Source of the DNA: Agromyces aureus
Lineage (GTDB): Bacteria; Actinomycetota; Actinomycetes; Actinomycetales; Microbacteriaceae
Direction: 5' to 3'
DNA: 64,000 nt
NCBI RefSeq assembly: GCF_001660485.1
Contig: NZ_CP013979.1
Location: 992,001 to 1,056,000 of the forward strand
Shown: piece by piece, positions 1-64,000 of the stretch
How positions within the stretch are numbered: the stretch's first letter is position 1
Layout: each line of letters begins with the position of its first letter
The notes under the pieces: generated by a model
What the model was told of the DNA's origin: nothing
The model's input: only the letters and a program-made list of their open reading frames with translations
Database searches by the model: none
Translations under genes and position numbers: made by a program

Positions 1-1231
1 CGGTCAGCCAGGCGTACCGCGCGCGAAGCTCCTGGGTCTCGCGGGGATACCACCGATCGGGAGCCTTGATCGAGAAGAGCGAGGCCAGCACGACTGCGAC
101 CGGAATGGCGAGGAACACCAGGGTCGACCATCGGATCGCGTTCCATCCTCCTACCGCGGCGAAGAACACCAAGCCGACGATCGGGGCGCCCCACCAGAGA
201 TCCATCCAACCGATGCGGAAGACCGCCGGCACGTCGTAGTCCTGACGCTGGTGTTCGCCGCGTACGTCGTACGGTGCTCTCAGTCCTCGACTTCGCACTC
301 CGCGGGAGTACGGCCGTGGATACGCGTAGACGCCGCGCAGGTTGAGTTCCGACTCGCGCAACACCTGGACAGGCGCCCGCGCCCGCATGCGTCCGAAGGT
401 GAACGCGACCAGCGATGCGAGCAGCGTCGCAACGATCGCGGCCGCCGCATGCCCGAGTTGCGTACCGTCGGCCCACTGTCGCTGCAGGTCGGGGAGCTGG
501 TCGAGGACGCCATCTGAGGGGATGCACGTCAGGGCGACGAGGAGCACGACGAGCACGACTGACAGGCGGTGCAACCAGATCGCACGGCCGATGCGACGCA
601 GGGCCGCCAGCGCTCGCCGCCGGAAACTGAAGTCGATGAGCAGCGAGACCACCAGTGCGAGGAACATCGCCCACTTCACGGTCGAAACGGTGGCGAGGAG
701 CCATGGCACCGTTGATGACACATCCAGTTCGTGGACCAGCGTGGCGGCGGCAGCCGTGAGCAGGGCGGCCTCGACCAGCTCCGCGATGACCAGCGCTTCG
801 AGCAGCCGTCGCTTGGCGCGCTTCGCGTACGACGCGGAGATCGCGCGCAGGAAGAGCGCGACGTAGGCGACGATGAGCACGGCGTCGGCGAGCACCGCCA
901 TGGCGATCCACCGGCCGACCGCCTGCCCGCTCGTCGTCGCGTTCCACACCGCCCAGGTCTCGTCACGGGCGGCGAACGCGAGCGGACCGATCGCCTTGCC
1001 GAGCGGCGCGCTTCGGCCTTCGGCATCGAGCGCGCCGGCGATCAGCCGATCGAGCTCCGCATGCACGATCATCGCGGCCAGCGCGACGAGCACGAGAAAC
1101 AGCAGCAGGGCGGCCGTCGGGCGCTTGGATCGGACCCAGCGTTCGATCCGTCCGACCGAGTCTTCGACGCGTTCGGCACCGCCGGTCTCGACCGCATCGG
1201 TCGCAGACGTCGTGCTGGGAGCGGTCGACAT
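1..1231 (-). CDS. multi-pass membrane protein, C-terminus cut by window edge
   Basis: I do not recognise a family. Reading leftward from ATG 1231 gives at least 410 open codons with no stop before the window edge. The start has a strong ribosome site (GGAGGAGGG) just upstream. The N-terminus (MSTAPSTTSATDAVETGG) is polar. About five or six hydrophobic stretches follow: residues about 40-55, 108-130, 155-180, 190-205, 225-240, 270-290 and 370-400. Between the last two is an Arg/Tyr-rich soluble loop containing YAYPRPYSRG. This fits an integral membrane protein of unknown role. It is separated by about 160 bp from the TetR gene read in the same direction, so it could be the regulator's downstream partner, but nothing in the sequence proves this. 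Confidence 0.6.
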   Translation of the reverse strand, partial: MSTAPSTTSATDAVETGGAERVEDSVGRIERWVRSKRPTAALLLFLVLVALAAMIVHAELDRLIAGALDAEGRSAPLGKAIGPLAFAARDETWAVWNATTSGQAVGRWIAMAVLADAVLIVAYVALFLRAISASYAKRAKRRLLEALVIAELVEAALLTAAAATLVHELDVSSTVPWLLATVSTVKWAMFLALVVSLLIDFSFRRRALAALRRIGRAIWLHRLSVVLVVLLVALTCIPSDGVLDQLPDLQRQWADGTQLGHAAAAIVATLLASLVAFTFGRMRARAPVQVLRESELNLRGVYAYPRPYSRGVRSRGLRAPYDVRGEHQRQDYDVPAVFRIGWMDLWWGAPIVGLVFFAAVGGWNAIRWSTLVFLAIPVAVVLASLFSIKAPDRWYPRETQELRARYAWLT

Positions 1232-1392
1232 GGACCCTCCTCCGGTTCAGCTGCAGAATTCCGGATGTGCTGCCCGAATGCTATCGATGAGCATTCCTCT
1301 GTTTCGCCCTCCTGGAGGCCCCAGTTCGGGGCTCGGGCTGCCGGCTCCGAGTCGCAATCCGCTGCCGGGCGTCGCGCGAACCGCCGCGCCGC

Positions 1393-2010
1393 CTACCGGG
1401 TCGACGGAACGGCGTCGGCGAACACCAGCGTGCGCAGCAGCACCTCGAGCGAGGCCTGCACGCGCGCGTCGGTCCAGACGTCGGGGTCCTCGACGGCCTT
1501 GACCTCGTAGCCGCGGCAGTAGAGGTAGAGGATGTCGGCGATGTGCGCCGCCGTCTCGCGGTCGACGGATTCGCCGCCCGCCTCGACGTGGCCGGCGCCG
1601 TCGAGGAACTTGCCGTACGTGGCATCCGTGACGCTGCGCACGACCTCGTAGGCGCGCAGGTTGGCACCGCGCACGTCGGCGATGACCTCGATCCAGAGGC
1701 TGCGCAGCACGTTCTCCTCGGGGGAGGAGGTGCACATCCAGCGGCTCAGGGCGGCCAGGCGTTCGACGCCGACGAGGTCGCCGAGGTGCTCGAGCCGTTC
1801 GAGATCCCATTGGGTGCGGGCGTGGTCGAGCGCGTTGGCCATGAGGTGCGCGCGCGACGGCACGAAGTTCGTGATGTACGCCGTCGATCGCCCGAGGCGT
1901 TCGGCCACGGCCCGCAGCGTGACGGAGCGCGTGCCGCGTTCGCGTGCGACGTCCACCGTGGCGCGGGCGATGTCGGCGAGGCGTTCGTCGGGGTCGACGT
2001 CGATCGGCAC
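1393..2010 (-). CDS. TetR/AcrR family transcriptional regulator
   Basis: A 205-residue protein with the usual TetR layout: an N-terminal helix-turn-helix at about residues 12-60 (RSVTLRAVAERLGRSTAYIT is the DNA-reading part) and an all-helical ligand domain after it. The length is normal for the family. It is divergent from the flavin oxidase gene at 2176. The 165-bp space between them holds a near-consensus promoter with a GTTGTACAAC palindrome over the start of transcription, so repression of the oxidase by this protein is a reasonable inference. The start ATG follows a GGGAGG-like ribosome site. The ligand is unknown. Confidence 0.9.
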   Translation of the reverse strand: MPIDVDPDERLADIARATVDVARERGTRSVTLRAVAERLGRSTAYITNFVPSRAHLMANALDHARTQWDLERLEHLGDLVGVERLAALSRWMCTSSPEENVLRSLWIEVIADVRGANLRAYEVVRSVTDATYGKFLDGAGHVEAGGESVDRETAAHIADILYLYCRGYEVKAVEDPDVWTDARVQASLEVLLRTLVFADAVPSTR

Positions 2011-2063
2011 GGGGCTCCTCCCGGAGAGCGGCGGCTTCGGGTCCGTCGAGCGACGATCCCGTG

Positions 2064-2112
2064 TTGACAGCCTGCCATGCCGGCGCTACGTTTCAAAACG
2101 TTGTTGTACAAC
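2064..2112 (+). promoter_or_regulatory. promoter with palindromic operator for the oxidase gene
   Basis: TTGACA (2064-2069), a 17-nt spacer and TACGTT (2087-2092) make a near-consensus housekeeping promoter reading toward the oxidase at 2176. The perfect 10-bp palindrome GTTGTACAAC (2103-2112) lies at or just past the predicted transcription start, a typical repressor position. The adjacent TetR protein is the obvious candidate. Confidence 0.7.
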
Positions 2113-2175
2113 GCGCAGATATCTTTCGCTTCGCCAGCCGGATCCCGCGGCGACCCCACCCCGAGAGGACCACGC

Positions 2176-3546
2176 ATGACCGTCAACGGCGGCGTCTCGT
2201 TCTGGCTGCAGCAGGTCGGCATGCCGACCCCGCGACCGGCCCTGCCCGGCGACCTCGACGTCGACGTCGCGATCGTCGGTGCCGGGTACACCGGACTCTG
2301 GGCGGCCTACTACCTCAAGCGCGACCAGCCCGGCATCCGCGTTGCCGTGCTCGAACGCCGGTTCGCAGGCTTTGGCGCCTCTGGTCGCAACGGCGGCTGG
2401 CTGACCAACTCGGTCACGGGCGGCCGCGAGCAGTACGTGAAGCGGCACGGCCGCGACGCGGCGATCGCCCAGCAGGTCGCACTCAACGAGACCGTCGACG
2501 AGGTGATCAGGGTGGCGGGCGCCGAGGGCATCGACGCCGACATCCGCAAGGGCGGCGAACTGAACGTCGCGACCACTCCGGCGCAGCTCGCGCGGCTGCG
2601 GGGCTACGCCGCCTCGGAGCAGACGTGGCCCGCGACGGACCTCGAACTGCTCGATGCCCGACAGGCCGCCGATCGCGTGAACGTCGCCGGCGTGCTCGGC
2701 GCGACGTGGCACCCGCACTGCGCCCGCATCCACCCGGCCAAGCTCGTGCTCGGTCTCGCGGACGCCGTCGAACGACTCGGCGTGGCGATCTACGAGAACA
2801 CGACCGTCACCGAAATCCGCCAGGGCGAAGCCCGCACCGAGCACGGCACCGTGCGCGCCGCCCACGTGCTGCGCGCGACCGAGGGGTTCACGCCCGATCT
2901 GCACGGCGAGCACCGGACGTGGCTGCCCATGAACTCGTCGCTCATCGTGACCGAGCCGCTCGCGGCATCCGTCTGGAACGAGATCGGCTGGAACGAGCGC
3001 GACACGCTCGGCGACATGGCGCATGTCTACATGTACGCGCAGCGCACCGCCGACGACCGCATCGCGTTCGGTGGTCGCGGCGTGCCCTACCGCTACGGCT
3101 CGCGCGTCGACCAGGACGGGCGCACCCAGGAGCGCACGATCGCGAGCCTCGGCGCGCTGCTCGCACGCTTCTTCCCCGGTGCAGCGGATGCCGCGATCGA
3201 CCACGCCTGGTCGGGGGTGCTCGGCGTGCCGCGCGACTGGGCGGCCACCGTCGGCCTCGATGCGGCGACCGGCCTCGGCTGGGCCGGTGGATACGTCGGC
3301 ACGGGCGTCACGGCGACGAACCTCGCCGGACGCACGTTGCGCGACCTCGTGCTCGGGCGCGACACCGAGCTCACCCGGCTGCCCTGGGTCGGCCACCGCG
3401 CCCGCACGTGGGAGGTCGAGCCGCTGCGCTGGCTCGCCGTGCAGGGCATCTACGGCGCCTACCATGCGGCCGATCGTGCCGAGCAGGGCGGCCGCTCGAC
3501 CACGTCGCCGATCGCGCACCTCGCCGACCTCGTCGCCGGGCGCTGA
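2176..3546 (+). CDS. FAD-dependent amino-acid/amine oxidase (DAO family)
   Basis: A 456-residue flavoprotein of the DAO superfamily (glycine/sarcosine/gamma-glutamylputrescine oxidase type). The N-terminal dinucleotide motif VAIVGAGYTG (residues 31-40) binds FAD. The segment ASGRNGGW, a few dozen residues later, is the usual Ser/Arg-Asn-Gly-Gly flavin-contact motif. The C-terminal GLGWAGGYVGTGVT is the second flavin motif. The family oxidises a C-N bond, releasing an imine or aldehyde plus H2O2. I chose ATG 2176, preceded by GAGAGGACC, rather than an in-frame upstream start, because the upstream ATG at 2077 lies inside the promoter. It converges on a RidA gene, and RidA proteins remove imines, which suggests a shared pathway. 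The substrate is unknown. Confidence 0.88.
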   Translation: MTVNGGVSFWLQQVGMPTPRPALPGDLDVDVAIVGAGYTGLWAAYYLKRDQPGIRVAVLERRFAGFGASGRNGGWLTNSVTGGREQYVKRHGRDAAIAQQVALNETVDEVIRVAGAEGIDADIRKGGELNVATTPAQLARLRGYAASEQTWPATDLELLDARQAADRVNVAGVLGATWHPHCARIHPAKLVLGLADAVERLGVAIYENTTVTEIRQGEARTEHGTVRAAHVLRATEGFTPDLHGEHRTWLPMNSSLIVTEPLAASVWNEIGWNERDTLGDMAHVYMYAQRTADDRIAFGGRGVPYRYGSRVDQDGRTQERTIASLGALLARFFPGAADAAIDHAWSGVLGVPRDWAATVGLDAATGLGWAGGYVGTGVTATNLAGRTLRDLVLGRDTELTRLPWVGHRARTWEVEPLRWLAVQGIYGAYHAADRAEQGGRSTTSPIAHLADLVAGR

Positions 3547-3620
3547 GCCGCGCCATCCGAGCCCTCGCAGAGCCGGGGCAGCGTCGCGCCCGGTCAGCGG
3601 CCCGACGGGTCAGTGGCCCG

Positions 3621-3675
3621 CCGCGGTCACCGCCCCGACGCCGCGGTCACCGCCCCGACGGAGCGGTGACCGCGG
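3621..3675. repeat. 20-bp tandem repeat and 13-bp hairpin between convergent genes
   Basis: CCGCGGTCACCGCCCCGACG occurs twice head to tail (3621-3640 and 3641-3660). The second copy's first 13 bases pair perfectly with GCGGTGACCGCGG at 3663-3675 across a 9-nt loop. This probably terminates transcripts from both the oxidase (+) and the RidA gene (-), whose stop codon lies inside the stem. There is no T-run. Confidence 0.55.
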
Positions 3676-4075
3676 CGATCGCGGTGAGTTCGACGAGCAT
3701 GCCGGGGCGGGCGAGCGCGGCGACCCCGACCGCGCACCGGACCGGCACGCGGTCGGAGGGGAACCACTCGCGGTAGACCGCGTTGAATCCGGCCCGGTCT
3801 CGTGAGATGTCGGTCAGGTGGATCGTGAGGTGCGCGATCGACGCGAGGTCGGACCCCGCCGACCGGAGCACGGCGTCGAGATTCGCGATCGCCTGCTCGG
3901 CCTGCGATTCGATCGTCGAACCGGCGAGTTCGTCGTGCTCGTCGGTCGGGATGACCGTCGAGTACACCGTGCCCGCCACGACGACGGCATCGGCCGAGAG
4001 CGCGTCGGCCTCGGCCTCGGCAGGGATCCGCCGGAGGACGGCCTCGGGTCGGCCGCTCCGGTCGGGGCCGGTCAT
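3647..4075 (-). CDS. RidA (YjgF/YER057c/UK114) family protein
   Basis: A 142-residue protein with the RidA fold. It contains the family blocks VVVAGTVYSTVIPTD, AEQAIANLDAVLRSAGSDL and the C-terminal VPVRCAVGVAALARPGMLVE, where Arg in VRC is the carboxylate-binding residue of RidA deaminases. Known members hydrolyse reactive enamines and imines made by amino-acid enzymes. The start ATG 4075 overlaps the stop of the ABC ATPase gene in an ATGA, so it is the last gene of the transporter operon. That placement and the nearby flavin oxidase suggest it cleans up the oxidase's imine product. The exact substrate is inferred only. Confidence 0.88.
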   Translation of the reverse strand: MTGPDRSGRPEAVLRRIPAEAEADALSADAVVVAGTVYSTVIPTDEHDELAGSTIESQAEQAIANLDAVLRSAGSDLASIAHLTIHLTDISRDRAGFNAVYREWFPSDRVPVRCAVGVAALARPGMLVELTAIAAVTAPSGR

Positions 4076-4881
4076 GCCGCCCTGCTCACGAGCGAGGGAA
4101 CGGCGCCCAGGAGCTCCCGGGTGTACGGCTGGCGCGCGTGCGTCCACAGCTGTTCGGCGGTGCCCTTCTCGACGAACTCGCCCGCTCGCATCACGGCCAT
4201 CGTGTCCGCGATCGAGGCGACGACGGCGAGGTCGTGCGAGATGATCGCCATGCCGATGCCCATGGTGTCGACGAGGTTGCGCAGCAGTGCGCCGACCCGC
4301 TTCTGCGACGACGCGTCGAGCGAGGCGATCGGCTCGTCGGCGATGATCATCTTCGTGTCGACGGCGAGCACCTTCGCGATCGCGACGCGCTGCCGCTGGC
4401 CGCCCGACAGCGCATGCGGGTAGCGGCGGCGCAGGGCGGGGTCGAGGCCGACCCGGTCGAGCGCGTCGGCGACGAGCGCATCGACCTCGGCCTTCGAGGG
4501 CACCGCCTGGCGCATGGCCTTCCGGCTGCCCCGGATCACCTCGCCGATCTGCTCGTCGACCCGTCGCCGCGGGTTGAGCGACGCATTCGGATCCTGGAAC
4601 ACCATCTGCAGCGGGATCATCGAGGCGGCACGACGGCGGATCGGCAGGGGCCGCACACGCTCGCCGAGGAACTCGATGCTGCCACCCGAGGTCGCCTGGA
4701 GGCCGACCATGGCGCGCGCCAGCGAGGACTTGCCGCAGCCGGACTCGCCGACGATGCCGACGATCTCGCCGGGGTGCACGTCGAGGCTCACCCCGCGAAC
4801 GGCGAGCTTCGCCGAGCGCCCGCGGCCCTTGTAGGTCACCTCTGCGTCGCGAACGCGCAGCAGGGGGGTGGATTCAGTCAT
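4072..4881 (-). CDS. ABC transporter ATP-binding protein, OppF/DppF type
   Basis: A 269-residue ATPase of a peptide/nickel-class importer. Walker A is GESGCGKS (residues 45-52), the signature LSGGQRQR is at about 158-165 and Walker B MIIADEP at 178-184. VFQDPNASLNPRRRV, characteristic of DppF/OppF, lies between them. The C-terminal HARQPYTRELLGAVPS is the oligopeptide-transporter tail. It overlaps the OppD-type gene by 8 bp upstream and the RidA gene by 4 bp downstream. Together with the neighbouring ATPase it would power substrate uptake at the cytoplasmic face. Confidence 0.92.
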   Translation of the reverse strand: MTESTPLLRVRDAEVTYKGRGRSAKLAVRGVSLDVHPGEIVGIVGESGCGKSSLARAMVGLQATSGGSIEFLGERVRPLPIRRRAASMIPLQMVFQDPNASLNPRRRVDEQIGEVIRGSRKAMRQAVPSKAEVDALVADALDRVGLDPALRRRYPHALSGGQRQRVAIAKVLAVDTKMIIADEPIASLDASSQKRVGALLRNLVDTMGIGMAIISHDLAVVASIADTMAVMRAGEFVEKGTAEQLWTHARQPYTRELLGAVPSLVSRAA

Positions 4882-5707
4882 CGTCGAGGGTCCCTTCGGC
4901 GGGGGAGCCGACGGGCTCCAGGTCGACCATCTTCCAGGGGATGCTCGGCACGGCGTCGAGCAGTTCGTGCGTGTACGGGTGCTGCGGGTTGGCGAACAGC
5001 TCGGCGGCGCTCGCCTGTTCGACGATCTCGCCCCGACGGAACACGCTGACGCGGTCGGCGAACGAGGAGAGCATGGCGAGGTCGTGCGTGATGAACATGA
5101 TGCCCATGCCGGTCGTGCGTCTCAGCTCGTCGAGCAGTCGCAGGATGCCGACGCGGATGTTCGCATCGAGCGCGGTCGTCACCTCATCGGCCACGAGGAC
5201 GGCCGGCTCGCACGCGAGGGCGATCGCGATCGCGACGCGCTGCTTCATGCCGCCCGAGAGCTGATGCGGGAACCGGCGGAGGATGTCCTCGCCGTCGGGC
5301 AGGTGCACCTGTTCGAGGAGCTCGAGCGCCCGGGCCCTGGCCGCCTTCGGGCGCATGCCGAGGTGGCTTCGCAGGTGATCGGTGAGCTGCTCCCCGAGCT
5401 TCAGCATCGGATGCAGCGAAGACGACGGGTCCTGCAGCACCATGGCGATCTCGCGCCCACGGGTCCGCTGCCACTGCCGCTGGGACTGCGTCGCGAGTTC
5501 GCGACCGTTCAGTCGGATCGACCCGCCGACCGTGAGCGGTTCGGGCACGAGTCCGAGCAGCGCCATGCCGGTCATGGTCTTTCCCGACCCGGACTCGCCG
5601 ACGATGCCGACCACTTCGGCGCGGTCGACGTCGAAGGTGACCTCGTCGACGAGTCGGAGGCCGTCGGGACGCGTGACCGTGAGGCCGGTGACTTCGAGGA
5701 TGCTCAC
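4874..5707 (-). CDS. ABC transporter ATP-binding protein, OppD/DppD type
   Basis: A 277-residue ATPase. I take GTG 5707 as the start because it overlaps the permease stop in a GTGA and gives the expected N-terminus MSILEVTGLTVTRPDG. A much longer upstream extension in the same frame has no homology. It has Walker A GESGSGKT, the signature LSGGMKQR, Walker B VLVADEVTTALD and the C-terminal NPQHPYTHELLDAVPS typical of OppD/DppD. This gene is the second nucleotide-binding subunit of the five-gene importer. Confidence 0.92.
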   Translation of the reverse strand: MSILEVTGLTVTRPDGLRLVDEVTFDVDRAEVVGIVGESGSGKTMTGMALLGLVPEPLTVGGSIRLNGRELATQSQRQWQRTRGREIAMVLQDPSSSLHPMLKLGEQLTDHLRSHLGMRPKAARARALELLEQVHLPDGEDILRRFPHQLSGGMKQRVAIAIALACEPAVLVADEVTTALDANIRVGILRLLDELRRTTGMGIMFITHDLAMLSSFADRVSVFRRGEIVEQASAAELFANPQHPYTHELLDAVPSIPWKMVDLEPVGSPAEGTLDDD

Positions 5708-6603
5708 AGTTGTTCTCCCGTCATCTCCTGCAGTCGCGGCTCGAGCTGGTCGCGCAGCGCGTCGCCGATGAGGTTGAAGGCGAGCACGACCGACACGATC
5801 GCGAGCCCGGGTGCGACCGCGAGCCACCATTCGTCGAAGTACTGCACGGCACCCGAGATCATCGATCCCCACTCGGGCGTCGGCGGAACCGAGCCGAGCC
5901 CGAGGAACGACAGGCCGGCGAGGAAGAGGATCGCCGCCCCGATGTCGAGCATCGCGAGGACCAGGACCGAGCCGAGCACGGCGGGCAGCATGTCGACGAC
6001 GATCGAACGGAACGTGCCGACACCCGAGAGACGGTTCGACAGCACGAACTCGGACTCGCGCATGGCCAGCACGATCGAGCGGACGGCTCGCGCGTAGGCG
6101 GGCCACCAGCTGATGGCGGCCGCGATCACGGCGTTCTGCACGCTCGGTCCGAGGGCCGCGGCGATCGCCATGGCGAGGATGATGCTCGGGAACGCGAACA
6201 CGAGGTCGGCGATGCGCATGAGCACCTCGTCGACCCATCCGCCGAAGAATCCGGCGATGAGGCCGATCGTCGTGCCGATCGCGGCGGCGGCGAGCACGAT
6301 CGCGATGCCGTTCGGGATCGACACGGTCGCACCGGAGAGCGTGCGGCTGAGGTTGTCGCGGCCCAGGGCGTCGGTGCCGAGGAGGAAGTCGGGCGACGGC
6401 GGATTCAGCGCCGGCCCGACCGTCGCCAGCGGGTCGTACGGACGCAGGAACGGCAGCGCGATGACCACCAGCCACATGAGGAGCACGGCGAAGGCGAAGA
6501 TCGTGCCGGGCCGGCGCATCCAGGCGGGCACGCGTCGGGAACGGCGCCTGAGTTCGGAGGTGGTCGCCTGCCGCACGGCGGCGACGACATCGGTCTTGGT
6601 CAT
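5704..6603 (-). CDS. ABC transporter permease, DppC type
   Basis: A 299-residue inner-membrane permease. The start at ATG 6603 forms an ATGA overlap with the upstream permease and gives MTKTDVVAAVRQ. It has an N-terminal transmembrane helix (about residues 30-52), the family block LLGTDALGRDNLSRTLSG, and the cytoplasmic EAA-like loop LSGVGTFRSIVVDMLPAV that docks on the ATPase. Five more hydrophobic segments follow. It pairs with the DppB-type gene to form the membrane channel for the substrate delivered by the lipoprotein at 7702. Confidence 0.92.
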   Translation of the reverse strand: MTKTDVVAAVRQATTSELRRRSRRVPAWMRRPGTIFAFAVLLMWLVVIALPFLRPYDPLATVGPALNPPSPDFLLGTDALGRDNLSRTLSGATVSIPNGIAIVLAAAAIGTTIGLIAGFFGGWVDEVLMRIADLVFAFPSIILAMAIAAALGPSVQNAVIAAAISWWPAYARAVRSIVLAMRESEFVLSNRLSGVGTFRSIVVDMLPAVLGSVLVLAMLDIGAAILFLAGLSFLGLGSVPPTPEWGSMISGAVQYFDEWWLAVAPGLAIVSVVLAFNLIGDALRDQLEPRLQEMTGEQL

Positions 6604-7697
6604 TGGAGTCGGATCCTCGGATCGAATGCCGACGCGAGCAGGTCGGCGAGGAAATTGACGAGGAGGAAGATCACCGCGACGACGACCGAGATACCGGTGA
6701 TCGCCGAGAGGTCGAGGTTCGTGGAGGCTCGATAGGCGTACTGGCCCATGCCGCCCCACGAGAAGATCTGCTCCACGTAGACGGTCGCGGCCAGCAGGAA
6801 GCCGAACGAGAGGGCCGCGACGGTGATGATCGGGCTCGAGGCCATGCGCACGCCGTAGCGCATGAGCACCCGGTGCGTGGGCAGCCCCTTGACCTTCGCC
6901 GCCTTCACGGCGTCGGTGCCGAGACCGTCGAGCACGGAGCTCCGCGTGAAGCGCAGGATCATGCCGAGCGTCGAGATCGCGAGGATCGAGGCGGGGAGCA
7001 CGAGGTGGGCGACGGCCGACTGGAAGACGTCGAACTGCCCGGCGAGCAGGGAGTCGACCGTGTAGAACCCGGTGACCCGGGGCGGCGGCATCATCGTGGC
7101 GTCGAGTCGTCCGCTGCCGGGCAGCCAGCCGAGCTGGCGGAAGAAGAAGGTGGAGCCGACGAGCGCGAGCCAGTACGTCGGCAGACTCACGCCGACGAGC
7201 GAGACGATGCGGGCGAGGTGATCCGGCCAGCGGTTTCGCATCGCGGCGGCGATGATGCCGAAGACCACACCGGCCACGAGCGACATGAGCGTCGCGTAGA
7301 CGACGAGTTCGAGGGTCGCGGGCGCGTAGTTCGCGAGGTCGGCCGAGACCGGATTGCCGGTCTGCTGCGAGAGGCCGAGGTCACCGTGCAGGAGCCCGCC
7401 GAGATAGCGCAGGTACTGCTCCCAGATGGGCAGGTCGAGACCGAACTTCGCTCGGAACGCGGCGACCACCTCGGGGTTCGCGAGCGCCTGCTGGCTGAGG
7501 TTGACCGTTTCGGCTCGCACCGGCACCAGCACGCTGATGCCGAACGAGACGATCGTGATCCCGAACAGGGTGATGACGGATGCCACGAGTCGGCGCAGTA
7601 CGAACCGCGCGTAGCCCGAGCCGCCATTGCCGGCCGGGGGCCCGGTCGGGGTGTCCGCGGACACCCCGACCGAGTCGACGGAGGGAGCTGACATCAT
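6600..7697 (-). CDS. ABC transporter permease, DppB type
   Basis: A permease of 365 residues if translation starts at the first of two adjacent ATGs (7697 or 7694). Either lies 4-7 nt after the stop of the binding-protein gene. After a polar 30-residue leader comes FVLRRLVASVITLFGITIVS, the first transmembrane helix. GDLGLSQQTGNPVSADL and the VLMRYGVRMASSPIITV coupling loop are standard for the DppB/OppB group. It forms a heterodimer with the next permease. Confidence 0.9.
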   Translation of the reverse strand: MMSAPSVDSVGVSADTPTGPPAGNGGSGYARFVLRRLVASVITLFGITIVSFGISVLVPVRAETVNLSQQALANPEVVAAFRAKFGLDLPIWEQYLRYLGGLLHGDLGLSQQTGNPVSADLANYAPATLELVVYATLMSLVAGVVFGIIAAAMRNRWPDHLARIVSLVGVSLPTYWLALVGSTFFFRQLGWLPGSGRLDATMMPPPRVTGFYTVDSLLAGQFDVFQSAVAHLVLPASILAISTLGMILRFTRSSVLDGLGTDAVKAAKVKGLPTHRVLMRYGVRMASSPIITVAALSFGFLLAATVYVEQIFSWGGMGQYAYRASTNLDLSAITGISVVVAVIFLLVNFLADLLASAFDPRIRLQ

Positions 7698-7701
7698 TCG
7701 C

Positions 7702-9300
7702 CTAGTTCGCCGCGATCTGCGACAGGTTGAGGTTCGCCATGGGATCGAGTTTCGCACCGACGGCGCTCGACGAGACGAGGGTGAAGGTGGGCTCGAGCAG
7801 GTACGCGTAGGGAGCCTGGTCGACGATCGCCTCGTTCCACGCCAGGTAGGCGGGTTCGCGGCCGTCGCCGAGCGCGGTGCGGGCGGTGTCGCCGAGGGCG
7901 ACCACGTCGGGGGCGTCGTCGGCGGTCCACTGCACGCGTTCGCCGATGAGGGCGCCGGGGCCGAACACGAGCAGGTTGTCGGGGTCGCCGTAGTCCGGCG
8001 GCCACGACCAGAGGGCGAGCTGGGTCTCGCCGTCGATGTAGCGCTGCAGCGAGGTCGAGGTCGGCGTGGGGTTCAGCTCCACCGTGAGGCCGATGGCGCC
8101 CAGCTGCGTCTGAATGGCCTGCGCGATGATGTTGTAGTCGATGCCGGCGAGCCTGGTGTAGTCGTTCGCGTAGTCGAACGTGATCTTCGAGCCCGTGGCA
8201 CCGGCGTCCTCGATCATCTGCTTCGCGGTCTCGACGTCGGTCTCGATCGCCTCGTCGGCGGGGATCGACCCGATCAGGTTCGACGGGATGATGCCGGCGG
8301 CTCGCAGCGTGCCCGGACCGGCGAGCTGCACGAGCGCGTCGTAGTCGAGGCCGAGCCGGATGGCGTCCCGAACTGCGGGATCCGCCGTCGGCGACGAGGG
8401 GTCCATGGTCATCGCGAGGTACAGCACCTCGGGGGAGGGGTACGCGTTCACCTCGAGCGCATCGGTGGAGATGCCCTCGGCGACGCGCCCCGGGATGTCG
8501 AGCGCGATCTGGCTCTCACCCGACTCGACGCTCGACTTCTGCTGCTGCGGGTTCTTCACGTTGCGGATCACGATGCGCTCGTAGGCGGGGTCGCCGCCCC
8601 ACCACTCCGGGTTGCTCACGAGGGTGATCTGCGAGTTGGTGTCGTACGACTCGAGTTGGTACGGACCGCTGCCCACGCCGTTCTCGGCCGACGTGAACAG
8701 CGCCGCGGCGCCGTCGGTCTCGGCTGCGTCGTCTCCGTCGCTGCCGCCCGCCGCGCGGACCGCATCGGCTTCGACGATGGAGGTCGCCGTCGAGGTGAGC
8801 AGGCTCGGGATGTACGAGGCCGGGTTCTCGGATGCCACGACCACCGTGTGCTCGTCGGGCGCCGTGACGGTCAGGCCGTCCATGAGGTACGACGGGCTCG
8901 ACTTGAGGTTGCGCAGGCGCTTGAGCGAGAAGACGACGTCGTCGCCGGTCACCGGCTCGCCATTGGCGAACGTCGCGGATTCGTCGAGCGTGAACGTGAC
9001 CGATCGCCCGTCGTCGCTCACGGCGTACGCCGAGGCGAGCAGCGGCTGTGGGGTGGGGTCGTCGCCCTGGTAGGACACGAGCGTCTGGTAGATGCCGGTC
9101 GCGACGATCGCGTCGGTCACCTGGAAGATCGTCGCGGGGTCGATCGATTGCGCGGTGAACGACTGGTCGATGACGAGCACGTCGGGGTTCGACGAGGCCG
9201 CGGGAGCGGTGTCGCCGGAAGAGCAGGCCGTGACGAGCAGGAGTCCGGAGGCCGCGACTGCGATTGCAGCCGCCGTCCTCCGGGAGTGTTTGGTGTTCAT
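7702..9300 (-). CDS. peptide-class ABC substrate-binding lipoprotein (SBP family 5)
   Basis: A 532-residue extracellular solute-binding protein. The lipoprotein signal peptide ends in LLLVTAC with Cys26 as the lipidated residue. The mature part begins with a flexible Ser/Ala linker, then has the family-5 features: VTDAIVATGIYQTLV, SVTFTLDESATFANGEPVTG and DDVVFSLKRL. It has a good ribosome site (GAAGGGACC). As the first gene of the operon it should set ligand choice. Family members bind di/oligopeptides, opines, glutathione or sugars, and I cannot tell which here. It is divergent from the IclR regulator. Confidence 0.93.
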   Translation of the reverse strand: MNTKHSRRTAAAIAVAASGLLLVTACSSGDTAPAASSNPDVLVIDQSFTAQSIDPATIFQVTDAIVATGIYQTLVSYQGDDPTPQPLLASAYAVSDDGRSVTFTLDESATFANGEPVTGDDVVFSLKRLRNLKSSPSYLMDGLTVTAPDEHTVVVASENPASYIPSLLTSTATSIVEADAVRAAGGSDGDDAAETDGAAALFTSAENGVGSGPYQLESYDTNSQITLVSNPEWWGGDPAYERIVIRNVKNPQQQKSSVESGESQIALDIPGRVAEGISTDALEVNAYPSPEVLYLAMTMDPSSPTADPAVRDAIRLGLDYDALVQLAGPGTLRAAGIIPSNLIGSIPADEAIETDVETAKQMIEDAGATGSKITFDYANDYTRLAGIDYNIIAQAIQTQLGAIGLTVELNPTPTSTSLQRYIDGETQLALWSWPPDYGDPDNLLVFGPGALIGERVQWTADDAPDVVALGDTARTALGDGREPAYLAWNEAIVDQAPYAYLLEPTFTLVSSSAVGAKLDPMANLNLSQIAAN

Positions 9301-9460
9301 TCCGGTCCCTTCGGGAGGATGGCGTGGGCCGAGGGCCTCGCCGATGCTGGGCGACGTCGTCGTCGCTGCGTTCGTGGTTCGAGGCGCCGGATCTCGACGC
9401 TTCGGAGAGGGCTGTCACCGTATAGATGACGTATGTCACTTTTCGAGCAGGGTGCTGGCG

Positions 9461-9489
9461 ATATTACACACGCGCATGCCGAATGGGAA
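9461..9489 (-). promoter_or_regulatory. probable promoter of the transporter operon
   Basis: On the minus strand TTCCCA (9484-9489), 17 nt, then TAATAT (9461-9466). The predicted transcript has a leader of about 150 nt before the binding-protein start at 9300. The leader holds a near-palindrome TGACATACGTCA (9427-9438) that could be an operator. This is the best sigma-70-like match on this strand of the intergenic region. Confidence 0.45.
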
Positions 9490-9566
9490 CAGCGTGAAAC
9501 CGACTTGCAACATTCCGCATGAAATAGCCGAGAGACCCGGCTGTCTTGTCTGGGACGACGTCGTCA

Positions 9567-9595
9567 TTGACACTCGCCGCGAGTGTGGATACATT
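9567..9595 (+). promoter_or_regulatory. IclR-gene promoter with palindrome inside the spacer
   Basis: TTGACA (9567-9572), 17 nt, TACATT (9590-9595): close to consensus and reading toward the IclR gene 50 nt away. The 17-bp perfect palindrome ACACTCGC-C-GCGAGTGT (9570-9586) sits between the two boxes. A protein bound there would block polymerase, which fits autoregulation by the IclR protein. Confidence 0.75.
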
Positions 9596-9646
9596 GCTCG
9601 CGTCACCTATGACGAATACTTGTCACGAAATGAATGACGGAGCAAG

Positions 9647-10405
9647 ATGACCAACAGCACCGAGGTGAAAGCCGGCACCGCGCCGCTCTCATCGAACCTG
9701 AAGATGTTGCAGCTGCTCGACGCGCTCGCCGACAGTTCCGGTCCCGTCGGGGTGTCGCAGCTCGCCAGACAGGTCGGCGCGTCACGCTCGATCGTCCACC
9801 GGCAGCTCGTGACGCTCGTGGCCGCCGGCTGGCTCGAGAACCTCGACAACGGCACGTACGCGCTCACCCTCCGTGCGATCCGCATCGGGCAGGCCGCGCT
9901 CAGGCACGCGGGGCTCAACGCCCGCATCGCCGAGCGCATCGCCGCTGCGGCCGAGGCTCTCGGCGAGGTCGTCTCGCTCGCGGCCGTCGACGGCGACGAG
10001 ATCATGGTGATCGAGCGCGGTGTGCCCACCCGCGGTGTCCGCGTCACCGTGAGCCACGGTCACCGGTTCCCGATCATCGACAGTGCGCTCGGCCTCGTGC
10101 TGACCGCGTACGCGACGCCCGACGACTATCGGCGTCTCGTCGGCACGGGCATCGAGCTCGCGGAACCGGCCGAGCTCGAATCGGTGCGATCGCACGGCTA
10201 CGCGACGGTGCTCGACGACGAGTTCGACCCGATCGAGGTCGTCGCCGTCCCCGTCGGACGAGCGATCGGCGGCGTGCGCTACGCCCTCTCGGCCCACTGG
10301 CCCCAGGGTCGCACGAAGGTGCGCGACGCCCTGTCCGTGCTCGAACCCGCCGCTCGCGACCTCGACGACCTCATCTCGGCCACCAACGGCCTCACCTCAG
10401 CCTGA
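9647..10405 (+). CDS. IclR family transcriptional regulator
   Basis: A 252-residue regulator. The N-terminal winged helix-turn-helix (about residues 15-65) contains SQLARQVGASRSIVHRQLVTL. The C-terminal IclR effector domain contains VSLAAVDGDEIMVIERG and FPIIDSALGLVLTAYA. The family normally controls carbon-source catabolism genes beside it. Its own promoter carries a perfect palindrome. It heads a rightward group (10442-13820) and is divergent from the transporter operon, so it likely switches the whole island on or off in response to the imported compound or a product. Confidence 0.92.
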   Translation: MTNSTEVKAGTAPLSSNLKMLQLLDALADSSGPVGVSQLARQVGASRSIVHRQLVTLVAAGWLENLDNGTYALTLRAIRIGQAALRHAGLNARIAERIAAAAEALGEVVSLAAVDGDEIMVIERGVPTRGVRVTVSHGHRFPIIDSALGLVLTAYATPDDYRRLVGTGIELAEPAELESVRSHGYATVLDDEFDPIEVVAVPVGRAIGGVRYALSAHWPQGRTKVRDALSVLEPAARDLDDLISATNGLTSA

Positions 10406-10441
10406 CCCACCTCTGCCTGATCCCAAGGAGCCAACACCCAC

Positions 10442-12157
10442 ATGACCACCATGACCGAGGTCTCGGTCGAGCAACGCCTCACCGACCCCGAACTGCTCAT
10501 GCGGCCCGAACGCCTGCAGGCGCTCGCGCCCAGCCGCGTCTCGGCCGCCCGCGCGGTGCTCGAACGCGTCGTCCGCGAGAACTGGCGCATCGAACGCGTC
10601 GCCTTCGACATCGACGAGAAGTCCAGCGGCGAGGCGCTCTACCGTGTCCACGCGCGCGACCGCGTCTTCGACTTCGTCGTCTACGGTTTCGAGCCCGACC
10701 TGTCGAGCCGCACCGGCCGCATCACTGAGAAGAACTGGGACATGATGGCCGCCCTCATCGAGGGCGAGACCACCCCCGAGAGCCGTGCCGTCACGCGCGA
10801 AGAGCTGCCGAAGCTCTACGTCGGGCGCGCCGTGCCCGGCACCCTGACCTGGGCGAGGTCGAACCGGAGCTTCCGCGCCTTCGACCATGTCGTCGACGCG
10901 CTCGCCGACGGCCGGCAGCCCGACACCCGATTCCTCTGGGAGATCGGGTACCTCATGCGCAACACCGGCCTCGACGGCAACGGCACCTTCAATACGCGGT
11001 CCTTCCTCGCGCTCGATGACGAGCACCCCCTCCGCGATCCGCTGCACGCCCAGCTCTTCACCGCGTACCTCATGCGCGAGTACGCCGCAGACCTCGCCAA
11101 CACGCTCGCCGCCCACCGCAGCGATGCCGCCGTCGAGCTCTCGCCCGAGCTGCGCCGCATGATCGGCATCGGCAACGGATCCGCACTGGGCCTGCTGTTC
11201 TTCGTGAACACGCACCCGATGCTGGTCGGGCAGTGGATGCGGGCCCGTCAGCACCTCATCGTCGAGGCGGCGAAGCTGCCCCTCGCACCCGGGACCGACG
11301 GCGCGGCCCGCATCGAGGAGCTCCTCGACCAGGCTTCCGCCTACTACACGGCCGACCCCTATCTCTATCAGCACTTCCGGGAGCCTCACGAGGTGGGCGC
11401 CGACCTCGCCATCGCCGGCGAGGTGTTCCGCGACCTGCTCGCCGAGGGACCGACGACCGGTGAGCGACTGCTCGCCGAACTCGTCGGCCGCATCGACGAC
11501 GAGGCGTGGGAGGTCGTCGCGGCGAACCTGCTCGAGCTGTTGCCCGCCGAGACCGTCGAGCTGGCGCTCGCCGGCGGCATCCGGAGCGAACTGATGCGGT
11601 CCCAGCCCACGATGCGCGTCGACGAGCTTCGCAGCCTCATCGAACGCGAGTACGCCTGGGCCCTCGCGATCGACATGGATGCCGCAGGCGCGCGCGAGTA
11701 CGTCTGGTACAAGTCCGCCGACGCCGAGGAACCGCGCCGCGGTCCGGCGGGCGAGGTCGCCGGCGGCCGCAACTGGGCGCTCGACCTGCCGGGCGACCTC
11801 CAGTCGCTCGTCGCCACGCTCGACGCCTTCGCCGCGGACGAACGGGTCGGAAGCGTGCTCGCCGCCAGACCCGACCTGCGCGGCGTGATCGAACGCGTGC
11901 AGTCCCTCGCCGGGCTCGCGTACCACTCGCCGCACATGAACATGCTCGACCGCGAGTTCGTGCCCGTCTCGATCGTGCGGTTCATGAACGCCGCGATCCA
12001 CGGGCTGCACCGCACGGTCGACACCGAGGACCTCCGCAACGTGCTCGGCCTCATCTACATCGGAGCTCCGACCGCGGCCGACATCGCCGACGGCACGGCC
12101 CGGATCGACCCCTACCCGGCCATCCCGGCCGGACCGGCGCAGGAGGCGCAGCGATGA
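10442..12157 (+). CDS. uncharacterised soluble 571-residue protein of the island
   Basis: I do not recognise this protein. It has no signal peptide or transmembrane segment. It is largely helical-looking, rich in Arg, Glu and Leu, with few or no cysteines. Conspicuous stretches are WEIGYLMRNTGLDGNGTF, IGNGSALGLLFFVNTHP and, near the C-terminus, AYHSPHMNMLDREFVPV followed by FMNAAIHGLHRTVDTEDL. The Asn/Gly/His/Asp content of these blocks would suit a catalytic site. AAGGAG lies 12 nt before ATG 10442; an internal ATG (10451) is possible. It overlaps the next gene by 4 bp and so is translated with it. Its operon mates suggest an enzyme acting on the imported substrate. Confidence 0.85.
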   Translation: MTTMTEVSVEQRLTDPELLMRPERLQALAPSRVSAARAVLERVVRENWRIERVAFDIDEKSSGEALYRVHARDRVFDFVVYGFEPDLSSRTGRITEKNWDMMAALIEGETTPESRAVTREELPKLYVGRAVPGTLTWARSNRSFRAFDHVVDALADGRQPDTRFLWEIGYLMRNTGLDGNGTFNTRSFLALDDEHPLRDPLHAQLFTAYLMREYAADLANTLAAHRSDAAVELSPELRRMIGIGNGSALGLLFFVNTHPMLVGQWMRARQHLIVEAAKLPLAPGTDGAARIEELLDQASAYYTADPYLYQHFREPHEVGADLAIAGEVFRDLLAEGPTTGERLLAELVGRIDDEAWEVVAANLLELLPAETVELALAGGIRSELMRSQPTMRVDELRSLIEREYAWALAIDMDAAGAREYVWYKSADAEEPRRGPAGEVAGGRNWALDLPGDLQSLVATLDAFAADERVGSVLAARPDLRGVIERVQSLAGLAYHSPHMNMLDREFVPVSIVRFMNAAIHGLHRTVDTEDLRNVLGLIYIGAPTAADIADGTARIDPYPAIPAGPAQEAQR

Positions 12158-12846
12158 CCGACCAGATCAACTACTCGGTGCGGGAGTTCCGCCACATCGT
12201 GAACCGCCTGCTGCATGCACTCGGGGCGCAGCGGCACCTCGTGAACCCGGCGCGCGACGTGCTGCTGTTCGCCGAGGCATCCGGGTTCCGTGCGTTCGAC
12301 GAACTCGAGCGCACCCGCGAACGCGTCGCCATGTACGACGGCCTCGTCGCCGAGACGCCGGACGGCTGGTCCGCGGGCGGACAGGCCGGATACTACGTCG
12401 CGCCGACGGTCATCGACCTGCTCGAGGTCGCGGCCATCGACGGGCCGGCCGAGATGACGCTCGTCGAGGTCGACGGGGCCGACGTGTTCACCGCGCTTCG
12501 CGGCTACGCCGCCGTGCGCGGCCTCGCCCTCGAGGTCGAGACGCGCCCCGACGACGATCGCCGGGTCGTGCTGCGGGCCGTTGCGATCCCGACGCCGGCC
12601 CCGGGGCATCCGATCGACGCCGAAGGTCCTGAGATGCGCCGAGCCCTGCTCGAGGGGTTCGACGCCGACCGGGACCAGTTCTGGCGGCTCTTCCACGCCT
12701 CCGACCAGGCGCTCACGCCCGACACCGAGCTCTCGCGCCGGCATGCCGGGACGCAGCTCTACGACGGCGACGGCAACCTGCTCGGCGAGGTCGACGAGGA
12801 GTCCTACGAGTACATCCGATCGTTCGCCACGGAGTCCGCGCGATGA
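12154..12846 (+). CDS. uncharacterised 230-residue protein of the island
   Basis: A soluble protein of unknown function. The start overlaps the previous stop (ATGA) and its own stop overlaps the dipeptidase start (ATGA), so the three proteins are probably made in fixed ratio. The N-terminal part, VREFRHIVNRLLHALGAQRH then LVNPARDVLLFAEASGFRAF, faintly resembles the helical start of malate/lactate dehydrogenase-2-like and DUF3726 proteins. I would not rely on this. The middle is an alpha/beta region (VTFTAL-like YVAPTVIDLLEVAAIDG). It could be a small subunit of the 571-residue protein. Confidence 0.8.
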   Translation: MTDQINYSVREFRHIVNRLLHALGAQRHLVNPARDVLLFAEASGFRAFDELERTRERVAMYDGLVAETPDGWSAGGQAGYYVAPTVIDLLEVAAIDGPAEMTLVEVDGADVFTALRGYAAVRGLALEVETRPDDDRRVVLRAVAIPTPAPGHPIDAEGPEMRRALLEGFDADRDQFWRLFHASDQALTPDTELSRRHAGTQLYDGDGNLLGEVDEESYEYIRSFATESAR

Positions 12847-13820
12847 GCGGACCGATGCTGATCGACGGTCTGCAGTGCGGCCGCTACGATCGCGAGTCCC
12901 TCGCAGACCTGCGCGACGCGGGCGTCGGCGCCGTGACGATCACCGCCTCGTTCTGGGAGAGCTCGCTCGAGACGATGGACGCGCTCGCGACCTGGAACGA
13001 CCTCGTGCGGGAGAACGACGACGTCGCCCTGCTCGTGCGGACGGCCGAGGACATCGATGCCGCCCACGCCTCGAACCGGGTCGGCATCGTGTTGGGCACG
13101 CAGAACGCGTCGCTCTTCGACGACCGCCTCGGCTTCGTCGAGCACTTCTGGAACATGGGCGTGCGCGTCGTGCAGCTCACGTACAACACGCAGAACGCGA
13201 TCGGCGGCTCCTGCTACGAGCCCGTCGACAGCGGCCTGTCCCGGTTCGGCCGGGAGATCGTGACCGAGATGAACCGACTGGGCATGGTCGTCGACCTCTC
13301 GCACGTCGGCGACATCACGGGCGTCGACGCGATCGAACACTCGACCCGGCCGGTCGCGATCAACCACGCGAACGCCGCATCGCTCTACGCCCACCCCCGC
13401 AACAAGGGGGACCGCGTGCTCGACGCGCTCGTCGCGCACGGCGGGGTGCTCGGCGTGTGCACGTACAACAACATCGCGGGCGACTACGCGCGCGATGTGC
13501 GCGGGGCGGCCGAGCTCGTCGTGCGGCACGTCGAGAAGCTCGGGGTCGAGCACGTGGCCTTCGGCTCGGACATGTCGCCCGGCGCGCCCGAAGACGACGT
13601 GCAGTGGATGCGCAAGGGTCGGTGGACCCGGTCCGATCAGCAGGGCGCCGTGCTCGCCGACGCGCCGCCGCCGCCCGAGGAGTGGATGGACTCGCCCGCC
13701 AAGATCGGCGAACTCGCCTCGTACCTCGTCGAATCGGGCCTGCTCGGCGCCGTCGAGACCGACGCCGTGTTCTCGGGCAACTGGTTGCGGATCTACCGCG
13801 AGGGGTTCGTCGCCCGGTGA
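12843..13820 (+). CDS. M19 (renal dipeptidase) family protein lacking canonical metal ligands
   Basis: A 325-residue TIM-barrel protein of the M19 membrane-dipeptidase family. The second-half motifs are kept: DLSHVG with His154, INHANA with His175 and AFGSDMS with Asp243. The N-terminal metal motif DGHND is replaced by DGLQC (residues 8-12), and the bridging glutamate position reads GTQNAS with Gln87. So the His-x-Asp pair and the bridging Glu of the binuclear zinc site appear to be missing. A recognisable subfamily of M19 proteins shares this DxLQ start. It may use one metal, or act on something other than dipeptides. Last gene of the rightward operon. Confidence 0.85.
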   Translation: MSGPMLIDGLQCGRYDRESLADLRDAGVGAVTITASFWESSLETMDALATWNDLVRENDDVALLVRTAEDIDAAHASNRVGIVLGTQNASLFDDRLGFVEHFWNMGVRVVQLTYNTQNAIGGSCYEPVDSGLSRFGREIVTEMNRLGMVVDLSHVGDITGVDAIEHSTRPVAINHANAASLYAHPRNKGDRVLDALVAHGGVLGVCTYNNIAGDYARDVRGAAELVVRHVEKLGVEHVAFGSDMSPGAPEDDVQWMRKGRWTRSDQQGAVLADAPPPPEEWMDSPAKIGELASYLVESGLLGAVETDAVFSGNWLRIYREGFVAR

Positions 13821-13938
13821 CGCGCGGCTGAATCCCGGGCGATCTCCTGTCAACCCATCGCCCTCGGCGCGCCCGCTCGTTACGCTGGCCGAAGACGTGC
13901 TGCGGCGCCGGGTCGCGGCGATCGAGAAGGGGGACGGC

Positions 13939-14217
13939 ATGTCCATCGGAGACGACGACATCACGCGCGAAGACCTGTCCGAGGCGAATCCGACCGACCG
14001 GGGCGGCGAGGGCTCCGGCGACGGCGGTGCCAACCCGCACGGTCACGACGGCGGGGCCGACGGCGCCGCCGACGCGGGCGAGGGCACGGCCGACGGCGGG
14101 GCGAACCCCGACGGCCACGACGGTGGAGCCGACGGCTCGGCAGATGCCGGTGAGGGTACGGCCGACGGCGGGGCGAATGCCGAAGGGCACGACGGCGGCG
14201 CCGACGGATCGGCGTAG
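13939..14217 (+). CDS. small acidic Asp/Gly-rich repeat protein (BatC-like)
   Basis: A 92-residue, very acidic protein. ATG 13939 follows GAAGGGGGA. A leader-like segment MSIGDDDITREDLSEANPTD (residues 1-20) is followed by a Gly/Ser linker and 2.67 copies of a 24-residue unit beginning GGANPHGHDGGADG. It has no cysteines and no hydrophobic segment, so it is probably disordered. The stop TAG shares its last base with the GTG start of the JmjC gene, so translation is coupled. It resembles small proteins labelled BatC in Microbacteriaceae, but no function is established that I know of. The organisation (leader plus repeats beside an oxygenase) is like that of a modified peptide precursor. Confidence 0.75.
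   Translation: MSIGDDDITREDLSEANPTDRGGEGSGDGGANPHGHDGGADGAADAGEGTADGGANPDGHDGGADGSADAGEGTADGGANAEGHDGGADGSA
14023..14214 (+). repeat. 72-bp in-frame tandem repeat, 2.67 copies
   Basis: Units at 14023-14094 and 14095-14166 and a partial unit at 14167-14214, each coding 24 residues starting GGAN. Differences are confined to positions such as NPH/NPD/NAE and AAD/SAD, so the array has diverged slightly under what looks like protein-level constraint. Confidence 0.85.
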
Positions 14218-15455
14218 TGGCGGCAGTGCAGCGCGGGCCGGAGTTCCGGCCCGCGCTGTCGCGGTGCGTGGGCATGCCCACCGACCGGTTCGCCGACGAG
14301 GTCTGGTCTCGGTCGGCCCTGCTCTCGCGGGCCGATGAGCTGCCGTCGGCCTTCGACGACCTCTTCAGCGCCGGCGCCGTCGACGAACTGATCACACGGC
14401 GCGGCGTGCGCTCGCCGTTCATCCGCATGGCTCGCGACGGCAGCGTGCTGGCCGTCTCGGCGTACACGGCCCCGGGCGGCTTCGGTGCCGAGGTCGGCGA
14501 CCAGGTGTCGAGCGAGCGCGTGTTCGAGCGCTTCGCCGACGGCGCGACGATCGTGCTGCAGGGCCTGCACCGCCTCTGGCCGCCCCTGATCGACTTCACG
14601 CGCGAGCTCGTCGACGAGCTGGGGCATCCGGCGCAGGTGAACGCGTACGTGACGCCGCCCTCGGCGCAGGGCTTCGACCCGCACTACGACACCCACGACG
14701 TGTTCGTGCTGCAGATCGCGGGCGAGAAGCACTGGCGGATCCACGCGCCCGTGCACGTCGACCCGCTCGCCTCGCAGCCATGGGGCGATCACCGTGAGGC
14801 GGTCGCGGAGGCCGCGCTCGCCGAGCCGATCATCGACGCGGTGCTGCGGCCGGGCGACGCGCTCTACCTGCCGCGCGGCTGGATCCACTCGGCGACCGCG
14901 GGCGGCGAGGCCACCTCGGTGCACCTCACGATCGGCATGTCCGCGTACACGCACGCCGACGTGGTGAGCGCGCTCGTCGCCCGTGTCGGCGACAGCGAGC
15001 GCCTGCGCGCCGCCCTGCCGCTCGGCGTCGACTTCGACGATCCAGCGCAGTTCGCGGGCATCCTCCGCGAGACGGCGGCGGCGCTCGACGAGCTCGTCGG
15101 GCGAGCGGATGCCGCGGACACGGCGGCCGTGCTCGCGCGCCGTTTCGACCGCGACACCAGGCCCGAGCCCGTCGCACCGCTCGCCACGCTCGCCGCACTC
15201 GCCGACCTCGACGGGTCGTCGACGATCCGGTGGCGGGGCTCGCTGCGCGCCCGCATCGAGGCCGCCGACGGTCGGGTGCGCATCGTGACGCGCACGAAGA
15301 CCCTGTCGTTGCCGGTCGAGGCCGAGGCTGCGATCCGTCGCCTCGCCGAGGGCAGGGGCGTCGTGATCGGCAAGCTGCCGGGGCTCGACCAGGCCAGCGC
15401 CGTGGTGGTCGCACGCAGGCTCGTGCGCGAGGGGATCGCGGTGACGCCGGCGTGA
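14217..15455 (+). CDS. JmjC/cupin-4 Fe(II)/2-oxoglutarate hydroxylase (ribosomal-oxygenase fold)
   Basis: A 412-residue protein of the family that includes YcfD/RoxA and human NO66/MINA, which hydroxylate protein side chains (Arg or His in known cases). The iron-binding triad is visible: His156 and Asp158 in DPHYDTHDVFVLQ, and His224 in LPRGWIHSA. KHWRIH after the first pair is also typical. The C-terminal half fits the dimerisation and winged-helix regions of the family. Start GTG 14217 overlaps the repeat-protein stop by one base; its own stop overlaps the ferredoxin start by four. Known members hydroxylate ribosomal proteins. Here the directly adjacent repeat peptide is an alternative substrate, an inference. 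Confidence 0.87.
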   Translation: MAAVQRGPEFRPALSRCVGMPTDRFADEVWSRSALLSRADELPSAFDDLFSAGAVDELITRRGVRSPFIRMARDGSVLAVSAYTAPGGFGAEVGDQVSSERVFERFADGATIVLQGLHRLWPPLIDFTRELVDELGHPAQVNAYVTPPSAQGFDPHYDTHDVFVLQIAGEKHWRIHAPVHVDPLASQPWGDHREAVAEAALAEPIIDAVLRPGDALYLPRGWIHSATAGGEATSVHLTIGMSAYTHADVVSALVARVGDSERLRAALPLGVDFDDPAQFAGILRETAAALDELVGRADAADTAAVLARRFDRDTRPEPVAPLATLAALADLDGSSTIRWRGSLRARIEAADGRVRIVTRTKTLSLPVEAEAAIRRLAEGRGVVIGKLPGLDQASAVVVARRLVREGIAVTPA

Positions 15456-16336
15456 CGATCGCCGACGCGCCATGGGCGCCGTGCAGCGACCGAGCCCGCG
15501 AACGGGGCGACCCGCTCGCGGGAACGGCGCCGCGCGGCATCCGCTGGCTGCTGCTCGAGGTGGCGACGAGCTGGGGGCCGAACGCCCTGCTCGACGCCCC
15601 CTTCGACCGCGAGGTCGGCCGCCTGCTCGTGCGGCGCGTGGAGGCCGCGGGCATGCGGATCCTCGCGATCCGCCGCCCGGGCCGGCGTTCGCCGCCGACC
15701 GTGCAGCGCTGGGCGATCGTCGACTCGCGCCCCGGAAGCGAGTCCATCGTCTGGGGCGAGGTGGCGGATGCCCCGGCCCTCCTCGAACTGCCGCTCGACG
15801 GCTCGACCGGCACGCCGTCGAGCGAGCCGGTCTACGCGGTCTGCGCGCACGGCCGCCACGACCGCTGCTGCGCGGTGCGGGGGCGTCGGGTCGCCGCCGC
15901 GCTCGCCGCGGCCCGGCCCGAGCAGACGTGGGAGTGCTCGCACGTGGGCGGCGACCGGTTCGCCGGCACCATGGTGGTGTTCCCGCACGGCCTCTACTAC
16001 GGCTATGCCGACGACGGCGACCCCGTGCGCATCGCCGACGCGTTCGACCGGGGGCTCGTCGTGCCCGACCGGCTGCGCGGCCGGAGTTCGCTCGATCATC
16101 CGGTGCAGGCCGCACAGCACTACGCCAGGCAGGCGTTCGGCGATGACCGCATCGACGCCTACCCGCCGCTGGAAGAGACGGCGACCGACGAAGGCTGGCG
16201 TGTTCGACTCGGCCGCGACGACGCGGCATCCGTCACCGTCGAGGTCGTCGCCGAGTCCTCACCTCCGTTGCTCTCGACGTGCGCCGCGGCCCGGCTCGTG
16301 CAGGTTCGGCAGTACGCCCTCCGCAGCATCGGCTGA
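15452..16336 (+). CDS. sucrase/ferredoxin-like (thioredoxin-fold [2Fe-2S]) protein
   Basis: A 294-residue protein. I chose GTG 15452, which overlaps the JmjC stop in a GTGA and gives MTIADAPWAPCSDRARERGD. The C-terminal half carries the family's cysteine pattern: CAHGRHDRCC (Cys131, Cys139, Cys140) and ECSHVGGDRFAG (Cys162, His164). In Suc_Fer-like proteins these residues bind an iron-sulfur cluster in a thioredoxin-like fold. It is likely an electron carrier. Being translationally coupled to an Fe(II) hydroxylase suggests a redox partner role, although 2-oxoglutarate enzymes do not strictly need one. Confidence 0.85.
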   Translation: MTIADAPWAPCSDRARERGDPLAGTAPRGIRWLLLEVATSWGPNALLDAPFDREVGRLLVRRVEAAGMRILAIRRPGRRSPPTVQRWAIVDSRPGSESIVWGEVADAPALLELPLDGSTGTPSSEPVYAVCAHGRHDRCCAVRGRRVAAALAAARPEQTWECSHVGGDRFAGTMVVFPHGLYYGYADDGDPVRIADAFDRGLVVPDRLRGRSSLDHPVQAAQHYARQAFGDDRIDAYPPLEETATDEGWRVRLGRDDAASVTVEVVAESSPPLLSTCAAARLVQVRQYALRSIG

Positions 16337-16403
16337 CCGGCTGTTCCGGCACCGCGCCCCGGCAGCCGTATCGCCGGCGGCGTCGGCTCGATAGTCTCGC
16401 GGC

Positions 16404-18809
16404 ATGAGCGCGACCGATGTCGAGACGCCCACCGGCCTGTCGAGTGCCGAGGTGGCGCAGCGCGTCGCCGACGGGCGCACGAACGCGTTCACGCAGCAGT
16501 CGAGCCGCAGCGTCGCGAGCATCATCCGGGCGAACGTGCTCACGCTGTTCAACGGCATCATCGCGGCGTGCTTCCTCGTGCTGCTGCTGCTCGGACGCTG
16601 GCAGGACGCCCTGTTCGGCATCAGCGCCATCGCGAACACGGTCATCGGGTCGGTGCAGGAGTTCCGGGCGAAGGCCGCGCTCGACAAGCTCGCGCTCATG
16701 CACGCGCCGCGAGCGCGCGTGCGCCGCGACGACGAGATCTCCGAGGTCGCGGTCGCCGACGTCGTGCTCGACGACCTGCTCGTGCTGCGCGCGGGCGACC
16801 AGGTTCCGGCGGACGCCCGCGTCGCGGCATCCGCTCACCTGCAGCTCGACGAGTCGATGCTCACGGGCGAGTCCGACGCGGTCGACAAGGTGCCGGGCGA
16901 CGAGGTGCTCTCGGGGTCGGTGGTGATCGCCGGCGAGGGCGAGGCGATCGTCGTGCGCGTCGGGGCCGACTCGTTCGCGAACAAGCTCGCCTCCGAGGCC
17001 AAGAAGTTCTCGCTCGTCGCGAGCGAGTTGCGCTCCTCGATCGACAAGGTGCTGCGGGTCGTCAGCTGGATCGTCGGGCCGATCGCGCTGCTCGTCTTCA
17101 ACGCGCAGATCATGGTCTTCGGCGGCTGGGAGAAGGCCTTCGAGTCGGGCGACTGGCGGCAGGCCGCCGTGAACACCATCGCGGCGCTCGTCGCGATGAT
17201 CCCGCTCGGGCTCGTGCTCATGACGAGCATCGCGTTCGCCGTCGGTGCCGTGAAACTCGCCCGTCAGCAGGTGCTCGTGCAGGAGCTCGCCGCGGTCGAA
17301 GGGCTCGCGCGGGTCGACCTCATCTGCCTCGACAAGACCGGCACGCTGACCGAGGGCAGCATCGTCTTCGACGCCGAGCACCCGTTCGCTCCGGATGCCG
17401 CGCCCGCCGGGTGGCGGTCGGCGCTCGCGTGGTACGGCAGCGAGCCCGACGCGAACGCCACGGCGCGCTGCCTCGCCGAGCCCTACGATGCCGCGCCGTC
17501 GACGGCGCCGGTCGCGCGCATCCCCTTCTCCTCGGCCCGCAAGTGGAGCGCGGTCGCGTTCGCGGAGGGTGCGGATGTCGCGGGCAGCTGGGTGCTCGGC
17601 GGGCCCGAGATGGTCTTCCCCGACGATCGGCTCGCCGGCGATGCGCGCTCGCTCGCGGCATCCGGACTCCGCACGCTCGTGCTCGCGCACAGCACGGCGC
17701 CGCTCGATGAGGAGGCCGAGCTGCTGCCCGCCGACCTCGAGCCGGTCGCGTTGCTCACGTTCCGCGAGCGCATCCGCTCCGACGCCGCCGAGACGCTCGC
17801 CTACTTCGCCGAGCAGGGCGTGGCCGTGCGCATCATCTCGGGCGACAACCCCGACACGGTCGCGGCGATCGCCCGCACGGTCGGCCTCGACGCGACCACG
17901 GGCTTCGACGCCAGGCAGCTGCCCGACGACCCGGCCGAACTCGCCGAGGTGCTCGCGCAGCACCTCGTGTTCGGGCGCGTGACGCCGCAGCAGAAGAAGG
18001 CCGTCGTCATCGCGCTGAAGCAGGCCGGGCACACGGTCGCGATGACGGGCGACGGCGTGAACGACGCGCTCGCCATCAAGGAGGCCGACATCGGCATCGC
18101 CATGGAATCGGGGGCGGCCGCGACCAAGGCGGTCGCGCGCATCGTGCTGCTCGACGGCCGGTTCTCGCACCTGCCGAGGGTCGTCGCCGAGGGGCGGCAG
18201 GTGATCGCGAACATCGAGCGCGTCTCGATGCTGTTCCTGACGAAGACGGTCTACGCCACGGGGCTCGCCGTGCTCTTCGGCGTGTTCGTGCTGCAGTTCC
18301 CGTTCCTGCCGCGCCAGTTGTCGGTGATCGACGGGCTCACGATCGGCATCCCGGCGTTCTTCCTCGCGCTCATGCCGAACGCGCGCCGCTACGTGCCCGG
18401 GTTCCTCCGGCGGTCGCTGAGCTTCGCGATCCCGACGGGCGTCGTCGTCGCGGTCTCGCTCTTCGTCTACAGCTGGCTGGCGACGCAGGCCGGCATCGGC
18501 CAGGACGAGCTGCGCACGGGCTCCACCCTGCTGCTCACCATCATCGGGCTGTGGGTGCTCACCGTACTGTCGCGGCCGATCGACGGATGGAAGATCCTCA
18601 TCATCGGGGCGATGATGCTCGGACTCATCGTCGTCTACTCGGTGCCGATCGTCACGGAGTTCCTCGTCTTCGTCGACCCGTCGATCACGACGGCGGCGCT
18701 CGTGCTCGTGGTGGCGGTCGCGGCCATCGCCGCGATCGAGGTCATCCGGTTCTTCCACCTGAGGTATGTGCGAAGAACCGCGCAGTTCGACCCGTCCAGA
18801 GAACCGTGA
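16404..18809 (+). CDS. P-type cation ATPase, CtpE-like
   Basis: An 801-residue P-type pump. The actuator motif TGES is at 154-157, the phosphorylation motif DKTGTLT starts at Asp310, and the hinge MTGDGVNDALAIKEADIG is clear. Ten hydrophobic helices are expected: two before the actuator, two after it and six C-terminal. The membrane-4 segment reads MIPLGLVLMTS rather than the PEGL of classic calcium pumps. Overall it looks like mycobacterial CtpE, a calcium exporter/importer class. There is no heavy-metal CPx motif or N-terminal metal domain. TAGTCT lies 6 nt before the ATG, a leaderless arrangement. Its 3' end overlaps the convergent gene by 68 bp. Confidence 0.9.
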   Translation: MSATDVETPTGLSSAEVAQRVADGRTNAFTQQSSRSVASIIRANVLTLFNGIIAACFLVLLLLGRWQDALFGISAIANTVIGSVQEFRAKAALDKLALMHAPRARVRRDDEISEVAVADVVLDDLLVLRAGDQVPADARVAASAHLQLDESMLTGESDAVDKVPGDEVLSGSVVIAGEGEAIVVRVGADSFANKLASEAKKFSLVASELRSSIDKVLRVVSWIVGPIALLVFNAQIMVFGGWEKAFESGDWRQAAVNTIAALVAMIPLGLVLMTSIAFAVGAVKLARQQVLVQELAAVEGLARVDLICLDKTGTLTEGSIVFDAEHPFAPDAAPAGWRSALAWYGSEPDANATARCLAEPYDAAPSTAPVARIPFSSARKWSAVAFAEGADVAGSWVLGGPEMVFPDDRLAGDARSLAASGLRTLVLAHSTAPLDEEAELLPADLEPVALLTFRERIRSDAAETLAYFAEQGVAVRIISGDNPDTVAAIARTVGLDATTGFDARQLPDDPAELAEVLAQHLVFGRVTPQQKKAVVIALKQAGHTVAMTGDGVNDALAIKEADIGIAMESGAAATKAVARIVLLDGRFSHLPRVVAEGRQVIANIERVSMLFLTKTVYATGLAVLFGVFVLQFPFLPRQLSVIDGLTIGIPAFFLALMPNARRYVPGFLRRSLSFAIPTGVVVAVSLFVYSWLATQAGIGQDELRTGSTLLLTIIGLWVLTVLSRPIDGWKILIIGAMMLGLIVVYSVPIVTEFLVFVDPSITTAALVLVVAVAAIAAIEVIRFFHLRYVRRTAQFDPSREP

Positions 18810-19221
18810 TCGCCGCGGCGACGAGCACGAGGTCGACGATCACGAACCACAGGTCGGGCGACGCGATCAGAATCACGACGTCGAGCGCGATCGTGACGCC
18901 GAGCAGCGCGGTCACGAGCACGCGCGCATCGCGCCGCGCACGCGTGAGCCCCGAGGCGATGGTGATCACGAACAGCCCGAGCAGCACGACGCACGCGCCC
19001 GTGACGGTCACCACGAGGCGCTCCGCCGCGTTCGTGTCGGGCAGGTAGCGGCCGAACATCACGGCGATGCCGGCCAGGATCTGCGCGACGCCCGTGACGT
19101 AGCCGAGCACGACGGCGACGATGAGCTCGGGCGGCGGCCGTCGCGGTGCGCGCAGCGCTTCGGCGCTCGGGGTGGCGCTCGGGGTGCCGCTCGTCGAGAG
19201 CCGCTCTTGCGGGTCGCTCAT
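18742..19221 (-). CDS. small four-helix membrane protein
   Basis: A 159-residue protein of unknown function. After a polar Ser/Thr/Pro-rich N-terminus (MSDPQERLSTSGTPSATPS) come four hydrophobic segments, at about residues 33-55, 68-90, 97-115 and 118-135. It ends in a short basic tail. I chose ATG 19221: TAGGGT on the minus strand lies 7 nt upstream, compatible with a leaderless mRNA. Longer open frames upstream cross another gene. Its last 68 bp overlap, head-on, the 3' end of the P-type ATPase gene, an unusually long convergent overlap that could couple their expression through antisense RNA. Confidence 0.75.
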   Translation of the reverse strand: MSDPQERLSTSGTPSATPSAEALRAPRRPPPELIVAVVLGYVTGVAQILAGIAVMFGRYLPDTNAAERLVVTVTGACVVLLGLFVITIASGLTRARRDARVLVTALLGVTIALDVVILIASPDLWFVIVDLVLVAAAITVLWTGRTARFFAHTSGGRTG

Positions 19222-19349
19222 ACGGGCGACCCTAGTCGAGCGGGGGCGGCGAATGGCAGACCCGGCACCGCCAGGCGGGCGGTCGCTCGGGAGCGCGCTC
19301 GAGGTGGAATGGCGGCCGGCCACCGACATCCGTAAGACATGAGGAATTG

Positions 19350-19373
19350 TCTTGACAAATAGATTTGTCAAGA
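19350..19373. promoter_or_regulatory. 24-bp palindromic operator
   Basis: TCTTGACAAA-TAGA-TTTGTCAAGA is a perfect inverted repeat with 10-bp arms and a 4-bp centre, AT-rich in a GC-rich setting. Its left arm contains TTGACA (19352-19357), a -35 box for the operon starting at 19444. The ArsR-type regulator encoded second in that operon is the likely ligand. Confidence 0.8.
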
Positions 19374-19443
19374 GGAGACTGAACCTGCGAGCACGAACCG
19401 GCTTCACCAGGCGCACACGGCTCGCCCGACACGGAGGTCGATC

Positions 19444-20025
19444 ATGCGAAACGTCACACTCGGAATGAACGTGTCCCTCGACGGATACGTCGCCACCATC
19501 GACGGGGGCCTCGACTGGGTCTTCCCGAACTTCAGCCCCGAACTCATGGCCTCGACGCAGCAGGTGCTCGGCGGGCTCGACACGGTGCTCATGGGCCGCA
19601 AGAACTACGAGGGCCAGGCCGAGAGCTGGGCGAACGCCGAGGGGCCGATCGCCGAGGTCATGAACGGCGTGCACAAGGTCGTCTTCTCGAACACGCTCAC
19701 GCAGGCGACCTGGAGCAACTCCACGCTCGCGACCGCGGCGCCCGAAGACGAGATCCCGCGGCTGAAGGCGCTGCCCGGCGGCCCGATCGGCGCCTCGGGC
19801 GGTGCGGCGTTCGCGCAGTACCTGTCGTCGCACGGGCTCATCGACGAGTACCGGCTCACGGTGCACCCGGTCGTGCTCGGCAGCGGGTTGCCGCTGTTCA
19901 CCACGCGCATCGCGTTCGACCTCGTCGACTCGGTCGACTTCCCGAACGGGGTCACGGTGCGCACGCTGCTCCCGAAGGCGTCGACCTCCGGTGCCGGTGC
20001 CGGCGACGGGGCCGCTGCCGCATGA
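19444..20025 (+). CDS. dihydrofolate reductase family protein (RibD C-terminal-like)
   Basis: A 193-residue protein with the DHFR/RibD-C fold. MNVSLDGYVA near the N-terminus, GLDTVLMGRKNYEG in the middle and GGAAFAQYLSSHGLIDEYRL later are characteristic. VHPVVLGSGLPLF completes the NADPH-binding sheet. Members of this small-protein group are predicted NADPH-dependent reductases; few have known substrates. The ribosome site ACGGAGG is good. It is the first gene of an operon with an ArsR regulator (4-bp overlap) and an SRPBCC protein, a common actinobacterial arrangement. Confidence 0.88.
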   Translation: MRNVTLGMNVSLDGYVATIDGGLDWVFPNFSPELMASTQQVLGGLDTVLMGRKNYEGQAESWANAEGPIAEVMNGVHKVVFSNTLTQATWSNSTLATAAPEDEIPRLKALPGGPIGASGGAAFAQYLSSHGLIDEYRLTVHPVVLGSGLPLFTTRIAFDLVDSVDFPNGVTVRTLLPKASTSGAGAGDGAAAA

Positions 20026-20642
20026 GCGTCGAAGCGCCGGCGATCCTCGACGTGATCGCCATCGAAGACGCGGATGCCGCCATCGCCTCACTCGATCCGA
20101 TCCGGTCGCGCCTGCTCGCGGAACTCGTCGAACCCAACTCGGCGAGCACGCTCGGCGTGATCCTCGGGCTGCCGAGGCAGAAGGTGAACTACCACCTGCG
20201 CACGCTCGAGGACCGCGGGCTCATCGAACTCGTCGAGGAGCGCAAGAAGGGAAACATGCTCGAACGCGTCATGCGGGCGACCGCGGCGTCGTACGTCATC
20301 ACGCCCGCCGCGCTCGCCGCGGTGCGGCCCGATCCGTCGAGGTCGCCCGATCGGCTCTCGGCGCGGTGGCTGCTCACGCTCGCGGCGCGCCTCGTGCAGG
20401 ACGTCGGCGAGCTCATCACCGGGGCCACGCGCGCGTCGAAGCCGTTGGCCACGTTCGCCCTCGACGGCGAGATCCGGTTCGCATCGGCATCCGACCGCGC
20501 AGCCTTCGCCGAGGAGCTGAGCAGTGCGACGATGGCACTCGTGAGCCGTTACCACGACGAGTCCGCGCCGCGCGGGCGCGACTACCGACTCGTGGTCGCG
20601 CTGCATCCGAGCACCGATCCGCACCGCACGACGGAAGGCTGA
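20022..20642 (+). CDS. ArsR-like winged-helix regulator
   Basis: A 206-residue protein. The winged helix covers about residues 25-80, with STLGVILGLPRQKVNYHLRT then LEDRGLIELVEERKKG as the recognition helix and wing. No metal-binding cysteines are seen, so this is not a metal sensor. The C-terminal half is of unknown function. It overlaps the reductase gene by 4 bp and is followed 4 bp later by the SRPBCC gene. It probably binds the 24-bp palindrome at 19350 and represses its own operon. Confidence 0.87.
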   Translation: MSVEAPAILDVIAIEDADAAIASLDPIRSRLLAELVEPNSASTLGVILGLPRQKVNYHLRTLEDRGLIELVEERKKGNMLERVMRATAASYVITPAALAAVRPDPSRSPDRLSARWLLTLAARLVQDVGELITGATRASKPLATFALDGEIRFASASDRAAFAEELSSATMALVSRYHDESAPRGRDYRLVVALHPSTDPHRTTEG

Positions 20643-20645
20643 CGC

Positions 20646-21392
20646 ATGTCGCACCGCTTCGAGGACGCGTCGGAGTACGAGTTCGACCTCGCCCCCGACG
20701 TCGTCTGGCAGGCGATCGCCACCGGCCCGGGCCTCAGTTCGTGGTTCATGGGTGCGACCGAGGTCGATCGCGAGCAGGGCGTCGTGCGCACGCGCATGGG
20801 CGAGTACTCGCAGGACTCCGCGATCGTCGCCGACGACGAGGGCCGCCGATTCTCGTTCCGCGGCGCCGAGAGCCCTGACGGGCGCTTCTTCGCGATGGAG
20901 TTCCTCGTCGAGGCGCGCAGCAGCGCGAGCACCGTGCTGCGCATCGTGTCGAGCGGGTTCCTACCAGGCGACGACTGGGAGGAGGAGTACGATGCCATGC
21001 TCGCGGGCGGGCGCCTCTACCAGCACACCCTCGTCGAGTATCTCGAGCACTTCACGGGCCGCCCGGGCGTCGCCGTCACGGTCTCGGCGCCCACGGGCGA
21101 CAACGACCGGCGCTGGGCGGCGATGCTGGCGGACCTCGGCGTCGACGTCTCGGCCGACGGCGCGACGGTGCTCGGCACGACCGTGACGCTGACGCCGACC
21201 GGCCTCGCACCGCTCACCGGCGTCGTCGACGCCGTCACGCCCGACACGCTCGGCCTCCGCACGGCCGACGGGCTCTACCGGTTCTTCCGCGGGCACTGGG
21301 CGGCGGGGGTCGGGCACCATCTTTTCGCCGAAGCGGATGCCGCGGCCGCCGCAGACCGTTGGCAGGCGTGGCTCGACGCCACGGCGCCCTGA
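20646..21392 (+). CDS. SRPBCC/AHSA1-like domain protein
   Basis: A 248-residue protein with the START/Bet v1-like fold. YEFDLAPDVVWQAIATGPGL then SSWFMGATEVD at the N-terminus are the usual first strand and helix of AHSA1-domain proteins. The second half (from about residue 140, VTVSAPTGDNDRRWAAMLAD) is an additional domain. Proteins of this class bind hydrophobic ligands and often follow an ArsR gene, as here. No catalytic function can be read from the sequence. Confidence 0.85.
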   Translation: MSHRFEDASEYEFDLAPDVVWQAIATGPGLSSWFMGATEVDREQGVVRTRMGEYSQDSAIVADDEGRRFSFRGAESPDGRFFAMEFLVEARSSASTVLRIVSSGFLPGDDWEEEYDAMLAGGRLYQHTLVEYLEHFTGRPGVAVTVSAPTGDNDRRWAAMLADLGVDVSADGATVLGTTVTLTPTGLAPLTGVVDAVTPDTLGLRTADGLYRFFRGHWAAGVGHHLFAEADAAAAADRWQAWLDATAP

Positions 21393-21464
21393 GCACGTGA
21401 TGACATGGCCCGAGTCGCTCCGCAAGGGGTGGCCGCGGCATCCGTCGGCGAATACGGTCGGGGT

Positions 21465-21965
21465 ATGAGCAGCGATGACGCGCACGAGAGCACCCCGGTC
21501 GACAACGGACCCCAGCCGAACATCTTCGACCTCGAGTCGGCGACGAAGCAGAACGAGAACTACCGAAGGGTCGCCTGGAGCGGCAAGTACCTGCAGGTGA
21601 CGCTGATGTCGATTCCGGTGGGGGAGTCGATCGGTCTCGAGGCCCACCCCGAGACGGATCAGTTCCTGCGGCTCGACGCGGGTCGAGGGCGCGTCAAGAT
21701 GGGCCCATCCGAGCACGATCTCCCGATCCAGGAGGAGGTCACCGACGGCTGGAGCGTCCAGGTGCCGGCTGGCACGTGGCACGACGTCGAGAACATCGGC
21801 GACGAGCCCATGCGCCTCTACGTCGTCTACGCGCCCGTGCACCACGCGGCGGGCATCGTGCAGGCCACCAAGGCCGACGCCGACCGCGACGAGGAGGACG
21901 GCACCGACGAGCCGCCCGAGTGGGCCGTCGAGCCCGAGGAGGGCCAGCCCGACGAGCACGCCTGA
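21465..21965 (+). CDS. cupin-domain protein
   Basis: A 166-residue single-domain cupin if it starts at ATG 21465. TACGGT is 6 nt upstream of this codon (leaderless pattern), which is why I prefer it to the ATG 20 codons earlier. Cupin motif 1 reads GLEAHPETDQFLRLDAGRGR and motif 2 reads VPAGTWHDVENIGD. The metal-ligand set is incomplete (one His in motif 1). The C-terminal 30 residues are very acidic. Close relatives occur widely in actinobacteria with no known reaction. A GC hairpin terminates it. Confidence 0.85.
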   Translation: MSSDDAHESTPVDNGPQPNIFDLESATKQNENYRRVAWSGKYLQVTLMSIPVGESIGLEAHPETDQFLRLDAGRGRVKMGPSEHDLPIQEEVTDGWSVQVPAGTWHDVENIGDEPMRLYVVYAPVHHAAGIVQATKADADRDEEDGTDEPPEWAVEPEEGQPDEHA

Positions 21966-21990
21966 TCCGACGGCTTGCGCCCTGGCTCTC

Positions 21991-22016
21991 GCGCCCGGGC
22001 TCTCGGGCCCGGGCGC
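21991..22016. terminator. GC-rich hairpin between convergent genes
   Basis: GCGCCCGGGC and GCCCGGGCGC form a perfect 10-bp stem with a 6-nt loop. It starts 26 nt after the cupin stop and ends just before the converging remnant at 22027. There is no T-tract, as is common in high-GC actinobacteria. Confidence 0.6.
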
Positions 22017-22026
22017 TCAGGGACGG

Positions 22027-22260
22027 CTACGGACGGTCGAGCATCGTGAGTTCGAAGACCGGATGCCGGTCGGCCTCCGCAGCGAAGGCCGCGGGCGGGT
22101 CGTCGGCCGCCGCCGTGAAGTACGGCAGCACGAGCGGGGCGACGGCGACGTAGCGCTTCAGCACCGGTCCGACCTCGTCGGGCGATGCCTCGCGCGTGGT
22201 GAATCGCCGGCCCTGCCTCTCGGTCATCGCGTTCTCCGGTCCGCCGTCATGCCCCTTCAC
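22027..22260 (-). pseudogene. C-terminal remnant of an F420-dependent nitroreductase-like gene
   Basis: The 77-codon frame ends with a sequence, from about residue 18 (GRRFTTREASPDEVGPVLKR) to DRHPVFELT, that looks like only the last third of a nitroreductase-family deazaflavin-dependent oxidoreductase (normally about 130-150 residues). The N-terminal flavin-binding part is absent; upstream there are just 57 bp before the next gene's end. A ribosome site (GGAG) before an internal ATG at 22225 means a short peptide could still be made. I regard it as a truncated remnant. Confidence 0.55.
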
Positions 22261-22317
22261 CTCCTCGGAAGTCTCGTCGGCGATTCACGGGAGTTCAAGG
22301 GGTTGCGAGCGGATGCG

Positions 22318-22851
22318 TCAGCCGGCGAGTTCCGCGGGCCACACGACGGTGAAGCGCTCGAGCACGATCTCGAGGTCGGGTGTCCAATCGGACCCGAGGC
22401 GCTTGGTCGCTCGTCGCCAGTACCGGATGTGCGCGTCGCGCCACCACGCGAGTGATCGATCACCCTCGCCCTCGTCGTACGCGAAGGCCTCGTCGACCTG
22501 ATCGACCGTCGCGATGCGGAGCTCCGTGCTGCGGAGGATGGCGCGGGGCCGCCCGAACGAGTCGCAGGCGATCCAGTGGCTGCCGACGCGCGGGAGCGGT
22601 TGCCCCTCGGCCTCGAACTCGACGACGAGGGCCGCCGTCGCCCGCTTGGTCCCCTCGAGCACGAGTCCGATGAGCTCATCGGTGAGGTCGGGATGATCGC
22701 CGAACTGCTCGACCGAAGGCGGCTCGGTATCGGTCGCGTGCCCGGGCAGAGCCGTTCGGTACGCCTCCCACAGTTCGGCCGCGGCGGCACGATCGACCGG
22801 GGCGTTGTCGGCGAGGCCGGCGGCGGACGTGTCGGTGGGGGGAGTCTCCAT
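22318..22851 (-). CDS. ASCH domain-containing protein
   Basis: A 177-residue protein starting at METPPTDTSAAG. The ASCH signature is visible: LVLEGTKRATAAL (the GxKxxT loop lining the binding cleft), followed by VGSHWIACDSFGRPRAI and AYDEGEGDRSLAWWRDAH. ASCH proteins bind RNA or nucleotides; some hydrolyse acetylcytidine. The length and layout match the stand-alone bacterial ASCH group. Other ATG/GTG starts upstream are possible but lack support. No operon partner is evident. Confidence 0.85.
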   Translation of the reverse strand: METPPTDTSAAGLADNAPVDRAAAAELWEAYRTALPGHATDTEPPSVEQFGDHPDLTDELIGLVLEGTKRATAALVVEFEAEGQPLPRVGSHWIACDSFGRPRAILRSTELRIATVDQVDEAFAYDEGEGDRSLAWWRDAHIRYWRRATKRLGSDWTPDLEIVLERFTVVWPAELAG

Positions 22852-22876
22852 GCGAGCCAGTCTTGCAGGCGCGGAT

Positions 22877-23240
22877 TCAGCCCGGTGCGCTCGCACGGAT
22901 CCGCCCGCGAAGGAACGGCAGCGCGGGTGCCCGGTAGGCGAGCGCCGGGGCGTGCTGCGGCTCGAGCGCGACGTCCGCCTGTCCGAAGCGCCAGACGCGG
23001 TTGAAGAGATAGGCGCCGACGGTCACGTTCTCTTCGGCGGCGACCTGCCAGGTGCCGACGCCCCACTGCGCGGGCTGCCCGCGCTCGCCGATGACCAGGG
23101 TCGGCCTGATGCCCCAGTAGAGCGCGTACCGCGGCCGGTGCAGGGTCAGTTCGATGCGGTGGGTCGGCCTCGCGTCGGGCCCGTCACCGATCGGCCGGTG
23201 CGGGTGCGCGCCCGCCGTGCCGCGTCGACTGCTCGTGCAT
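22877..23240 (-). pseudogene. frameshifted copy of the 33815-34150 small protein
   Basis: One frame encodes a segment of about 120 residues ending in LRGRIRASAPG that is clearly homologous to the protein at 33815. Shared blocks are RIELTL, RPTLVIG-RGQP and QWG-GTWQV, then FNR-WR-G and APALAYRAP. That frame has no ATG, GTG or TTG after its upstream stop. The natural start, ATG 23240, is three bases after the upstream membrane gene, but its frame stops after 18 codons at 23184. Joining the two needs a single-base shift near 23190. Either a sequencing error, a frameshifted pseudogene or programmed slippage. Confidence 0.6.
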
Positions 23241-23242
23241 CG

Positions 23243-23917
23243 TCACTCCCGTTCGTCGTGCGCCCCGGCCAAGGCTAGCCGCCGCGGGGAGGATCGGGAG
23301 AGCCTGCGGAATGGGATGGCCGAGGCGACGATGAGCGTGCACATGAGGGCGAGGTCGAAGACCGCGAGCCACGCGCCGCGCGGCGTCGTGAGCGCGAGGG
23401 CGCTGCCGCGCAGCAACGGGCCGGTCAACAGCGCCCCGGCGAGCGAGATGCCGAACGCGAGCACCCCGCAGGCGATCCGAGTCCAGAGCGGGCGCCCGCC
23501 GCCGAGCGCGTAGCCGCCGCCGATCGCGGTGAGCGCCACGAGCACCGCTCCGCCGCCGAGCCCCTCGCGGAGGAAATCGGCCAGGGCGCCGGGGCGCAGC
23601 ATCGGGGCGATCGCGAACGCCAGCGGGGCTGCGGCGCACCATCGCAGCATCCGTCGTTCGCGAACGGATGCCGCGGGGCCGACGCCCGAGGCCCAGCCGA
23701 ACGCCGCCCCGACGAGCAGCCCGGGCAGCAGCACGCCCTCGAACGTGCCCCATGAGAACGACGACGCTGGTCCGCTGAGCTCGGCCATCCACGCGCGCAG
23801 GGCGCCGGCCCAGGCGAGGCCTGCCGCCGCTCCGACGGCGATGTGCGTCCAGCGGGCTCGGCGCGTCATCCATCTCGTGTCCGTGTCGCCCGGCTCGGCG
23901 ACGGTGCGCTCGCTCAT
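23243..23917 (-). CDS. multi-pass membrane protein
   Basis: A 224-residue protein of unknown function with about five hydrophobic segments (residues roughly 24-45, 60-80, 92-108, 120-140, 150-175 and 185-205). The start ATG has GAGGAGGAG just before it. It lies directly upstream of the frameshifted small gene. The arrangement mirrors 34147-34665 plus 33815-34150, where a different membrane protein precedes the intact paralogue. So a membrane protein plus this small beta-rich protein seems to be a recurring pair. Confidence 0.75.
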   Translation of the reverse strand: MSERTVAEPGDTDTRWMTRRARWTHIAVGAAAGLAWAGALRAWMAELSGPASSFSWGTFEGVLLPGLLVGAAFGWASGVGPAASVRERRMLRWCAAAPLAFAIAPMLRPGALADFLREGLGGGAVLVALTAIGGGYALGGGRPLWTRIACGVLAFGISLAGALLTGPLLRGSALALTTPRGAWLAVFDLALMCTLIVASAIPFRRLSRSSPRRLALAGAHDERE

Positions 23918-24012
23918 GGCTCCTCCTCGGTGGAACGCTGACGACGCTACGCCGAGACCGCCTCCGCGGCATCCGGGTGTTCACCGACGGCGGGGCCGAA
24001 TACGCTGCGAAC

Positions 24013-25092
24013 ATGACCACCGATCGCGAACTCGCTCGTTGGCGACTGCGCTCGCAGCGGCTCGCCGCCCCCTCGGGCACGGCCGAGGAGGTCGTGCGCG
24101 CCCTCGGCGCCGTGCAGGCCGAGAACGCGTCGCAGTCGGCATGGGCGGTCGCGACCCGCACGGCCTCGCCCGCCCAGGACGACCTCGCCGGCGCGCTCGC
24201 CGACGGTCGGGTGCTGCGCCTGCACGTGCTGCGCTCGACCTGGCACTACGTGCACGCCGACGACGCGCTCTGGCTGCAGGAACTCACGAGGCCGCGGGTG
24301 ATGCCGATCTTCGAGCAGCAGTTGCAGCCGATCGCCGACCGGGTCGAGGCGCTCGGCGAGGTCGTCGAGGCGATGCTCGCCGAATCGCCCGATCGGACAC
24401 GGCCGGAGGTCGCCGCCGCGCTCGCCGAACGAGGTGAGGAGCTCACGGGCCAACAGCTGATGCTGCTGCTCGGGCGGCTCGAAGTGCTCGGCCTGGTGTG
24501 CAGCGGCGCGCCGCGCGACGGCGAGCACACGTACGCGCTCCTCGCCGATCGCGTGCCCGACGCGCGCCGTCTCGACCGCGATGAGGCGCTCGCCGAACTC
24601 GCCCTGCGGTACTTCGCGTCGCACGGCCCGGCGACCGCGCGCGACCTCGCGTACTGGGCCACGCTCACCGTGACCGACGTGCGCAGAGGCATCGCGGCCG
24701 TGGTCGACCGGCTCGACTCCTTCGAGCACGACGGACGCACCTACTGGCATGCGAGCGGCGACCTGCCGACATCCGCGGCGCCGACGGATGACGAGCCAGC
24801 CGGACACCTGCTGCAGGTCCTCGACGAGATGTATCGCGGATACCAGGACTCGCGCTGGGTGCTCGATGCCGCTGGCGTCGTGCCTCGAGCTCGCGAGGCC
24901 GCGATCGGCATGGCGCTCGTCGATGCCCAGCTGGTCGCCGCCATGAAGCGAACGCTCACCGCGTCCTCCGTGAAGTTCGCGGTGCAGCCGTACCGTGGGC
25001 TCGCCCCGCGCGAGGTCGACGCCGTCGAGCAGGCCGCCGTCCGGTACGGCGCGTTCCTCGGCCTCGAGGCGAGGGTCGAGTTCGACGGCTGA
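24013..25092 (+). CDS. winged-helix DNA-binding protein of the AlkZ/YcaQ (HTH_42) family
   Basis: A 359-residue protein. RWRLRSQRLAAPSGTAEEVV then RALGAVQAENASQSAWAVATR near the N-terminus is the typical family opening, with the conserved Gln of the QxQ-like segment. Further along are LRLHVLRSTWHYVHADDALW and GLEARVEFDG at the end. AlkZ-type proteins are DNA glycosylases that remove bulky or crosslinked alkylated bases, but many homologues like this one are untested. I chose ATG 24013: TACGCT lies 6 nt upstream (leaderless pattern), and the earlier ATG at 23977 would lie upstream of that promoter. Confidence 0.85.
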   Translation: MTTDRELARWRLRSQRLAAPSGTAEEVVRALGAVQAENASQSAWAVATRTASPAQDDLAGALADGRVLRLHVLRSTWHYVHADDALWLQELTRPRVMPIFEQQLQPIADRVEALGEVVEAMLAESPDRTRPEVAAALAERGEELTGQQLMLLLGRLEVLGLVCSGAPRDGEHTYALLADRVPDARRLDRDEALAELALRYFASHGPATARDLAYWATLTVTDVRRGIAAVVDRLDSFEHDGRTYWHASGDLPTSAAPTDDEPAGHLLQVLDEMYRGYQDSRWVLDAAGVVPRAREAAIGMALVDAQLVAAMKRTLTASSVKFAVQPYRGLAPREVDAVEQAAVRYGAFLGLEARVEFDG

Positions 25093-25190
25093 CCCCTGAC
25101 GGTCGGCGCCGGCGCACCCCGCGCAAGCGCCGACGCCTCCGCGTGCGCCGGACCGTGACATCCGCCGCGCACCGGCGCATCGGCTGACGC

Positions 25191-25595
25191 TCAGATCGCG
25201 CGTATGCGGTTGTTGCGCTTCTCGTGGGTGAGCTCGGCGAGCCCGAGCGCCTCGAGCAGCGGCGGCAGGTACATGCCGAACCTGCCGCGGTAGCCCTTGC
25301 GAAGCCCGTACCAGCCGCCCACCGGATTCGCCTCGTCGCGACCCCACGCCTCGACCGTGCCGGGTTGGGCCGCCTTCTGCTCGTCGGCGGCCCCGAGGTC
25401 GACCCAGTCGGCCTGCTCGCGCAGCCAGGCGGCGAGGTCGTCGACTGCGCTCAGACGGTACTTCAGGGTCGTCGATCCGACCTGGCACACGAGCGCCGGG
25501 GGATCGGCGGCCTCGTCGCGGTGCATCGTGTAGGCGCTCGTGCCCGGGGCCGTGGTGAGCTGCCACGGGTCGTCTGCGGATCCGGTTCCGGTCAT
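25191..25595 (-). CDS. conserved hypothetical protein (134 residues)
   Basis: A small soluble protein I know only as a conserved actinobacterial hypothetical. It starts MTGTGSADDPWQLTTAPGTS and contains PALVCQVGSTTLKYRLSAVD and GGWYGLRKGYRGRFGMYLPP. The length is normal for such proteins and no cofactor motif is evident. It lies 36 bp after the epimerase gene on the same strand and may be the end of the sigma-factor-controlled operon. Confidence 0.75.
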   Translation of the reverse strand: MTGTGSADDPWQLTTAPGTSAYTMHRDEAADPPALVCQVGSTTLKYRLSAVDDLAAWLREQADWVDLGAADEQKAAQPGTVEAWGRDEANPVGGWYGLRKGYRGRFGMYLPPLLEALGLAELTHEKRNNRIRAI

Positions 25596-25631
25596 GGCGT
25601 CCTCCGATCGCGTGGTGCTGCGAGGCAGATG

Positions 25632-26417
25632 CTACGCCGGATGCGCCGTCGCGGGCTCGTACGCCCGACCGCCGGCCGCGAACCAGTCCTCGTACCGCGT
25701 CGGGGCGATCGTCGCGTCGGGCCCCGGCAGCAGCTCGCGTTCGTCGAGGTCGGTGCCGAAGTACCGGGCGAGCGGATCGGCGACCACGTCGCGCAGGTCG
25801 TTCCGGAGGCGCAACTGGCGACGCACGAGCTCCTCGAGCTGGAACCGCTCGGGCCCCGCGAACTCCACCATCCGGCCGAGCGGGGGAGCGACGGCGGTCG
25901 CGGCCACCGCGGCGGCCACGTCGTCGGCCGCCATCGGCTGGAAGAGCGCACGCGAGAGCCTCACGAGGTTGCGGCTCGTGCCCGCATCCGCGATGTTCGC
26001 GATGAACTCGAAGAACTGGGTCGCGTGCACGATCGAGTACGGTCGGCCCGACTGCACGACGAGTCGCTCCTGCGCCGCCTTCGCGGCGAAGTAGCCGCCC
26101 TCGGTGCGGGCGAGCCGGTCGGTGCCGACGACCGAGAGCGTCACGTGATGGGCGACGCCCGCCGCTGCGCCGTACGTCAGCAGGTTGAGCGTCGATCCGT
26201 AGAAGAACTCGTTGGCGGCGGCCTCGTCGAGGTAATCCGAGTTCGAGACGTCGACGAGGGTCTCCGCACCGGCGAGCGCCTCCGCGAGCCCCTCGCCGGT
26301 GTACGAGTTCACGCCGGTCGCCCGCGATGCGACGACCACGTCGTGGCCGTCGGCCTCGAGCCGGGTGACGAGGCGCGTGCCGATGAGTCCGGTGCCGCCG
26401 ATGACCGCGATGCGCAT
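25632..26417 (-). CDS. NAD(P)-binding epimerase/NmrA-like protein (first of two)
   Basis: A 261-residue atypical short-chain dehydrogenase. The N-terminus MRIAVIGGTGLIGTRLV is the GxxGxxG Rossmann motif. VNSYTGEGLAEALAGAETLV, LSVVGTDRL and YFAAKAAQERLV follow, as in NAD(P)H-quinone/epimerase-like proteins. It starts 7 bp after the stop of its paralogue at 26424, so the pair is co-transcribed. Genes for such epimerase-like oxidoreductases are known partners of ECF41 sigma factors, and one is encoded just upstream. The substrate is unknown. Confidence 0.88.
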   Translation of the reverse strand: MRIAVIGGTGLIGTRLVTRLEADGHDVVVASRATGVNSYTGEGLAEALAGAETLVDVSNSDYLDEAAANEFFYGSTLNLLTYGAAAGVAHHVTLSVVGTDRLARTEGGYFAAKAAQERLVVQSGRPYSIVHATQFFEFIANIADAGTSRNLVRLSRALFQPMAADDVAAAVAATAVAPPLGRMVEFAGPERFQLEELVRRQLRLRNDLRDVVADPLARYFGTDLDERELLPGPDATIAPTRYEDWFAAGGRAYEPATAHPA

Positions 26418-26423
26418 GGCGGG

Positions 26424-27212
26424 CTACCTCACCGGGGCGGCGCCGGGCGCCGGCACGGCCTGGGCCGCCTGTGCCGCGAGCCACTCCGCGAACGAGGTCG
26501 ACGAGAGCTGCGCGTCGGCGCTCAGCGGCACGAGCTCGGTGCCCGTGAGCTTCGTGCCGAAGTACAGCGCCTCGGGGTCGCCGATCACGGTGCGCGGGTC
26601 GCCCTTGGCGGCGAGGCCCGCGCGCACGAACTCGTCCTGGCCGAGCCGTTCGGGCCCGCCGACCTCGACCGTGCCGTTGACGGGGTCGCCGGCCGCGATG
26701 CGGGCGACGGCGACCGAGACATCCGCCGCCGCGATCGGCTGCATGAGGCCCGTGCTGAGCCGTGCGGTGCCATCGACGGTGGCCTCGTCGGCGATGCGCC
26801 CGACGAACTCGTAGAACTGCGTCGCCCGCACGATCGAGTACGGCTGGCCGGACGCCTCGATGAGCCGCTCCTGAGCGACCTTCGCGCGCAGGTACCCGCT
26901 GTTCGGCAGGCGCTCGGCGCCGACGATCGACAGCGCCACGTGGTGGCCGACCCCGGCCTCGCGCTCGGCGGCGAGCAGCGTGTTCGTCGAGGTGGTGAAG
27001 AAGGCGAGCACGTCGTCGTCGGCGAACGACGGCGAGTTCGAGACGTCCACCACCACGTTCGCGCCGGTGAGCGCCTCGGCGACGCCCTCGCCCGTGATGG
27101 TGTTGACGCCCGAGTTGGGCGAGGCGGCGATCGCCTCGTGGCCGTGCGCGATGAGCTGCTCGACGACCTTCGAGCCGATGAGGCCCGTGCCTCCGATGAC
27201 GACGATCTTCAT
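26424..27212 (-). CDS. NAD(P)-binding epimerase/NmrA-like protein (second of two)
   Basis: A 262-residue paralogue of 25632-26417, with over half the residues alike by eye: MKIVVIGGTGLIGSKVV, GVNTITGEGVAEALTGANVV, LSIVGAERL and YLRAKVAQERLI. I start it at ATG 27212, preceded by GGAAGG; the longer open frame upstream is a shadow. A TGTCACA-N16-GGTC promoter lies 53 bp upstream (27265-27291). That makes it a direct target of the ECF41-type sigma factor. An internal duplication event likely produced the pair. Confidence 0.88.
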   Translation of the reverse strand: MKIVVIGGTGLIGSKVVEQLIAHGHEAIAASPNSGVNTITGEGVAEALTGANVVVDVSNSPSFADDDVLAFFTTSTNTLLAAEREAGVGHHVALSIVGAERLPNSGYLRAKVAQERLIEASGQPYSIVRATQFYEFVGRIADEATVDGTARLSTGLMQPIAAADVSVAVARIAAGDPVNGTVEVGGPERLGQDEFVRAGLAAKGDPRTVIGDPEALYFGTKLTGTELVPLSADAQLSSTSFAEWLAAQAAQAVPAPGAAPVR

Positions 27213-27264
27213 GACTGGTGCCTTCCGTCGTGGCGGCGGTGGATCCGCTGCCGTCACGAGCTTC

Positions 27265-27291
27265 GACCGGATGGCTCCCGCATCTGTGACA
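27265..27291 (-). promoter_or_regulatory. ECF41-type promoter of the epimerase pair
   Basis: Minus strand: TGTCACA (27285-27291), 16 nt, GGTC (27265-27268), 53 nt before the ATG at 27212. It matches four other sites nearby and the published ECF41 -35 element TGTCACA. The -10 here reads CGGTC, where CGTC is reported. Confidence 0.8.
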
Positions 27292-27334
27292 CCCCGATCG
27301 ATGCGACCGGCCGACGCGACCCGCCGGACCGGCC

Positions 27335-27706
27335 TCAGTCGAGCCCGGGATCTGGCCGGCGCCGGTTCCAGCTCGCGAGCTTGCGGGGAGCGGTCGAGAG
27401 CCACAGCAGGTCGATCGCCGGCTCGCCCTGTATGCCGAGCACGCCGACCACCTGGCCGTCGAACCGGCGCATCGCGAGGCCGGCGGCGCCGTTGACGTGC
27501 ACCGCCATCCACGCGGCATCCGGATGTCGCAGCACGAGGTCGTGCAATTCGCGGGCGACCAGGGCCCGCCCGCGCAGTTCGCCGCCCCGGTCGTCTCCCG
27601 AGTCGACGACGAGGCGCACGTCGCGGCTCAGCACGCTCGCCAGCGCGACGTCGTTCGAGTGTTCGAGCGCGTCGAGCAGGCGGGCGGCCGGATCACGAGG
27701 CGGCAC
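27335..27706 (-). CDS. SnoaL/NTF2-like small protein, duplicate of the sigma factor tail
   Basis: A 123-residue protein. LLDALEHSNDVALASVLSRD then VRLVVDSGDDRGG and HPDAAWMAVHVNGAAGLAMR are typical of the NTF2-like (SnoaL) fold. This is the same fold that forms the C-terminal domain of ECF41/SigJ factors. Its start at 27706 lies inside the last codons of the sigma gene (14-bp overlap), so the two are translated together. It could have arisen as a detached extra copy of that regulatory domain and may modulate the sigma factor. No anti-sigma gene is present nearby. Confidence 0.75.
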   Translation of the reverse strand: MPPRDPAARLLDALEHSNDVALASVLSRDVRLVVDSGDDRGGELRGRALVARELHDLVLRHPDAAWMAVHVNGAAGLAMRRFDGQVVGVLGIQGEPAIDLLWLSTAPRKLASWNRRRPDPGLD

Positions 27707-28574
27707 GGGAGGCCACGGCCCCGAGCTTGTGCGGGTTCATCATCCAGAGCACCTGGTCGATGCCCTCGGCGCCGACGACGAGGGTGATCACGGCGAACGT
27801 CGTGCCGTCCTTCGAGAGCAGTACCGACGGCTGGCCGTTCGTGTCGGCCTCGGCGATCGAGACACCCTCCCAGAAGTGCGTGTGGAACGCGCGCACGAAC
27901 TTCGCGACCCGCTCGCGACCCACGACCGGGAACTTCGACGCGCGCACGACGCCGCCTCCGTCGGTGTACGACACGACGTCTTCGGCGAAGAGCCGTTCGA
28001 GCTCGTCGAGGTCGCCGGTCTTCGCCGCGGTCAGGAACGCGGTGAGCAGCCGTCGCTGCTCGGTCGCCGTCGCCTCGCGCCGCCGCTCGCCGGCGAGGTG
28101 CTTTCGAGCGCGACTCACGAGTTGCCGCGCGGCGGGCTCCGAGACCTGCACGATCTCGCAGATCTGGTCGTAGGGGTAGGCGAACGCCTCGCGCAGCACG
28201 TAGGCGGCGCGCTCGGTCGGGGTGAGCCGCTCGAGCATCACGAGCACGGCGAAGCCCAGCGCCTCGGCCCGCTCGGCGCCGAGCGTCGGGTCGGCGCTCG
28301 TGTCGACGGGCTCGGGCAGCCACGGGCCGACGTACGTCTCGCGGCGGGCGCGCGCCGATTGCAGCGCGTTGATCGCGAGCCGGGTCGTCGTCGTCGCCAG
28401 GAACGCCGGCGCGTTCTCGACGGCGGAGCGGTCGGTGCCCTGCCACCGGATCCAGGCATCCTGCACGATGTCCTCGGCCTCGCCGGCGCTGCCGAGCATG
28501 CGGTACGCGATGCCGAAGAGCCGTCCGCGCACCGCCTCGAAGGCGGCGAGTGCATCGTCGAGGTTCGCATCCAT
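27693..28574 (-). CDS. sigJ: ECF41-type RNA polymerase sigma factor
   Basis: A 293-residue extracytoplasmic-function sigma factor with the fused C-terminal SnoaL domain that defines group ECF41. Region 2 includes GRLFGIAYRMLGSAGEAEDI and VQDAWIRWQG. Region 4 includes LTPTERAAYVLREAFAYPYD. The group motifs WLPEP (85-89), DGGG (205-208) and NPHKL (280-284, usually NPDKL) are all visible. In known ECF41 proteins the C-terminal domain acts in place of an anti-sigma factor. A matching promoter 53 nt upstream implies autoregulation. Downstream genes fit the carboxymuconolactone decarboxylase/oxidoreductase/epimerase class of ECF41 partners. Confidence 0.93.
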   Translation of the reverse strand: MDANLDDALAAFEAVRGRLFGIAYRMLGSAGEAEDIVQDAWIRWQGTDRSAVENAPAFLATTTTRLAINALQSARARRETYVGPWLPEPVDTSADPTLGAERAEALGFAVLVMLERLTPTERAAYVLREAFAYPYDQICEIVQVSEPAARQLVSRARKHLAGERRREATATEQRRLLTAFLTAAKTGDLDELERLFAEDVVSYTDGGGVVRASKFPVVGRERVAKFVRAFHTHFWEGVSIAEADTNGQPSVLLSKDGTTFAVITLVVGAEGIDQVLWMMNPHKLGAVASRAAS

Positions 28575-28626
28575 GTCGTGTCCCGTCGGTCGGCGGAGGG
28601 GACCGCAGCCGTCCCCTTGCAGCTAC

Positions 28627-28653
28627 GACCGCGCAGCAACCCGAGTTGTGACG
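28627..28653 (-). promoter_or_regulatory. ECF41-type promoter of the sigma factor gene
   Basis: Minus strand: CGTCACA (28647-28653), 16 nt, GGTC (28627-28630), 53 nt before the sigma gene start. It differs from the -35 consensus at the first base only. Confidence 0.75.
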
Positions 28654-28742
28654 ACCTCCGCGAAATCTCCGCGACCTTCGCATGCTATGCCGGTTGCCGC
28701 GGGCAGCGCGAGCGATTCGGGCAGGCGTTCGCATCGGGCGAG

Positions 28743-28793
28743 CGGATGCCGCGGGCGGGCGGGGTGCGATGCTGCGCCCGTCCGCGGCATCCG
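28743..28793 (-). terminator. hairpin built from the CGGATGCC word
   Basis: CGGATGCCGCGG (28743-28754) pairs perfectly with CCGCGGCATCCG (28782-28793). Six further bases inside pair with one G-T wobble. The stem lies 32 bp beyond the stop of the leftward hydrolase gene (28826), so it probably ends that transcript. The 250 bp between the hydrolase and sigma gene holds this hairpin, the sigma promoter and no gene. Confidence 0.6.
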
Positions 28794-28825
28794 TTCGACG
28801 CCGATGCGACTGCGGCCGAGGCTGC

Positions 28826-29563
28826 CTACGCGGCCGCCCGACGGTCGACGACGTGGGCGACGGCGGCGAGGATCGTGGCGGCGACGGCCTCGGGCTGCGA
28901 GACGCTCACGGCGTGCGAGGCGCCGGCGATCTCGTTGGTGCCGAGCGAGGCGGCGCGCTCGGCGCCCGCTCGCAGCACCGCGGCGGGGATGTTGCGGTCC
29001 TCCGCGCCGAACACGTGCCACGAGGGCCGGTCGGTCCAGCCGGGGGCCTCGGCCTGCACGGCGTCCTTCAACGCGGCCTCGGTCACGGGGCGCTGGGTCG
29101 CGCCCATGAGGCCGGCGACCTGCGCGGGGACGTCGGCGGCGAACTGGTCGCGGAACACCGAGCGGCGGATGACGAGCTCGACGCCGCCGGTCGAGATCGG
29201 GTGCGCGTCGAGCGCCTCGCCGAGCGTGGACCCGGGCGCGCTCGCCGAGAGCGAGAAGGCACTGTCGCCCTGCTCGGGCACGAACGCGGAGGCGTAGACG
29301 AGTGCGGCGACCTGCTCGTTGCCGGCGGATGCCTCGCTGATCACGAGTCCGCCGTACGAGTGGCCGACGAGCACGACGGGCCCGTCGATCGACGCGATGA
29401 CGTCGCGCACGTATGCGGCGTCGCCCGCGAGGCTTCGCAGCGGGTTCGCGACGGCGACCGAGGTGACCCCTTGGGCGTAGAGGCGTTCGATGACGCCGTT
29501 CCAGCTGGCGGATTCGGCGAACGCCCCGTGCACGAGCACGACGGTCGGCTTCTGATCTGACAT
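28826..29563 (-). CDS. alpha/beta hydrolase (EstC-like)
   Basis: A 245-residue hydrolase. VVLVHGAFAESASWNGVIER is the oxyanion-hole region and VVLVGHSYGGLVI contains the nucleophile elbow with Ser in GHSYG. GASHAVSVSQPEAVA near the C-terminus carries the catalytic His. The family includes esterases and salicylate-esterase-like proteins, often induced by stress. It has an ECF41-type promoter 55 bp upstream and is divergent from a second alpha/beta hydrolase with its own such promoter. No signal peptide, so it is cytoplasmic. Confidence 0.9.
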   Translation of the reverse strand: MSDQKPTVVLVHGAFAESASWNGVIERLYAQGVTSVAVANPLRSLAGDAAYVRDVIASIDGPVVLVGHSYGGLVISEASAGNEQVAALVYASAFVPEQGDSAFSLSASAPGSTLGEALDAHPISTGGVELVIRRSVFRDQFAADVPAQVAGLMGATQRPVTEAALKDAVQAEAPGWTDRPSWHVFGAEDRNIPAAVLRAGAERAASLGTNEIAGASHAVSVSQPEAVAATILAAVAHVVDRRAAA

Positions 29564-29617
29564 GGCGGTTTCCCTTCTCGAATCGTCGACCGCGGAATGC
29601 GGGGCGATGTCAGCTCA

Positions 29618-29644
29618 GACCGGGTCGGGGTTGCCGCTGTGACA
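29618..29644 (-). promoter_or_regulatory. ECF41-type promoter of the leftward hydrolase
   Basis: Minus strand: TGTCACA (29638-29644), 16 nt, GGTC (29618-29621), 55 nt before the start at 29563. Identical in both boxes to the epimerase promoter. Confidence 0.8.
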
Positions 29645-29675
29645 CTCGACGCAGGCAGCGCCTTCGTCGACCGGT

Positions 29676-29702
29676 CGTCACATCCGCGGGTCGGGCTCGG
29701 TC
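29676..29702 (+). promoter_or_regulatory. ECF41-type promoter of the rightward hydrolase
   Basis: CGTCACA (29676-29682), 16 nt, GGTC (29699-29702), 49 nt before the start at 29751. It is back to back with the promoter at 29618-29644, so one sigma factor would fire both genes from a 190-bp region. Confidence 0.75.
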
Positions 29703-29750
29703 GAGGCTCGTGACGGGCTCGCAACGCGCCCGGTTCGAGAGGAGCACCCC

Positions 29751-30671
29751 ATGAACGCGATTCCGCGGCTGCAGCCGCTCCGGCACGTCGAGACGAGCCG
29801 CCTCGACGTCGCCTACTTCGAGGCCGGTCCGGCCGACGGGGAGCCCATCGTGCTGCTGCACGGGTTCCCGTACGACATCCACAGCTACGTCGAGGTCGCA
29901 CCGATGCTGGCCGCGGAGGGCTTCCGGGTGATCGTGCCCTCCCTGCGCGGCCATGGGGAGACGCGATTCCTGCGTTCATCAGAGCCGCGCACCGGGCAGC
30001 AGACCGCCCTCGGGCAGGACGTGATCGAGCTCATGGACGCGCTCGCGATTCCGCGGGCGATCCTCGCGGGCTACGACTGGGGCGGCCGCGCGGCCTGCGT
30101 GGTCGCCGCGCTGCAGCCCGAGCGGGTCACGGCGCTGGTGGCCGTCAACGGGTACCTCATCCAGGACATCGCCGCGTCGATGCATCCGCTCGCACCGGAG
30201 CTCGAGGCCGGGTTCTGGTACTTCTTCTACTTCCTCACCGAGCGGGGCCGGCTCGGGCTGACCCGGGATCCGCGCGGCATCGCCGAGGTGATCTGGCGCC
30301 GCAACTCGCCCGACTGGGACTTCGGCGACGCCGAGTTCGATCGAGCGGCATCGGCGTTCGACAACCCCGATTTCGTCGAGGTCGTGATCCACTCGTACCG
30401 GCATCGGCTCGCCCACGTCGACGGGGCGCCCGAGTACTCGCGACTCGAGGCGCAACTGGCGCACCTGCCGTCGATCGGGGTGCCGACGGTCACGCTCGAC
30501 GGACTCGCCGACGGCAACTTCCCCGCGCGCGACGCGACTGCGGCCGGTGTCCGATTCGTCGGCCCCCACGAGCATCGGCTCGTTCCTCACGCGGGGCACA
30601 ACCTCCCGCAGGAGGCGCCGCGCGCGTTCGCCGACGCGGTGCGCCGGGCTGCGGACCTCGCGGGCGGCTGA
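29751..30671 (+). CDS. alpha/beta hydrolase, epoxide hydrolase/haloalkane dehalogenase type
   Basis: A 306-residue protein. IVLLHGFPYDIHSYVEVAPM is the oxyanion region. The nucleophile elbow reads ILAGYDWGGRAACV with Asp as nucleophile, as in epoxide hydrolases and dehalogenases rather than esterases. HAGHNLPQEAPRAFADAV carries the catalytic His. A cap domain rich in aromatic residues (EAGFWYFFYFLTERGRLG) follows strand 6, as expected. It is preceded by GAGAGGAG. It could detoxify an epoxide or organohalide; the actual substrate is not readable. Confidence 0.9.
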   Translation: MNAIPRLQPLRHVETSRLDVAYFEAGPADGEPIVLLHGFPYDIHSYVEVAPMLAAEGFRVIVPSLRGHGETRFLRSSEPRTGQQTALGQDVIELMDALAIPRAILAGYDWGGRAACVVAALQPERVTALVAVNGYLIQDIAASMHPLAPELEAGFWYFFYFLTERGRLGLTRDPRGIAEVIWRRNSPDWDFGDAEFDRAASAFDNPDFVEVVIHSYRHRLAHVDGAPEYSRLEAQLAHLPSIGVPTVTLDGLADGNFPARDATAAGVRFVGPHEHRLVPHAGHNLPQEAPRAFADAVRRAADLAGG

Positions 30672-30689
30672 GGACTGCCGCAGCAGCGC

Positions 30690-30755
30690 GAAATTCAGGA
30701 GATCCGGCCATCGAGGTGCCCTGAGAGCGGTGGAACGGCGAATCTCCTGAATTTC
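30690..30755. repeat. 14-bp inverted repeat, AT-rich
   Basis: GAAATTCAGGAGAT (30690-30703) and ATCTCCTGAATTTC (30742-30755) are exact inverted copies around a 38-nt GC-rich loop. It lies 18 bp after the hydrolase stop. The AT-rich arms are unlike the surrounding DNA. It could be a terminator, or a REP-like dispersed element. It and the promoter at 30780 are all that the 278-bp space before 30950 holds. Confidence 0.65.
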
Positions 30756-30779
30756 TGACACCGCGCCGGCGAACGCGGA

Positions 30780-30806
30780 TGTCACAGCCGCGGCATCCGC
30801 TCGGTC
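30780..30806 (+). promoter_or_regulatory. ECF41-type promoter upstream of the acetyltransferase
   Basis: TGTCACA (30780-30786), 16 nt, GGTC (30803-30806). The next gene starts at 30950, giving a longer leader of about 140 nt than at the other four sites. Both boxes match exactly. Confidence 0.7.
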
Positions 30807-30949
30807 ATGACTGTTGACAGGTTCGGTCGAGTCGTGAGAGAAGAGCGGGAGTACCGGGTTTCAGGCGGCCCCTCCCCGGGTTGCGCCAAGCAGACCACGG
30901 CTGGTCCCACCCGCCACCGAACCTGGCACGCGATCGAAGGAGATGGGCA

Positions 30950-31387
30950 ATGAGCGCAGGAGACGGATTCACGCCGGTCGAGTACCCCGACGCGGCCGGA
31001 TATCCCGACGGTACGGGCTTCCTCGACGAGGGCACCGCAGCGCTCGTCGACGAGGTGACCGCCGCCGAGGTGCGCGAGGTCGACCGCCCATCGGCCGACT
31101 CCGACGTCGAGATCGCCGTGCACCGCCTGGCCGACGAGCAGAAGTACTCGGCCACGATCGAGGGCGCCGAGGTGGCGAGCATCCGCTACGTCGAGACCGA
31201 CGACGAGGTCGACGTGCTCGCGACGAGTGTCGTGCCCGAGTTCCGCGGCCGGGGCATCGCGGCCGACCTGATCGCCGACGCGCTCGACGACATCCGCACC
31301 CGTGACCAGCGCCTCGTGGTGCACTGCGCGGTCGTCGCCGCGTTCCTCGAGGGCAACCCGCAGTACGCGGACCTGCTCGGCGGGTGA
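30950..31387 (+). CDS. GNAT family small acetyltransferase
   Basis: A 145-residue protein with a 45-residue acidic N-terminus (MSAGDGFTPVEYPDAAGYPD) followed by the compact GCN5-related domain. DEVDVLATSVVPEFRGRGIA is the acetyl-CoA binding strand and pyrophosphate loop. HCAVVAAFLEGNPQYADLL is the typical C-terminal His/Tyr segment of the short YjdJ-like group. ATG 30950 has AAGGAG just upstream. The substrate is unknown, and the protein is about 50 residues longer than the minimal family members because of the N-terminal tail. Confidence 0.85.
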   Translation: MSAGDGFTPVEYPDAAGYPDGTGFLDEGTAALVDEVTAAEVREVDRPSADSDVEIAVHRLADEQKYSATIEGAEVASIRYVETDDEVDVLATSVVPEFRGRGIAADLIADALDDIRTRDQRLVVHCAVVAAFLEGNPQYADLLGG

Positions 31388-31456
31388 CATTCGTCATGCC
31401 GAGGTCGTGACATCCGACCCTGCCGGACCGTTCGTGCGGTTCCTAACGTCGAGGAC

Positions 31457-31981
31457 ATGAACGACGAGACGATCCAGAACGGTGCTCCGACGACCGGAGT
31501 GACGGCGACGACGGGGGCTTCGGCAACGAAGGGAATGACGCCGGCCGGCCCTCCTGAACGCTCCGGGGTATCAGGCCGCGCACGGCGTCGGCTCGAGCGG
31601 GCCGCCGTCCTCCTCGTTGCGGCCGTGCTGCCGCTGCTTATCTGGGCGGTCGCGGTGCCGATCGCCGGTCTCGACCTGACCGTGGGCACCGGCCCGACGG
31701 CGCAGGTCGTCTCACCGTCATCGATCGTGGTCGCCGTGCTGGTCGCCGGGTGCTGCGCGTGGGGCGTGCTGGCGCTGCTCGAGCGGTTCTCGCGCCGCAG
31801 CGGCCGCACGTTCGCGATCATCGGGTGGACGGTGCTCGCGGTCTCGCTGCTCGGCCCCCTGCTGTCGGCCGTGAGCGGGGTCGTGCTCGTGGTGCTCCTC
31901 GCGATGCACCTCGCGACCGGCGCGGCGCTGGTGCTCGGCCTGCCGCGAGCGGCCCGACGCCTCGATCCGGCGGTGTCGTAG
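31457..31981 (+). CDS. DUF6069-like four-helix membrane protein
   Basis: A 174-residue protein. The first 45 residues are polar. Four transmembrane helices follow: about 48-70, 88-108, 118-135 and 137-158. The layout resembles actinobacterial DUF6069 proteins, which have no known function. TAACGT lies 7 nt before the ATG, compatible with a leaderless transcript. It stands 54 bp before the histidine kinase gene and on the same strand, so it may be co-transcribed with the two-component system. Confidence 0.75.
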   Translation: MNDETIQNGAPTTGVTATTGASATKGMTPAGPPERSGVSGRARRRLERAAVLLVAAVLPLLIWAVAVPIAGLDLTVGTGPTAQVVSPSSIVVAVLVAGCCAWGVLALLERFSRRSGRTFAIIGWTVLAVSLLGPLLSAVSGVVLVVLLAMHLATGAALVLGLPRAARRLDPAVS

Positions 31982-32035
31982 ATTGGCGACGGGACCGAAC
32001 CCGACCGCAGCGACGACCTCGGGACGAGTGAGACG

Positions 32036-33235
32036 ATGACGACGATCGACGACCTTCAGCACACCGCGCGGCATCCGGCGACGACCTGGCTCGCCTACCG
32101 GCCGGGTCCGTGGCTCGCGCTCGTCGCCGCACCCGTGCTGCTGATCGCGCCGCTCGTGGCGGCGATCATGGCCGGCGACTGGGCGAGGATCGCGTACGTG
32201 CTCCTGCTCGGCGGCGTCTTCGGCGCCGCGGTGTCGCTGCCGTTCGGGTCGCGTCGCCGCCCGACGGCCGTGACCGAGGCCGTGTTCGTCGCGCTGCTGC
32301 TGCTCTGCAGCGGATACCTCGTGCTCTGGCGCACCGAGCAGGCATTGCTGTTCCCGCTGCTCGCGGTCGCCGCGTCGCTCGCGATCCGGCGCCGCTGGGC
32401 CATGCCCATGGTCGGCGCGATCGCCGTGAGCGGTGCCCTGGCCGTCGGCATGGCGACGTGGTCGCTCGAGGCCGCGGTGCTCGTGGGATTCGCCGCGTTC
32501 GCCGGCGGCGCGGGCAACTTCCTCGTGCAGTACTACGTCGCCCTCGCCCGCGAACTCGATCGCACGAGGGAGCGGCTCGCCGTCGCCGCCGTCGCCGAGG
32601 AGCGGCTGCGGTTCTCGCGCGACCTGCACGACCTGCTCGGGCATTCGCTGTCGGTCATCGCCGTGAAGTCCGAGGCGGCCCGGCGCCTCATTCCGCGGGA
32701 TCCGGATGCCGCGTCCACCCATGTCGGCGAGGTCGAGGCGATCGCACGCGAGGCGCTCGGCGAGGTGCGCTCGGTCGTCGCAGGCTCCCGCACGGTGAGC
32801 CTCGGCGTGGAGCTCGCGAACGCGCGTGCTGCGCTCGAGGACGCCGGCGTCGCGACCTCCGTCACGGCACCGGCCGTCGCGCTGCCGCTCAGCGTCGACG
32901 CGGTGCTCGGCTGGGTCGTGCGCGAGGGCGCGACGAACGTGCTGCGGCACTCGGCGGCACGCCTCTGCTCGATCGAGGTCGTCGTGAGCGCGGAGCGGGT
33001 GCGCGTCATGGTCGCCGACGACGGCGCTGGAACCCCGCCGGCCGCATCTGCGGGCGCGGGCGGGTCCGCTCCGGGGTCGAGCCGTGGCGGTAGCGGACTC
33101 GACGGTCTCCGCGAACGCGTCGAGGCGGTCGGCGGCGCGCTGACGGTGGAGGATCGGGCGTCGGGCGGCTCGGGATTCCGCCTCACCGCCGAGATCCCGC
33201 TCGGCGCCGACCGCACGCGCGAGGCAGGCCGATGA
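32036..33235 (+). CDS. sensor histidine kinase (NarL/DesK class)
   Basis: A 399-residue membrane kinase. Five or six hydrophobic helices span residues about 25-165 with very short loops, so sensing is probably within the membrane, as in DesK. The dimerisation/phosphoacceptor helix reads RLRFSRDLHDLLGHSLSVIA with His198. The C-terminal HATPase domain has EGATNVLRHSAA (N box), VADDGAG and GSGLDGLRERV. Its stop overlaps the response-regulator start by 4 bp. Confidence 0.92.
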   Translation: MTTIDDLQHTARHPATTWLAYRPGPWLALVAAPVLLIAPLVAAIMAGDWARIAYVLLLGGVFGAAVSLPFGSRRRPTAVTEAVFVALLLLCSGYLVLWRTEQALLFPLLAVAASLAIRRRWAMPMVGAIAVSGALAVGMATWSLEAAVLVGFAAFAGGAGNFLVQYYVALARELDRTRERLAVAAVAEERLRFSRDLHDLLGHSLSVIAVKSEAARRLIPRDPDAASTHVGEVEAIAREALGEVRSVVAGSRTVSLGVELANARAALEDAGVATSVTAPAVALPLSVDAVLGWVVREGATNVLRHSAARLCSIEVVVSAERVRVMVADDGAGTPPAASAGAGGSAPGSSRGGSGLDGLRERVEAVGGALTVEDRASGGSGFRLTAEIPLGADRTREAGR

Positions 33236-33846
33236 GCGACCCGACCACGATCCTCATCGCCGAGGATCAGCGCATGATGCGCTCGGCGCTGACCACCCTG
33301 CTCGACCTCGAGCACGACCTCACCGTCGTCGGCGGCGTCGAGCGCGGCGACGAGGTCGTGGCCGCGGCCGAGCGCCTGCGACCCGACGTCGTGCTCCTCG
33401 ACATCGAACTGCCGGGCCGCAACGGGCTCGACGTGATCGCGCCGCTGCTGGCGGCGGTGCCCGAGTGCGTGGTCATCGTCGTGACGACGTTCGGCCGGCC
33501 CGGGTACCTCGGCCGCGCGCTCGCCGCGGGTGCGCGCGGCTTCCTCGTGAAGGACGACCCGGTCGAGCAGCTGGCCGCCGCGATCCGGCGGGTGCGATCC
33601 GGGGAGCGCGTCGTCGACCCGAAGCTCGCCGCCGAGGCGCTCGGCACCAGCGACTCGCCGCTCACCGAACGGGAGGCCGACGTGCTGCGCGCCTCCGCGG
33701 CGGGCGCGACCGCGCGCGACATCGCCGTGCAGCTCTCGCTGTCGCCGAGCACGGTGCGCAACTACCTCTCGAACGCGATCGGCAAGCTCGGCGCACGCAA
33801 CCGCCTCGAGGCGCTCACCTTCGCCCGGGAGCGCGGCTGGCTGTGA
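33232..33846 (+). CDS. LuxR-type response regulator
   Basis: A 204-residue NarL-family regulator. The receiver domain has acidic residues in LIAEDQRMM, the phosphorylated Asp57 in VVLLDIELPGRNG, and Lys in GFLVKDD. The C-terminal LuxR helix-turn-helix begins at LTEREADVLRASAAGATARD. It is translationally coupled to the kinase. Its targets probably include neighbouring membrane-protein genes, but no binding site was identified. Its last 32 bp overlap the convergent gene at 33815. Confidence 0.92.
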   Translation: MSDPTTILIAEDQRMMRSALTTLLDLEHDLTVVGGVERGDEVVAAAERLRPDVVLLDIELPGRNGLDVIAPLLAAVPECVVIVVTTFGRPGYLGRALAAGARGFLVKDDPVEQLAAAIRRVRSGERVVDPKLAAEALGTSDSPLTEREADVLRASAAGATARDIAVQLSLSPSTVRNYLSNAIGKLGARNRLEALTFARERGWL

Positions 33847-34150
33847 CGTCGGCCCGCATGCGTCCGGGCCCGAACGGCAGCATCGGGGCGCGGTACACGA
33901 GGGCGGGCGGATGCCGCGGCTCGAGCGCGAACTCGGCGCGGCCGTAGCGCCACATCCGGTTGAAGAGGAACACGCCGATGACGGCCGTCTCGTCGGCGGG
34001 AACCTGCCAGGTGCCGTGTCCCCACTGCACGGGCTGGCCGCGCCCGCCGATCACGAGCGTCGGCCTGACGCCCCAGTGCAGCGCGAACCACGGCTTGCGC
34101 AGGGTCAACTCGATGCGGCGCGTGGCGCTCGCCGCGGCATCCGGGGTCAC
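33815..34150 (-). CDS. small uncharacterised protein, paralogue of the 22877-23240 remnant
   Basis: A 111-residue protein starting at GTG 34150, which overlaps the membrane-protein stop in a GTGA. Blocks shared with the other copy include RIELTLRKPWFALHWG, RPTLVIGGRGQPVQWG and GTWQVPADE. A Trp/Phe/Tyr-rich beta-sheet protein is likely; it has no signal peptide, but it is coupled to a membrane protein. The sequence beyond RMRADVT is absent in the other copy. It overlaps the response-regulator gene head-on by 32 bp. Confidence 0.72.
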   Translation of the reverse strand: MTPDAAASATRRIELTLRKPWFALHWGVRPTLVIGGRGQPVQWGHGTWQVPADETAVIGVFLFNRMWRYGRAEFALEPRHPPALVYRAPMLPFGPGRMRADVTASRAPGRR

Positions 34151-34665
34151 TCCGTTCCGGTCTGCATCGGCGTCACGTCGATGTCGATGCTGCCGAAGGT
34201 GAAGTCCGGGTAGGGGAACGGCCGGACGCCGTCCCAGGCGCTCACGTCGATCGAAAGGAACGACACGAGCGCGAGAGCGGCCCAGGCAAGCGTGACCGCG
34301 ACGATCACGATCGCCGCCCGGTCGAGCGTGCGGAACGCGGCGACCTCGGAGTCGGCGCTGCGCAGCACGCGACTGATCGCGATGAGCACGATCACGACGA
34401 TGACGGCGTAGACGATCGGGCTCGGTCGCAACGTGAGGTTGACGCACATGGGCACGACGTCGGTCGCGGCGCCGTTCGCATCGACGAAGCCGCCGTCGCC
34501 GGAAACCCCGCCGGGGCACCCGCCCTTGCCCGCGGTGCCCAGCACGCCGTAGAGGATCGCCGTGGCGCCCGCCGCGTACAGCAGACGCCGGATGCGGCGG
34601 ATGACGGGAGCGCCCGGCAGCGTCGAGACCGCGTCGGCGGGCGGGCGTTCGAGGGTCTCGGGCAT
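34147..34665 (-). CDS. membrane protein of unknown function
   Basis: A 172-residue protein with three hydrophobic helices: about residues 28-45, 82-100 and 112-135. Between the first two is an extracytoplasmic loop with GKGGCPGGVSGDGGFVDANG and a second cysteine in VPMCVNLT; the two Cys may form a disulfide. The C-terminal tail is acidic and aromatic (YPDFTFGSIDIDV). Its start ATG lies in the gap after the DUF1697 gene. It is translationally coupled to the small protein at 33815. Confidence 0.75.
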   Translation of the reverse strand: MPETLERPPADAVSTLPGAPVIRRIRRLLYAAGATAILYGVLGTAGKGGCPGGVSGDGGFVDANGAATDVVPMCVNLTLRPSPIVYAVIVVIVLIAISRVLRSADSEVAAFRTLDRAAIVIVAVTLAWAALALVSFLSIDVSAWDGVRPFPYPDFTFGSIDIDVTPMQTGTE

Positions 34666-34756
34666 CGGGTCTCCGCTCGTGGGCGTCGTCGCGTAGGGGC
34701 TGCATGCATCGTGTCAGGCGATCGGATCGGGGGCAAGCGACGCCGTGGCCGTTCGT

Positions 34757-35329
34757 TCAGGCGCTGTCGAGCAGCTCGAGCAGCCGTGTGACGGTCTTCC
34801 AACTGCGCACGGTCATCTGCTTGAAGACCGGCATCGCCATGAGCTTCTGGATGCGGGTCTTCGTCGCCTTCGCCTTGACTCGCGAGAAGTAGAGCGCCCC
34901 CGGGCCGGGGGCGATCGCATCGACGCCCTGACGCAGCTCGGGCATCTCGGCGAGCACGGCCTCGGCCGTGAGGGGCGCCTTGAGGAAGAAGACGTCGCTG
35001 CGCAGCAGCTCCGATCCGTGGTCGGCGGGAGCCTGCTCGATGGTGGCGGCGAACTCGTCGCGCGAGCGCACGAGCGTCGGGATCTCGAACCCGAACCGTT
35101 TTTCCAGCGCCTGTTCGATGGCGGACTCGAGCTTCGTGTCGGCGGCCCGCTTCGCCACGCTCGCGGTGAACAGCACGTTGCCGCTCTGCAGGTGCGTCCG
35201 CACGTCGGCGAACCCGCCGCCGTCGACGCCGACGTGCTCGAAGCAGTCGACGAGATCCGGCATGGCGACCGGATTGCGCCCGCCCACGTTGATGCCGCGC
35301 AGCAGCGCCACGTACGAGGTCGAGGTCAT
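34757..35329 (-). CDS. DUF1697 domain protein
   Basis: A 190-residue protein beginning MTSTSYVALLRGINVGGRNP, the hallmark of DUF1697, followed by MPDLVDCFEHVGVDGGGFAD, VRTHLQSGNVLF and near the end LMAMPVFKQMTVRSWKTVTR. The length is exactly that of the family. Function is not established. The longer frame upstream is a shadow of the alpha/beta hydrolase on the other strand. Confidence 0.9.
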   Translation of the reverse strand: MTSTSYVALLRGINVGGRNPVAMPDLVDCFEHVGVDGGGFADVRTHLQSGNVLFTASVAKRAADTKLESAIEQALEKRFGFEIPTLVRSRDEFAATIEQAPADHGSELLRSDVFFLKAPLTAEAVLAEMPELRQGVDAIAPGPGALYFSRVKAKATKTRIQKLMAMPVFKQMTVRSWKTVTRLLELLDSA

Positions 35330-35453
35330 GGCGGCGAGCCTGCCACGCGGCGCGGGCGACCGCCACCGGCATCCGTCACCGGGCCCCGCATGGGTCCACC
35401 CGTGGCGGTTCCTCCCGCAGCCGAGCATCATGGGCACGGACGGAGGGGGTCGC

Positions 35454-36359
35454 ATGGGATCGACGGATGCCTCGCGGCGGGCGCTGCCCGTCGCGCGCCC
35501 GGACGGCGCGGTCATCGCGGCCGAGGTGATCGGCGATGCGCGTCATCCGCTCGTGCTGCTCGTGGCCGGCGCCGAATCGTCGATGGACTGGTGGCGACCG
35601 GAGTTCTGCGACCTGCTCGTGCAGGGCGGGCGGTGCGTGGTGCGTTTCGACCAGCGCGGCACGGGGGAGACGACGCTCGGCCCGCCGCCGCGGACCGACG
35701 GGCTCCACGTCGCCCTCGGCGACGCGATCGCCGTGCTCGATGCTGCGGGCGCCGTAGCCGACGCCGCCGACGGAGTCGGCGACGGCTCACCGCCGCATGC
35801 CGCGCACTGGGTCGGCTTCTCGGCCGGCGGGTGGGTGGCCCAACTTGCGGCACTCGACCACCCCGACCGGGTGCTCGCGCTCACGTTGATCGAGACGAGT
35901 CCGACGATGTTCGAGGCGGACCCCGACCTGCCGGGCGCGACCGACCGCATGCAGCAGGCGTGGGCGGACTCGGTGCCCGAGCCCGACTGGGGCGACCCAG
36001 AATCGGTGATCGAGTACCACGTCGTCGTCGATCGCGACTATGCGGGCGACGACTTCGACGAGGCGCACGACCGTGCGATCTGGGCCGACACCGTGCGACG
36101 CTCGCCTGGCATGCATCGCGATGAGGGCGAGGCGGAGATCGTCGACCACGGCGTCCGTTGGCGCGAGCGGCTCGGCGGGCTCCGCGTGCCGACGACGGTC
36201 GTGCACGGCACGGCCGACCCGGTGTTCCCGCTCGGCAACGGGCAGGCGCTGGCACGGGACATCCCCGGGGCGCGGCTCGTCACGATCCGGGGCGGCGGAC
36301 ACGACCTGCCCCCGTCGACCTGGGATGCGGTGGTCGGCGTGATCGCGGGCACGGCCTGA
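35454..36359 (+). CDS. alpha/beta hydrolase (proline iminopeptidase/RdmC-like)
   Basis: A 301-residue hydrolase starting at ATG 35454 with GGAGGGGG before it. LVLLVAGAESSMDWWRPEF is the oxyanion-hole region, CVVRFDQRGTGET is a typical strand-loop, and WVGFSAGGWVAQL contains the nucleophile Ser. VVHGTADPVFPLGNGQAL carries the acid and GGGHDLPPSTWDAVV the His. RdmC/aclacinomycin-methylesterase-type and proline iminopeptidase-type enzymes share this pattern. No partner genes give a clue to the substrate. Confidence 0.9.
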   Translation: MGSTDASRRALPVARPDGAVIAAEVIGDARHPLVLLVAGAESSMDWWRPEFCDLLVQGGRCVVRFDQRGTGETTLGPPPRTDGLHVALGDAIAVLDAAGAVADAADGVGDGSPPHAAHWVGFSAGGWVAQLAALDHPDRVLALTLIETSPTMFEADPDLPGATDRMQQAWADSVPEPDWGDPESVIEYHVVVDRDYAGDDFDEAHDRAIWADTVRRSPGMHRDEGEAEIVDHGVRWRERLGGLRVPTTVVHGTADPVFPLGNGQALARDIPGARLVTIRGGGHDLPPSTWDAVVGVIAGTA

Positions 36360-36455
36360 GGGTCGCGGCTACGTGGCGATCCGCCACCCACCGACATTCC
36401 ACGTGCCCGACGACGGAGGCCAGCGGCATCCGCTCATCGCACCTAACATGGGCGG

Positions 36456-37358
<903 letters not shown>

Positions 37359-37410
37359 ACCGTTCGGCAGCCCTGGGCCGACGCCCGCACGGCTCAGCGT
37401 CGGGCGGAGG

Positions 37411-38067
37411 TCACGCGTCCACCCAGCGCGGATCGGCGACGAGCTCCTCGAGCTCGCGCACGAGCCTGGACGTGTGGAACCCGTCGGCCGCCGCGTGGTG
37501 GATCTGCACCGCGAGCGGCAGCAGCGTGCGGCCGTCGCGCTCGACGTAGCGCCCGAGCGTGAAGATCGGCAGCAGGTGGTTCGTGCCGCCGTCGATGGCG
37601 AGCGTGAACCCGGTGAAGCTCGTCCACGGCAGGCTCGAGATGTCGAAGACATCGGCCGGCAGCTCGCCCTGCGGGAACATCGAGGTCGCGCTCGCGGCAT
37701 CGGCCAGCACCTCGGCGGCAGCCTCGTGGAACCTCGCGAAGTCTGGTTCGTACGGCGTCCAGACGGCGGCGAACGTCTCGCGCTCGGCGTTGAACACTGT
37801 GAACGCGGGGTGCACGACCGGCCAGACGGCGGGCTCACCGTCTGCCGTCTCGGCCATGCGGAACTCGCGGTGGCGGTTCACGACGGTCGCGATCGCCCAG
37901 ATCTGCGCGACGTAGGTCTTGCGCGACGATCGGGCCAGGGCCGCAGCGAACGCCGTCACGTCGAGCTCCACCGTGATCGCGTACGTGCACGGCACGCTGC
38001 GGCGGTAGTGCTCGAACGCCTCGCGCCGGTTCCAGGTGGCGAGGTCGATGGCGTCAGGACGGGTCAT
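37411..38067 (-). CDS. chloramphenicol acetyltransferase-like protein (CatA type)
   Basis: A 218-residue protein with the CAT-I fold. WNRREAFEHYRRSVPCTYAI is the family N-terminus and VQIHHAAADGFHTSRLV contains the catalytic His of HHAxxDGFH. FTLGRYVERDGRTLLPLA is the preceding strand. The length matches the family (about 215). Many chromosomal homologues acetylate other hydroxyl groups, so chloramphenicol resistance cannot be assumed. A 7-bp hairpin separates it from convergent TerC. Confidence 0.85.
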   Translation of the reverse strand: MTRPDAIDLATWNRREAFEHYRRSVPCTYAITVELDVTAFAAALARSSRKTYVAQIWAIATVVNRHREFRMAETADGEPAVWPVVHPAFTVFNAERETFAAVWTPYEPDFARFHEAAAEVLADAASATSMFPQGELPADVFDISSLPWTSFTGFTLAIDGGTNHLLPIFTLGRYVERDGRTLLPLAVQIHHAAADGFHTSRLVRELEELVADPRWVDA

Positions 38068-38146
38068 CCGCCCATCGTGGCAGGTACCGCCGACGGCCGG
38101 TCGGCGGGCGACGGGCGTCGGTCGGCGGTCGACCCGCCTTGCGCGC

Positions 38147-38722
38147 TCAGCCGACGCGGTCGAGGAACCCGAGCACGCGCTCCATCAGCAACCGGGTCGC
38201 CGCCGCGTCGTAGCTCGGCAGGCTGGAATCGGCGAAGTAGTGCTGGTCGCCGGGGTACAGGAAGAGCTCGGCGTCGTCGGCCTCCGCGACGAGGGCGCGG
38301 GCCGCGTCGACGTCGCCCTCGTCCATGAAGAACGGGTCGGCATCCGCGCCGTGGATCTGCACGGGCAGCCCGCTCGGCCAGGCTCCGAACTCCTCGGGCG
38401 GCAGGCACGAGTAGAAGAAGAGGGCGCCCGTCGCACCGGCGCGGGTCTGGGCGAGCAGTTGCGCGGGCACCACGCCGAGCGAGAAGCCCGCGTACACGAG
38501 CCCGGTCGGCAGCGCCTCGGCCGCACGACGGCCGCGGTCCATGATCTCGTCCCAACCGACGGACTTGGCGTACGCGACACCCTCGTCGATCGAGCCGAAC
38601 GTCCGCCCCTCGAAGAGGTCTGGCGTGTGCACGGTGTGGCCGGCGTCGCGCAGTCCGTCGGCGAAGACCTCGATGCCCTCGGTGAGTCCGAGTGCGTGGT
38701 GGAAGAGCAGGATCTCTGACAT
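38147..38722 (-). CDS. dienelactone hydrolase family protein
   Basis: A 191-residue alpha/beta hydrolase. ILLFHHALGLTEGIEVFADG starts the fold, VYAGFSLGVVPAQLL has the nucleophile position with Ser (Cys in classic dienelactone hydrolase), and PVQIHGADADPFF and GDQHYFADSSLPSYD carry the Asp and His. It is close to a small actinobacterial branch of the family. A standalone gene on the minus strand; the substrate is unknown. Confidence 0.88.
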   Translation of the reverse strand: MSEILLFHHALGLTEGIEVFADGLRDAGHTVHTPDLFEGRTFGSIDEGVAYAKSVGWDEIMDRGRRAAEALPTGLVYAGFSLGVVPAQLLAQTRAGATGALFFYSCLPPEEFGAWPSGLPVQIHGADADPFFMDEGDVDAARALVAEADDAELFLYPGDQHYFADSSLPSYDAAATRLLMERVLGFLDRVG

Positions 38723-38839
38723 CGCGATTCCGTCCGTCGAGTGAATGCAAGCTGTGAACCCACCGGACGATACCGGGGTCGGGGCGGTGGCGTCGACCGG
38801 TTGACGCGTTCGTGATCCGAGCGAGCGGATGCCGCGGGC

Positions 38840-38880
38840 GGGCGCGGCACCGTCGGTTCACGCAGATCGGTGCCGCGCCC
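38840..38880 (-). terminator. 13-bp perfect hairpin
   Basis: GGGCGCGGCACCG (38840-38852) pairs with CGGTGCCGCGCCC (38868-38880) around a 15-nt loop. It starts 9 bp after the stop of the gene at 38889 on the minus strand. A copy of CGGATGCCGCGGG lies next to it. Confidence 0.65.
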
Positions 38881-38888
38881 GTCGGGGT

Positions 38889-39683
38889 TCAGTCCTCGGT
38901 GTCCGTGGCGACCACCGCGAAGTCCGCGTCGAGCGCGAGGTCGATGGTGCGGCCGTCCTGCGTGAGCACCGAGACGTCGTACGGCGAGGTCGTGTCGTCA
39001 TCGGCCTCGAGGTCGACGATCCGGCCGTCGACCTCGCTCAGCGCCGCCGTCACGAGCGCCTGCAGTGCGCCGGCGTCGAGAACGCCCTGCGGTGCCGCTT
39101 CGGCGGCGTCGTCGGCGTCGGCGGGCTCGGTCGAGACGACGGTCGCCGTGCCGTCGGACGCCACGCGCACCTCGGTCTCGTCGCCCGACGCGCTGCGGAG
39201 CTCGACCTTCCAGCTGCCGTCGGATTCGGCGTCGATGCTCACGACCGTGCCGTCCGCCACGGCGGCCGCTGCGTCGGCGATGCCGGTGAGCTCGTCCGAC
39301 GAGGTGCTGCCGAGGTCGGCCGATCTCGCCGAGCCGGTGTCGGTGCGGTCGCTGTCATCGTCGCGCTCGTCGTGGCCGGCCGGTTCGGCCGACTCGCCGG
39401 CAGTCGCATCGCCGCGGTCGTCCCCGAATTCGTCGGCGACCGCCGCGCCGACCGCGACGCCACCGCCGGCCAGGAGCAGGGCGGCGAGCACCGAGCCGCC
39501 CGTGATGAGCAGCGTGCGCTTGCGCGTGGAGCGGGGCGCCGCGGCATCCGACGTCGTGATGGGTTCGTTCGGGGTGACGCGTTCGCTCGGCGTGGTCGGC
39601 TCGTTCGCGGTGCTGGCGGTGCTCGCGGTGCTCGCGGTGCTCGGGGTGTTCGGCTCGTTCGGGGTGTTCGTCGTTTCGTTCAT
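38889..39683 (-). CDS. membrane-anchored PepSY-like protein of the two-component locus
   Basis: A 264-residue protein. The cytoplasmic N-terminus is low-complexity, with an STA repeat in MNETTNTPNEPNTPSTASTA. A single membrane helix (TLLITGGSVLAALLLAGGGV) follows at about residue 57. The external part is very acidic, with two PepSY-like segments: the first around LTGIADAAAAVADGTVVSID, the second around DAGALQALVTAALSEVDGRI. It follows the kinase gene on the same strand and has its own copy of the direct repeats found before the regulator gene, so it is likely a regulated accessory sensor or target. Confidence 0.8.
   Translation of the reverse strand: MNETTNTPNEPNTPSTASTASTASTANEPTTPSERVTPNEPITTSDAAAPRSTRKRTLLITGGSVLAALLLAGGGVAVGAAVADEFGDDRGDATAGESAEPAGHDERDDDSDRTDTGSARSADLGSTSSDELTGIADAAAAVADGTVVSIDAESDGSWKVELRSASGDETEVRVASDGTATVVSTEPADADDAAEAAPQGVLDAGALQALVTAALSEVDGRIVDLEADDDTTSPYDVSVLTQDGRTIDLALDADFAVVATDTED
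39606..39650 (-). repeat. 9-bp in-frame tandem repeat (STA units)
   Basis: Repeats of GCGGTGCTC on the + strand encode Ser-Thr-Ala units in the cytoplasmic tail of the PepSY-like protein. Exact copies suggest slippage-prone DNA and a length that may vary among strains. Confidence 0.7.
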
Positions 39684-39705
39684 GACCCGATGGTGTCGAA
39701 CGGGC

Positions 39706-39733
39706 GCTGAAGCGATGCTGAAGCTTGCTGAAG
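39706..39733 (-). promoter_or_regulatory. triple direct repeat, candidate response-regulator site
   Basis: GCTGAAG occurs at 39706-39712, 39717-39723 and 39727-39733 (CTTCAGC on the gene strand), at 11- and 10-bp spacing, 23-50 bp before the PepSY-like gene. The same repeat at 11-bp spacing precedes the OmpR-type regulator gene, which points to a common binding protein. Confidence 0.65.
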
Positions 39734-39762
39734 GGCCGTTCAGGTGATGCTGGCCGACGGGT

Positions 39763-41130
39763 TCAGAGTGCCGCGGGCAGGCGCACGATGAATCGCGCGC
39801 CGCCGAGCGGCGCGTCTTCGATCAGCACGTCGCCGCCCGTGGCGCGCGCGACGCCCAGCACGATGGCGAGGCCGAGCCCGCTGCCGCCGGCATCGCGATC
39901 GCGGGCGTCGTCGAGGCGCACGAAGCGGTCGAACACGCGCTCGCGCTGGCTCTCGGGAATGCCGGCGCCGTCGTCGTCGACCACGAGCACAGCCGACCCG
40001 TCGCGCTCGGAGAGGCCGATCGCGACGCGGCCGCGGGCGTGCCGCGCGGCGTTGTCGGCCAGGTTCCGCACGAGGCGTCCGAGCAGCTGGGGGTCTCCGT
40101 GCACGCGGGCCGGGCCGACTCCCGAGACGTCGACCGCGATGCCGGCCGCACGGAGCCGGGACCCCTCGGCGAGCGCGAGGTCGTCGAGGTCGACCGGCTC
40201 ATCGCCGGTGGGCGCACCCTCGTCGAGTCGCGCCAGCAGCAGCAGCGAGTCGACGAGGGCCTGCAGGCGCCGCCCCTCGTCGAGTGCGACATCCGACAGT
40301 TCGTGCAGCGAGGTGACCTCGGGGTGCGCCTGCGCGAGCTCGGCGTGCTGGCGGATCGTCGCGAGCGGTGACCTGAGCTCGTGCGACGCATCGGACACGA
40401 AGCGGCGCTGCGCGCTCGCCGATGCGTCGAGTCGCCCGAGCATCGCGTTCATGGTCTCGGCGAGGGCGGCGATCTCGTCGCCCGATGCCGGAACGGGTAC
40501 GCGTCGATCGAGGCGGTCGGCCGTGATGTCGTCGACCTCGGCCGTGATGCGGGCGACCGGCCGGAGGGCTCGCCCCATGACGACCCAGGTGAGCGCGGCG
40601 ACGAGCAGCACCACGAGCGGAACCGACACGGCGAGCAGCATCGACACGGTGCCGAGGGTCTCGAGGTCGTCCTCCACCGGCACGGCGAGCACGAGGGTTC
40701 CGTCGTCGTCGACGCCCTCGGCGAGCACGAGTACGGGGTCGCCGTCGACCGTTGAGACCTGCGACTCGTCGCCGAACGGCAGGGGGTCGTCGGGGGCGTC
40801 CTCGGACGCGGCGACGACCTCGCCGCTCGCCGACAGCAGCTGGACGATCTCGTCGTCGGCGGCCTCGACGGCCGACGAACCCTGCGTTCGGATCTCGCCC
40901 GCGAGCAGTTCGAGGCGCGTCTCGCCGGCGCGTGCGGCCGTGTCGAGCACGGTGCCGCGCAGGACGACCGAGAACGCCACGGCGCCGATCAGCATCACGA
41001 CCGCGATGACCACCGTCGCTCCGGCCGTCGCCCGTGCCCGCACCGATCGGAATCGCGACGGGCGACGGCGAGTGCGCTGCGCGTGCGGCGGCTGTGTTGC
41101 CGGTCGGGCCCGCGCCTCGCGCTCAGCCAC
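39763..41130 (-). CDS. sensor histidine kinase (HisKA/HATPase, OmpR-class partner)
   Basis: A 455-residue kinase. A membrane helix at about residues 38-60 is followed by an acidic external sensor of about 100 residues, a second helix at about 162-185, a HAMP linker, then RRFVSDASHELRSPLATIRQ with phosphoacceptor His250. The ATPase domain has LADNAARHARG (N box), VVDDDGAGIP and GGSGLGLAIVLGVARATGG. The gene overlaps the regulator gene by 8 bp. The length and layout are standard for kinases that sense the cell envelope. Confidence 0.93.
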   Translation of the reverse strand: MAEREARARPATQPPHAQRTRRRPSRFRSVRARATAGATVVIAVVMLIGAVAFSVVLRGTVLDTAARAGETRLELLAGEIRTQGSSAVEAADDEIVQLLSASGEVVAASEDAPDDPLPFGDESQVSTVDGDPVLVLAEGVDDDGTLVLAVPVEDDLETLGTVSMLLAVSVPLVVLLVAALTWVVMGRALRPVARITAEVDDITADRLDRRVPVPASGDEIAALAETMNAMLGRLDASASAQRRFVSDASHELRSPLATIRQHAELAQAHPEVTSLHELSDVALDEGRRLQALVDSLLLLARLDEGAPTGDEPVDLDDLALAEGSRLRAAGIAVDVSGVGPARVHGDPQLLGRLVRNLADNAARHARGRVAIGLSERDGSAVLVVDDDGAGIPESQRERVFDRFVRLDDARDRDAGGSGLGLAIVLGVARATGGDVLIEDAPLGGARFIVRLPAAL

Positions 41131-41809
41131 CGTCGGCCGCCAGCCGGTAACCGGAGCCGCGCACGGTCTCGATGGCCTCGCGTCCGAACGGGCGATCGAG
41201 TTTGCGTCGCAGGTGCCCGACGTACACCTCGACGATGTTCGGGTCGCCTTCGAAGTCGTCGTCCCAGACGCCCGCGATGAGGTCGCGCTTGGAGAGCACC
41301 TGCCCGCGGTGGCGCATGAGGTGTTCGAGCACCGAGAACTCCCGAGCCGTCAGCGAGACCTGCTCGTCGCCCCGCCAGACGCGACGACTGCTCGGGTCGA
41401 GGCGCAGGTCGCCGGCCTCGAGCACGACCGGGCGTTCGACGCCGCCGCGCCGGATCAGCGCGCGCAGGCGGGCCACGAGCACCGCGAACGAGAAGGGCTT
41501 CGTGACGTAGTCGTCGGCGCCCGTCTCGAGGGCCTCGACCTGATCCCACTCGCCGTCCTTCGCCGTGAGCATCATGACCGGCGTCCAGTTCTCTTCGGCG
41601 CGCAACGCCTCGCAGACCTTCCACCCGCTCATGCCGGGCATCATCAGGTCGAGCACGATGGCGTCGTACCGGGTCTCGCGCGCACGCCAGAGGCCGTCGA
41701 TGCCGGTGTGCGCGACGTCGACGGCGAACCCCTCGGCCTCGAGACCGCGCCGAACGCCGTCGGCGAGGCGCACCTCGTCGTCGACCACCAGGATTCGCAT
41801 CTCCGCCAT
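41123..41809 (-). CDS. OmpR-family response regulator
   Basis: A 228-residue regulator, counting from ATG 41809 (41800 is an alternative). The receiver has MRILVVDDEVRLADGV, Asp54 in AIVLDLMMPG, and YVTKPFSFAVLVARLRALIR with the conserved Lys. The C-terminal winged helix has REFSVLEHLMRHRGQVLSKR and YVGHLRRKLDRPFGREAIET followed by VRGSGYRLA. It leads the regulator-kinase-PepSY group. GCTGAAG repeats upstream suggest autoregulation. Confidence 0.93.
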   Translation of the reverse strand: MAEMRILVVDDEVRLADGVRRGLEAEGFAVDVAHTGIDGLWRARETRYDAIVLDLMMPGMSGWKVCEALRAEENWTPVMMLTAKDGEWDQVEALETGADDYVTKPFSFAVLVARLRALIRRGGVERPVVLEAGDLRLDPSSRRVWRGDEQVSLTAREFSVLEHLMRHRGQVLSKRDLIAGVWDDDFEGDPNIVEVYVGHLRRKLDRPFGREAIETVRGSGYRLAADGG

Positions 41810-41822
41810 TCTCGTCGCCGTT

Positions 41823-41840
41823 GCTGAAGCGGGGCTGAAG
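41823..41840 (-). promoter_or_regulatory. direct repeat before the response-regulator gene
   Basis: GCTGAAG at 41823-41829 and 41834-41840, exactly 11 bp apart (one helical turn), 14-31 bp from the regulator start. Same sequence and spacing as before the PepSY-like gene. OmpR-family proteins typically bind such tandem repeats. Confidence 0.65.
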
Positions 41841-42021
41841 CGGCGCCGGAGCCGTGCACTCGCCGCCTGCGCAAGCAGCGGGTGACCGTCCGAGGGCGCC
41901 TCTAGGTGGCTCGCTGAGCATTCTCGATCGGGGGATGGCGGGCGAGCGGGCGACATCCGTAGTCTGAGCGACAACGACGGGCGTGGTGGCGCCCGTCCTT
42001 CGCGGGGGCGGGGGAGCGAGC

Positions 42022-42813
42022 ATGAACTGGTTCTACGACACGAGCGTGTGGATCTCGCTCCCGCTGTTCGTGGGCGGGTTCGTGGCGGTCTCGTGCCTGA
42101 TCGTCGTCGGACTGCGGCCGGTCGTGCAGCGGTACGTCACCGACTTCAAGGAATGGGATCGCGCGCTCGCGCACGTCATCGGCACGTTCGGGGTCTTCTT
42201 CGGCATCCTGCTCGCGCTCGTCGCGGTCTCGGTCTACGAGAACTTCGCCGACACTCGAAAGGCGACCATCGAGGAGGCCGCGGATGCCGGCGCGCTCTAC
42301 CGCGCGACCACGGGCCTGCCCGACGGACTGGACGGGGCCATGCAACGGGTGCTCGACGAGTACATGCACACGGTCATCGAGGCCGACTTCCCAGACCAGG
42401 CGCAAGGGATCCTGCCCGACGCGAGCGACGCGCAGATCGACGAGTTCGAGCGGCTCCTGCACGAGGTCGAGGCCGACACCCGCGGCGATCAGGCGGAGTT
42501 CCAGCAGGCGCTCGCCACGTTCGACGACCTCATCGAATCGCGGCGAGCCCGGATCGACGCCACCGCCCTCGCGCTTCCACCGCTCTTCTGGCTCGTCATC
42601 TGGGTCGGAGCGGCCGTCAACGCCGTGCTCATCGCGTTCATCCATTTCGGGAACCCCCGACTGCACCTGGTCATGGCGGGCCTGCTCGCGCTCTTCGTCG
42701 GCCTCGTCATCTTCGTGACGGCGGACATGGACCACCCGTACGCCGGGGCGATCTCGATCGGGCCGGGGGCGTACGAACGCGTGCTCGAGCAGATCATCGA
42801 TCCACGGCGGTAG
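42022..42813 (+). CDS. DUF4239-like membrane protein
   Basis: A 263-residue protein beginning MNWFYDTSVWISLPLFVGGF, with hydrophobic helices at about residues 12-35, 55-78, 188-208 and 215-238. Between helices 2 and 3 is a cytoplasmic acidic helical domain (TRKATIEEAADAGALYRATT, then QQALATFDDLIESRRARID). This layout is that of DUF4239, which has a bestrophin-like arrangement and may be a channel. ATG 42022 has GGGGGAG upstream; the earlier start in the same frame is unlikely. Confidence 0.82.
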   Translation: MNWFYDTSVWISLPLFVGGFVAVSCLIVVGLRPVVQRYVTDFKEWDRALAHVIGTFGVFFGILLALVAVSVYENFADTRKATIEEAADAGALYRATTGLPDGLDGAMQRVLDEYMHTVIEADFPDQAQGILPDASDAQIDEFERLLHEVEADTRGDQAEFQQALATFDDLIESRRARIDATALALPPLFWLVIWVGAAVNAVLIAFIHFGNPRLHLVMAGLLALFVGLVIFVTADMDHPYAGAISIGPGAYERVLEQIIDPRR

Positions 42814-42912
42814 TCGGCGCTCGCGGCGGGCGGCGGGCGGCGTCCTCGGCGCTCTCCGGGCAATTGCTGCTGAGTCGGCCGGGGAGCCGACAGACGGGCG
42901 CAGAATGAGCAC

Positions 42913-43263
42913 ATGGTCGAGATCTCGGACGACGACTTCGAGCGCATGGTCGCCGACGAGTTCGACGCGCTGCCCGACGACATGGTGCGCGGCGTCGAGA
43001 ACGTCGCGATCCTCATCGCGAACCAGCCGATCGGCGAGCGTCCGCGACTGTTCGGCCTCTACAGCGGGCGCCCGTTGAAGACGCGCGGCGTCTACGGCTA
43101 CGGCGAACTGCCCGACCGCATCACGCTGTTCAAGAACAACATGCAGGAGCACAGCGCCGATCTCGACGCCCTGCGCTCCCGCGTGCGCATCACGCTCGTG
43201 CACGAGATCGGCCACTACTTCGGGCTCGACGACGCGAGGCTCGGCGAGCTCGGCTGGGCGTAG
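42913..43263 (+). CDS. metallopeptidase family protein (HExxH zincin)
   Basis: A 116-residue compact zincin. The motif VHEIGHYFGLDD gives zinc ligands His97 and His101 with Glu98 as catalytic base, and Asp as likely third ligand. FGLYSGRPLKTRGVYGYGEL and DRITLFKNNM are diagnostic of this small bacterial family. No signal peptide, so it acts in the cytoplasm. CAGAAT lies 6 nt before ATG 42913, so the mRNA may be leaderless. The biological substrate is not known. Confidence 0.88.
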   Translation: MVEISDDDFERMVADEFDALPDDMVRGVENVAILIANQPIGERPRLFGLYSGRPLKTRGVYGYGELPDRITLFKNNMQEHSADLDALRSRVRITLVHEIGHYFGLDDARLGELGWA

Positions 43264-43339
43264 CGCGCGACATCCGCTCGCCCGGGTCGTCGCGCAGCTC
43301 GGCGACCGATGACCGGCAAGGCCGCGCGCTCGCCGCCGG

Positions 43340-44569
43340 CTATTCGGTCTCGCAGGAGTCGATCGACGTCGGGGCCACCGAGGTCGGGAGCACCGTGACC
43401 AGCGGCCGCAGTACGTCGCCGAACGCCTCGCCCGTACCGCCGTCGCCGTTGCCGATGAGGGCAAGCACCGCCTTCGAGCCCTCGAAGTACTGCACGTGGG
43501 CGCCGTAGCCGGGCTCGGCGCCGCTGTGGTTGACGTCGAGCACGCATCCGGAGTCGGGGTCGACGTGCACGTTCACCGCGAGTCCGTACTCGTACCCCGC
43601 GCCGATGCTGCCGGGGGCGCGGTCCTCGAGGCGTGCGGTGCGCATCTCGGGCGTGAGCCCGTACCCCTCGCCCAGCGCGATGCCCCAGGTGTGCAGGTCG
43701 TCGATGGTCGAGAGCATGGCGCCTGCAGCCCAGGCCTCGTGGTTGGTCCAGTCGGTGGTGTCGGTGGGCTGCGGGTACTGCGGGCAGAACTCCGAGTAGC
43801 CGCGGTTGAACGGCTCGGCCAGCACGGCGTCGGGGGCGAAGCGGCTGCGAGTCATGCCGAGCGGCTTCAGCAGGTGCTCGTCGATCAGCGCGGCCAGGTC
43901 GGTGCCGGTGGTGCGCTCCAGGATGCGTCCGAGGATGAAGGTGTTGTAGCCCGAGTAGGTCATGCCCTCGCCAGGGGCGTACGGCTCGCGCGGGGTCGCC
44001 GCGCCGATCGCGATCATCTCGTCCGGCGTGATCGTCGAATGCGGATCGGCGCAGATCCGGTCGAGTTGCGTCTGCCCTGGCGGACCGATGCCGCTCGACA
44101 TGTTCATGAGCATGCGCAGGGTGATCGCGTTCGACTCGGGAACCTCGGGGTACCAGCGATCGATCGTGTCGTCGAGGGTGAGGCCCGCCGTCCCGTCGCC
44201 GATGACCTGCAGCGCGACCTGGCCGACGATGGTCTTGGTGACGCTGCCGATCTTCGACTGGTTCGCCCGATCCATGGGCTCGTTCGAGTCGAGATCCGAG
44301 ACGCCGCGCGTGGCCACCCACTCCTCGTGACCGGGAATCCACAGCCCGACGGTGACGCCGGGCATCCCGGATGCCGCGAAGCCCTCGTCGAGGGCCGCCT
44401 CGAGTTGCCCGAGCAACTCCGGGTCGAGGGGCGTGGCGGATGCCGCGGGCGAGCTCGTCGCGGCATCCGAACCACCGCGCGGGGCCGTGCCGAGGCATCC
44501 GCTCAGCAGGGTGACGGCGACGGCCGCGATGACCGCGCCGGCGAACACCGACCACCTCGGATTGCCCAT
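43340..44569 (-). CDS. serine-hydrolase lipoprotein (beta-lactamase/DD-peptidase family), copy 1
   Basis: A 409-residue exported protein. The lipobox LLSGC (Cys25) marks a lipoprotein. The family motifs are SVTK (Ser109, Lys112), the YxN-type motif in GMTYSGYNTFILG, and GAEPGYG in place of the usual HTG. This is a class-C-like fold that acts as DD-carboxypeptidase, esterase or aminopeptidase. A near relative lies at 46720 (shared PGLT/GFAASGMPGV and RICADPH segments) and a more distant one at 48138. A conserved C-terminal Cys (SCETE) may pair with Cys of CVLD. Confidence 0.88.
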   Translation of the reverse strand: MGNPRWSVFAGAVIAAVAVTLLSGCLGTAPRGGSDAATSSPAASATPLDPELLGQLEAALDEGFAASGMPGVTVGLWIPGHEEWVATRGVSDLDSNEPMDRANQSKIGSVTKTIVGQVALQVIGDGTAGLTLDDTIDRWYPEVPESNAITLRMLMNMSSGIGPPGQTQLDRICADPHSTITPDEMIAIGAATPREPYAPGEGMTYSGYNTFILGRILERTTGTDLAALIDEHLLKPLGMTRSRFAPDAVLAEPFNRGYSEFCPQYPQPTDTTDWTNHEAWAAGAMLSTIDDLHTWGIALGEGYGLTPEMRTARLEDRAPGSIGAGYEYGLAVNVHVDPDSGCVLDVNHSGAEPGYGAHVQYFEGSKAVLALIGNGDGGTGEAFGDVLRPLVTVLPTSVAPTSIDSCETE

Positions 44570-44624
44570 GACCTGCCCCCACCCGCGACACTATCCGCCG
44601 GCACCGGGCGGGCCTCGCCCCACT

Positions 44625-45569
44625 TCAGGGGGCGCGGCGAGCGGGGCCGGGCACGATGTCGGCCCTTGGAGCGGATTGCGGGGATGCCGGGGGCTTCGCC
44701 CGCGGCCCGGGAGCGTTCGCCACGAACACGCCGGCCACGAGCACCAGTCCGCCGGCCGTCTCCCAGACGTTCGGAACCTGGCCGAGCAGCAGGGCGGCGG
44801 AGGCCATCGCCACGACGGGTGCGAGCAGCACCCACGGCACGACCGACGCCGAGCGGTTGCGGGCGAGCAGGGCGTTGAAGATCGCGTAGCCGACGAGCGT
44901 GCAGAGGCCGGCGGTGTAGAGGGTCGAGAGGATCGGACGCCAGCCGAATGCCGCGATGCCGGCGGCGATGGCATCAGGCCCCTCGAAGAGCATCGACAGG
45001 CCCAACGCGGGCAGCGGCACGACGAGCGACGACCACACCGTGAGTGACAGTGCACCGAGGCGCTTCGCGGGCGCGACCGGGCCGGCCCGCCGGGAGATGA
45101 CGTTGCCGATCGCCCACGAGAGGGCGGCGAGCAGGCAGAGCACGACGGCGAGGGCCGGTGCGTCGCCGCCGCGACCGAGGGCCACGATGCCGAGCCCGAC
45201 GGTGCCGACCAGCACGCCGATCGCCTGCATGCGGGTCGGTCGTTCACGCAGGGCGAGCGCCGCGACCACGATCGTCAGCACGACCTGCGCCTGCAGCAGC
45301 AGGGCCGCGACGCCCGGCTGCAGGCCGAGCGCGATCGACGTGTACAGCAGCGCGAACTGGCCGAGGCTCATGAACAGCCCGACGCCGACGACGGTCTTCC
45401 AGCCCGCGAGCGGGCGGGGCACGACGATCACGGCGAGCGCGACGAGCGCGAAGCGCACGGCGACGAAGAAGAGCGGCGGGATGCCCTCCATGCCCCACGA
45501 GATCACCACGAAGTTGAAGCCCCAGAGTGAGGCCACGGCGGCGGCCAGCAGCATGTCGCGTCTCGTCAT
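44625..45569 (-). CDS. EamA/DMT family transporter
   Basis: A 314-residue membrane protein with ten predicted helices arranged as two EamA repeats. It starts MTRRDMLLAAAVASLWGFNF, the usual RhaT/YdcZ-like opening, and VTIVVAALALRERPTRMQAI marks the end of repeat one. ATG 45569 (AGAGG upstream) is preferred over the start 11 codons earlier. It is divergent from a LysR regulator, 72 bp apart. This pairing is common for amino-acid or metabolite exporters; the substrate is not identifiable. Confidence 0.9.
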   Translation of the reverse strand: MTRRDMLLAAAVASLWGFNFVVISWGMEGIPPLFFVAVRFALVALAVIVVPRPLAGWKTVVGVGLFMSLGQFALLYTSIALGLQPGVAALLLQAQVVLTIVVAALALRERPTRMQAIGVLVGTVGLGIVALGRGGDAPALAVVLCLLAALSWAIGNVISRRAGPVAPAKRLGALSLTVWSSLVVPLPALGLSMLFEGPDAIAAGIAAFGWRPILSTLYTAGLCTLVGYAIFNALLARNRSASVVPWVLLAPVVAMASAALLLGQVPNVWETAGGLVLVAGVFVANAPGPRAKPPASPQSAPRADIVPGPARRAP

Positions 45570-45641
45570 GCCTCTACGTTCGCCCGCGGCATCCGGAAAC
45601 ACCAGCGATCATTTCAGGCGGTGATTCGGTAGCATCGCTGC

Positions 45642-46604
45642 ATGATCGATCTCGAAGCGGTGGTCGCGCTGCGTGCGGTGGCGACGAGGGGCAGTGTCGC
45701 CGCCGCGGCCGACGCGCTCGGATTCACGCCCTCGGCGGTCTCGCAGCAGATCAAGCGCCTCGAGCGGAGCACCCGTGTCGCGCTCCTCGAGCGGGCGGGC
45801 CGCGGCGTCGTGCTGACCGACGCCGGCCGCCACCTCGTCACGTCGTCGGCGAACGTGCTCGCCGACCTCGAGCGCATCGAGGCCGACCTGCACCTCACGG
45901 GGCGCGCGGGCGCCGCGGGCGCCGGCTCCGACAGCGGCACGGCCGTGCGCCGTGTCACCGGCGAGGTACGCGTCGGCGCGTTCTCGACCGCGGTGCGCGG
46001 CCTGCTCGTCGACGTGCTGCCGGGCCTGCGTGCCGAGCACCCCGACTTGCGCGTGCCCCTGCGCGAGAGCGAACCGTGGGAGACGGTCGCGCTCGTGGCG
46101 TCCGGTCAGCGCGATCTCGGCATCGTGCACCGCTGGGGCGGCGTGGCCCTCTCGATGCCCGAGCACCTGGTCGAGACGCCCCTGTTCACTGATGTCGCCG
46201 ACGTCGTGCTGCGCCGGGATCACCCGCTCGCGCTCGCCGGAGCCGCCGAGCTCGCCCCGGCCGACCTGGCCGGCGAGGACTGGATCGCGACCTTCGACTC
46301 GACGATCTGCCGTCAGTGGTTGCGCCGGCTGTTCGACGGCGTCTCGAACGCACCGCGCGTCGTGCACGAGTCGATGGAGTTCGAGAACCACCTCGAGCTC
46401 GTGCGCGCGGGCCTCGGCGTCGCGCTCGTGCCGCGCATGGGCCGGCCTCCGCTGCACGCGGATCTCGTGGCGATCCCGACCGCGCGCCCGGCCTCGACCC
46501 GTGACATCTCGGCCGTGCACCGCCGCAGCCAGGCCGACTCGCCGGCGCTGCAGGCCGTGCTCGACGCGGTGCGGGCGGCGGCGGCAGGTCGCGTCATCCG
46601 CTGA
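45642..46604 (+). CDS. LysR family transcriptional regulator
   Basis: A 320-residue regulator. The N-terminal helix-turn-helix reads ATRGSVAAAADALGFTPSAV and SQQIKRLERST. The substrate-binding domain follows from about residue 100 (GEVRVGAFSTAVRGLLVDVL). TAGCAT lies 6 nt before the ATG, a leaderless pattern. It is divergent from the EamA transporter, the likely target. The region between the starts is only 72 bp. Confidence 0.92.
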   Translation: MIDLEAVVALRAVATRGSVAAAADALGFTPSAVSQQIKRLERSTRVALLERAGRGVVLTDAGRHLVTSSANVLADLERIEADLHLTGRAGAAGAGSDSGTAVRRVTGEVRVGAFSTAVRGLLVDVLPGLRAEHPDLRVPLRESEPWETVALVASGQRDLGIVHRWGGVALSMPEHLVETPLFTDVADVVLRRDHPLALAGAAELAPADLAGEDWIATFDSTICRQWLRRLFDGVSNAPRVVHESMEFENHLELVRAGLGVALVPRMGRPPLHADLVAIPTARPASTRDISAVHRRSQADSPALQAVLDAVRAAAAGRVIR

Positions 46605-46613
46605 GGGAAGGAA

Positions 46614-46664
46614 GAGGCGGAATCGATATGCCAGTTCCGCCTCACCGATGAGGCGCAACTGGTA
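46614..46664. repeat. REP-like hairpin with competing arms, copy A
   Basis: TATGCCAGTTCCGCCTCA (46627-46644), CCGA, then TGAGGCGCAACTGGTACA (46648 onward) folds into a 14-bp stem with one C-C mismatch. An upstream GAGGCGGAA (46614-46622) is also complementary to TTCCGCCTC (46635-46643), so two alternative hairpins compete. It lies between convergent genes. The first 18 bases are identical to the element at 55745. Confidence 0.7.
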
Positions 46665-46719
46665 CATCGTCACCGCGCGGTGCCGCCGTGGTCGAGGTCG
46701 TTGCGCATGATCGGCGCGC

Positions 46720-47952
46720 TCACCCCCAGGGCGCGGCGCAGGCCTCGGTCGGCGTCGGGTACAGCACAGGGCCGAGCAGCGGCGCCAGCGCCTTCGTGAT
46801 CTCCGACGCCGCGTCGCCGGTGCCGCCGTCGCCGTTGCCGAGCATCGCGAGCACGGCACCGGTCATCGGGTAGTACGCGAAGTTCGTGCCGTACCCGGGC
46901 TCGGCGCCGGCGTGGGAGACGATCAGCACGCAGTCGGTCGCGGTGTCGTACACGACGCCCGCGCCGAGCCCGTACGCGGACCCGGTCTCCTCGGAGATGA
47001 TCGCGCGGTCGGCGTATCGGGCGACCTGCAGGTCGGGGGTCACGCCGGCGCCCTGGCCGAGCGCTTCACCCCATGCGTGCAGGTCGTCGAGGGTCGAGAC
47101 CATGGCGCCGCCGGCCCAGCTCTCGCCGTTCGACCACTCCACGGTGTCGACCGTCTCGCCGAGATCGGGGCAGAACCCGGAGTATCCGTGGGTCAGCGGG
47201 GCGGTGACCTCGCCGTCGGGCGCGAAGCGGCTGCGGTCCATGCCGAACGGCTCGGTGATGCGGTCGTGGATGAGCGTCGCCAGGTCGGCGCCCGTGACCT
47301 GCTCGAGGATCCCGCCGAGCAGGAAGTAGTTGCCGTTCGCGTACTCGAATCCGTCACCCGGCGCGAAGTCGGCGCGTGGGGTCGCCGCGCTGATCGCGAT
47401 GAGCTGATCGGGTGCGGGGATCGCGTGCGGGTCGGCGCAGATGCGGTCGACCTGGGCTCGACCGGCCTCGCCGACGCCGCTCGAGTGGTTCAGCAGCATC
47501 CGCACCGTGATGTTCGACGCCTCGGGGAAGTCGGGGTACCAGCGGTCGAGGGTGTCGTCGAGGCCGACGTCGAACTCGCCCTCGCCGATGACCTGCAGCA
47601 TCACGGTTCCGACGATGGTCTTGGTGATGCTGCCGATCTTCTGCTGGTTCTCGCGGCTCATCGGCTCCTCGGTCTCGACGTCGGCCACGCCCCGCGCCGA
47701 GACCCATTCGTCCTCACCCGGAACCCACACCCCGACGATGACCCCGGGCATGCCGGATGCCGCGAAGCCCTCGTCGAGCGCCGTCTCGAGTTGCGTGCGC
47801 AACGCGGTGTCGAGGAGCGGGGCGGATGTCGCGGGCGGGCTCGTGGCGGCATCCGATGCCGTCGTGGCGGCGCACCCGCCGAGCGCGAGGGCCGTGCCGA
47901 CGGTGACTGCTGCGGCCGCGATGGCTGCGACCGTTCGCCTGGAGTTCTGCAT
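46720..47952 (-). CDS. serine-hydrolase lipoprotein, copy 2
   Basis: A 410-residue paralogue of the gene at 43340, starting MQNSRRTVAAIAAAAVTVGT with lipobox LALGGC (Cys27). Catalytic SITK (Ser108, Lys111), FEYANGNYFLLGG as the YxN-like motif, and GAEPGYG are present. RICADPHAIPAPDQLIAISA closely matches copy 1. GAGAGG lies 7 nt before ATG 47952; the earlier ATG at 47976 is possible. Likely acts on cell-wall peptides or esters outside the membrane. Confidence 0.88.
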   Translation of the reverse strand: MQNSRRTVAAIAAAAVTVGTALALGGCAATTASDAATSPPATSAPLLDTALRTQLETALDEGFAASGMPGVIVGVWVPGEDEWVSARGVADVETEEPMSRENQQKIGSITKTIVGTVMLQVIGEGEFDVGLDDTLDRWYPDFPEASNITVRMLLNHSSGVGEAGRAQVDRICADPHAIPAPDQLIAISAATPRADFAPGDGFEYANGNYFLLGGILEQVTGADLATLIHDRITEPFGMDRSRFAPDGEVTAPLTHGYSGFCPDLGETVDTVEWSNGESWAGGAMVSTLDDLHAWGEALGQGAGVTPDLQVARYADRAIISEETGSAYGLGAGVVYDTATDCVLIVSHAGAEPGYGTNFAYYPMTGAVLAMLGNGDGGTGDAASEITKALAPLLGPVLYPTPTEACAAPWG

Positions 47953-48137
47953 GATCAGCCTCTCGGCATCGTGCACGACGCAGTTCGAGAGCCCCTGCTC
48001 CCAATCGCGACCCTAGTCCCGTGGCGTGCGCCGGCGCTGTGCAGGGGCGCGCCCCAGTTCAGGGGACGAACGGCCCCCTGCGCTGCGCCCTCCCCTAGAG
48101 TGAGGGCGCAGCCCGGTCTTGATCGAATGGGGACGAC

Positions 48138-49421
48138 ATGCCGAGCACCATCCGCACCGCCTTCGTGAGCCTTGCCCTCGGGGGGCTCGTCGTCGCCGGA
48201 TTCGCCGGCTGCGCCGGTCCTTCGAGTGACGTGTCGCCTTCCGAGACCGCCGCGGCCGAGACATCGGACGGTCGTCCCGTCGTCGTCGAAGACGGCCTCG
48301 GGGCGGAACTCGGCGAGGAACTCGCGGCTGCCGCAACCGAGGCCTTCGCCGGCGTCAGTTCGCCGGGCGCCGTCATCGGCGTGCGAACGCCAGAGGGCAC
48401 GTGGGCCGCGACGGTCGGCTTCGAGGACTGGGAGAAGACCGTTCCGATGACCGCCGATGTCAACCATCGCGTGGGCAGCGTCACCAAGACGTTCACCGTC
48501 ACGGCGCTCATCCAGCTGGCAGAGCAGGGCGCCCTCTCGCTCGACGACCCGATCGAGCAGTACATTCCGGGCATGCCGAACGGCGACGCGACGCTCTACG
48601 AACTCGGTGCCATGCGCAGCGGCATCCCGTCGTACACGTTCAACCAGTCGTTCGAGGACAAGCTGTTCAGCGACCCGAACTACGTGTGGACGCCTGACGA
48701 GCTCGTCGGTCTCGTGCGCGGCGAGGAGCCGATGTTCGCGCCGGGCACCATGACCTTCTACTCGAACACCAACACCGTGCTGCTCGGCATGGTCATCGAG
48801 CAGGTCACGGGCAAGCCCATCGAAGACGTGCTGCAGGAGCAGATCTTCGGGCCGGTCGGCCTCGACGGCACGATCTTCCCGACGGATGCCTCGTTCCCCG
48901 AGCCGCACGCGCAGGGGTACACGCTGCAGGGCGTCGACGACGGCGTTCCAGTCGAGACCACCGACTGGAACCCGTCATGGGGCTGGACGGCCGGCTCGGT
49001 CATCTCGGACCTCGACGACCTGCTCACCTGGAGCGAGACGCTGGCCACCGGCGACGGCATCCTCGCGCCCGAGTGGCAGCAGCAGCGCATCGACTCGTTC
49101 GACTTCTCCATTCCCGTCTACACGGGTGAAGGCACCTCGGCGCCGCAGACCGAGGCTCGCGCCTACGGCCTCGGCATGGGACTGGCGCTCGGCTGGTACG
49201 GCCACGACGGCACGATGCCCGGCTTCAACACCGTGCTGCAGCACCACCTCGAGTCGGGCACCACGCTCATCGTCATGGCCAACAGCGACATCAAGTCGGG
49301 GGAGTGCCCAGAGGGCACCGCAACCGTCGCCGGCGGTCGCACCACCGGCGCGTGTGCCGACCCGGCGGTCTTCATCGGCAACGCGCTCGCCGAGGTCGTG
49401 GGGCACCCGAACGTCCGGTAG
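48138..49421 (+). CDS. serine-hydrolase lipoprotein, copy 3
   Basis: A 427-residue exported protein with signal MPSTIRTAFVSLALGGLVVA ending at lipobox GFAGC (Cys25). It has HRVGSVTKTFTV (Ser and Lys of SxxK), FYSNTNTVLLGM (YxN) and WYGHDGTMPGFN (HxG), the most canonical set of the three. The C-terminal part has two Cys (SGECPEGTATV and TGACADPAVF). It is on the opposite strand and more diverged than copies 1 and 2. D-alanyl-D-alanine carboxypeptidase activity is the usual annotation. Confidence 0.9.
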   Translation: MPSTIRTAFVSLALGGLVVAGFAGCAGPSSDVSPSETAAAETSDGRPVVVEDGLGAELGEELAAAATEAFAGVSSPGAVIGVRTPEGTWAATVGFEDWEKTVPMTADVNHRVGSVTKTFTVTALIQLAEQGALSLDDPIEQYIPGMPNGDATLYELGAMRSGIPSYTFNQSFEDKLFSDPNYVWTPDELVGLVRGEEPMFAPGTMTFYSNTNTVLLGMVIEQVTGKPIEDVLQEQIFGPVGLDGTIFPTDASFPEPHAQGYTLQGVDDGVPVETTDWNPSWGWTAGSVISDLDDLLTWSETLATGDGILAPEWQQQRIDSFDFSIPVYTGEGTSAPQTEARAYGLGMGLALGWYGHDGTMPGFNTVLQHHLESGTTLIVMANSDIKSGECPEGTATVAGGRTTGACADPAVFIGNALAEVVGHPNVR

Positions 49422-49448
49422 CGACCCGCTGACCCCTGCAGTTCCGGA

Positions 49449-50159
49449 TCACGGGCCGAGCAGCTCGACGACCTCTCCGGCATGTCCGTGATCGAGCAGT
49501 CCGATGACGCGGTCGGCGACCTGCTGCGGCGCGATCAACGGGCTGGCAGCTCGCTGCTCCGCCGGGCTGAGCGCGGCGAGCTGCCGATGAGCGCGCTCGA
49601 GGCCGATCCAGCCGGGTACCACCGCCATCACGCGCACGTCGGTGCGATCGCCGAGCGCGGTCGTGAAGCGCCGGATGCCCGCCTTCGCGGCCCCGTACTC
49701 GGGCGACCCGTAGGGCGAGTCGCCCTCGCCGCCGCTCGAGCCGATGTTCACCACGGCGCCGCCCACTGCCGCGAGCCGATGCCACAGGTGCTGGGTCAGC
49801 AGCATCGGCGCGAGGAGGTCGAGGGTCACCGTCGCCAGCCAGGCGTCGCTGTCGGCCGCCGGGTACTGTTCGCCAGCCGACCACGCTCCGGCGTTGTTGA
49901 CGAGGGCGGCGACCTCGAGCCTCGGCTCGGCGAGCGCGTCGGCCGCAGCCCGAGCACCGGCGATCGATGCCAGATCGGCGACCACGACGGGAACCGGCAC
50001 GCCATGGCGGTCTTCGAACGCGGTCGCGGCGCGCTCGGCCGCCGACGCGTCGCGGTCGACCAGGATCGCGCGCCGGCCGCGTTCGAGCAGGGCTCCGGCG
50101 ATGAGGGCTCCGAGCCCGGATGCCCCGCCGGTGACCACGACCGCGCCGTTCACGCTCAT
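49449..50159 (-). CDS. short-chain dehydrogenase/reductase
   Basis: A 236-residue classical SDR. VVVTGGASGLGALIAGALL is the cofactor motif (TGxxxGxG), LVNNAGAW the NNAG motif, and the catalytic Ser-Tyr-Lys set is seen in NIGSSGGEGD and PEYGAAKAG. Asp in LVDRDA after the first strand favours NAD(H). No operon partner is apparent; the next gene 50 bp upstream on the same strand is the XRE-cupin regulator. Confidence 0.9.
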   Translation of the reverse strand: MSVNGAVVVTGGASGLGALIAGALLERGRRAILVDRDASAAERAATAFEDRHGVPVPVVVADLASIAGARAAADALAEPRLEVAALVNNAGAWSAGEQYPAADSDAWLATVTLDLLAPMLLTQHLWHRLAAVGGAVVNIGSSGGEGDSPYGSPEYGAAKAGIRRFTTALGDRTDVRVMAVVPGWIGLERAHRQLAALSPAEQRAASPLIAPQQVADRVIGLLDHGHAGEVVELLGP

Positions 50160-50209
50160 GCCCTCACGCTCATGCCTTCACGCTAGGCCCGCCCGACGAC
50201 ACCCACGCG

Positions 50210-50776
50210 TCAGGCCGATGCGCGCGTGTGCACCTTCGCGCCCTGCGCGTTGAACAGGCACAGCACCTCGAGCAGGTCGTCGCCGTGGTTCGCGAACCCG
50301 TGCGGCACGCGGGTGTCGAACTCGGCGGCCTCGCCGGCCTCGATGACGAGGTCGTCGTCGCCGAGCAGCAGCCGCATACGCCCCGAGATCACGTAGATCC
50401 AGTCCCATCCGGGGTGCACGAACTGCCGGATCGGCGTCTCGGGGGTCGGCGGATGCACCTGCTTGAACGCCTCCCACGGGCCGGCCCCGCCCGACAGCGG
50501 CACCGTGACGACGCCGTGCCGCAGCTTCGGTCGCGGGTGGATGCGCGGATCGCCGAGCGCGGGCGCCCCGACCAGGTCGTCGAGGGGCAGGCGGTACAGC
50601 CGCGCGAGCGGCAGCAGCAGGTCGAGCTGAGCGCGCCGCGAACCCGACTCGAGGCGCGACAGCGTGCTCGTCGAGATGCCGCTCGCCTCGCTGACGGCCT
50701 TGAGCGTCAGGCCCCGGGACTCGCGGATCGCCCGCAGCCGTTCGCCGATGCCGGCCAGTTCGTCGCGCTGTTCCAT
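50210..50776 (-). CDS. XRE-cupin transcriptional regulator
   Basis: A 188-residue regulator. An XRE helix-turn-helix is at about residues 12-65 (LRAIRESRGLTLKAVSEASG then ISTSTLSRLESGS), and a cupin domain is at about 110-180 (WDWIYVISGRMRLLLGDDDL and EFDTRVPHGFANHG). It is the usual layout for repressors controlling a divergent enzyme gene. GAGGAGG precedes the start. The 60-bp divergent region holds three TTGCCG half-sites that it could bind. Confidence 0.9.
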   Translation of the reverse strand: MEQRDELAGIGERLRAIRESRGLTLKAVSEASGISTSTLSRLESGSRRAQLDLLLPLARLYRLPLDDLVGAPALGDPRIHPRPKLRHGVVTVPLSGGAGPWEAFKQVHPPTPETPIRQFVHPGWDWIYVISGRMRLLLGDDDLVIEAGEAAEFDTRVPHGFANHGDDLLEVLCLFNAQGAKVHTRASA

Positions 50777-50788
50777 CGGTGCCTCCTC

Positions 50789-50839
50789 GTTGCCGTTCCG
50801 GCAACTTCGATTGCCGCTTCAGTCGCACCGTACCAGCAT
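50789..50839. promoter_or_regulatory. overlapping operator and promoter between the regulator and flavoprotein
   Basis: GTTGCCG-TTC-CGGCAAC (50789-50805) is a perfect palindrome, and CGGCAA with TTGCCG (50811-50816) makes a second one. The last TTGCCG also reads as the -35 of a promoter with CAGCAT (50834-50839) 17 nt on, so a bound repressor would cover it. Confidence 0.7.
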
Positions 50840-50846
50840 GGACGGC

Positions 50847-51848
50847 ATGGTCGAGAACGCACAGGAACGAACGGATGCCGGGGCGAACGTGAACGACGCG
50901 GCGCTCACGGATGTGGTCATCGTCGGCGGGGGCCCAGCCGGGCTCAGCGCCGCCCTCTCCCTCGGGCGGGCCCGCCGGCGAGTCGTGGTGATCGACTCGG
51001 GCGAACCCCGCAACCGCACGGCGGCGCACATGCACGGCGTGCTCGGGCACGACGGGCTGTCGCCGCGCGTGCTGCTCGAGCGCGGGCGCGCGGAGGCAGC
51101 GGGGTACGGCGTGCGGTTCATCGACGGCGAGTCGCCGTCGGCGCGCGTCGCCGGAGACCTCATCGAGGTCGGCTCGGCGGAGGGCCTACTCCGGACCCGA
51201 CGGCTCCTCGTCGCGACCGGCCTCGAAGACGTGCTGCCCGACCTCCCCGGATTCCGCGAGCAGTGGGGCCGAGGCGTCGTCGTGTGCCCGTACTGCGACG
51301 GGTGGGAGCACCGCCACGACGTCATCGGCGTCGTGGCGACCTCGCCCCGCAGCGTCGAGCAGGCCCAGCTGCTGCGGCAGTGGTCGGATCGCGTCGTCTA
51401 CTTCGAGAACGTCGTCGGCGCGGCATCCGGAACCGACCTCGAAAGACTCGTGAGCCGCGGCATCCGAATCGAATCGGGCGCCGTCACCGGCCTTCGCATC
51501 GAGGGCGAGCGGATGACGGGGGTCGAGGTCGACGGCCGCGTCATCGACGTCGGCGTGGTCTTCACGGGCCCGACCATGCGGCCGCGCGATGCGCTGCTGC
51601 GATCGCTCGGAGCCGCGACCACCGAGAGTGAGCTCGGCGACTGGGTCGACGTCGACGCCGACGGGCGCACCTCGGTGCCCGGCGTCTGGGCGGTCGGCAA
51701 CGTCGTGAACGTGCGCGCCAACGTCTCGGTCTCTCTCGGGCTCGGTTCGCTCGTGGCCGGCGCGCTCAATGCCGACCTCGTCGCCGAGGATGTCGCGGCA
51801 GCGCTTCGGGCCGTCGAGCTGGCGTCGTCCGTGCTGGCGTCGTCCTAG
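50847..51848 (+). CDS. thioredoxin-reductase-like FAD/NAD(P) oxidoreductase
   Basis: A 333-residue flavoprotein. VVIVGGGPAGLSAALSLGRA binds FAD, GVVVCPYCDGWEHR holds the redox-active Cys pair (147 and 150), and VPGVWAVGNVV is the C-terminal flavin motif. The NADPH half-site (GVVATSPRSVEQAQLLRQWS) lacks the usual GxGxxA, so cofactor use is uncertain. I start at ATG 50847, since the -10 box CAGCAT covers the other ATG at 50838. The target disulfide is unknown; no thioredoxin gene is adjacent. Confidence 0.86.
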   Translation: MVENAQERTDAGANVNDAALTDVVIVGGGPAGLSAALSLGRARRRVVVIDSGEPRNRTAAHMHGVLGHDGLSPRVLLERGRAEAAGYGVRFIDGESPSARVAGDLIEVGSAEGLLRTRRLLVATGLEDVLPDLPGFREQWGRGVVVCPYCDGWEHRHDVIGVVATSPRSVEQAQLLRQWSDRVVYFENVVGAASGTDLERLVSRGIRIESGAVTGLRIEGERMTGVEVDGRVIDVGVVFTGPTMRPRDALLRSLGAATTESELGDWVDVDADGRTSVPGVWAVGNVVNVRANVSVSLGLGSLVAGALNADLVAEDVAAALRAVELASSVLASS

Positions 51849-52558
51849 TTGGCGTCGTCCATGCCGGTGTGGTGAACGGATGCCCCGTGGCACCCGGCCT
51901 GCTGCCAGTCGTAGGCGTCGCCGAGCGGTTGGTCGTCAGCACCCCACATGGCTTCCTGCCACTCGGGATTCCGGGACTCGTTGAAGGTGTCGAGCGCACC
52001 GACCGCTTGCATGGTGTCGCCCTGCTCCCACGTCTCCCAGAGCAGGATGTAGGCGGCCTTGAACCCCTTCTCGGCCATGCAGACGGCGTCGAGGTGGTTC
52101 TGCATCAGGATCACCTCGGCGTCGAATGCCCACTCCTGGACGAATTCCGCCGACGGCCTCGGAATGAGCGCGAGGTCGGTGTTCTCGTCGTACACGGTGT
52201 GCCCGTGGATGATGGCGATGCCGCCGGGATCAGGTTCGACCGGGTCCTCCACGACGGCCGTCTCCTCGGCCGCGGCGGCCGCCGGTGCCTCGGTCGGGTT
52301 CGGCGCCGGCGGGGTCGTCGAGGGTTCGAGTTCCGCGGGCGGCGTGAACACGGGCAGCGACGCCTCCGCAACGGCGTTCAGTTCGTCGCGCTCGGTGATC
52401 GAGGCGACCGCCGCCGCGGCCAAGGCCGATCCGGTGCCGATCGCGATGACCGCTCCGACGGCGCCGAGCAGGAGTGCAAGGCGATGCCGCGGCATCCGAC
52501 GCTGCGTGCGCTGGTGCTCGCGCTGACGTTCGTCGTCGAGCAGGTGCTGCATGTTCAT
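51845..52558 (-). CDS. membrane-anchored secreted protein of a PadR operon
   Basis: A 237-residue protein of unknown function. It starts MNMQHLLDDERQREHQRTQR, then has one helix LALLLGAVGAVIAIGTGSAL and a Pro/Ala/Glu-rich linker. The outer domain has two Cys (AVCMAEKGF and AGCHGASVHH). Aromatic and acidic residues dominate (YILLWETWEQGDTMQ). Its stop and that of the convergent flavoprotein gene share a CTAG. It overlaps the upstream gene by 4 bp. The cytoplasmic part may interact with the neighbouring membrane protein. Confidence 0.8.
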   Translation of the reverse strand: MNMQHLLDDERQREHQRTQRRMPRHRLALLLGAVGAVIAIGTGSALAAAAVASITERDELNAVAEASLPVFTPPAELEPSTTPPAPNPTEAPAAAAAEETAVVEDPVEPDPGGIAIIHGHTVYDENTDLALIPRPSAEFVQEWAFDAEVILMQNHLDAVCMAEKGFKAAYILLWETWEQGDTMQAVGALDTFNESRNPEWQEAMWGADDQPLGDAYDWQQAGCHGASVHHTGMDDAN

Positions 52559-53310
52559 CGGGATTCCCTTCGGTTCGACGTGGCGGGGACCAGGTGCGCG
52601 GGCATCGCCCACTGGGCGGTGCCCGTGAGGCAGACGATCGCGACGCCCAGGCCGATGGCGTACGCGGCAGGTTCGAGCCAGGTCACGCGGAGGATCACGA
52701 CGAGCGCCGTCGCGCTGAGGTAGTACAGCGCCTCGACGCTCTGCGCGAAGATCAGCACGCCCGTGACCGCGAGCATCATCGCGCCCCAGTGCCGCGTGCT
52801 CCGGTGCCAGAGCAGCGCGGTGGCGACGAGCGCGATGGAGCCGAGGGCGATGGTGATCGCCGCGGAGCTCGGAATGAAGCCGATGTCGCCGATCAGCAGC
52901 GCGCGCGTCTGCCGGGCTGCGATGTACGTGCCGACGGCGACCTGCACGATGCCGATGAGTGCGACGGCGGCGACGAGCAGCCCGTCGACGCGCGGGGCGC
53001 TCCACCGGGCGGTCTCCTCGCCCGTGAGTTGCGTGCGACGCCAGCTGAGGTCGGCCGGGATGCCGCGGAGCATGCGCGCGCGGATCGACCTCGCGATGGC
53101 CCGCTGACTGACGCCGGCCTCGGTCGCCCACGCCGCCTGCTCGTGCAGGTCGGAGAGGATCTCGTTCTGACGATCGGCCGCGACCACGGGATCGAGCCCG
53201 CCCGTGTACCGCAGCGACCAGTGCAGCGTCGCCCGGGCGGCGCGTTCCACCGCGCCGGTGCCGGTGCCGGTGCCGTTGCCCGTGCCGCTGCTGTTGCTCA
53301 GGCCGCTCAT
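52555..53310 (-). CDS. membrane protein of a PadR operon
   Basis: A 251-residue protein starting MSGLSNSSGTGNGTGTGTGA at ATG 53310. The first 95 residues are soluble, with HEQAAWATEAGVSQRAIARS resembling the anti-sigma-like leading domain of PadR-operon membrane proteins. Five hydrophobic segments follow from about residue 110. Function is unknown. It overlaps the PadR gene by 4 bp upstream and the secreted protein by 4 bp downstream, so the three genes form one unit. Confidence 0.8.
   Translation of the reverse strand: MSGLSNSSGTGNGTGTGTGAVERAARATLHWSLRYTGGLDPVVAADRQNEILSDLHEQAAWATEAGVSQRAIARSIRARMLRGIPADLSWRRTQLTGEETARWSAPRVDGLLVAAVALIGIVQVAVGTYIAARQTRALLIGDIGFIPSSAAITIALGSIALVATALLWHRSTRHWGAMMLAVTGVLIFAQSVEALYYLSATALVVILRVTWLEPAAYAIGLGVAIVCLTGTAQWAMPAHLVPATSNRRESR
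53256..53300 (-). repeat. hexanucleotide repeat coding Gly-Thr units
   Basis: Copies of GTGCCG on the + strand encode the GTGNGTGTGTG stretch near the N-terminus of the PadR-operon membrane protein. Possible slippage site. Confidence 0.6.
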
Positions 53311-53672
53311 GCGAGCGCCTCCCCGGTCGCGGTGCGGAACTGATCGGCGCTCTGGGCGGCGGCGGCCTGGGCTGCGGCGCGGAACGCGGCCTCGCCAACC
53401 CCGGTCACGCGGTACAGACGGCGGCGCGGACGCCCGTCGGCCTCGGCCAGCTCGGGCGCCTCCCACTCGGATTCGAGCAGCCCCGCGGCATCCATTCGGT
53501 TCAATGCCCGGTAGAGCGTGCCGTGCGAGGGCAAGGCCGACCCGTCCTGCTCGGCGAGGGTGCGCGCGAGCGCGAAGCCGAAGAACGACCCCTCTCGCGG
53601 CTGGATGGTGAGCCCCGCATCGAGGATCGCGAGCTCGATCGGGAGGAGTACTCCTGCGCGTCGTCGTGGCAT
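53307..53672 (-). CDS. PadR family transcriptional regulator
   Basis: A 121-residue PadR regulator starting at ATG 53672 (MPRRRAGVLLPIELAILDAG). The winged helix follows (SFFGFALARTLAEQDGSALP then SHGTLYRALNRMDAAGLLES), and the wing RRRLYRVTGVGEAAF. TATAGT is 7 nt before the ATG; the more upstream start at 53690 would lie before it. A palindromic element overlaps the -10, so the protein probably represses its own operon. Confidence 0.9.
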   Translation of the reverse strand: MPRRRAGVLLPIELAILDAGLTIQPREGSFFGFALARTLAEQDGSALPSHGTLYRALNRMDAAGLLESEWEAPELAEADGRPRRRLYRVTGVGEAAFRAAAQAAAAQSADQFRTATGEALA

Positions 53673-53679
53673 GGGTGCG

Positions 53680-53702
53680 ACTATACGCACCTATGTACGT
53701 AT
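53680..53702 (-). promoter_or_regulatory. PadR operon promoter and operator
   Basis: TATAGT (minus strand, 53680-53685) is the -10, 7 nt before ATG 53672. The inverted repeat ATACG-N10-CGTAT (53683-53702) overlaps it and extends upstream. PadR proteins bind such spaced inverted repeats. Confidence 0.65.
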
Positions 53703-53802
53703 TAATCTAGAGCCGTTGATCGCGAGTGCGTCGGTTGGCGCGAATTCGTTCGGCCTTGGCGGTCCTCCCTGACCGCCGAACGCGCGCTGCCAGCATGACG
53801 GC

Positions 53803-54480
53803 ATGACGTCCTCCGATCCGACCGCCGGCATCATCGCCTTCACCTGGCTCGCCCTCGCGATGACCCTGGCGCCGGGGTCGGACACGGTGCTCGTGATCCG
53901 CACGAGCCTCAGCGACGGGTGGCGCCTCGGTGTGGTCGCGGCGTTCGGTATCGTCTGCGGCGTGATCGTCTGGGCCGGACTCGCCGGCCTCGGCGTCGCG
54001 CTGCTGCTCGTGCGTTTCCCGGTCGCCTACACCGTGATCGCGCTCGCCGGCGGTGTGTACCTCGGCACCCTCGCAGTGCGCACCTTCATCGCCGCGCGGC
54101 AGATCTGGCGCAGCACGCCCGAGTCGACCGATGACGCCGCGCCCGCCACCGATGTGCAGCCCCTCGCGACCTGGAAGACCTTCACGACCGGCCTGTTCAC
54201 GAACCTCCTGAACCCCAAGATCGGCGTGTTCTACCTCTCGATCATGCCGGGCCTGTTCATCGGGCAGACCCTCACGGTGTGGCTCGGCCTGCTGCTCGGC
54301 AGCATCCACGCCGTGCTCGGCATCATCTGGCTGACGATCGTCTCGGTGCTCGCCGGCTGGGCGCGCATCCACCTGCTGCGCCCGCGCCCGCGCGCCGTGC
54401 TCGAGGCCGTCTGCGGCCTGCTGCTGCTCGCGTTCGGCGTGTTCGTGATCGTCGAGGTGGTCGCCGACCTGATCGGGTGA
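53803..54480 (+). CDS. LysE family exporter
   Basis: A 225-residue translocator with six helices. FTWLALAMTLAPGSDTVLVI is the N-terminal LysE motif (Pro-Gly-Pro-type bend replaced by PGSD). FTNLLNPKIGVFYLSIMPGL contains the conserved NPK motif. CAGCAT lies 6 nt before the start. The family exports basic amino acids, homoserine lactones and similar compounds; the specific substrate is not evident. A CGGATGCCGCGGGC element follows the stop at once. Confidence 0.92.
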   Translation: MTSSDPTAGIIAFTWLALAMTLAPGSDTVLVIRTSLSDGWRLGVVAAFGIVCGVIVWAGLAGLGVALLLVRFPVAYTVIALAGGVYLGTLAVRTFIAARQIWRSTPESTDDAAPATDVQPLATWKTFTTGLFTNLLNPKIGVFYLSIMPGLFIGQTLTVWLGLLLGSIHAVLGIIWLTIVSVLAGWARIHLLRPRPRAVLEAVCGLLLLAFGVFVIVEVVADLIG

Positions 54481-54511
54481 GCGGATGCCGCGGGCGGCCG
54501 TCAGCCCCGGC

Positions 54512-55084
54512 TCAGGCGATCGCGGGCTTCGGCGGAGTCGAAGGCAGCGGCGGGAGGCCCACCTCGAGGATTCGCGCGACCATGCGCACCGCGCGTTCGG
54601 CCAGCGCTTCAGCCGGGTAGTGGTCCTCGTACAGATCGGCGGCGGCGTCGATCGATCGGATGTCGCAGATCACCATGAGCTTCGCGATATCGGTGTCGTC
54701 TCGCCCTGGCCGGTTCGCGCGGAGTTTCATCGCGAGCAGCGCGTCGGCAGAGGCGACCTGGATGACGACTCGGCCGTCGTCGTAGATCGACTCCCATTCG
54801 GCGGTGCGGCGACCGTAGTTCGGGATGAAGCCGGACGCTTGATCGTTGAGCCAGTCAGCCGGCCATCCATTCGCTTCGGCGATCTCGCGACCGGCTGCCA
54901 GCACGCGTTCGTGATCGCCGATGAGGTGCGCATCGATGTCTACGGTCGATTCGCGATCGAAGTAGCGGAGCGCGAGCGCGGCGCCACCCACGATACTGAT
55001 GCCGCTGCGTTCGCCGCCGGCGCCGAGGGTGGCGACCAGTTGGCGAAGTCCGAAAACCAGCCCGTCGCGATCGAACCGCGTCAT
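54512..55084 (-). CDS. nucleotidyltransferase-fold protein, candidate toxin
   Basis: A 190-residue protein with the minimal nucleotidyltransferase signature: ISIVGGAALALRYFDREST (Gly33-Gly34) followed by VDIDAHL (Asp49, Asp51). Later AMKLRANRPGRDDTDIAKLM supplies a Lys/Arg/Asp set seen in AbiEii and DUF6036-type proteins. The start ATG overlaps the upstream XRE gene stop by 4 bp, the order expected for an antitoxin-toxin pair. Nucleotide-transfer toxins of this class modify tRNA or other targets. The activity here is inferred. Confidence 0.8.
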   Translation of the reverse strand: MTRFDRDGLVFGLRQLVATLGAGGERSGISIVGGAALALRYFDRESTVDIDAHLIGDHERVLAAGREIAEANGWPADWLNDQASGFIPNYGRRTAEWESIYDDGRVVIQVASADALLAMKLRANRPGRDDTDIAKLMVICDIRSIDAAADLYEDHYPAEALAERAVRMVARILEVGLPPLPSTPPKPAIA

Positions 55085-55656
55085 GCGCTGATCAGGGTGT
55101 CGGCGTCGACGAGTACGCGGCGCCGCGCGAACTCGGGCGGCACCCGATCGGGGCTCGGCGTCAGCGTGTACGGGCCCTCGCCCACGGTCCACGGGCGTCG
55201 CAGTGTGCGGTCGGGATTTGTCGCCCAGTCGGGGACAGGCAGCTCCTCGGCGATCAGGTGGTGCGCCACGAGTGCGGCCAGTGCGGCATCCCATTGCCGG
55301 CTGCCGGTGGATTCGGGCGGGGAGATGGTGAGCGCGAACCGTGCTGCGCCGTGCTCGGCGCTGAGGTTGTCGTTCAACTGGATGAATCGACGCAACGCGA
55401 CGCCTTCGCGACCGTCGGCAACCGCGAAGCGGATGTCGGCGGCGATCGCGGCTGCGTCATCGCGAACCGTCGGCACCGACACGAGTCGATGTCCGGTCGC
55501 TCGGAGGGCGCGCTCGACGGCGTCGAACGATGGGTTCTGGCGACCGCGCTCGATGAGCGAGACATGCGACTGCGACAACTGCGCGCGCTTGCCGAGCGCC
55601 TGCTGGGTGAGCTTGCGGCTCCGCCGGGCGGCGCGGATAAGGGTTCCTGCGCTCAT
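55081..55656 (-). CDS. XRE-type regulator, candidate antitoxin
   Basis: A 191-residue protein. The N-terminal XRE domain (LIRAARRSRKLTQQALGKRA then QLSQSHVSLIERGRQNPSFD) is followed by a C-terminal region (about 70-191) of unknown fold that could contact the partner protein. GGAGGCGAG lies right before the start. It is co-translated with the nucleotidyltransferase. Upstream DNA is non-coding and holds a REP-like hairpin. Such XRE-nucleotidyltransferase pairs are known as phage-defence or stabilisation modules. Confidence 0.82.
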   Translation of the reverse strand: MSAGTLIRAARRSRKLTQQALGKRAQLSQSHVSLIERGRQNPSFDAVERALRATGHRLVSVPTVRDDAAAIAADIRFAVADGREGVALRRFIQLNDNLSAEHGAARFALTISPPESTGSRQWDAALAALVAHHLIAEELPVPDWATNPDRTLRRPWTVGEGPYTLTPSPDRVPPEFARRRVLVDADTLISA

Positions 55657-55744
55657 CTCGCCTCCAGTATTCGATCCATCTCATAATATGCCCTCAGCAC
55701 CGCGTCGGTCGAGCCCGAGATTACGGGTGCCGTCTCGGATTCCG

Positions 55745-55783
55745 TATGCCAGTTCCGCCTCATCGTGAGGCGGTATTGGCATA
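55745..55783. repeat. REP-like hairpin, copy B
   Basis: TATGCCAGTTCCGCCTCA, TCG, TGAGGCGGTATTGGCATA. The stem is perfect over the outer 7 bp (TATGCCA with TGGCATA) and the inner 8 bp (CCGCCTCA with TGAGGCGG), with a 3-bp mismatched bulge. Its first 18 bases are identical to copy A at 46627, nine kilobases away. Confidence 0.75.
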
Positions 55784-55898
55784 GCGGGAACGTGAGACAA
55801 GAGGGGAGCCGTCCGCCCGCGCGGACGTCGTCGGCTCCGCGCCGCGGGCAACTGCAGCGCCGCGATCTCGAGCGTCCCGCTCCGGGCGATCGCGCGTC

Positions 55899-55962
55899 CC
55901 GGTTCTCGGCAGGGCAGCGTGAATGCACACGCGGCCGGGGGTGCGGCGGCCTCGGGCCAGCG
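55899..55962 (+). repeat. duplicated LacI promoter and start segment
   Basis: These 64 bp are about 90% identical to 57486-57549, which contain the promoter -10 box, GTG start and first codons of the LacI gene. In this copy the -10 TAGGCT has become TCGGCA and the frame runs to unrelated sequence. It looks like a decayed duplicate or the trace of a deleted LacI-type gene. Confidence 0.7.
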
Positions 55963-56195
55963 CATCATCGATCTTCCACTGTTCGACGTAGGAGTCATCG
56001 GGGATGAGGGAGTCGCGGATCGGCATCCTCCCAGCGGCCTCGCCGCGATCAGTGATCGGGCGAACCTCCGTGACGTACCCTCAGGGAAGGACGCCGGTTC
56101 GACGGACGGCGGTTCACCCGTGGTCTACACCTGCCATGACGGATGCCGGTGAGCGAGCTCGAGCCGACACCGGCAGCCGCACAACTGGAGCCCAC

Positions 56196-57356
56196 ATGAA
56201 CACGCCGACACCCGCTCTCCTCAAACTCGGGGTGTTGGTCACCTCGCGCAAGACCGACGAGCGGCGACTGCCGATCCATCCCTCCCACCTCGAGCGGATC
56301 GACGCCGACCTGCGCGCGAACATGATCCTCGAGCACGGCTACGGCGAGCGTTTCGGCTTCTCGGACGAGCAGCTCGCTCCGCTGGTGGGCGCAATGTCCA
56401 CCCGCGAGGCAATCATCGCCGAGGCCGACGTCATCGCCCTGCCGAAGCCGCTCGCATCCGACCTCGCCGAATTCCGCGACGGACAGGTGCTGTGGGGCTG
56501 GCCGCACTGCGTCCAGGACCGGGACATGACCCAATACGCCATCGACAAGGGCCTCACGCTCATCGCGTGGGAGGCCATGAACCACTGGAAGGCCGACGGC
56601 GGGTTCGGGCTGCACGTGTTCCACAAGAACAACGAGATCGCGGGGTACTGCTCCGTGCTGCACGCCCTGCAACTGTGCGGTTCAACCGGTGACTACGGGC
56701 GGCGGCTCAACGCAGTGGTGATCGGCTTCGGCGCGACCGCGCGCGGCGCCGTCACCGTGTTGAACGCGCACGGCATCCACGACGTGCGCGTGCTGACCAA
56801 CCGCGACACGGCTGCCGTCGGCTCCCCGATCCCGTCCGTCGACATCATCCAGTTCGAACACGACCCGCAGGCGCCGTTCGCGAGCACCGTGAACACGGAG
56901 GACGGCCCGGTCGCACTCGCCCCGTTCCTCGCCGCGCACGACATCGTCGTCAACTGCACCCTGCAGGATCCGAACGCACCGCTCACCTACCTGCGCACCG
57001 AGGACCTCGGCGCCTTCCGCCCCGGCAGCCTCATCGTCGACGTCTCGATCGACGAGGGAATGGGATTCGAGTGGGCGCGGCCCACCTCGTTCGCCGACCC
57101 GATGTTCACGGTCGGTGATTCGACCAACTACTACGCCGTCGACCACAGCCCGTCGTACCTGTGGAACTCGGCCACGTGGGAGATCAGCGAAGCCCTGATG
57201 CCGTTCCTCCGCACCGTGATGGAGGGCCCTGGGGCGTGGGCCGAGTCGGACACCATCAGCCGTGCGATCGAGATCGAGGGTGGTCGCGTCCGCAACGAGG
57301 CGATCCTGCAGTTCCAGGGGCGCTCGGCCGAGTACCCGTATCCGGCGCTCGCGTGA
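56196..57356 (+). CDS. alanine dehydrogenase/PNT-like protein, N5-(carboxyethyl)ornithine synthase type
   Basis: A 386-residue protein. LKLGVLVTSRKTDERRLPIH is the AlaDH/PNT N-terminal motif with the Arg/Lys substrate residues, and NEIAGYCSVLHALQLCGSTG with VVIGFGATARGAVTVLNAHG is the NAD(P)-binding half. ILEHGYGERFGFSDEQL is also typical. Overall layout and the IAGYxSxxHA motif resemble N5-(carboxyethyl)ornithine synthase of Lactococcus, which condenses ornithine and pyruvate. I prefer ATG 56196 (CTGGAG upstream) to a start 20 codons earlier (56137). The substrate pair is uncertain. Confidence 0.8.
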   Translation: MNTPTPALLKLGVLVTSRKTDERRLPIHPSHLERIDADLRANMILEHGYGERFGFSDEQLAPLVGAMSTREAIIAEADVIALPKPLASDLAEFRDGQVLWGWPHCVQDRDMTQYAIDKGLTLIAWEAMNHWKADGGFGLHVFHKNNEIAGYCSVLHALQLCGSTGDYGRRLNAVVIGFGATARGAVTVLNAHGIHDVRVLTNRDTAAVGSPIPSVDIIQFEHDPQAPFASTVNTEDGPVALAPFLAAHDIVVNCTLQDPNAPLTYLRTEDLGAFRPGSLIVDVSIDEGMGFEWARPTSFADPMFTVGDSTNYYAVDHSPSYLWNSATWEISEALMPFLRTVMEGPGAWAESDTISRAIEIEGGRVRNEAILQFQGRSAEYPYPALA

Positions 57357-57505
57357 GCGTCACCGGGTGATGGCGGCAACCACCCGGTCGGCGTTGCGCC
57401 GGGAGTCGACGATGGATGCCTCGGGCCCGCGCCTGCCCGGCGCCGGCACCGCGGGCACTCGCTCCGCCCGGCTCGGTCGGCGAAGCCGGTTCTAGGCTGG
57501 GCAGC

Positions 57506-58591
57506 GTGAGTGCACACGCGGCCGGGGGTCGGGCGGCCTCGGGTCAGCGACCGAGGATCACGGATGTCGCGCGCGTCGCGCGGGTGTCTCCGACGACCGT
57601 GTCGCATGCCCTGAGCGGAGCCCGAGGGGTGCGCGAGGAGACTCGGGAGCGAGTGCTCGCTGCGGTCCGCGAGCTCGGCTACGTGCCCGATCGCGTGGCG
57701 ACGGGGCTCCGCCGCCAGCGCACGGGCATCATCGGCTTCGTCGGGTCGGGCATCGCGACGACGCCGTTCGCCGGCGAGCTCATCGCGGGCGCGCACGATG
57801 CGGCATCCGAGCGCGACGTGCTGCTGCTGGTCGTCGATTCGCAGGGCGACGAGGCGCTCGAGGCACGCCAGATCGAGCTGCTCCTCGGGCAGCGGGTCGA
57901 CGGCATCGCCATCGCCCGGATGTTCCACCAGGCCGTCGATCAGCCGGAGATCCCGATCGACGTTCCCGTGGCGCTCGTCAACGCCGAATCCGTCGGCGGG
58001 TGGCTGGTCGATGCGGTCGCTCCCGACGAGGAGGAGATCGGGCGGATGGCGGCCCGACGGCTGCTCGAGGCGGGCCACCGGCGGATCGCGTTCGCGAACA
58101 CCGTCGACGACACCCTGGCCAGTCGCGGACGCGAGGCCGGGTTGCGAGCCGTGCTCGCCGAGGCGGGCGTGCGCCTGCGCGTCGCCGATGTCGCGCACGT
58201 CGCGTCGACGGCCGAGGGCGGGCGCGAGGCCGCCGTCGAACTGCTCGATCGCCCGGGCCGCCCGACCGCCGTCTTCTGCTTCAACGACCAGGTGGCGATG
58301 GGCGTCATGCAGGTCGCGCAGGCCCTCGGCATCGACGTTCCGTGCGAGTGCTCGGTGATCGGCGTCGACGACCTCGCGAACGTCGCCGACGCGCTCGTGC
58401 CGAAGCTCACGACGATCCGCCTGCCGCACCAGGAGATGGGGCGGTGGGCGGTGACGCGGCTCCTCGACCGGGTCGCGGGCGAGGACCCCGACGTCGAGTC
58501 GGCGACGATTCCGTGCCGGCTCGTCGAACGCGAGTCGGTCGCCCCGCCGCCCGCTCCGTCGACGTCGACCTCGACCACGACGCCGCTCTGA
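57506..58591 (+). CDS. LacI family transcriptional regulator
   Basis: A 361-residue regulator starting at GTG 57506. The LacI helix-turn-helix reads ITDVARVARVSPTTVSHALS at about residues 17-36, with the hinge helix RERVLAAVRELGYVPDRVAT, and a periplasmic-binding-like sugar domain. TAGGCT ends 7 nt before the GTG (leaderless). It is convergent with the GH32 gene and the only regulator in the fructan locus. CAAATCGATTTG at 62739-62750, a LacI-type palindrome, lies in the divergent promoter region of the locus and is a likely target. Confidence 0.9.
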   Translation: MSAHAAGGRAASGQRPRITDVARVARVSPTTVSHALSGARGVREETRERVLAAVRELGYVPDRVATGLRRQRTGIIGFVGSGIATTPFAGELIAGAHDAASERDVLLLVVDSQGDEALEARQIELLLGQRVDGIAIARMFHQAVDQPEIPIDVPVALVNAESVGGWLVDAVAPDEEEIGRMAARRLLEAGHRRIAFANTVDDTLASRGREAGLRAVLAEAGVRLRVADVAHVASTAEGGREAAVELLDRPGRPTAVFCFNDQVAMGVMQVAQALGIDVPCECSVIGVDDLANVADALVPKLTTIRLPHQEMGRWAVTRLLDRVAGEDPDVESATIPCRLVERESVAPPPAPSTSTSTTTPL

Positions 58592-58593
58592 CC

Positions 58594-60357
58594 TCAGTCG
58601 AGGCGTTCGACGGGTGCCACCGCGAGCGGCGAGATCTCGAACGAGCGAAAGCGGATGTCGCCGCCGACCGCCTCGGCCGAGAGGCCGTTCGCGCCCGGCG
58701 ACGGGAACATCACGCTCGAGAGCACCGCTTCGCCGTCGTTCGCGAAGACTTCGACCGATGCGGCGTCGACGATCACGTCGAGCGTCACGACGCCATCGCG
58801 CGGCGCGACGTTCGCCCAGCGCACCTCTCGGTAGACCGAGGGCATCGCGGATGCCGCGGTGTCGGCGTCGCGCGCGATGAACACGCGGTTCGTGGCGAAG
58901 TCGACGCCGACGGTCGCGAAGTGGCCGCCGCCCTCCTTCACGCGGATGCGCGCCTCGCCGCGCTCGGCCTCGGTCGCGGCGAGCTCGACGCGCAGGCGGT
59001 AGGCGTCGGAGGTCGGCTGGGGGAGCGCGGAGACGGTCTCGGCCCGAGTGCCGGCCGCCGAGACATCCGGAGCCTCGCGCACGACCACGTCGGTCGCCCT
59101 CGCCGGTGCGCCTTCCAGCTCGGCGAGCGTCTCGATCGGAGCCGAGGTGAGGGTGGGCACCCCGTCGATCGTTCGGAGCGAGATCTCACGCACGACGGAG
59201 GCGGCGCCGCCCTGCCAGTCCTCGGTCGGCAGGTCGCCCGCATAGGCCCAGTTGTTGAGCCAGCCGATCGCATAGCGGCGCTCGAGACGCTCGGCCGGTG
59301 CGAGCCGCGAGTCGTCCCAGGTGACGGTCGCATAGAGGTCGGCGCCTCGATCGAGCCAGGCCGGCTCGTCGCGGTCGGCGGTGAAGCGCTCGCCGTTCCA
59401 GTCGCCCGTCCAGTACGCGGTGCCGGTGGACATGCCGTCGCGGTCCAGGTCGCCGTGCGCGCCCGCCATGAGCACCCAGCGCGTGTTCGCGGGGTCGCCG
59501 TCGACCGATATCCGGAACAGGTCGGGGGTCTCGAGCAGGCCGAGGTCGTCGCGGTCGAAGCCCGAGCGGTAGGTCCAGTCGCGCAGGTCGGATGACGTGT
59601 AGAAGCCGAGTTTGCTGCCCTCGGCGAGCACCATGATCCAGGTGCGTCGAGCCTCGTCCCACACGATCTTGGGGTCCCGGAAGTCGCGCACGCCGGGGTT
59701 GTCGAGCACGGGGTTGCCGTCGATCGGCTCGAACCGGAACCCGCCGTCGGTCGAGACGAAGAGCGACTGCCGCTGGACCCCCTCGTGCTGCTGCGTGACC
59801 ACGGCGATCACCGCGCCGGCCCCGAAGCCCGCCGTGTTCTCGACATCGATGACGGCGCTGCCGGTCTCGATGTCGCCGAGGCCGTTCTCGTACTTGTCGA
59901 TGGCCACGCCCTCGTCTCTCCAGTGCACGAGGTCGGTCGAGGTCGCGTGGTACCACTCCGTGCCGTTGCCCTCGGGGTAGTCGGCGTTGAAGAGGTAGTA
60001 GTAGTGCCAGCGTCCGTCGAGCCAGAACGGACGCTGCGGGTCGTTCATCCAGCGCTCCGCGGGCGTGAGGTGCACGGCCGGGCGGTACGGCGACCAGTCG
60101 GCCGGGCGCTGGTACGCGGTCTCGGGCGAGGTCGGGGCCGGCGTCGCGGTCGGCGGCGCCGTGGGTGCCGGTGCGTTCGGGCGCGGCGCGAGCGGTCCGA
60201 GCGCGAGCACGAGGGCGGCGGTGGTCGCGACCGCGACGGCGGCGACGACCGTGATGGTCGTCGCGCGCCGCCGCGAGCGGGGGGCGGATGTCGCAGCCGA
60301 CGCCACCGCGGGTGCCTCGTCGGGCGTGCGCGGGTCGATGGGCTTCTCGCTGGTCAT
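58594..60357 (-). CDS. glycoside hydrolase family 32 fructan hydrolase
   Basis: A 587-residue enzyme with a cytoplasmic N-tail, one signal-anchor helix (about residues 34-55) and an Ala/Pro/Thr linker. The GH32 five-blade domain has WMNDP (nucleophile Asp106), FRDPK (Asp228) and LETPD (acid/base Glu276; usually ECPD), then a beta-sandwich tail. It should cleave levan, inulin or sucrose outside the cell, probably staying membrane-anchored. It is the last gene of an operon with two sortase-type surface proteins (4-bp overlap upstream). No sorting motif in the GH32 itself. Confidence 0.88.
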   Translation of the reverse strand: MTSEKPIDPRTPDEAPAVASAATSAPRSRRRATTITVVAAVAVATTAALVLALGPLAPRPNAPAPTAPPTATPAPTSPETAYQRPADWSPYRPAVHLTPAERWMNDPQRPFWLDGRWHYYYLFNADYPEGNGTEWYHATSTDLVHWRDEGVAIDKYENGLGDIETGSAVIDVENTAGFGAGAVIAVVTQQHEGVQRQSLFVSTDGGFRFEPIDGNPVLDNPGVRDFRDPKIVWDEARRTWIMVLAEGSKLGFYTSSDLRDWTYRSGFDRDDLGLLETPDLFRISVDGDPANTRWVLMAGAHGDLDRDGMSTGTAYWTGDWNGERFTADRDEPAWLDRGADLYATVTWDDSRLAPAERLERRYAIGWLNNWAYAGDLPTEDWQGGAASVVREISLRTIDGVPTLTSAPIETLAELEGAPARATDVVVREAPDVSAAGTRAETVSALPQPTSDAYRLRVELAATEAERGEARIRVKEGGGHFATVGVDFATNRVFIARDADTAASAMPSVYREVRWANVAPRDGVVTLDVIVDAASVEVFANDGEAVLSSVMFPSPGANGLSAEAVGGDIRFRSFEISPLAVAPVERLD

Positions 60358-61508
60358 CGTGCTCCTTCGGTTGCCGCCCTCCGCCGGGCAGCGGATGCCA
60401 CGACCAGGACGAGTCCTGCGAGCATCGACGCGCCGATGAGCGGCAGCAGCAGGTCGAGCCCGGCCGGGCCGGTATTCGCGAGTGCGGGCGGGGTTTCGGA
60501 TGACACCGGTGGCGGTGTGAGCTCGGGCTCGCCGGGCTCGCCGGGCTCGCCGGGCTCGCCGGGTTCGCCGGGTTCGCCCGGTTCGCCGGGGGCCCCGGGG
60601 AGGACGGCCGGCGTGAAGGTCGAGCGGCGCTCAACCGTCGGGGCGATGGCCGAACTGGTGGCGACGGCCGTCGCGGTGTTCGAGAACCCGCCGTCGGCGA
60701 GATCGGGCGACGTCGTGGTCGAGACGAAGCCGACCTCGACGATCTCACCCGCTCCGACAGGAGCGACCACCACGCGGACTCCGGTCGTCGAGCAGTCCAC
60801 GCTCACCCGGCTCGGGGCGACGGCCTCGAGCTCGAGCAGGTATCCGGTGACGGGATCGACGGTGGTCGTCGACCGCACCGTGACGGGCTGCTCGCAATCG
60901 ACGACCTGGCCGGCGGCCGCCGGGTCGGTGATCTCAAGCCGGTCCCACGGGCCGGCGGGGGATTCGACGGTCCAGTGGATCGCCGACTCGGACTCGTCGG
61001 TCCACGCGCCGTACTTGTTCGTGCGATCACGTTCGGGTGCACCGAACGCCGGGCCGGGTCGGTCGCCCGGGCGCACGACGCCGGTCGCGGACGACGTATG
61101 CTCCGCGGCATCCGCCCCACCGCTCGTGGTCTCGATCGTGGTGAGCGTGAAGGTGCCCGACCGGCTGGTCGGCGTGCGATCGAGCACGAAGCGCAGCTCG
61201 CCGCTCGGGGTGAGCTCGCCTGAGCCGAGCGCGGTGCCGTCGCTCGCCAGCAGCACGGGCGTCGCGCCGAGCGCACTCGCCTCGTGGCCCGGGAGCGTGA
61301 TCGTCACGAGGTCGCCGATCGCGGCGCCGTCGGGCAGGCGCCACTCGACGGTCGAGTCCACCTTGCCCGGTTGCGAGACGACGGAGACGGATGCCTCGAG
61401 CCCGAGTTCAGCGGCGTGCGCCGGGGCGACGGCGACGACCGAGGTCGCCACCGCCGCCACGGCGAGCCCGCAGAGGGCGAGGGTGCGCGGCATCCGCTCA
61501 GGACGCAT
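60354..61508 (-). CDS. LAxTG surface protein with collagen-like linker
   Basis: A 384-residue secreted protein. MRPERMPRTLALCGLAVAAV then ATSVVAVAPAHA is a signal peptide. An Ig-like/DUF11-type beta-rich region covers residues 33-300. A linker of seven GEP triplets (about residues 307-328) leads to LANTG (343-347), a hydrophobic helix and an Arg-rich tail, which is a class E sortase signal. The start overlaps the upstream stop (ATGCGTCCTGA). It may stretch the GH32-associated surface complex away from the wall. Confidence 0.85.
   Translation of the reverse strand: MRPERMPRTLALCGLAVAAVATSVVAVAPAHAAELGLEASVSVVSQPGKVDSTVEWRLPDGAAIGDLVTITLPGHEASALGATPVLLASDGTALGSGELTPSGELRFVLDRTPTSRSGTFTLTTIETTSGGADAAEHTSSATGVVRPGDRPGPAFGAPERDRTNKYGAWTDESESAIHWTVESPAGPWDRLEITDPAAAGQVVDCEQPVTVRSTTTVDPVTGYLLELEAVAPSRVSVDCSTTGVRVVVAPVGAGEIVEVGFVSTTTSPDLADGGFSNTATAVATSSAIAPTVERRSTFTPAVLPGAPGEPGEPGEPGEPGEPGEPGEPELTPPPVSSETPPALANTGPAGLDLLLPLIGASMLAGLVLVVASAARRRAATEGAR
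60525..60587 (-). repeat. 9-bp tandem repeat coding Gly-Glu-Pro
   Basis: Seven 9-bp units, four with the identical sequence GGGCTCGCC and three with one-base changes (GGGTTCGCC or CGGTTCGCC), encode the collagen-like linker on the minus strand. The length is likely variable by slippage. Confidence 0.8.
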
Positions 61509-62601
61509 CGTCCGACTTCGGGTCGGTCGGGGAGGCCGTCGCGAACCGGCGGCGGAGCTTCACCGCGGTGACGCTCGCCGCACCGATCAGGAGTGCGCCG
61601 GCGGCGAGGATCATCGGCAGCACCGTGTCGAAGCCCGTGGCGCTGAGCTTGGACGCGGTCGGCGTCGCGGTCGTCGAGCCGACGGAGGCCGTGCCGGCTC
61701 CGGGAGTCGTCGGCTGGTCGGTCGCCGGCTGCGTCGGGGTCGGCTCGACCGGAGCCGTCGACGTGATCGAGGCCGCCCCGACGAGGAGCGTCGTGTCGAG
61801 CTGACCGTCGCGGGTGTCGGCGACGGCGAGCTTCACCGTGGTCTCGGCGCCTGCCACGACGGTCGCCGTGCAGTCGATCGCGGCGGTGAAGCCGTTGAAC
61901 TCGGTGTCGAAGTCGGCACCGGGCGTGACGTCGTCGAAGTTCGCCGAGTAGAGGTCGGGCGAGGTCGACGCGTTGATCGACGCGGTGCCGACCGGGGTGT
62001 CGGTGCCGGGCACGACCGAGCAGAGCTCGCCGTTCACCCACACGCCGACGGCATCGCCGAAGTCGCTCGCCCATCCGGCATACTCCTCGCTGCCCACGAG
62101 GAAGCGCAGCGCAAGGTCGTCGCCGGCCGGAACGACGGTGAGCTCGAGCGTCGCGGCGTCGTAGGTGGTGGCCCCGACGAGCGCCGTGAGGTCGTCGTCG
62201 CCTGCGCCGCCGAAGTCACCGGTGGTGGTGAGCTTCTCGTTCGGGCCGACGAGGGCCGACGAGGTGAAGTCGGTGTCGCTCGCGGCCTGGGGGTCGGCGT
62301 CGACGAGGCTGCCCGTCGAGAGCGCGACGCCGTCGGCGAGGCCGGCCTGGCCGAGGTCGACGCCCGAGTAGGTGCCGACCTGCACGTCGGAGCCCGACGC
62401 GGTCGCCGAGACGAGCTTCACGCCGTTGCCGACGATGCCGCCCGCGACCGCGGTGGCGTCGACCGCGCGAAGGGTCTGGATTGTGCCCGCGGCGGTGGCG
62501 GGTGCCGCCGCGATCGCGGCGAGGCCGAGCGCGCTCGCTGCGGCGAGCGTGCAGACGGCGCCGGTGCGGAGCGCTCGCCCCGTGGCATGTGTGCGGTTCA
62601 T
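61498..62601 (-). CDS. choice-of-anchor-L surface protein with LSATG sorting signal
   Basis: A 367-residue secreted protein. MNRTHATGRALRTGAVCTLA then AASALGLAAIAAAPATAAG is the signal peptide. The choice-of-anchor L domain is recognised by LVGPNEKLTTTGDFGGAGDD and DLALRFLVGSEEYAGWASDF. An acidic Thr/Pro linker leads to LSATG (319-323), a hydrophobic helix and KLRRRF tail. It is the first gene of the operon; a LacI-type operator overlaps its promoter. Such domains act as adhesins. Likely helps anchor cells to fructan or to a biofilm. Confidence 0.82.
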   Translation of the reverse strand: MNRTHATGRALRTGAVCTLAAASALGLAAIAAAPATAAGTIQTLRAVDATAVAGGIVGNGVKLVSATASGSDVQVGTYSGVDLGQAGLADGVALSTGSLVDADPQAASDTDFTSSALVGPNEKLTTTGDFGGAGDDDLTALVGATTYDAATLELTVVPAGDDLALRFLVGSEEYAGWASDFGDAVGVWVNGELCSVVPGTDTPVGTASINASTSPDLYSANFDDVTPGADFDTEFNGFTAAIDCTATVVAGAETTVKLAVADTRDGQLDTTLLVGAASITSTAPVEPTPTQPATDQPTTPGAGTASVGSTTATPTASKLSATGFDTVLPMILAAGALLIGAASVTAVKLRRRFATASPTDPKSDDAS

Positions 62602-62724
62602 GATTCTCCGTGGTGGTTGGAGCACCGCCGACCGTCTCGGCCCATGAGCCGGAAGAGCGACGATGCGTCTTCGCAACTGATGGTGGAGGGAGAGAGCGGA
62701 TGCGCCACTCGAGGAATCCTCGCC

Positions 62725-62753
62725 ACCATAACCAGATACAAATCGATTTGCAA
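62725..62753 (-). promoter_or_regulatory. promoter with LacI-type operator for the surface-protein/GH32 operon
   Basis: Minus strand: TTGCAA (62748-62753), 17 nt, TATGGT (62725-62730). The perfect palindrome CAAATCGATTTG (62739-62750) covers the -35 side, so a LacI-family protein would block it. The leader is about 120 nt. The 428-bp region between the two operons (62602-63029) holds this and the promoter at 62906 and no gene. Confidence 0.75.
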
Positions 62754-62905
62754 ACTCGTCGATTCCGACGCCGCGATGGCCTCGGAAATCTCGATCCAGC
62801 GGTCGCGAATGGTGGGAGCGCGTTCATCGGCGCCAGCGCTGGGAACGACTCGGCGGAGCCTCTCGCGAGATCGGGCGGAGAACCGACATCCGCATGAAAT
62901 CAAGG

Positions 62906-62935
62906 TTGACAACGTGATCAGTGCTCGCGTACGGT
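62906..62935 (+). promoter_or_regulatory. levansucrase promoter
   Basis: TTGACA (62906-62911), 18 nt, TACGGT (62930-62935), predicted start about 62942 with a leader of about 88 nt before GTG 63030. GTTGACAAC around the -35 box is a short palindrome. Confidence 0.65.
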
Positions 62936-63029
62936 CGCCGCTGGGGGAAAGCAGAAGCGTCACGACTTCGAGGGACGACCGTCCGAGACCGCTCAGGGAG
63001 CCACGGCTTCCCGAACGAAAGCGAAGAAC

Positions 63030-64000
63030 GTGAACCAGACCATCAAGAAGCGCCGTGCCATCGCGGCCGTCGTCGCAGCCGTGCTCGTCGCGGCCACCGT
63101 CGCGACGACCGCACCGGCGAACGCGGCAGAACCGTTCGTGCCCGACCACGCCGGGTTCCCGAACCCGACCGAGCACTCGCAGCAGGCCTACGAACCGGAA
63201 TCCGACTTCACCTCGAAGTGGACCAGGGCCGACGCCATGCAGATGAAGGCCATGAGCGACCCGACCGCGCCGGCCGGCGAGAACTCCATGCCCGAAGACG
63301 TCACCATGCCCACGGTGCCGCAGGACTTCCCCGACATGTCGAACGACGAGGTGTGGGTGTGGGACAGCTGGACCCTCACCGACGGCTCGAGCGACCAGCC
63401 GAGCTACAAGGGGTGGGAGGTGCTCTTCTCCCTCGTCGCCGATCGCGACCTCGGATTCGATGAGCGCCACCTGTACGCACGTCTCGGCTACTTCTTCCGC
63501 AAGGCGGACATCCCCGACGATCAGCGCCCCGAGAACGGCGGCTGGACCTACGGCGGCCTCGTCTTCCCCGAGAACGACGTGACCTCCTCGTCGACGGCGA
63601 TCTTCGAGGACCGCTCGTTCAGCCACTACACGCAGTGGTCGGGATCGACCCGGCTCATGGAGGACGACAAGCTCCGACTGTTCTACACGTCGGTCGCCTT
63701 CTTCCGCGATCCCGTGACGAACGCCGACACCAAGCCCTACGACCCCCGTCTCGTGCAGACCGAGGGCCGCATCTTCGCCGACGAGACCGGCGTCTGGTTC
63801 ACGGGCTTCCGCGACCAGCACGAGCTCCTGAAGGCCGACGGCGAGTACTACCAGAACGGCGAGCAGAACCCGTTCTTCAACTTCCGCGACCCGTTCACGT
63901 TCGAGGACCCGGCCAACCCGGGCGAGACGTACATGGTCTTCGAGGGCAACACGGCCGTGCCGCGCGAGAACCGCGCCTGCACGGCAGACGACCTCGGCTA
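63030..64000 (+). CDS. levansucrase (GH68), 3' end beyond the window
   Basis: At least 323 residues. GTG 63030 begins MNQTIKKRRAIAAVVAAVLV, a secretion signal probably cleaved near APANA. The GH68 motifs are VWVWDSWTLTD (nucleophile Asp112) and FNFRDPFTFEDP (Asp287 of the RDP motif). The acid/base region lies beyond the window. The enzyme transfers fructose from sucrose to make levan outside the cell. It is divergent from a GH32 hydrolase operon, so the same locus can make and degrade fructan. No strong ribosome site is seen upstream of GTG. Confidence 0.9.
   Translation, partial: MNQTIKKRRAIAAVVAAVLVAATVATTAPANAAEPFVPDHAGFPNPTEHSQQAYEPESDFTSKWTRADAMQMKAMSDPTAPAGENSMPEDVTMPTVPQDFPDMSNDEVWVWDSWTLTDGSSDQPSYKGWEVLFSLVADRDLGFDERHLYARLGYFFRKADIPDDQRPENGGWTYGGLVFPENDVTSSSTAIFEDRSFSHYTQWSGSTRLMEDDKLRLFYTSVAFFRDPVTNADTKPYDPRLVQTEGRIFADETGVWFTGFRDQHELLKADGEYYQNGEQNPFFNFRDPFTFEDPANPGETYMVFEGNTAVPRENRACTADDLG

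Follow-up and report, generated by a model that had tools for sequence, protein, structure and literature searches.

Which genes would the ECF41-type sigma factor encoded at this Agromyces aureus locus switch on, and does its predicted reach extend beyond the epimerase pair beside it? The ECF41 membership proposed by the first-pass annotation of the window (the whole stretch of DNA analysed, 64,000 nucleotides) is well founded: the protein scores 346 bits against SigX4/TIGR02957 (cut-off 323.25), matches PF04542, PF08281 and PF12680, and aligns with the SigJ structure 5xe7 at E 2e-44. Its layout is that of the group, with sigma2 and sigma4 alone followed by a SnoaL/NTF2-like C-terminal extension of ~100 residues. 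Published descriptions name a WLPEP linker motif and a distal NPDKL motif as ECF41 traits; the linker between sigma2 and sigma4 contains the former, and the distal motif reads NPHKL here, one substitution away. The two epimerase-type genes near the sigma gene agree with the carboxymuconolactone decarboxylase, oxidoreductase or epimerase neighbours of ECF41 factors. Orthologs, defined by E≤1e-75 within Agromyces and E≤1e-85 elsewhere, are present in 30 of 60 Agromyces genomes at 75–100% identity, and the stricter cut-off finds one in 30 of 299 family genomes, Agromyces included. The same genome also encodes an ECF41-like paralogue (G000:C1:987908-988744) that is 39% identical.

Table 1 Features of the sigma factor locus, in window coordinates; promoters and helices are predictions.
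Feature	Position	Strand	Basis or remark
Epimerase 2, probably in one operon with epimerase 1	25632..26417	-	Domain match
Epimerase 1 (NAD(P)-binding/NmrA-like)	26430..27212	-	Domain match
ECF41-type promoter, epimerase 1	27265..27291	-	Motif match; exact in 26/27 Agromyces loci
Free-standing SnoaL-like protein, 123 aa	27335..27706	-	Shares 14 nt with the end of the sigma gene
ECF41/SigJ-type sigma factor, 293 aa	27693..28574	-	Sigma2, sigma4, YVGPWLPEP linker, C-terminal SnoaL/NTF2-like domain
ECF41-type promoter, sigma gene (autoregulation)	28627..28653	-	Motif match; exact in 23/30 Agromyces loci
Alpha/beta hydrolase A	28826..29563	-	Domain match
ECF41-type promoter, hydrolase A	29618..29644	-	Exact in 14/19, relaxed in 19/19 Agromyces loci
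ECF41-type promoter, hydrolase B	29676..29702	+	Exact in 7/13 Agromyces loci
Alpha/beta hydrolase B	29751..30671	+	Domain match
ECF41-type promoter, structured RNA and acetyltransferase	30780..30806	+	Motif match; exact before acetyltransferase in 7/10 Agromyces loci
Conserved structured RNA, ~105 nt	30816..30930	+	Between fifth site and acetyltransferase; alignment and covariation
RNA helix P1 (outer)	30821-30827/30916-30922	+	Proposed pairing
RNA helix P2	30830-30836/30896-30902	+	Proposed pairing
RNA helix P3a	30845-30849/30910-30914	+	Crosses P2, pseudoknot
RNA helix P3b	30856-30858/30906-30908	+	Crosses P2, pseudoknot
RNA helix P4	30864-30867/30884-30887	+	Proposed pairing
GNAT acetyltransferase (PF14542), 3′ of structured RNA	30950..31387	+	Domain match

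Five sites of the form YGTCACA-N16-GGTC had been proposed as promoters of this sigma factor, and the window holds exactly these five matches, whereas 100 dinucleotide shuffles average 0.12 with a maximum of 1. All five read CGGTC in full and share the same spacing, as described. The distance from GGTC to the start codon is 52 bases for epimerase 1 (start 27212) and the sigma gene (28574), 54 for hydrolase A (29563) and 48 for hydrolase B (29751), so that the proposed range of 49–55 for four sites is right within one base; it is 143 for the acetyltransferase, with its start codon taken as 30950. Across the whole genome (4,373,124 bases) the pattern occurs at the same five places alone, all within 3.6 kb around the sigma gene, where many random hits would have spoken against a regulon; the reversed control pattern occurs once. 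The looser GTCACA-N17-GTC gives 16 genome matches including the five sites, against 4 for its reversed control. When YGTCACA-N15-CGGTC is allowed up to two mismatches in the window, the five exact sites stand clear of the background, since no site has one mismatch, six have two, and shuffled windows average 24.4 matches. The −35 element and its spacer agree with the ECF41 consensus (TGTCACA, 16 ± 1), the first base being T or C. At all five sites the −10 reads GGTC, one base off the CGTC of the group, a deviation that had been pointed out at the start and that recurs in other genomes.

We then compared 47 loci, namely the window and 46 fetched loci; 30 of them (the window and 29 fetched loci) are from Agromyces and 17 from other genera. 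The spacing N15-CGGTC occurs 116 times in these loci, and each of 15 other spacings 0–3 times. Among 144 YGTCACA-N16-xGTC sites the first −10 base is G in 118, T in 21, C in 4 and A in 1. Within Agromyces, where exact promoters are frequent (Table 1), they precede 0 of 14 neighbouring control genes. Outside the genus they are fewer, at 2 of 3 sigma genes (hits of at least 74% identity only), 7 of 14 epimerase 1 genes, 1 of 5 hydrolase B genes, 1 of 5 acetyltransferase genes and 0 of 8 hydrolase A genes, 3 of the latter having a relaxed match. Counts for epimerase 2 are unusable because its query also matches epimerase 1. The promoters accompany genes that have been relocated by kilobases (for example in loci L080, L086, L087 and L105), and the local multi-gene regulon, in its sites and genes, is conserved in other genomes.

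The −35 element is typical of the whole ECF41 group and the genome has paralogues, so another ECF factor, such as the 39%-identical one, might read the five sites in place of the adjacent sigma factor. We regard this as very unlikely. The number of CGGTC-type sites (YGTCACA-N15-CGGTC) tracks this sigma ortholog, with 128 in the 30 Agromyces genomes that carry it and 11 in the 30 that do not. The sites surround this sigma gene and include its own promoter, whereas the neighbourhood of the paralogue (L116) holds no YGTCACA-N15-17-[CG]GTC site and only a looser match, with TGTC, 0.8 kb away.

The sites and enzyme genes of the proposed regulon therefore stand, but two components had been overlooked, a free-standing SnoaL-like protein and a structured RNA. 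The free protein resembles the C-terminal domain of the sigma factor itself (TIGR02957 positions 170–279, E 1e-4). Its gene lies beside the sigma gene in 30 of 30 Agromyces loci, the window included, and an exact promoter precedes it in 0 of 30. Because the two genes overlap, the protein is probably made together with the sigma factor. The ECF41 group is characterized by the lack of an anti-sigma factor; the gene that adjoins this sigma gene encodes a free SnoaL-like protein.

The RNA is flanked by the fifth site on one side and the acetyltransferase on the other. The position of that site upstream of the enzyme gene was correctly noted, but with the RNA intervening the site would drive the RNA first. 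This segment is more conserved than the acetyltransferase, with near-identical blocks where the protein falls to 55% identity. In an alignment of 35 copies, 95.8% of cells are paired and 7 pairs show two-sided changes; in 57 distinct copies 95.8% of cells are again paired, and two-sided changes occur at 17 of 28 pairs. These amount to 123 cells, compared with 39.2 in shuffled alignments; slid controls never exceed 22. Invariance at the pattern bases is partly a product of selection, since the copies in alignment A1 were picked by sequence patterns. Because only P1, P2 and P4 guided the fitting of the second alignment, the two-sided changes at three P3a pairs do not depend on it. The pseudoknot is supported by few changes, with 5 such cells against 9 unpaired cells in P3a, and P3b is invariant.

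A DNA element or a coding remnant might also be conserved to this degree, and very high primary conservation and weak single-sequence folding energy (the window's copy folded alone does no better than shuffles, z +0.8) would suit either. We consider such an origin extremely improbable, given the compensatory changes in P1, P2, P3a and P4, P4 loops that vary in length by non-multiples of three, the usual single copy per genome and a promoter at a near-fixed upstream distance. By alignment and covariation, the ~105-nt segment is a conserved structured RNA absent from the Rfam 15 families. A search with all 4227 of them finds no match at E≤1 across positions 25000–32500 and none at E≤10 for the 150 nt holding the window's RNA. 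For 8 loci with divergent copies the sole Rfam match is mir-764, on the opposite strand beside the RNA, at 25 bits (cut-off 82). Pairing between the RNA and the start regions of the regulon genes shows no excess.

BLAST detects the RNA in 26 of 60 Agromyces genomes. When 84,980 species, represented by one genome each, are scanned with a sequence pattern, 21 records come up, from Agromyces, Leifsonia, Cryobacterium, Homoserinibacter and Cellulosimicrobium. A covariance model detects it in 18 genomes among 398 of the family, spread over 8 of 85 genera, and in 15 among 394 of the class; 10 of the latter belong to a single further genus, which an identical protein identifies as Jiangella. The model R2 finds it in 2 of 396 phylum genomes, both Agromyces. 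Copy number is usually one, and two in two Jiangella genomes. Promoters were scored at 12 positions up to 100 nt upstream of the RNA, 11–12 matches counting as a promoter, for 51 copies (one per genome, two each in G578 and G634). Three duplicates (L153, L165 and L185) were set aside, as were L150, L151, L160, L163, L166 and L167, from genomes not searched for the sigma factor (scores 9, 10, 12, 10, 12 and 12). Where the genome has the sigma factor, 27 of 39 copies have an ECF41-type promoter in front of them, and where it does not, 1 of 12 (Fisher p 4e-4). The RNA itself is matched in 20 of the 30 Agromyces genomes that carry the sigma factor and in 6 of the 30 that lack it (p 6e-4). Both p values are indicative only, because related genomes are not independent events. 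Downstream control windows reach 11–12 in 3 of 51 cases, and the best shuffle scores 11. Of the 37 genomes in which both are present, 17 have sigma gene and RNA no more than 10 kb apart, with 0.17 expected. Only a few bases would separate the beginning of the RNA from the predicted ECF41 transcription start. The gap between the −10 and the start of the RNA model is 9–13 nt in 22 of the 27 promoter-bearing copies, and 14 to 45 nt in the others (G072, G345, G607, G634 and G578). Twelve of the 39 copies in sigma-positive genomes have no promoter of 11 or more. One genome (G044) has a perfect ECF41-type promoter before its RNA but only a 42%-identical sigma factor. Some copies of the RNA seem to have a sigma70-like promoter.

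Is the RNA a leader of the gene that follows, or a transcript of its own? The acetyltransferase lies directly 3′ of the RNA in 14 of 60 copies. For the 43 other distinct copies (duplicate rows L177, L179 and L185 removed), next-gene calls by codon-position GC alone, which are rough in GC-rich DNA, give 22 convergent, 20 co-directional and one ambiguous neighbour (L160). Domain scans of 18 of the 20 co-directional genes identify alpha/beta hydrolases (L126, L130, L136, L183 and L190), NmrA/epimerases (L165 and L167), a glyoxalase-like protein (L196), a tautomerase (L189) and an ECF41 sigma factor (L145). Four further genes encode DNA alkylation repair, 2-hydroxyacid dehydrogenase, pyridine nucleotide oxidoreductase and MerB proteins, and the remaining four of the 18 have no domain match. 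The 19 scanned convergent genes are mixed (MFS, two TetR, two CBS, methyltransferase, RelA/SpoT, SDR, zinc dehydrogenase, another GNAT and others), and 14 of the 22 convergent genes end within ~55 nt of the RNA or overlap it.

A cis-acting, riboswitch-like leader of the next gene, in the first place the acetyltransferase, with no life of its own, would account for the acetyltransferase copies and for the ten of 20 other co-directional genes that fit the same theme; the compact pseudoknot and conserved unpaired bases also look like a ligand pocket. A riboswitch is a consistent 5′ leader with ligand-dependent expression; this RNA is placed as a leader in part of its copies and has a convergent neighbour in 22 of 43. 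The close convergent neighbours, their mixed functions and a genome that has an acetyltransferase homologue but no match to the RNA (G059) make a pure leader somewhat unlikely. Since so many copies have a convergent neighbour, we favour an independent RNA that is sometimes the leader of a gene of the same response, and consider this the probable reading. The RNA would thus act mainly as an independent structured RNA, and as a leader where a gene follows closely.

Taken as a whole, it is highly probable that an ECF41 subclade reading YGTCACA-N16-GGTC runs a small, mostly local regulon that includes a pseudoknotted RNA. Comparative sequence evidence carries the sites, their spacing and conservation, the covariation of base pairs and the association of the RNA with promoter and sigma gene. 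For the cell, where sigma dependence, the ligand and the roles of the RNA and the free SnoaL protein are inferred, we propose the following course. A small molecule in the SnoaL/NTF2 pocket of the C-terminal domain would release the sigma factor, which would then read its own promoter, in positive feedback, and the other sites. It would switch on itself with the free SnoaL protein, the epimerase pair, the two alpha/beta hydrolases, and the RNA with the acetyltransferase. The enzymes would modify or remove the inducing compound, and the free SnoaL protein would damp the loop, either by binding that ligand too or by competing for the sigma factor. A more tentative reading, on balance unlikely, is that the RNA represents a new class of pseudoknotted RNA that binds a ligand or a protein. 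It would be the RNA branch of the ECF41 response, transcribed from a promoter of the sigma factor's own type, would work in trans or on genes reached by read-through, and would respond to the small molecule of the SnoaL domains. A single signal would then be sensed by protein and by RNA, and the detached SnoaL protein would add a third sensor. A compact, genome-unique regulon of detoxification-type enzymes narrows the chemistry behind the ECF41 signal, and an Rfam-unmatched RNA that recurs with this promoter type across several families may serve as a readout of ECF41 activity, opening the ECF41 signal to direct test, and possibly as a second ligand sensor.

ECF41 is a large, mostly actinobacterial group (252 of 373 proteins in its founding study, which, in the portion cited here, describes a single target transcript; PMC3426412). 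Sigma2–sigma4, the WLPEP linker, the SnoaL/NTF2 C-terminal domain, an epimerase-type neighbour, −35 TGTCACA and a spacer of 16 are features that the present system has in common with the known ECF41 factors, namely SigJ of M. tuberculosis, RpoE9 of S. meliloti and the Ecf41 proteins of B. licheniformis and R. sphaeroides. As far as the cited text goes, Wecke et al. 2012 (PMC3426412) give the ECF41 promoter as TGTCACA-n16-CGTC with single targets in B. licheniformis and R. sphaeroides; one of their two mapped promoters has a −10 of TGTT, so that the −10 of the group is not uniform and CGTC is typical rather than defining. The present locus differs in its −10 of GGTC (CGGTC) in place of CGTC or TGTT, in five predicted promoters rather than one reported target, in having a structured RNA as one predicted target and in the free SnoaL protein beside the sigma gene. 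The proposal that the regulon is wider than epimerase-only targets holds against those two species and S. meliloti RpoE9, for which the cited part of PMC6180224 reports a single target, but has a precedent, to judge by the title of Dubey 2020, in an Azospirillum ECF41 factor that controls motility and lateral flagella.

In the ECF56 pair SigG1–RsfG of Streptomyces tsukubaensis, RsfG is described, in the text drawn on, as lacking any conserved Pfam domain; the neighbour at the present locus is similar to the sigma factor's own regulatory domain, and the sigma factor belongs to ECF41, not ECF56. Ms1/6S-type RNAs are much longer than the ~105-nt RNA. Like these actinobacterial RNAs it is, probably, a stand-alone structured RNA; unlike them, it has no Rfam match. 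S. meliloti RpoE2, reported in the source excerpt to activate seven sRNAs, is likewise an ECF factor controlling noncoding RNA, as is predicted here; it is of another ECF group, and the present case concerns a single RNA whose pseudoknot fold is conserved and which occurs in several families together with this type of promoter.

A free-standing SnoaL-like protein is encoded next to sigma in 30/30 Agromyces loci, and comparison of these loci shows sigma to be the better conserved of the two; records naming the small protein mostly call it a 'hypothetical protein'. Three sigma paralogues, all located close to CGGTC-type sites or the conserved structured RNA, apparently lack the SnoaL extension, as their matches cover only residues ~3-198.

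Features around the sigma locus and partial sigma matches elsewhere
Feature	Coordinates	Strand	Remark
DUF6855 protein	25191-25595	-	directly downstream of epimerase 2, same strand
Free-standing SnoaL-like protein	27335-27706	-	overlaps sigma gene
Inverted repeat GAAATTCAGGAGAT ... ATCTCCTGAATTTC	30690-30755		between hydrolase B and fifth promoter
Sigma paralogue, locus L095	7046-6477		partial match
Sigma paralogue, locus L085	13472-12900		partial match
Sigma paralogue, genome G049, contig C1	2339595-2340164		partial match

Separated from epimerase 2 by 36 nt, the DUF6855 gene is a possible member of its operon, and the inverted repeat possibly terminates the hydrolase B transcript.

Three RNA copies, L137 (genome G028), L140 (G011) and L143 (G024), lack the ECF41 promoter and carry, as judged by eye, a sigma70-like TAKCGT box in its position, suggesting a possible promoter replacement. 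The sigma ortholog is absent from G011 and G024 and present in G028.

In seven loci (L097, L100, L103, L104, L107, L108 and L109), a second ECF41 paralogue (identity about 53-62%) lies ~5 kb or less from the ortholog. CGGTC-type sites occur close by in most of them, and the pair may represent a duplicated or two-sigma circuit.
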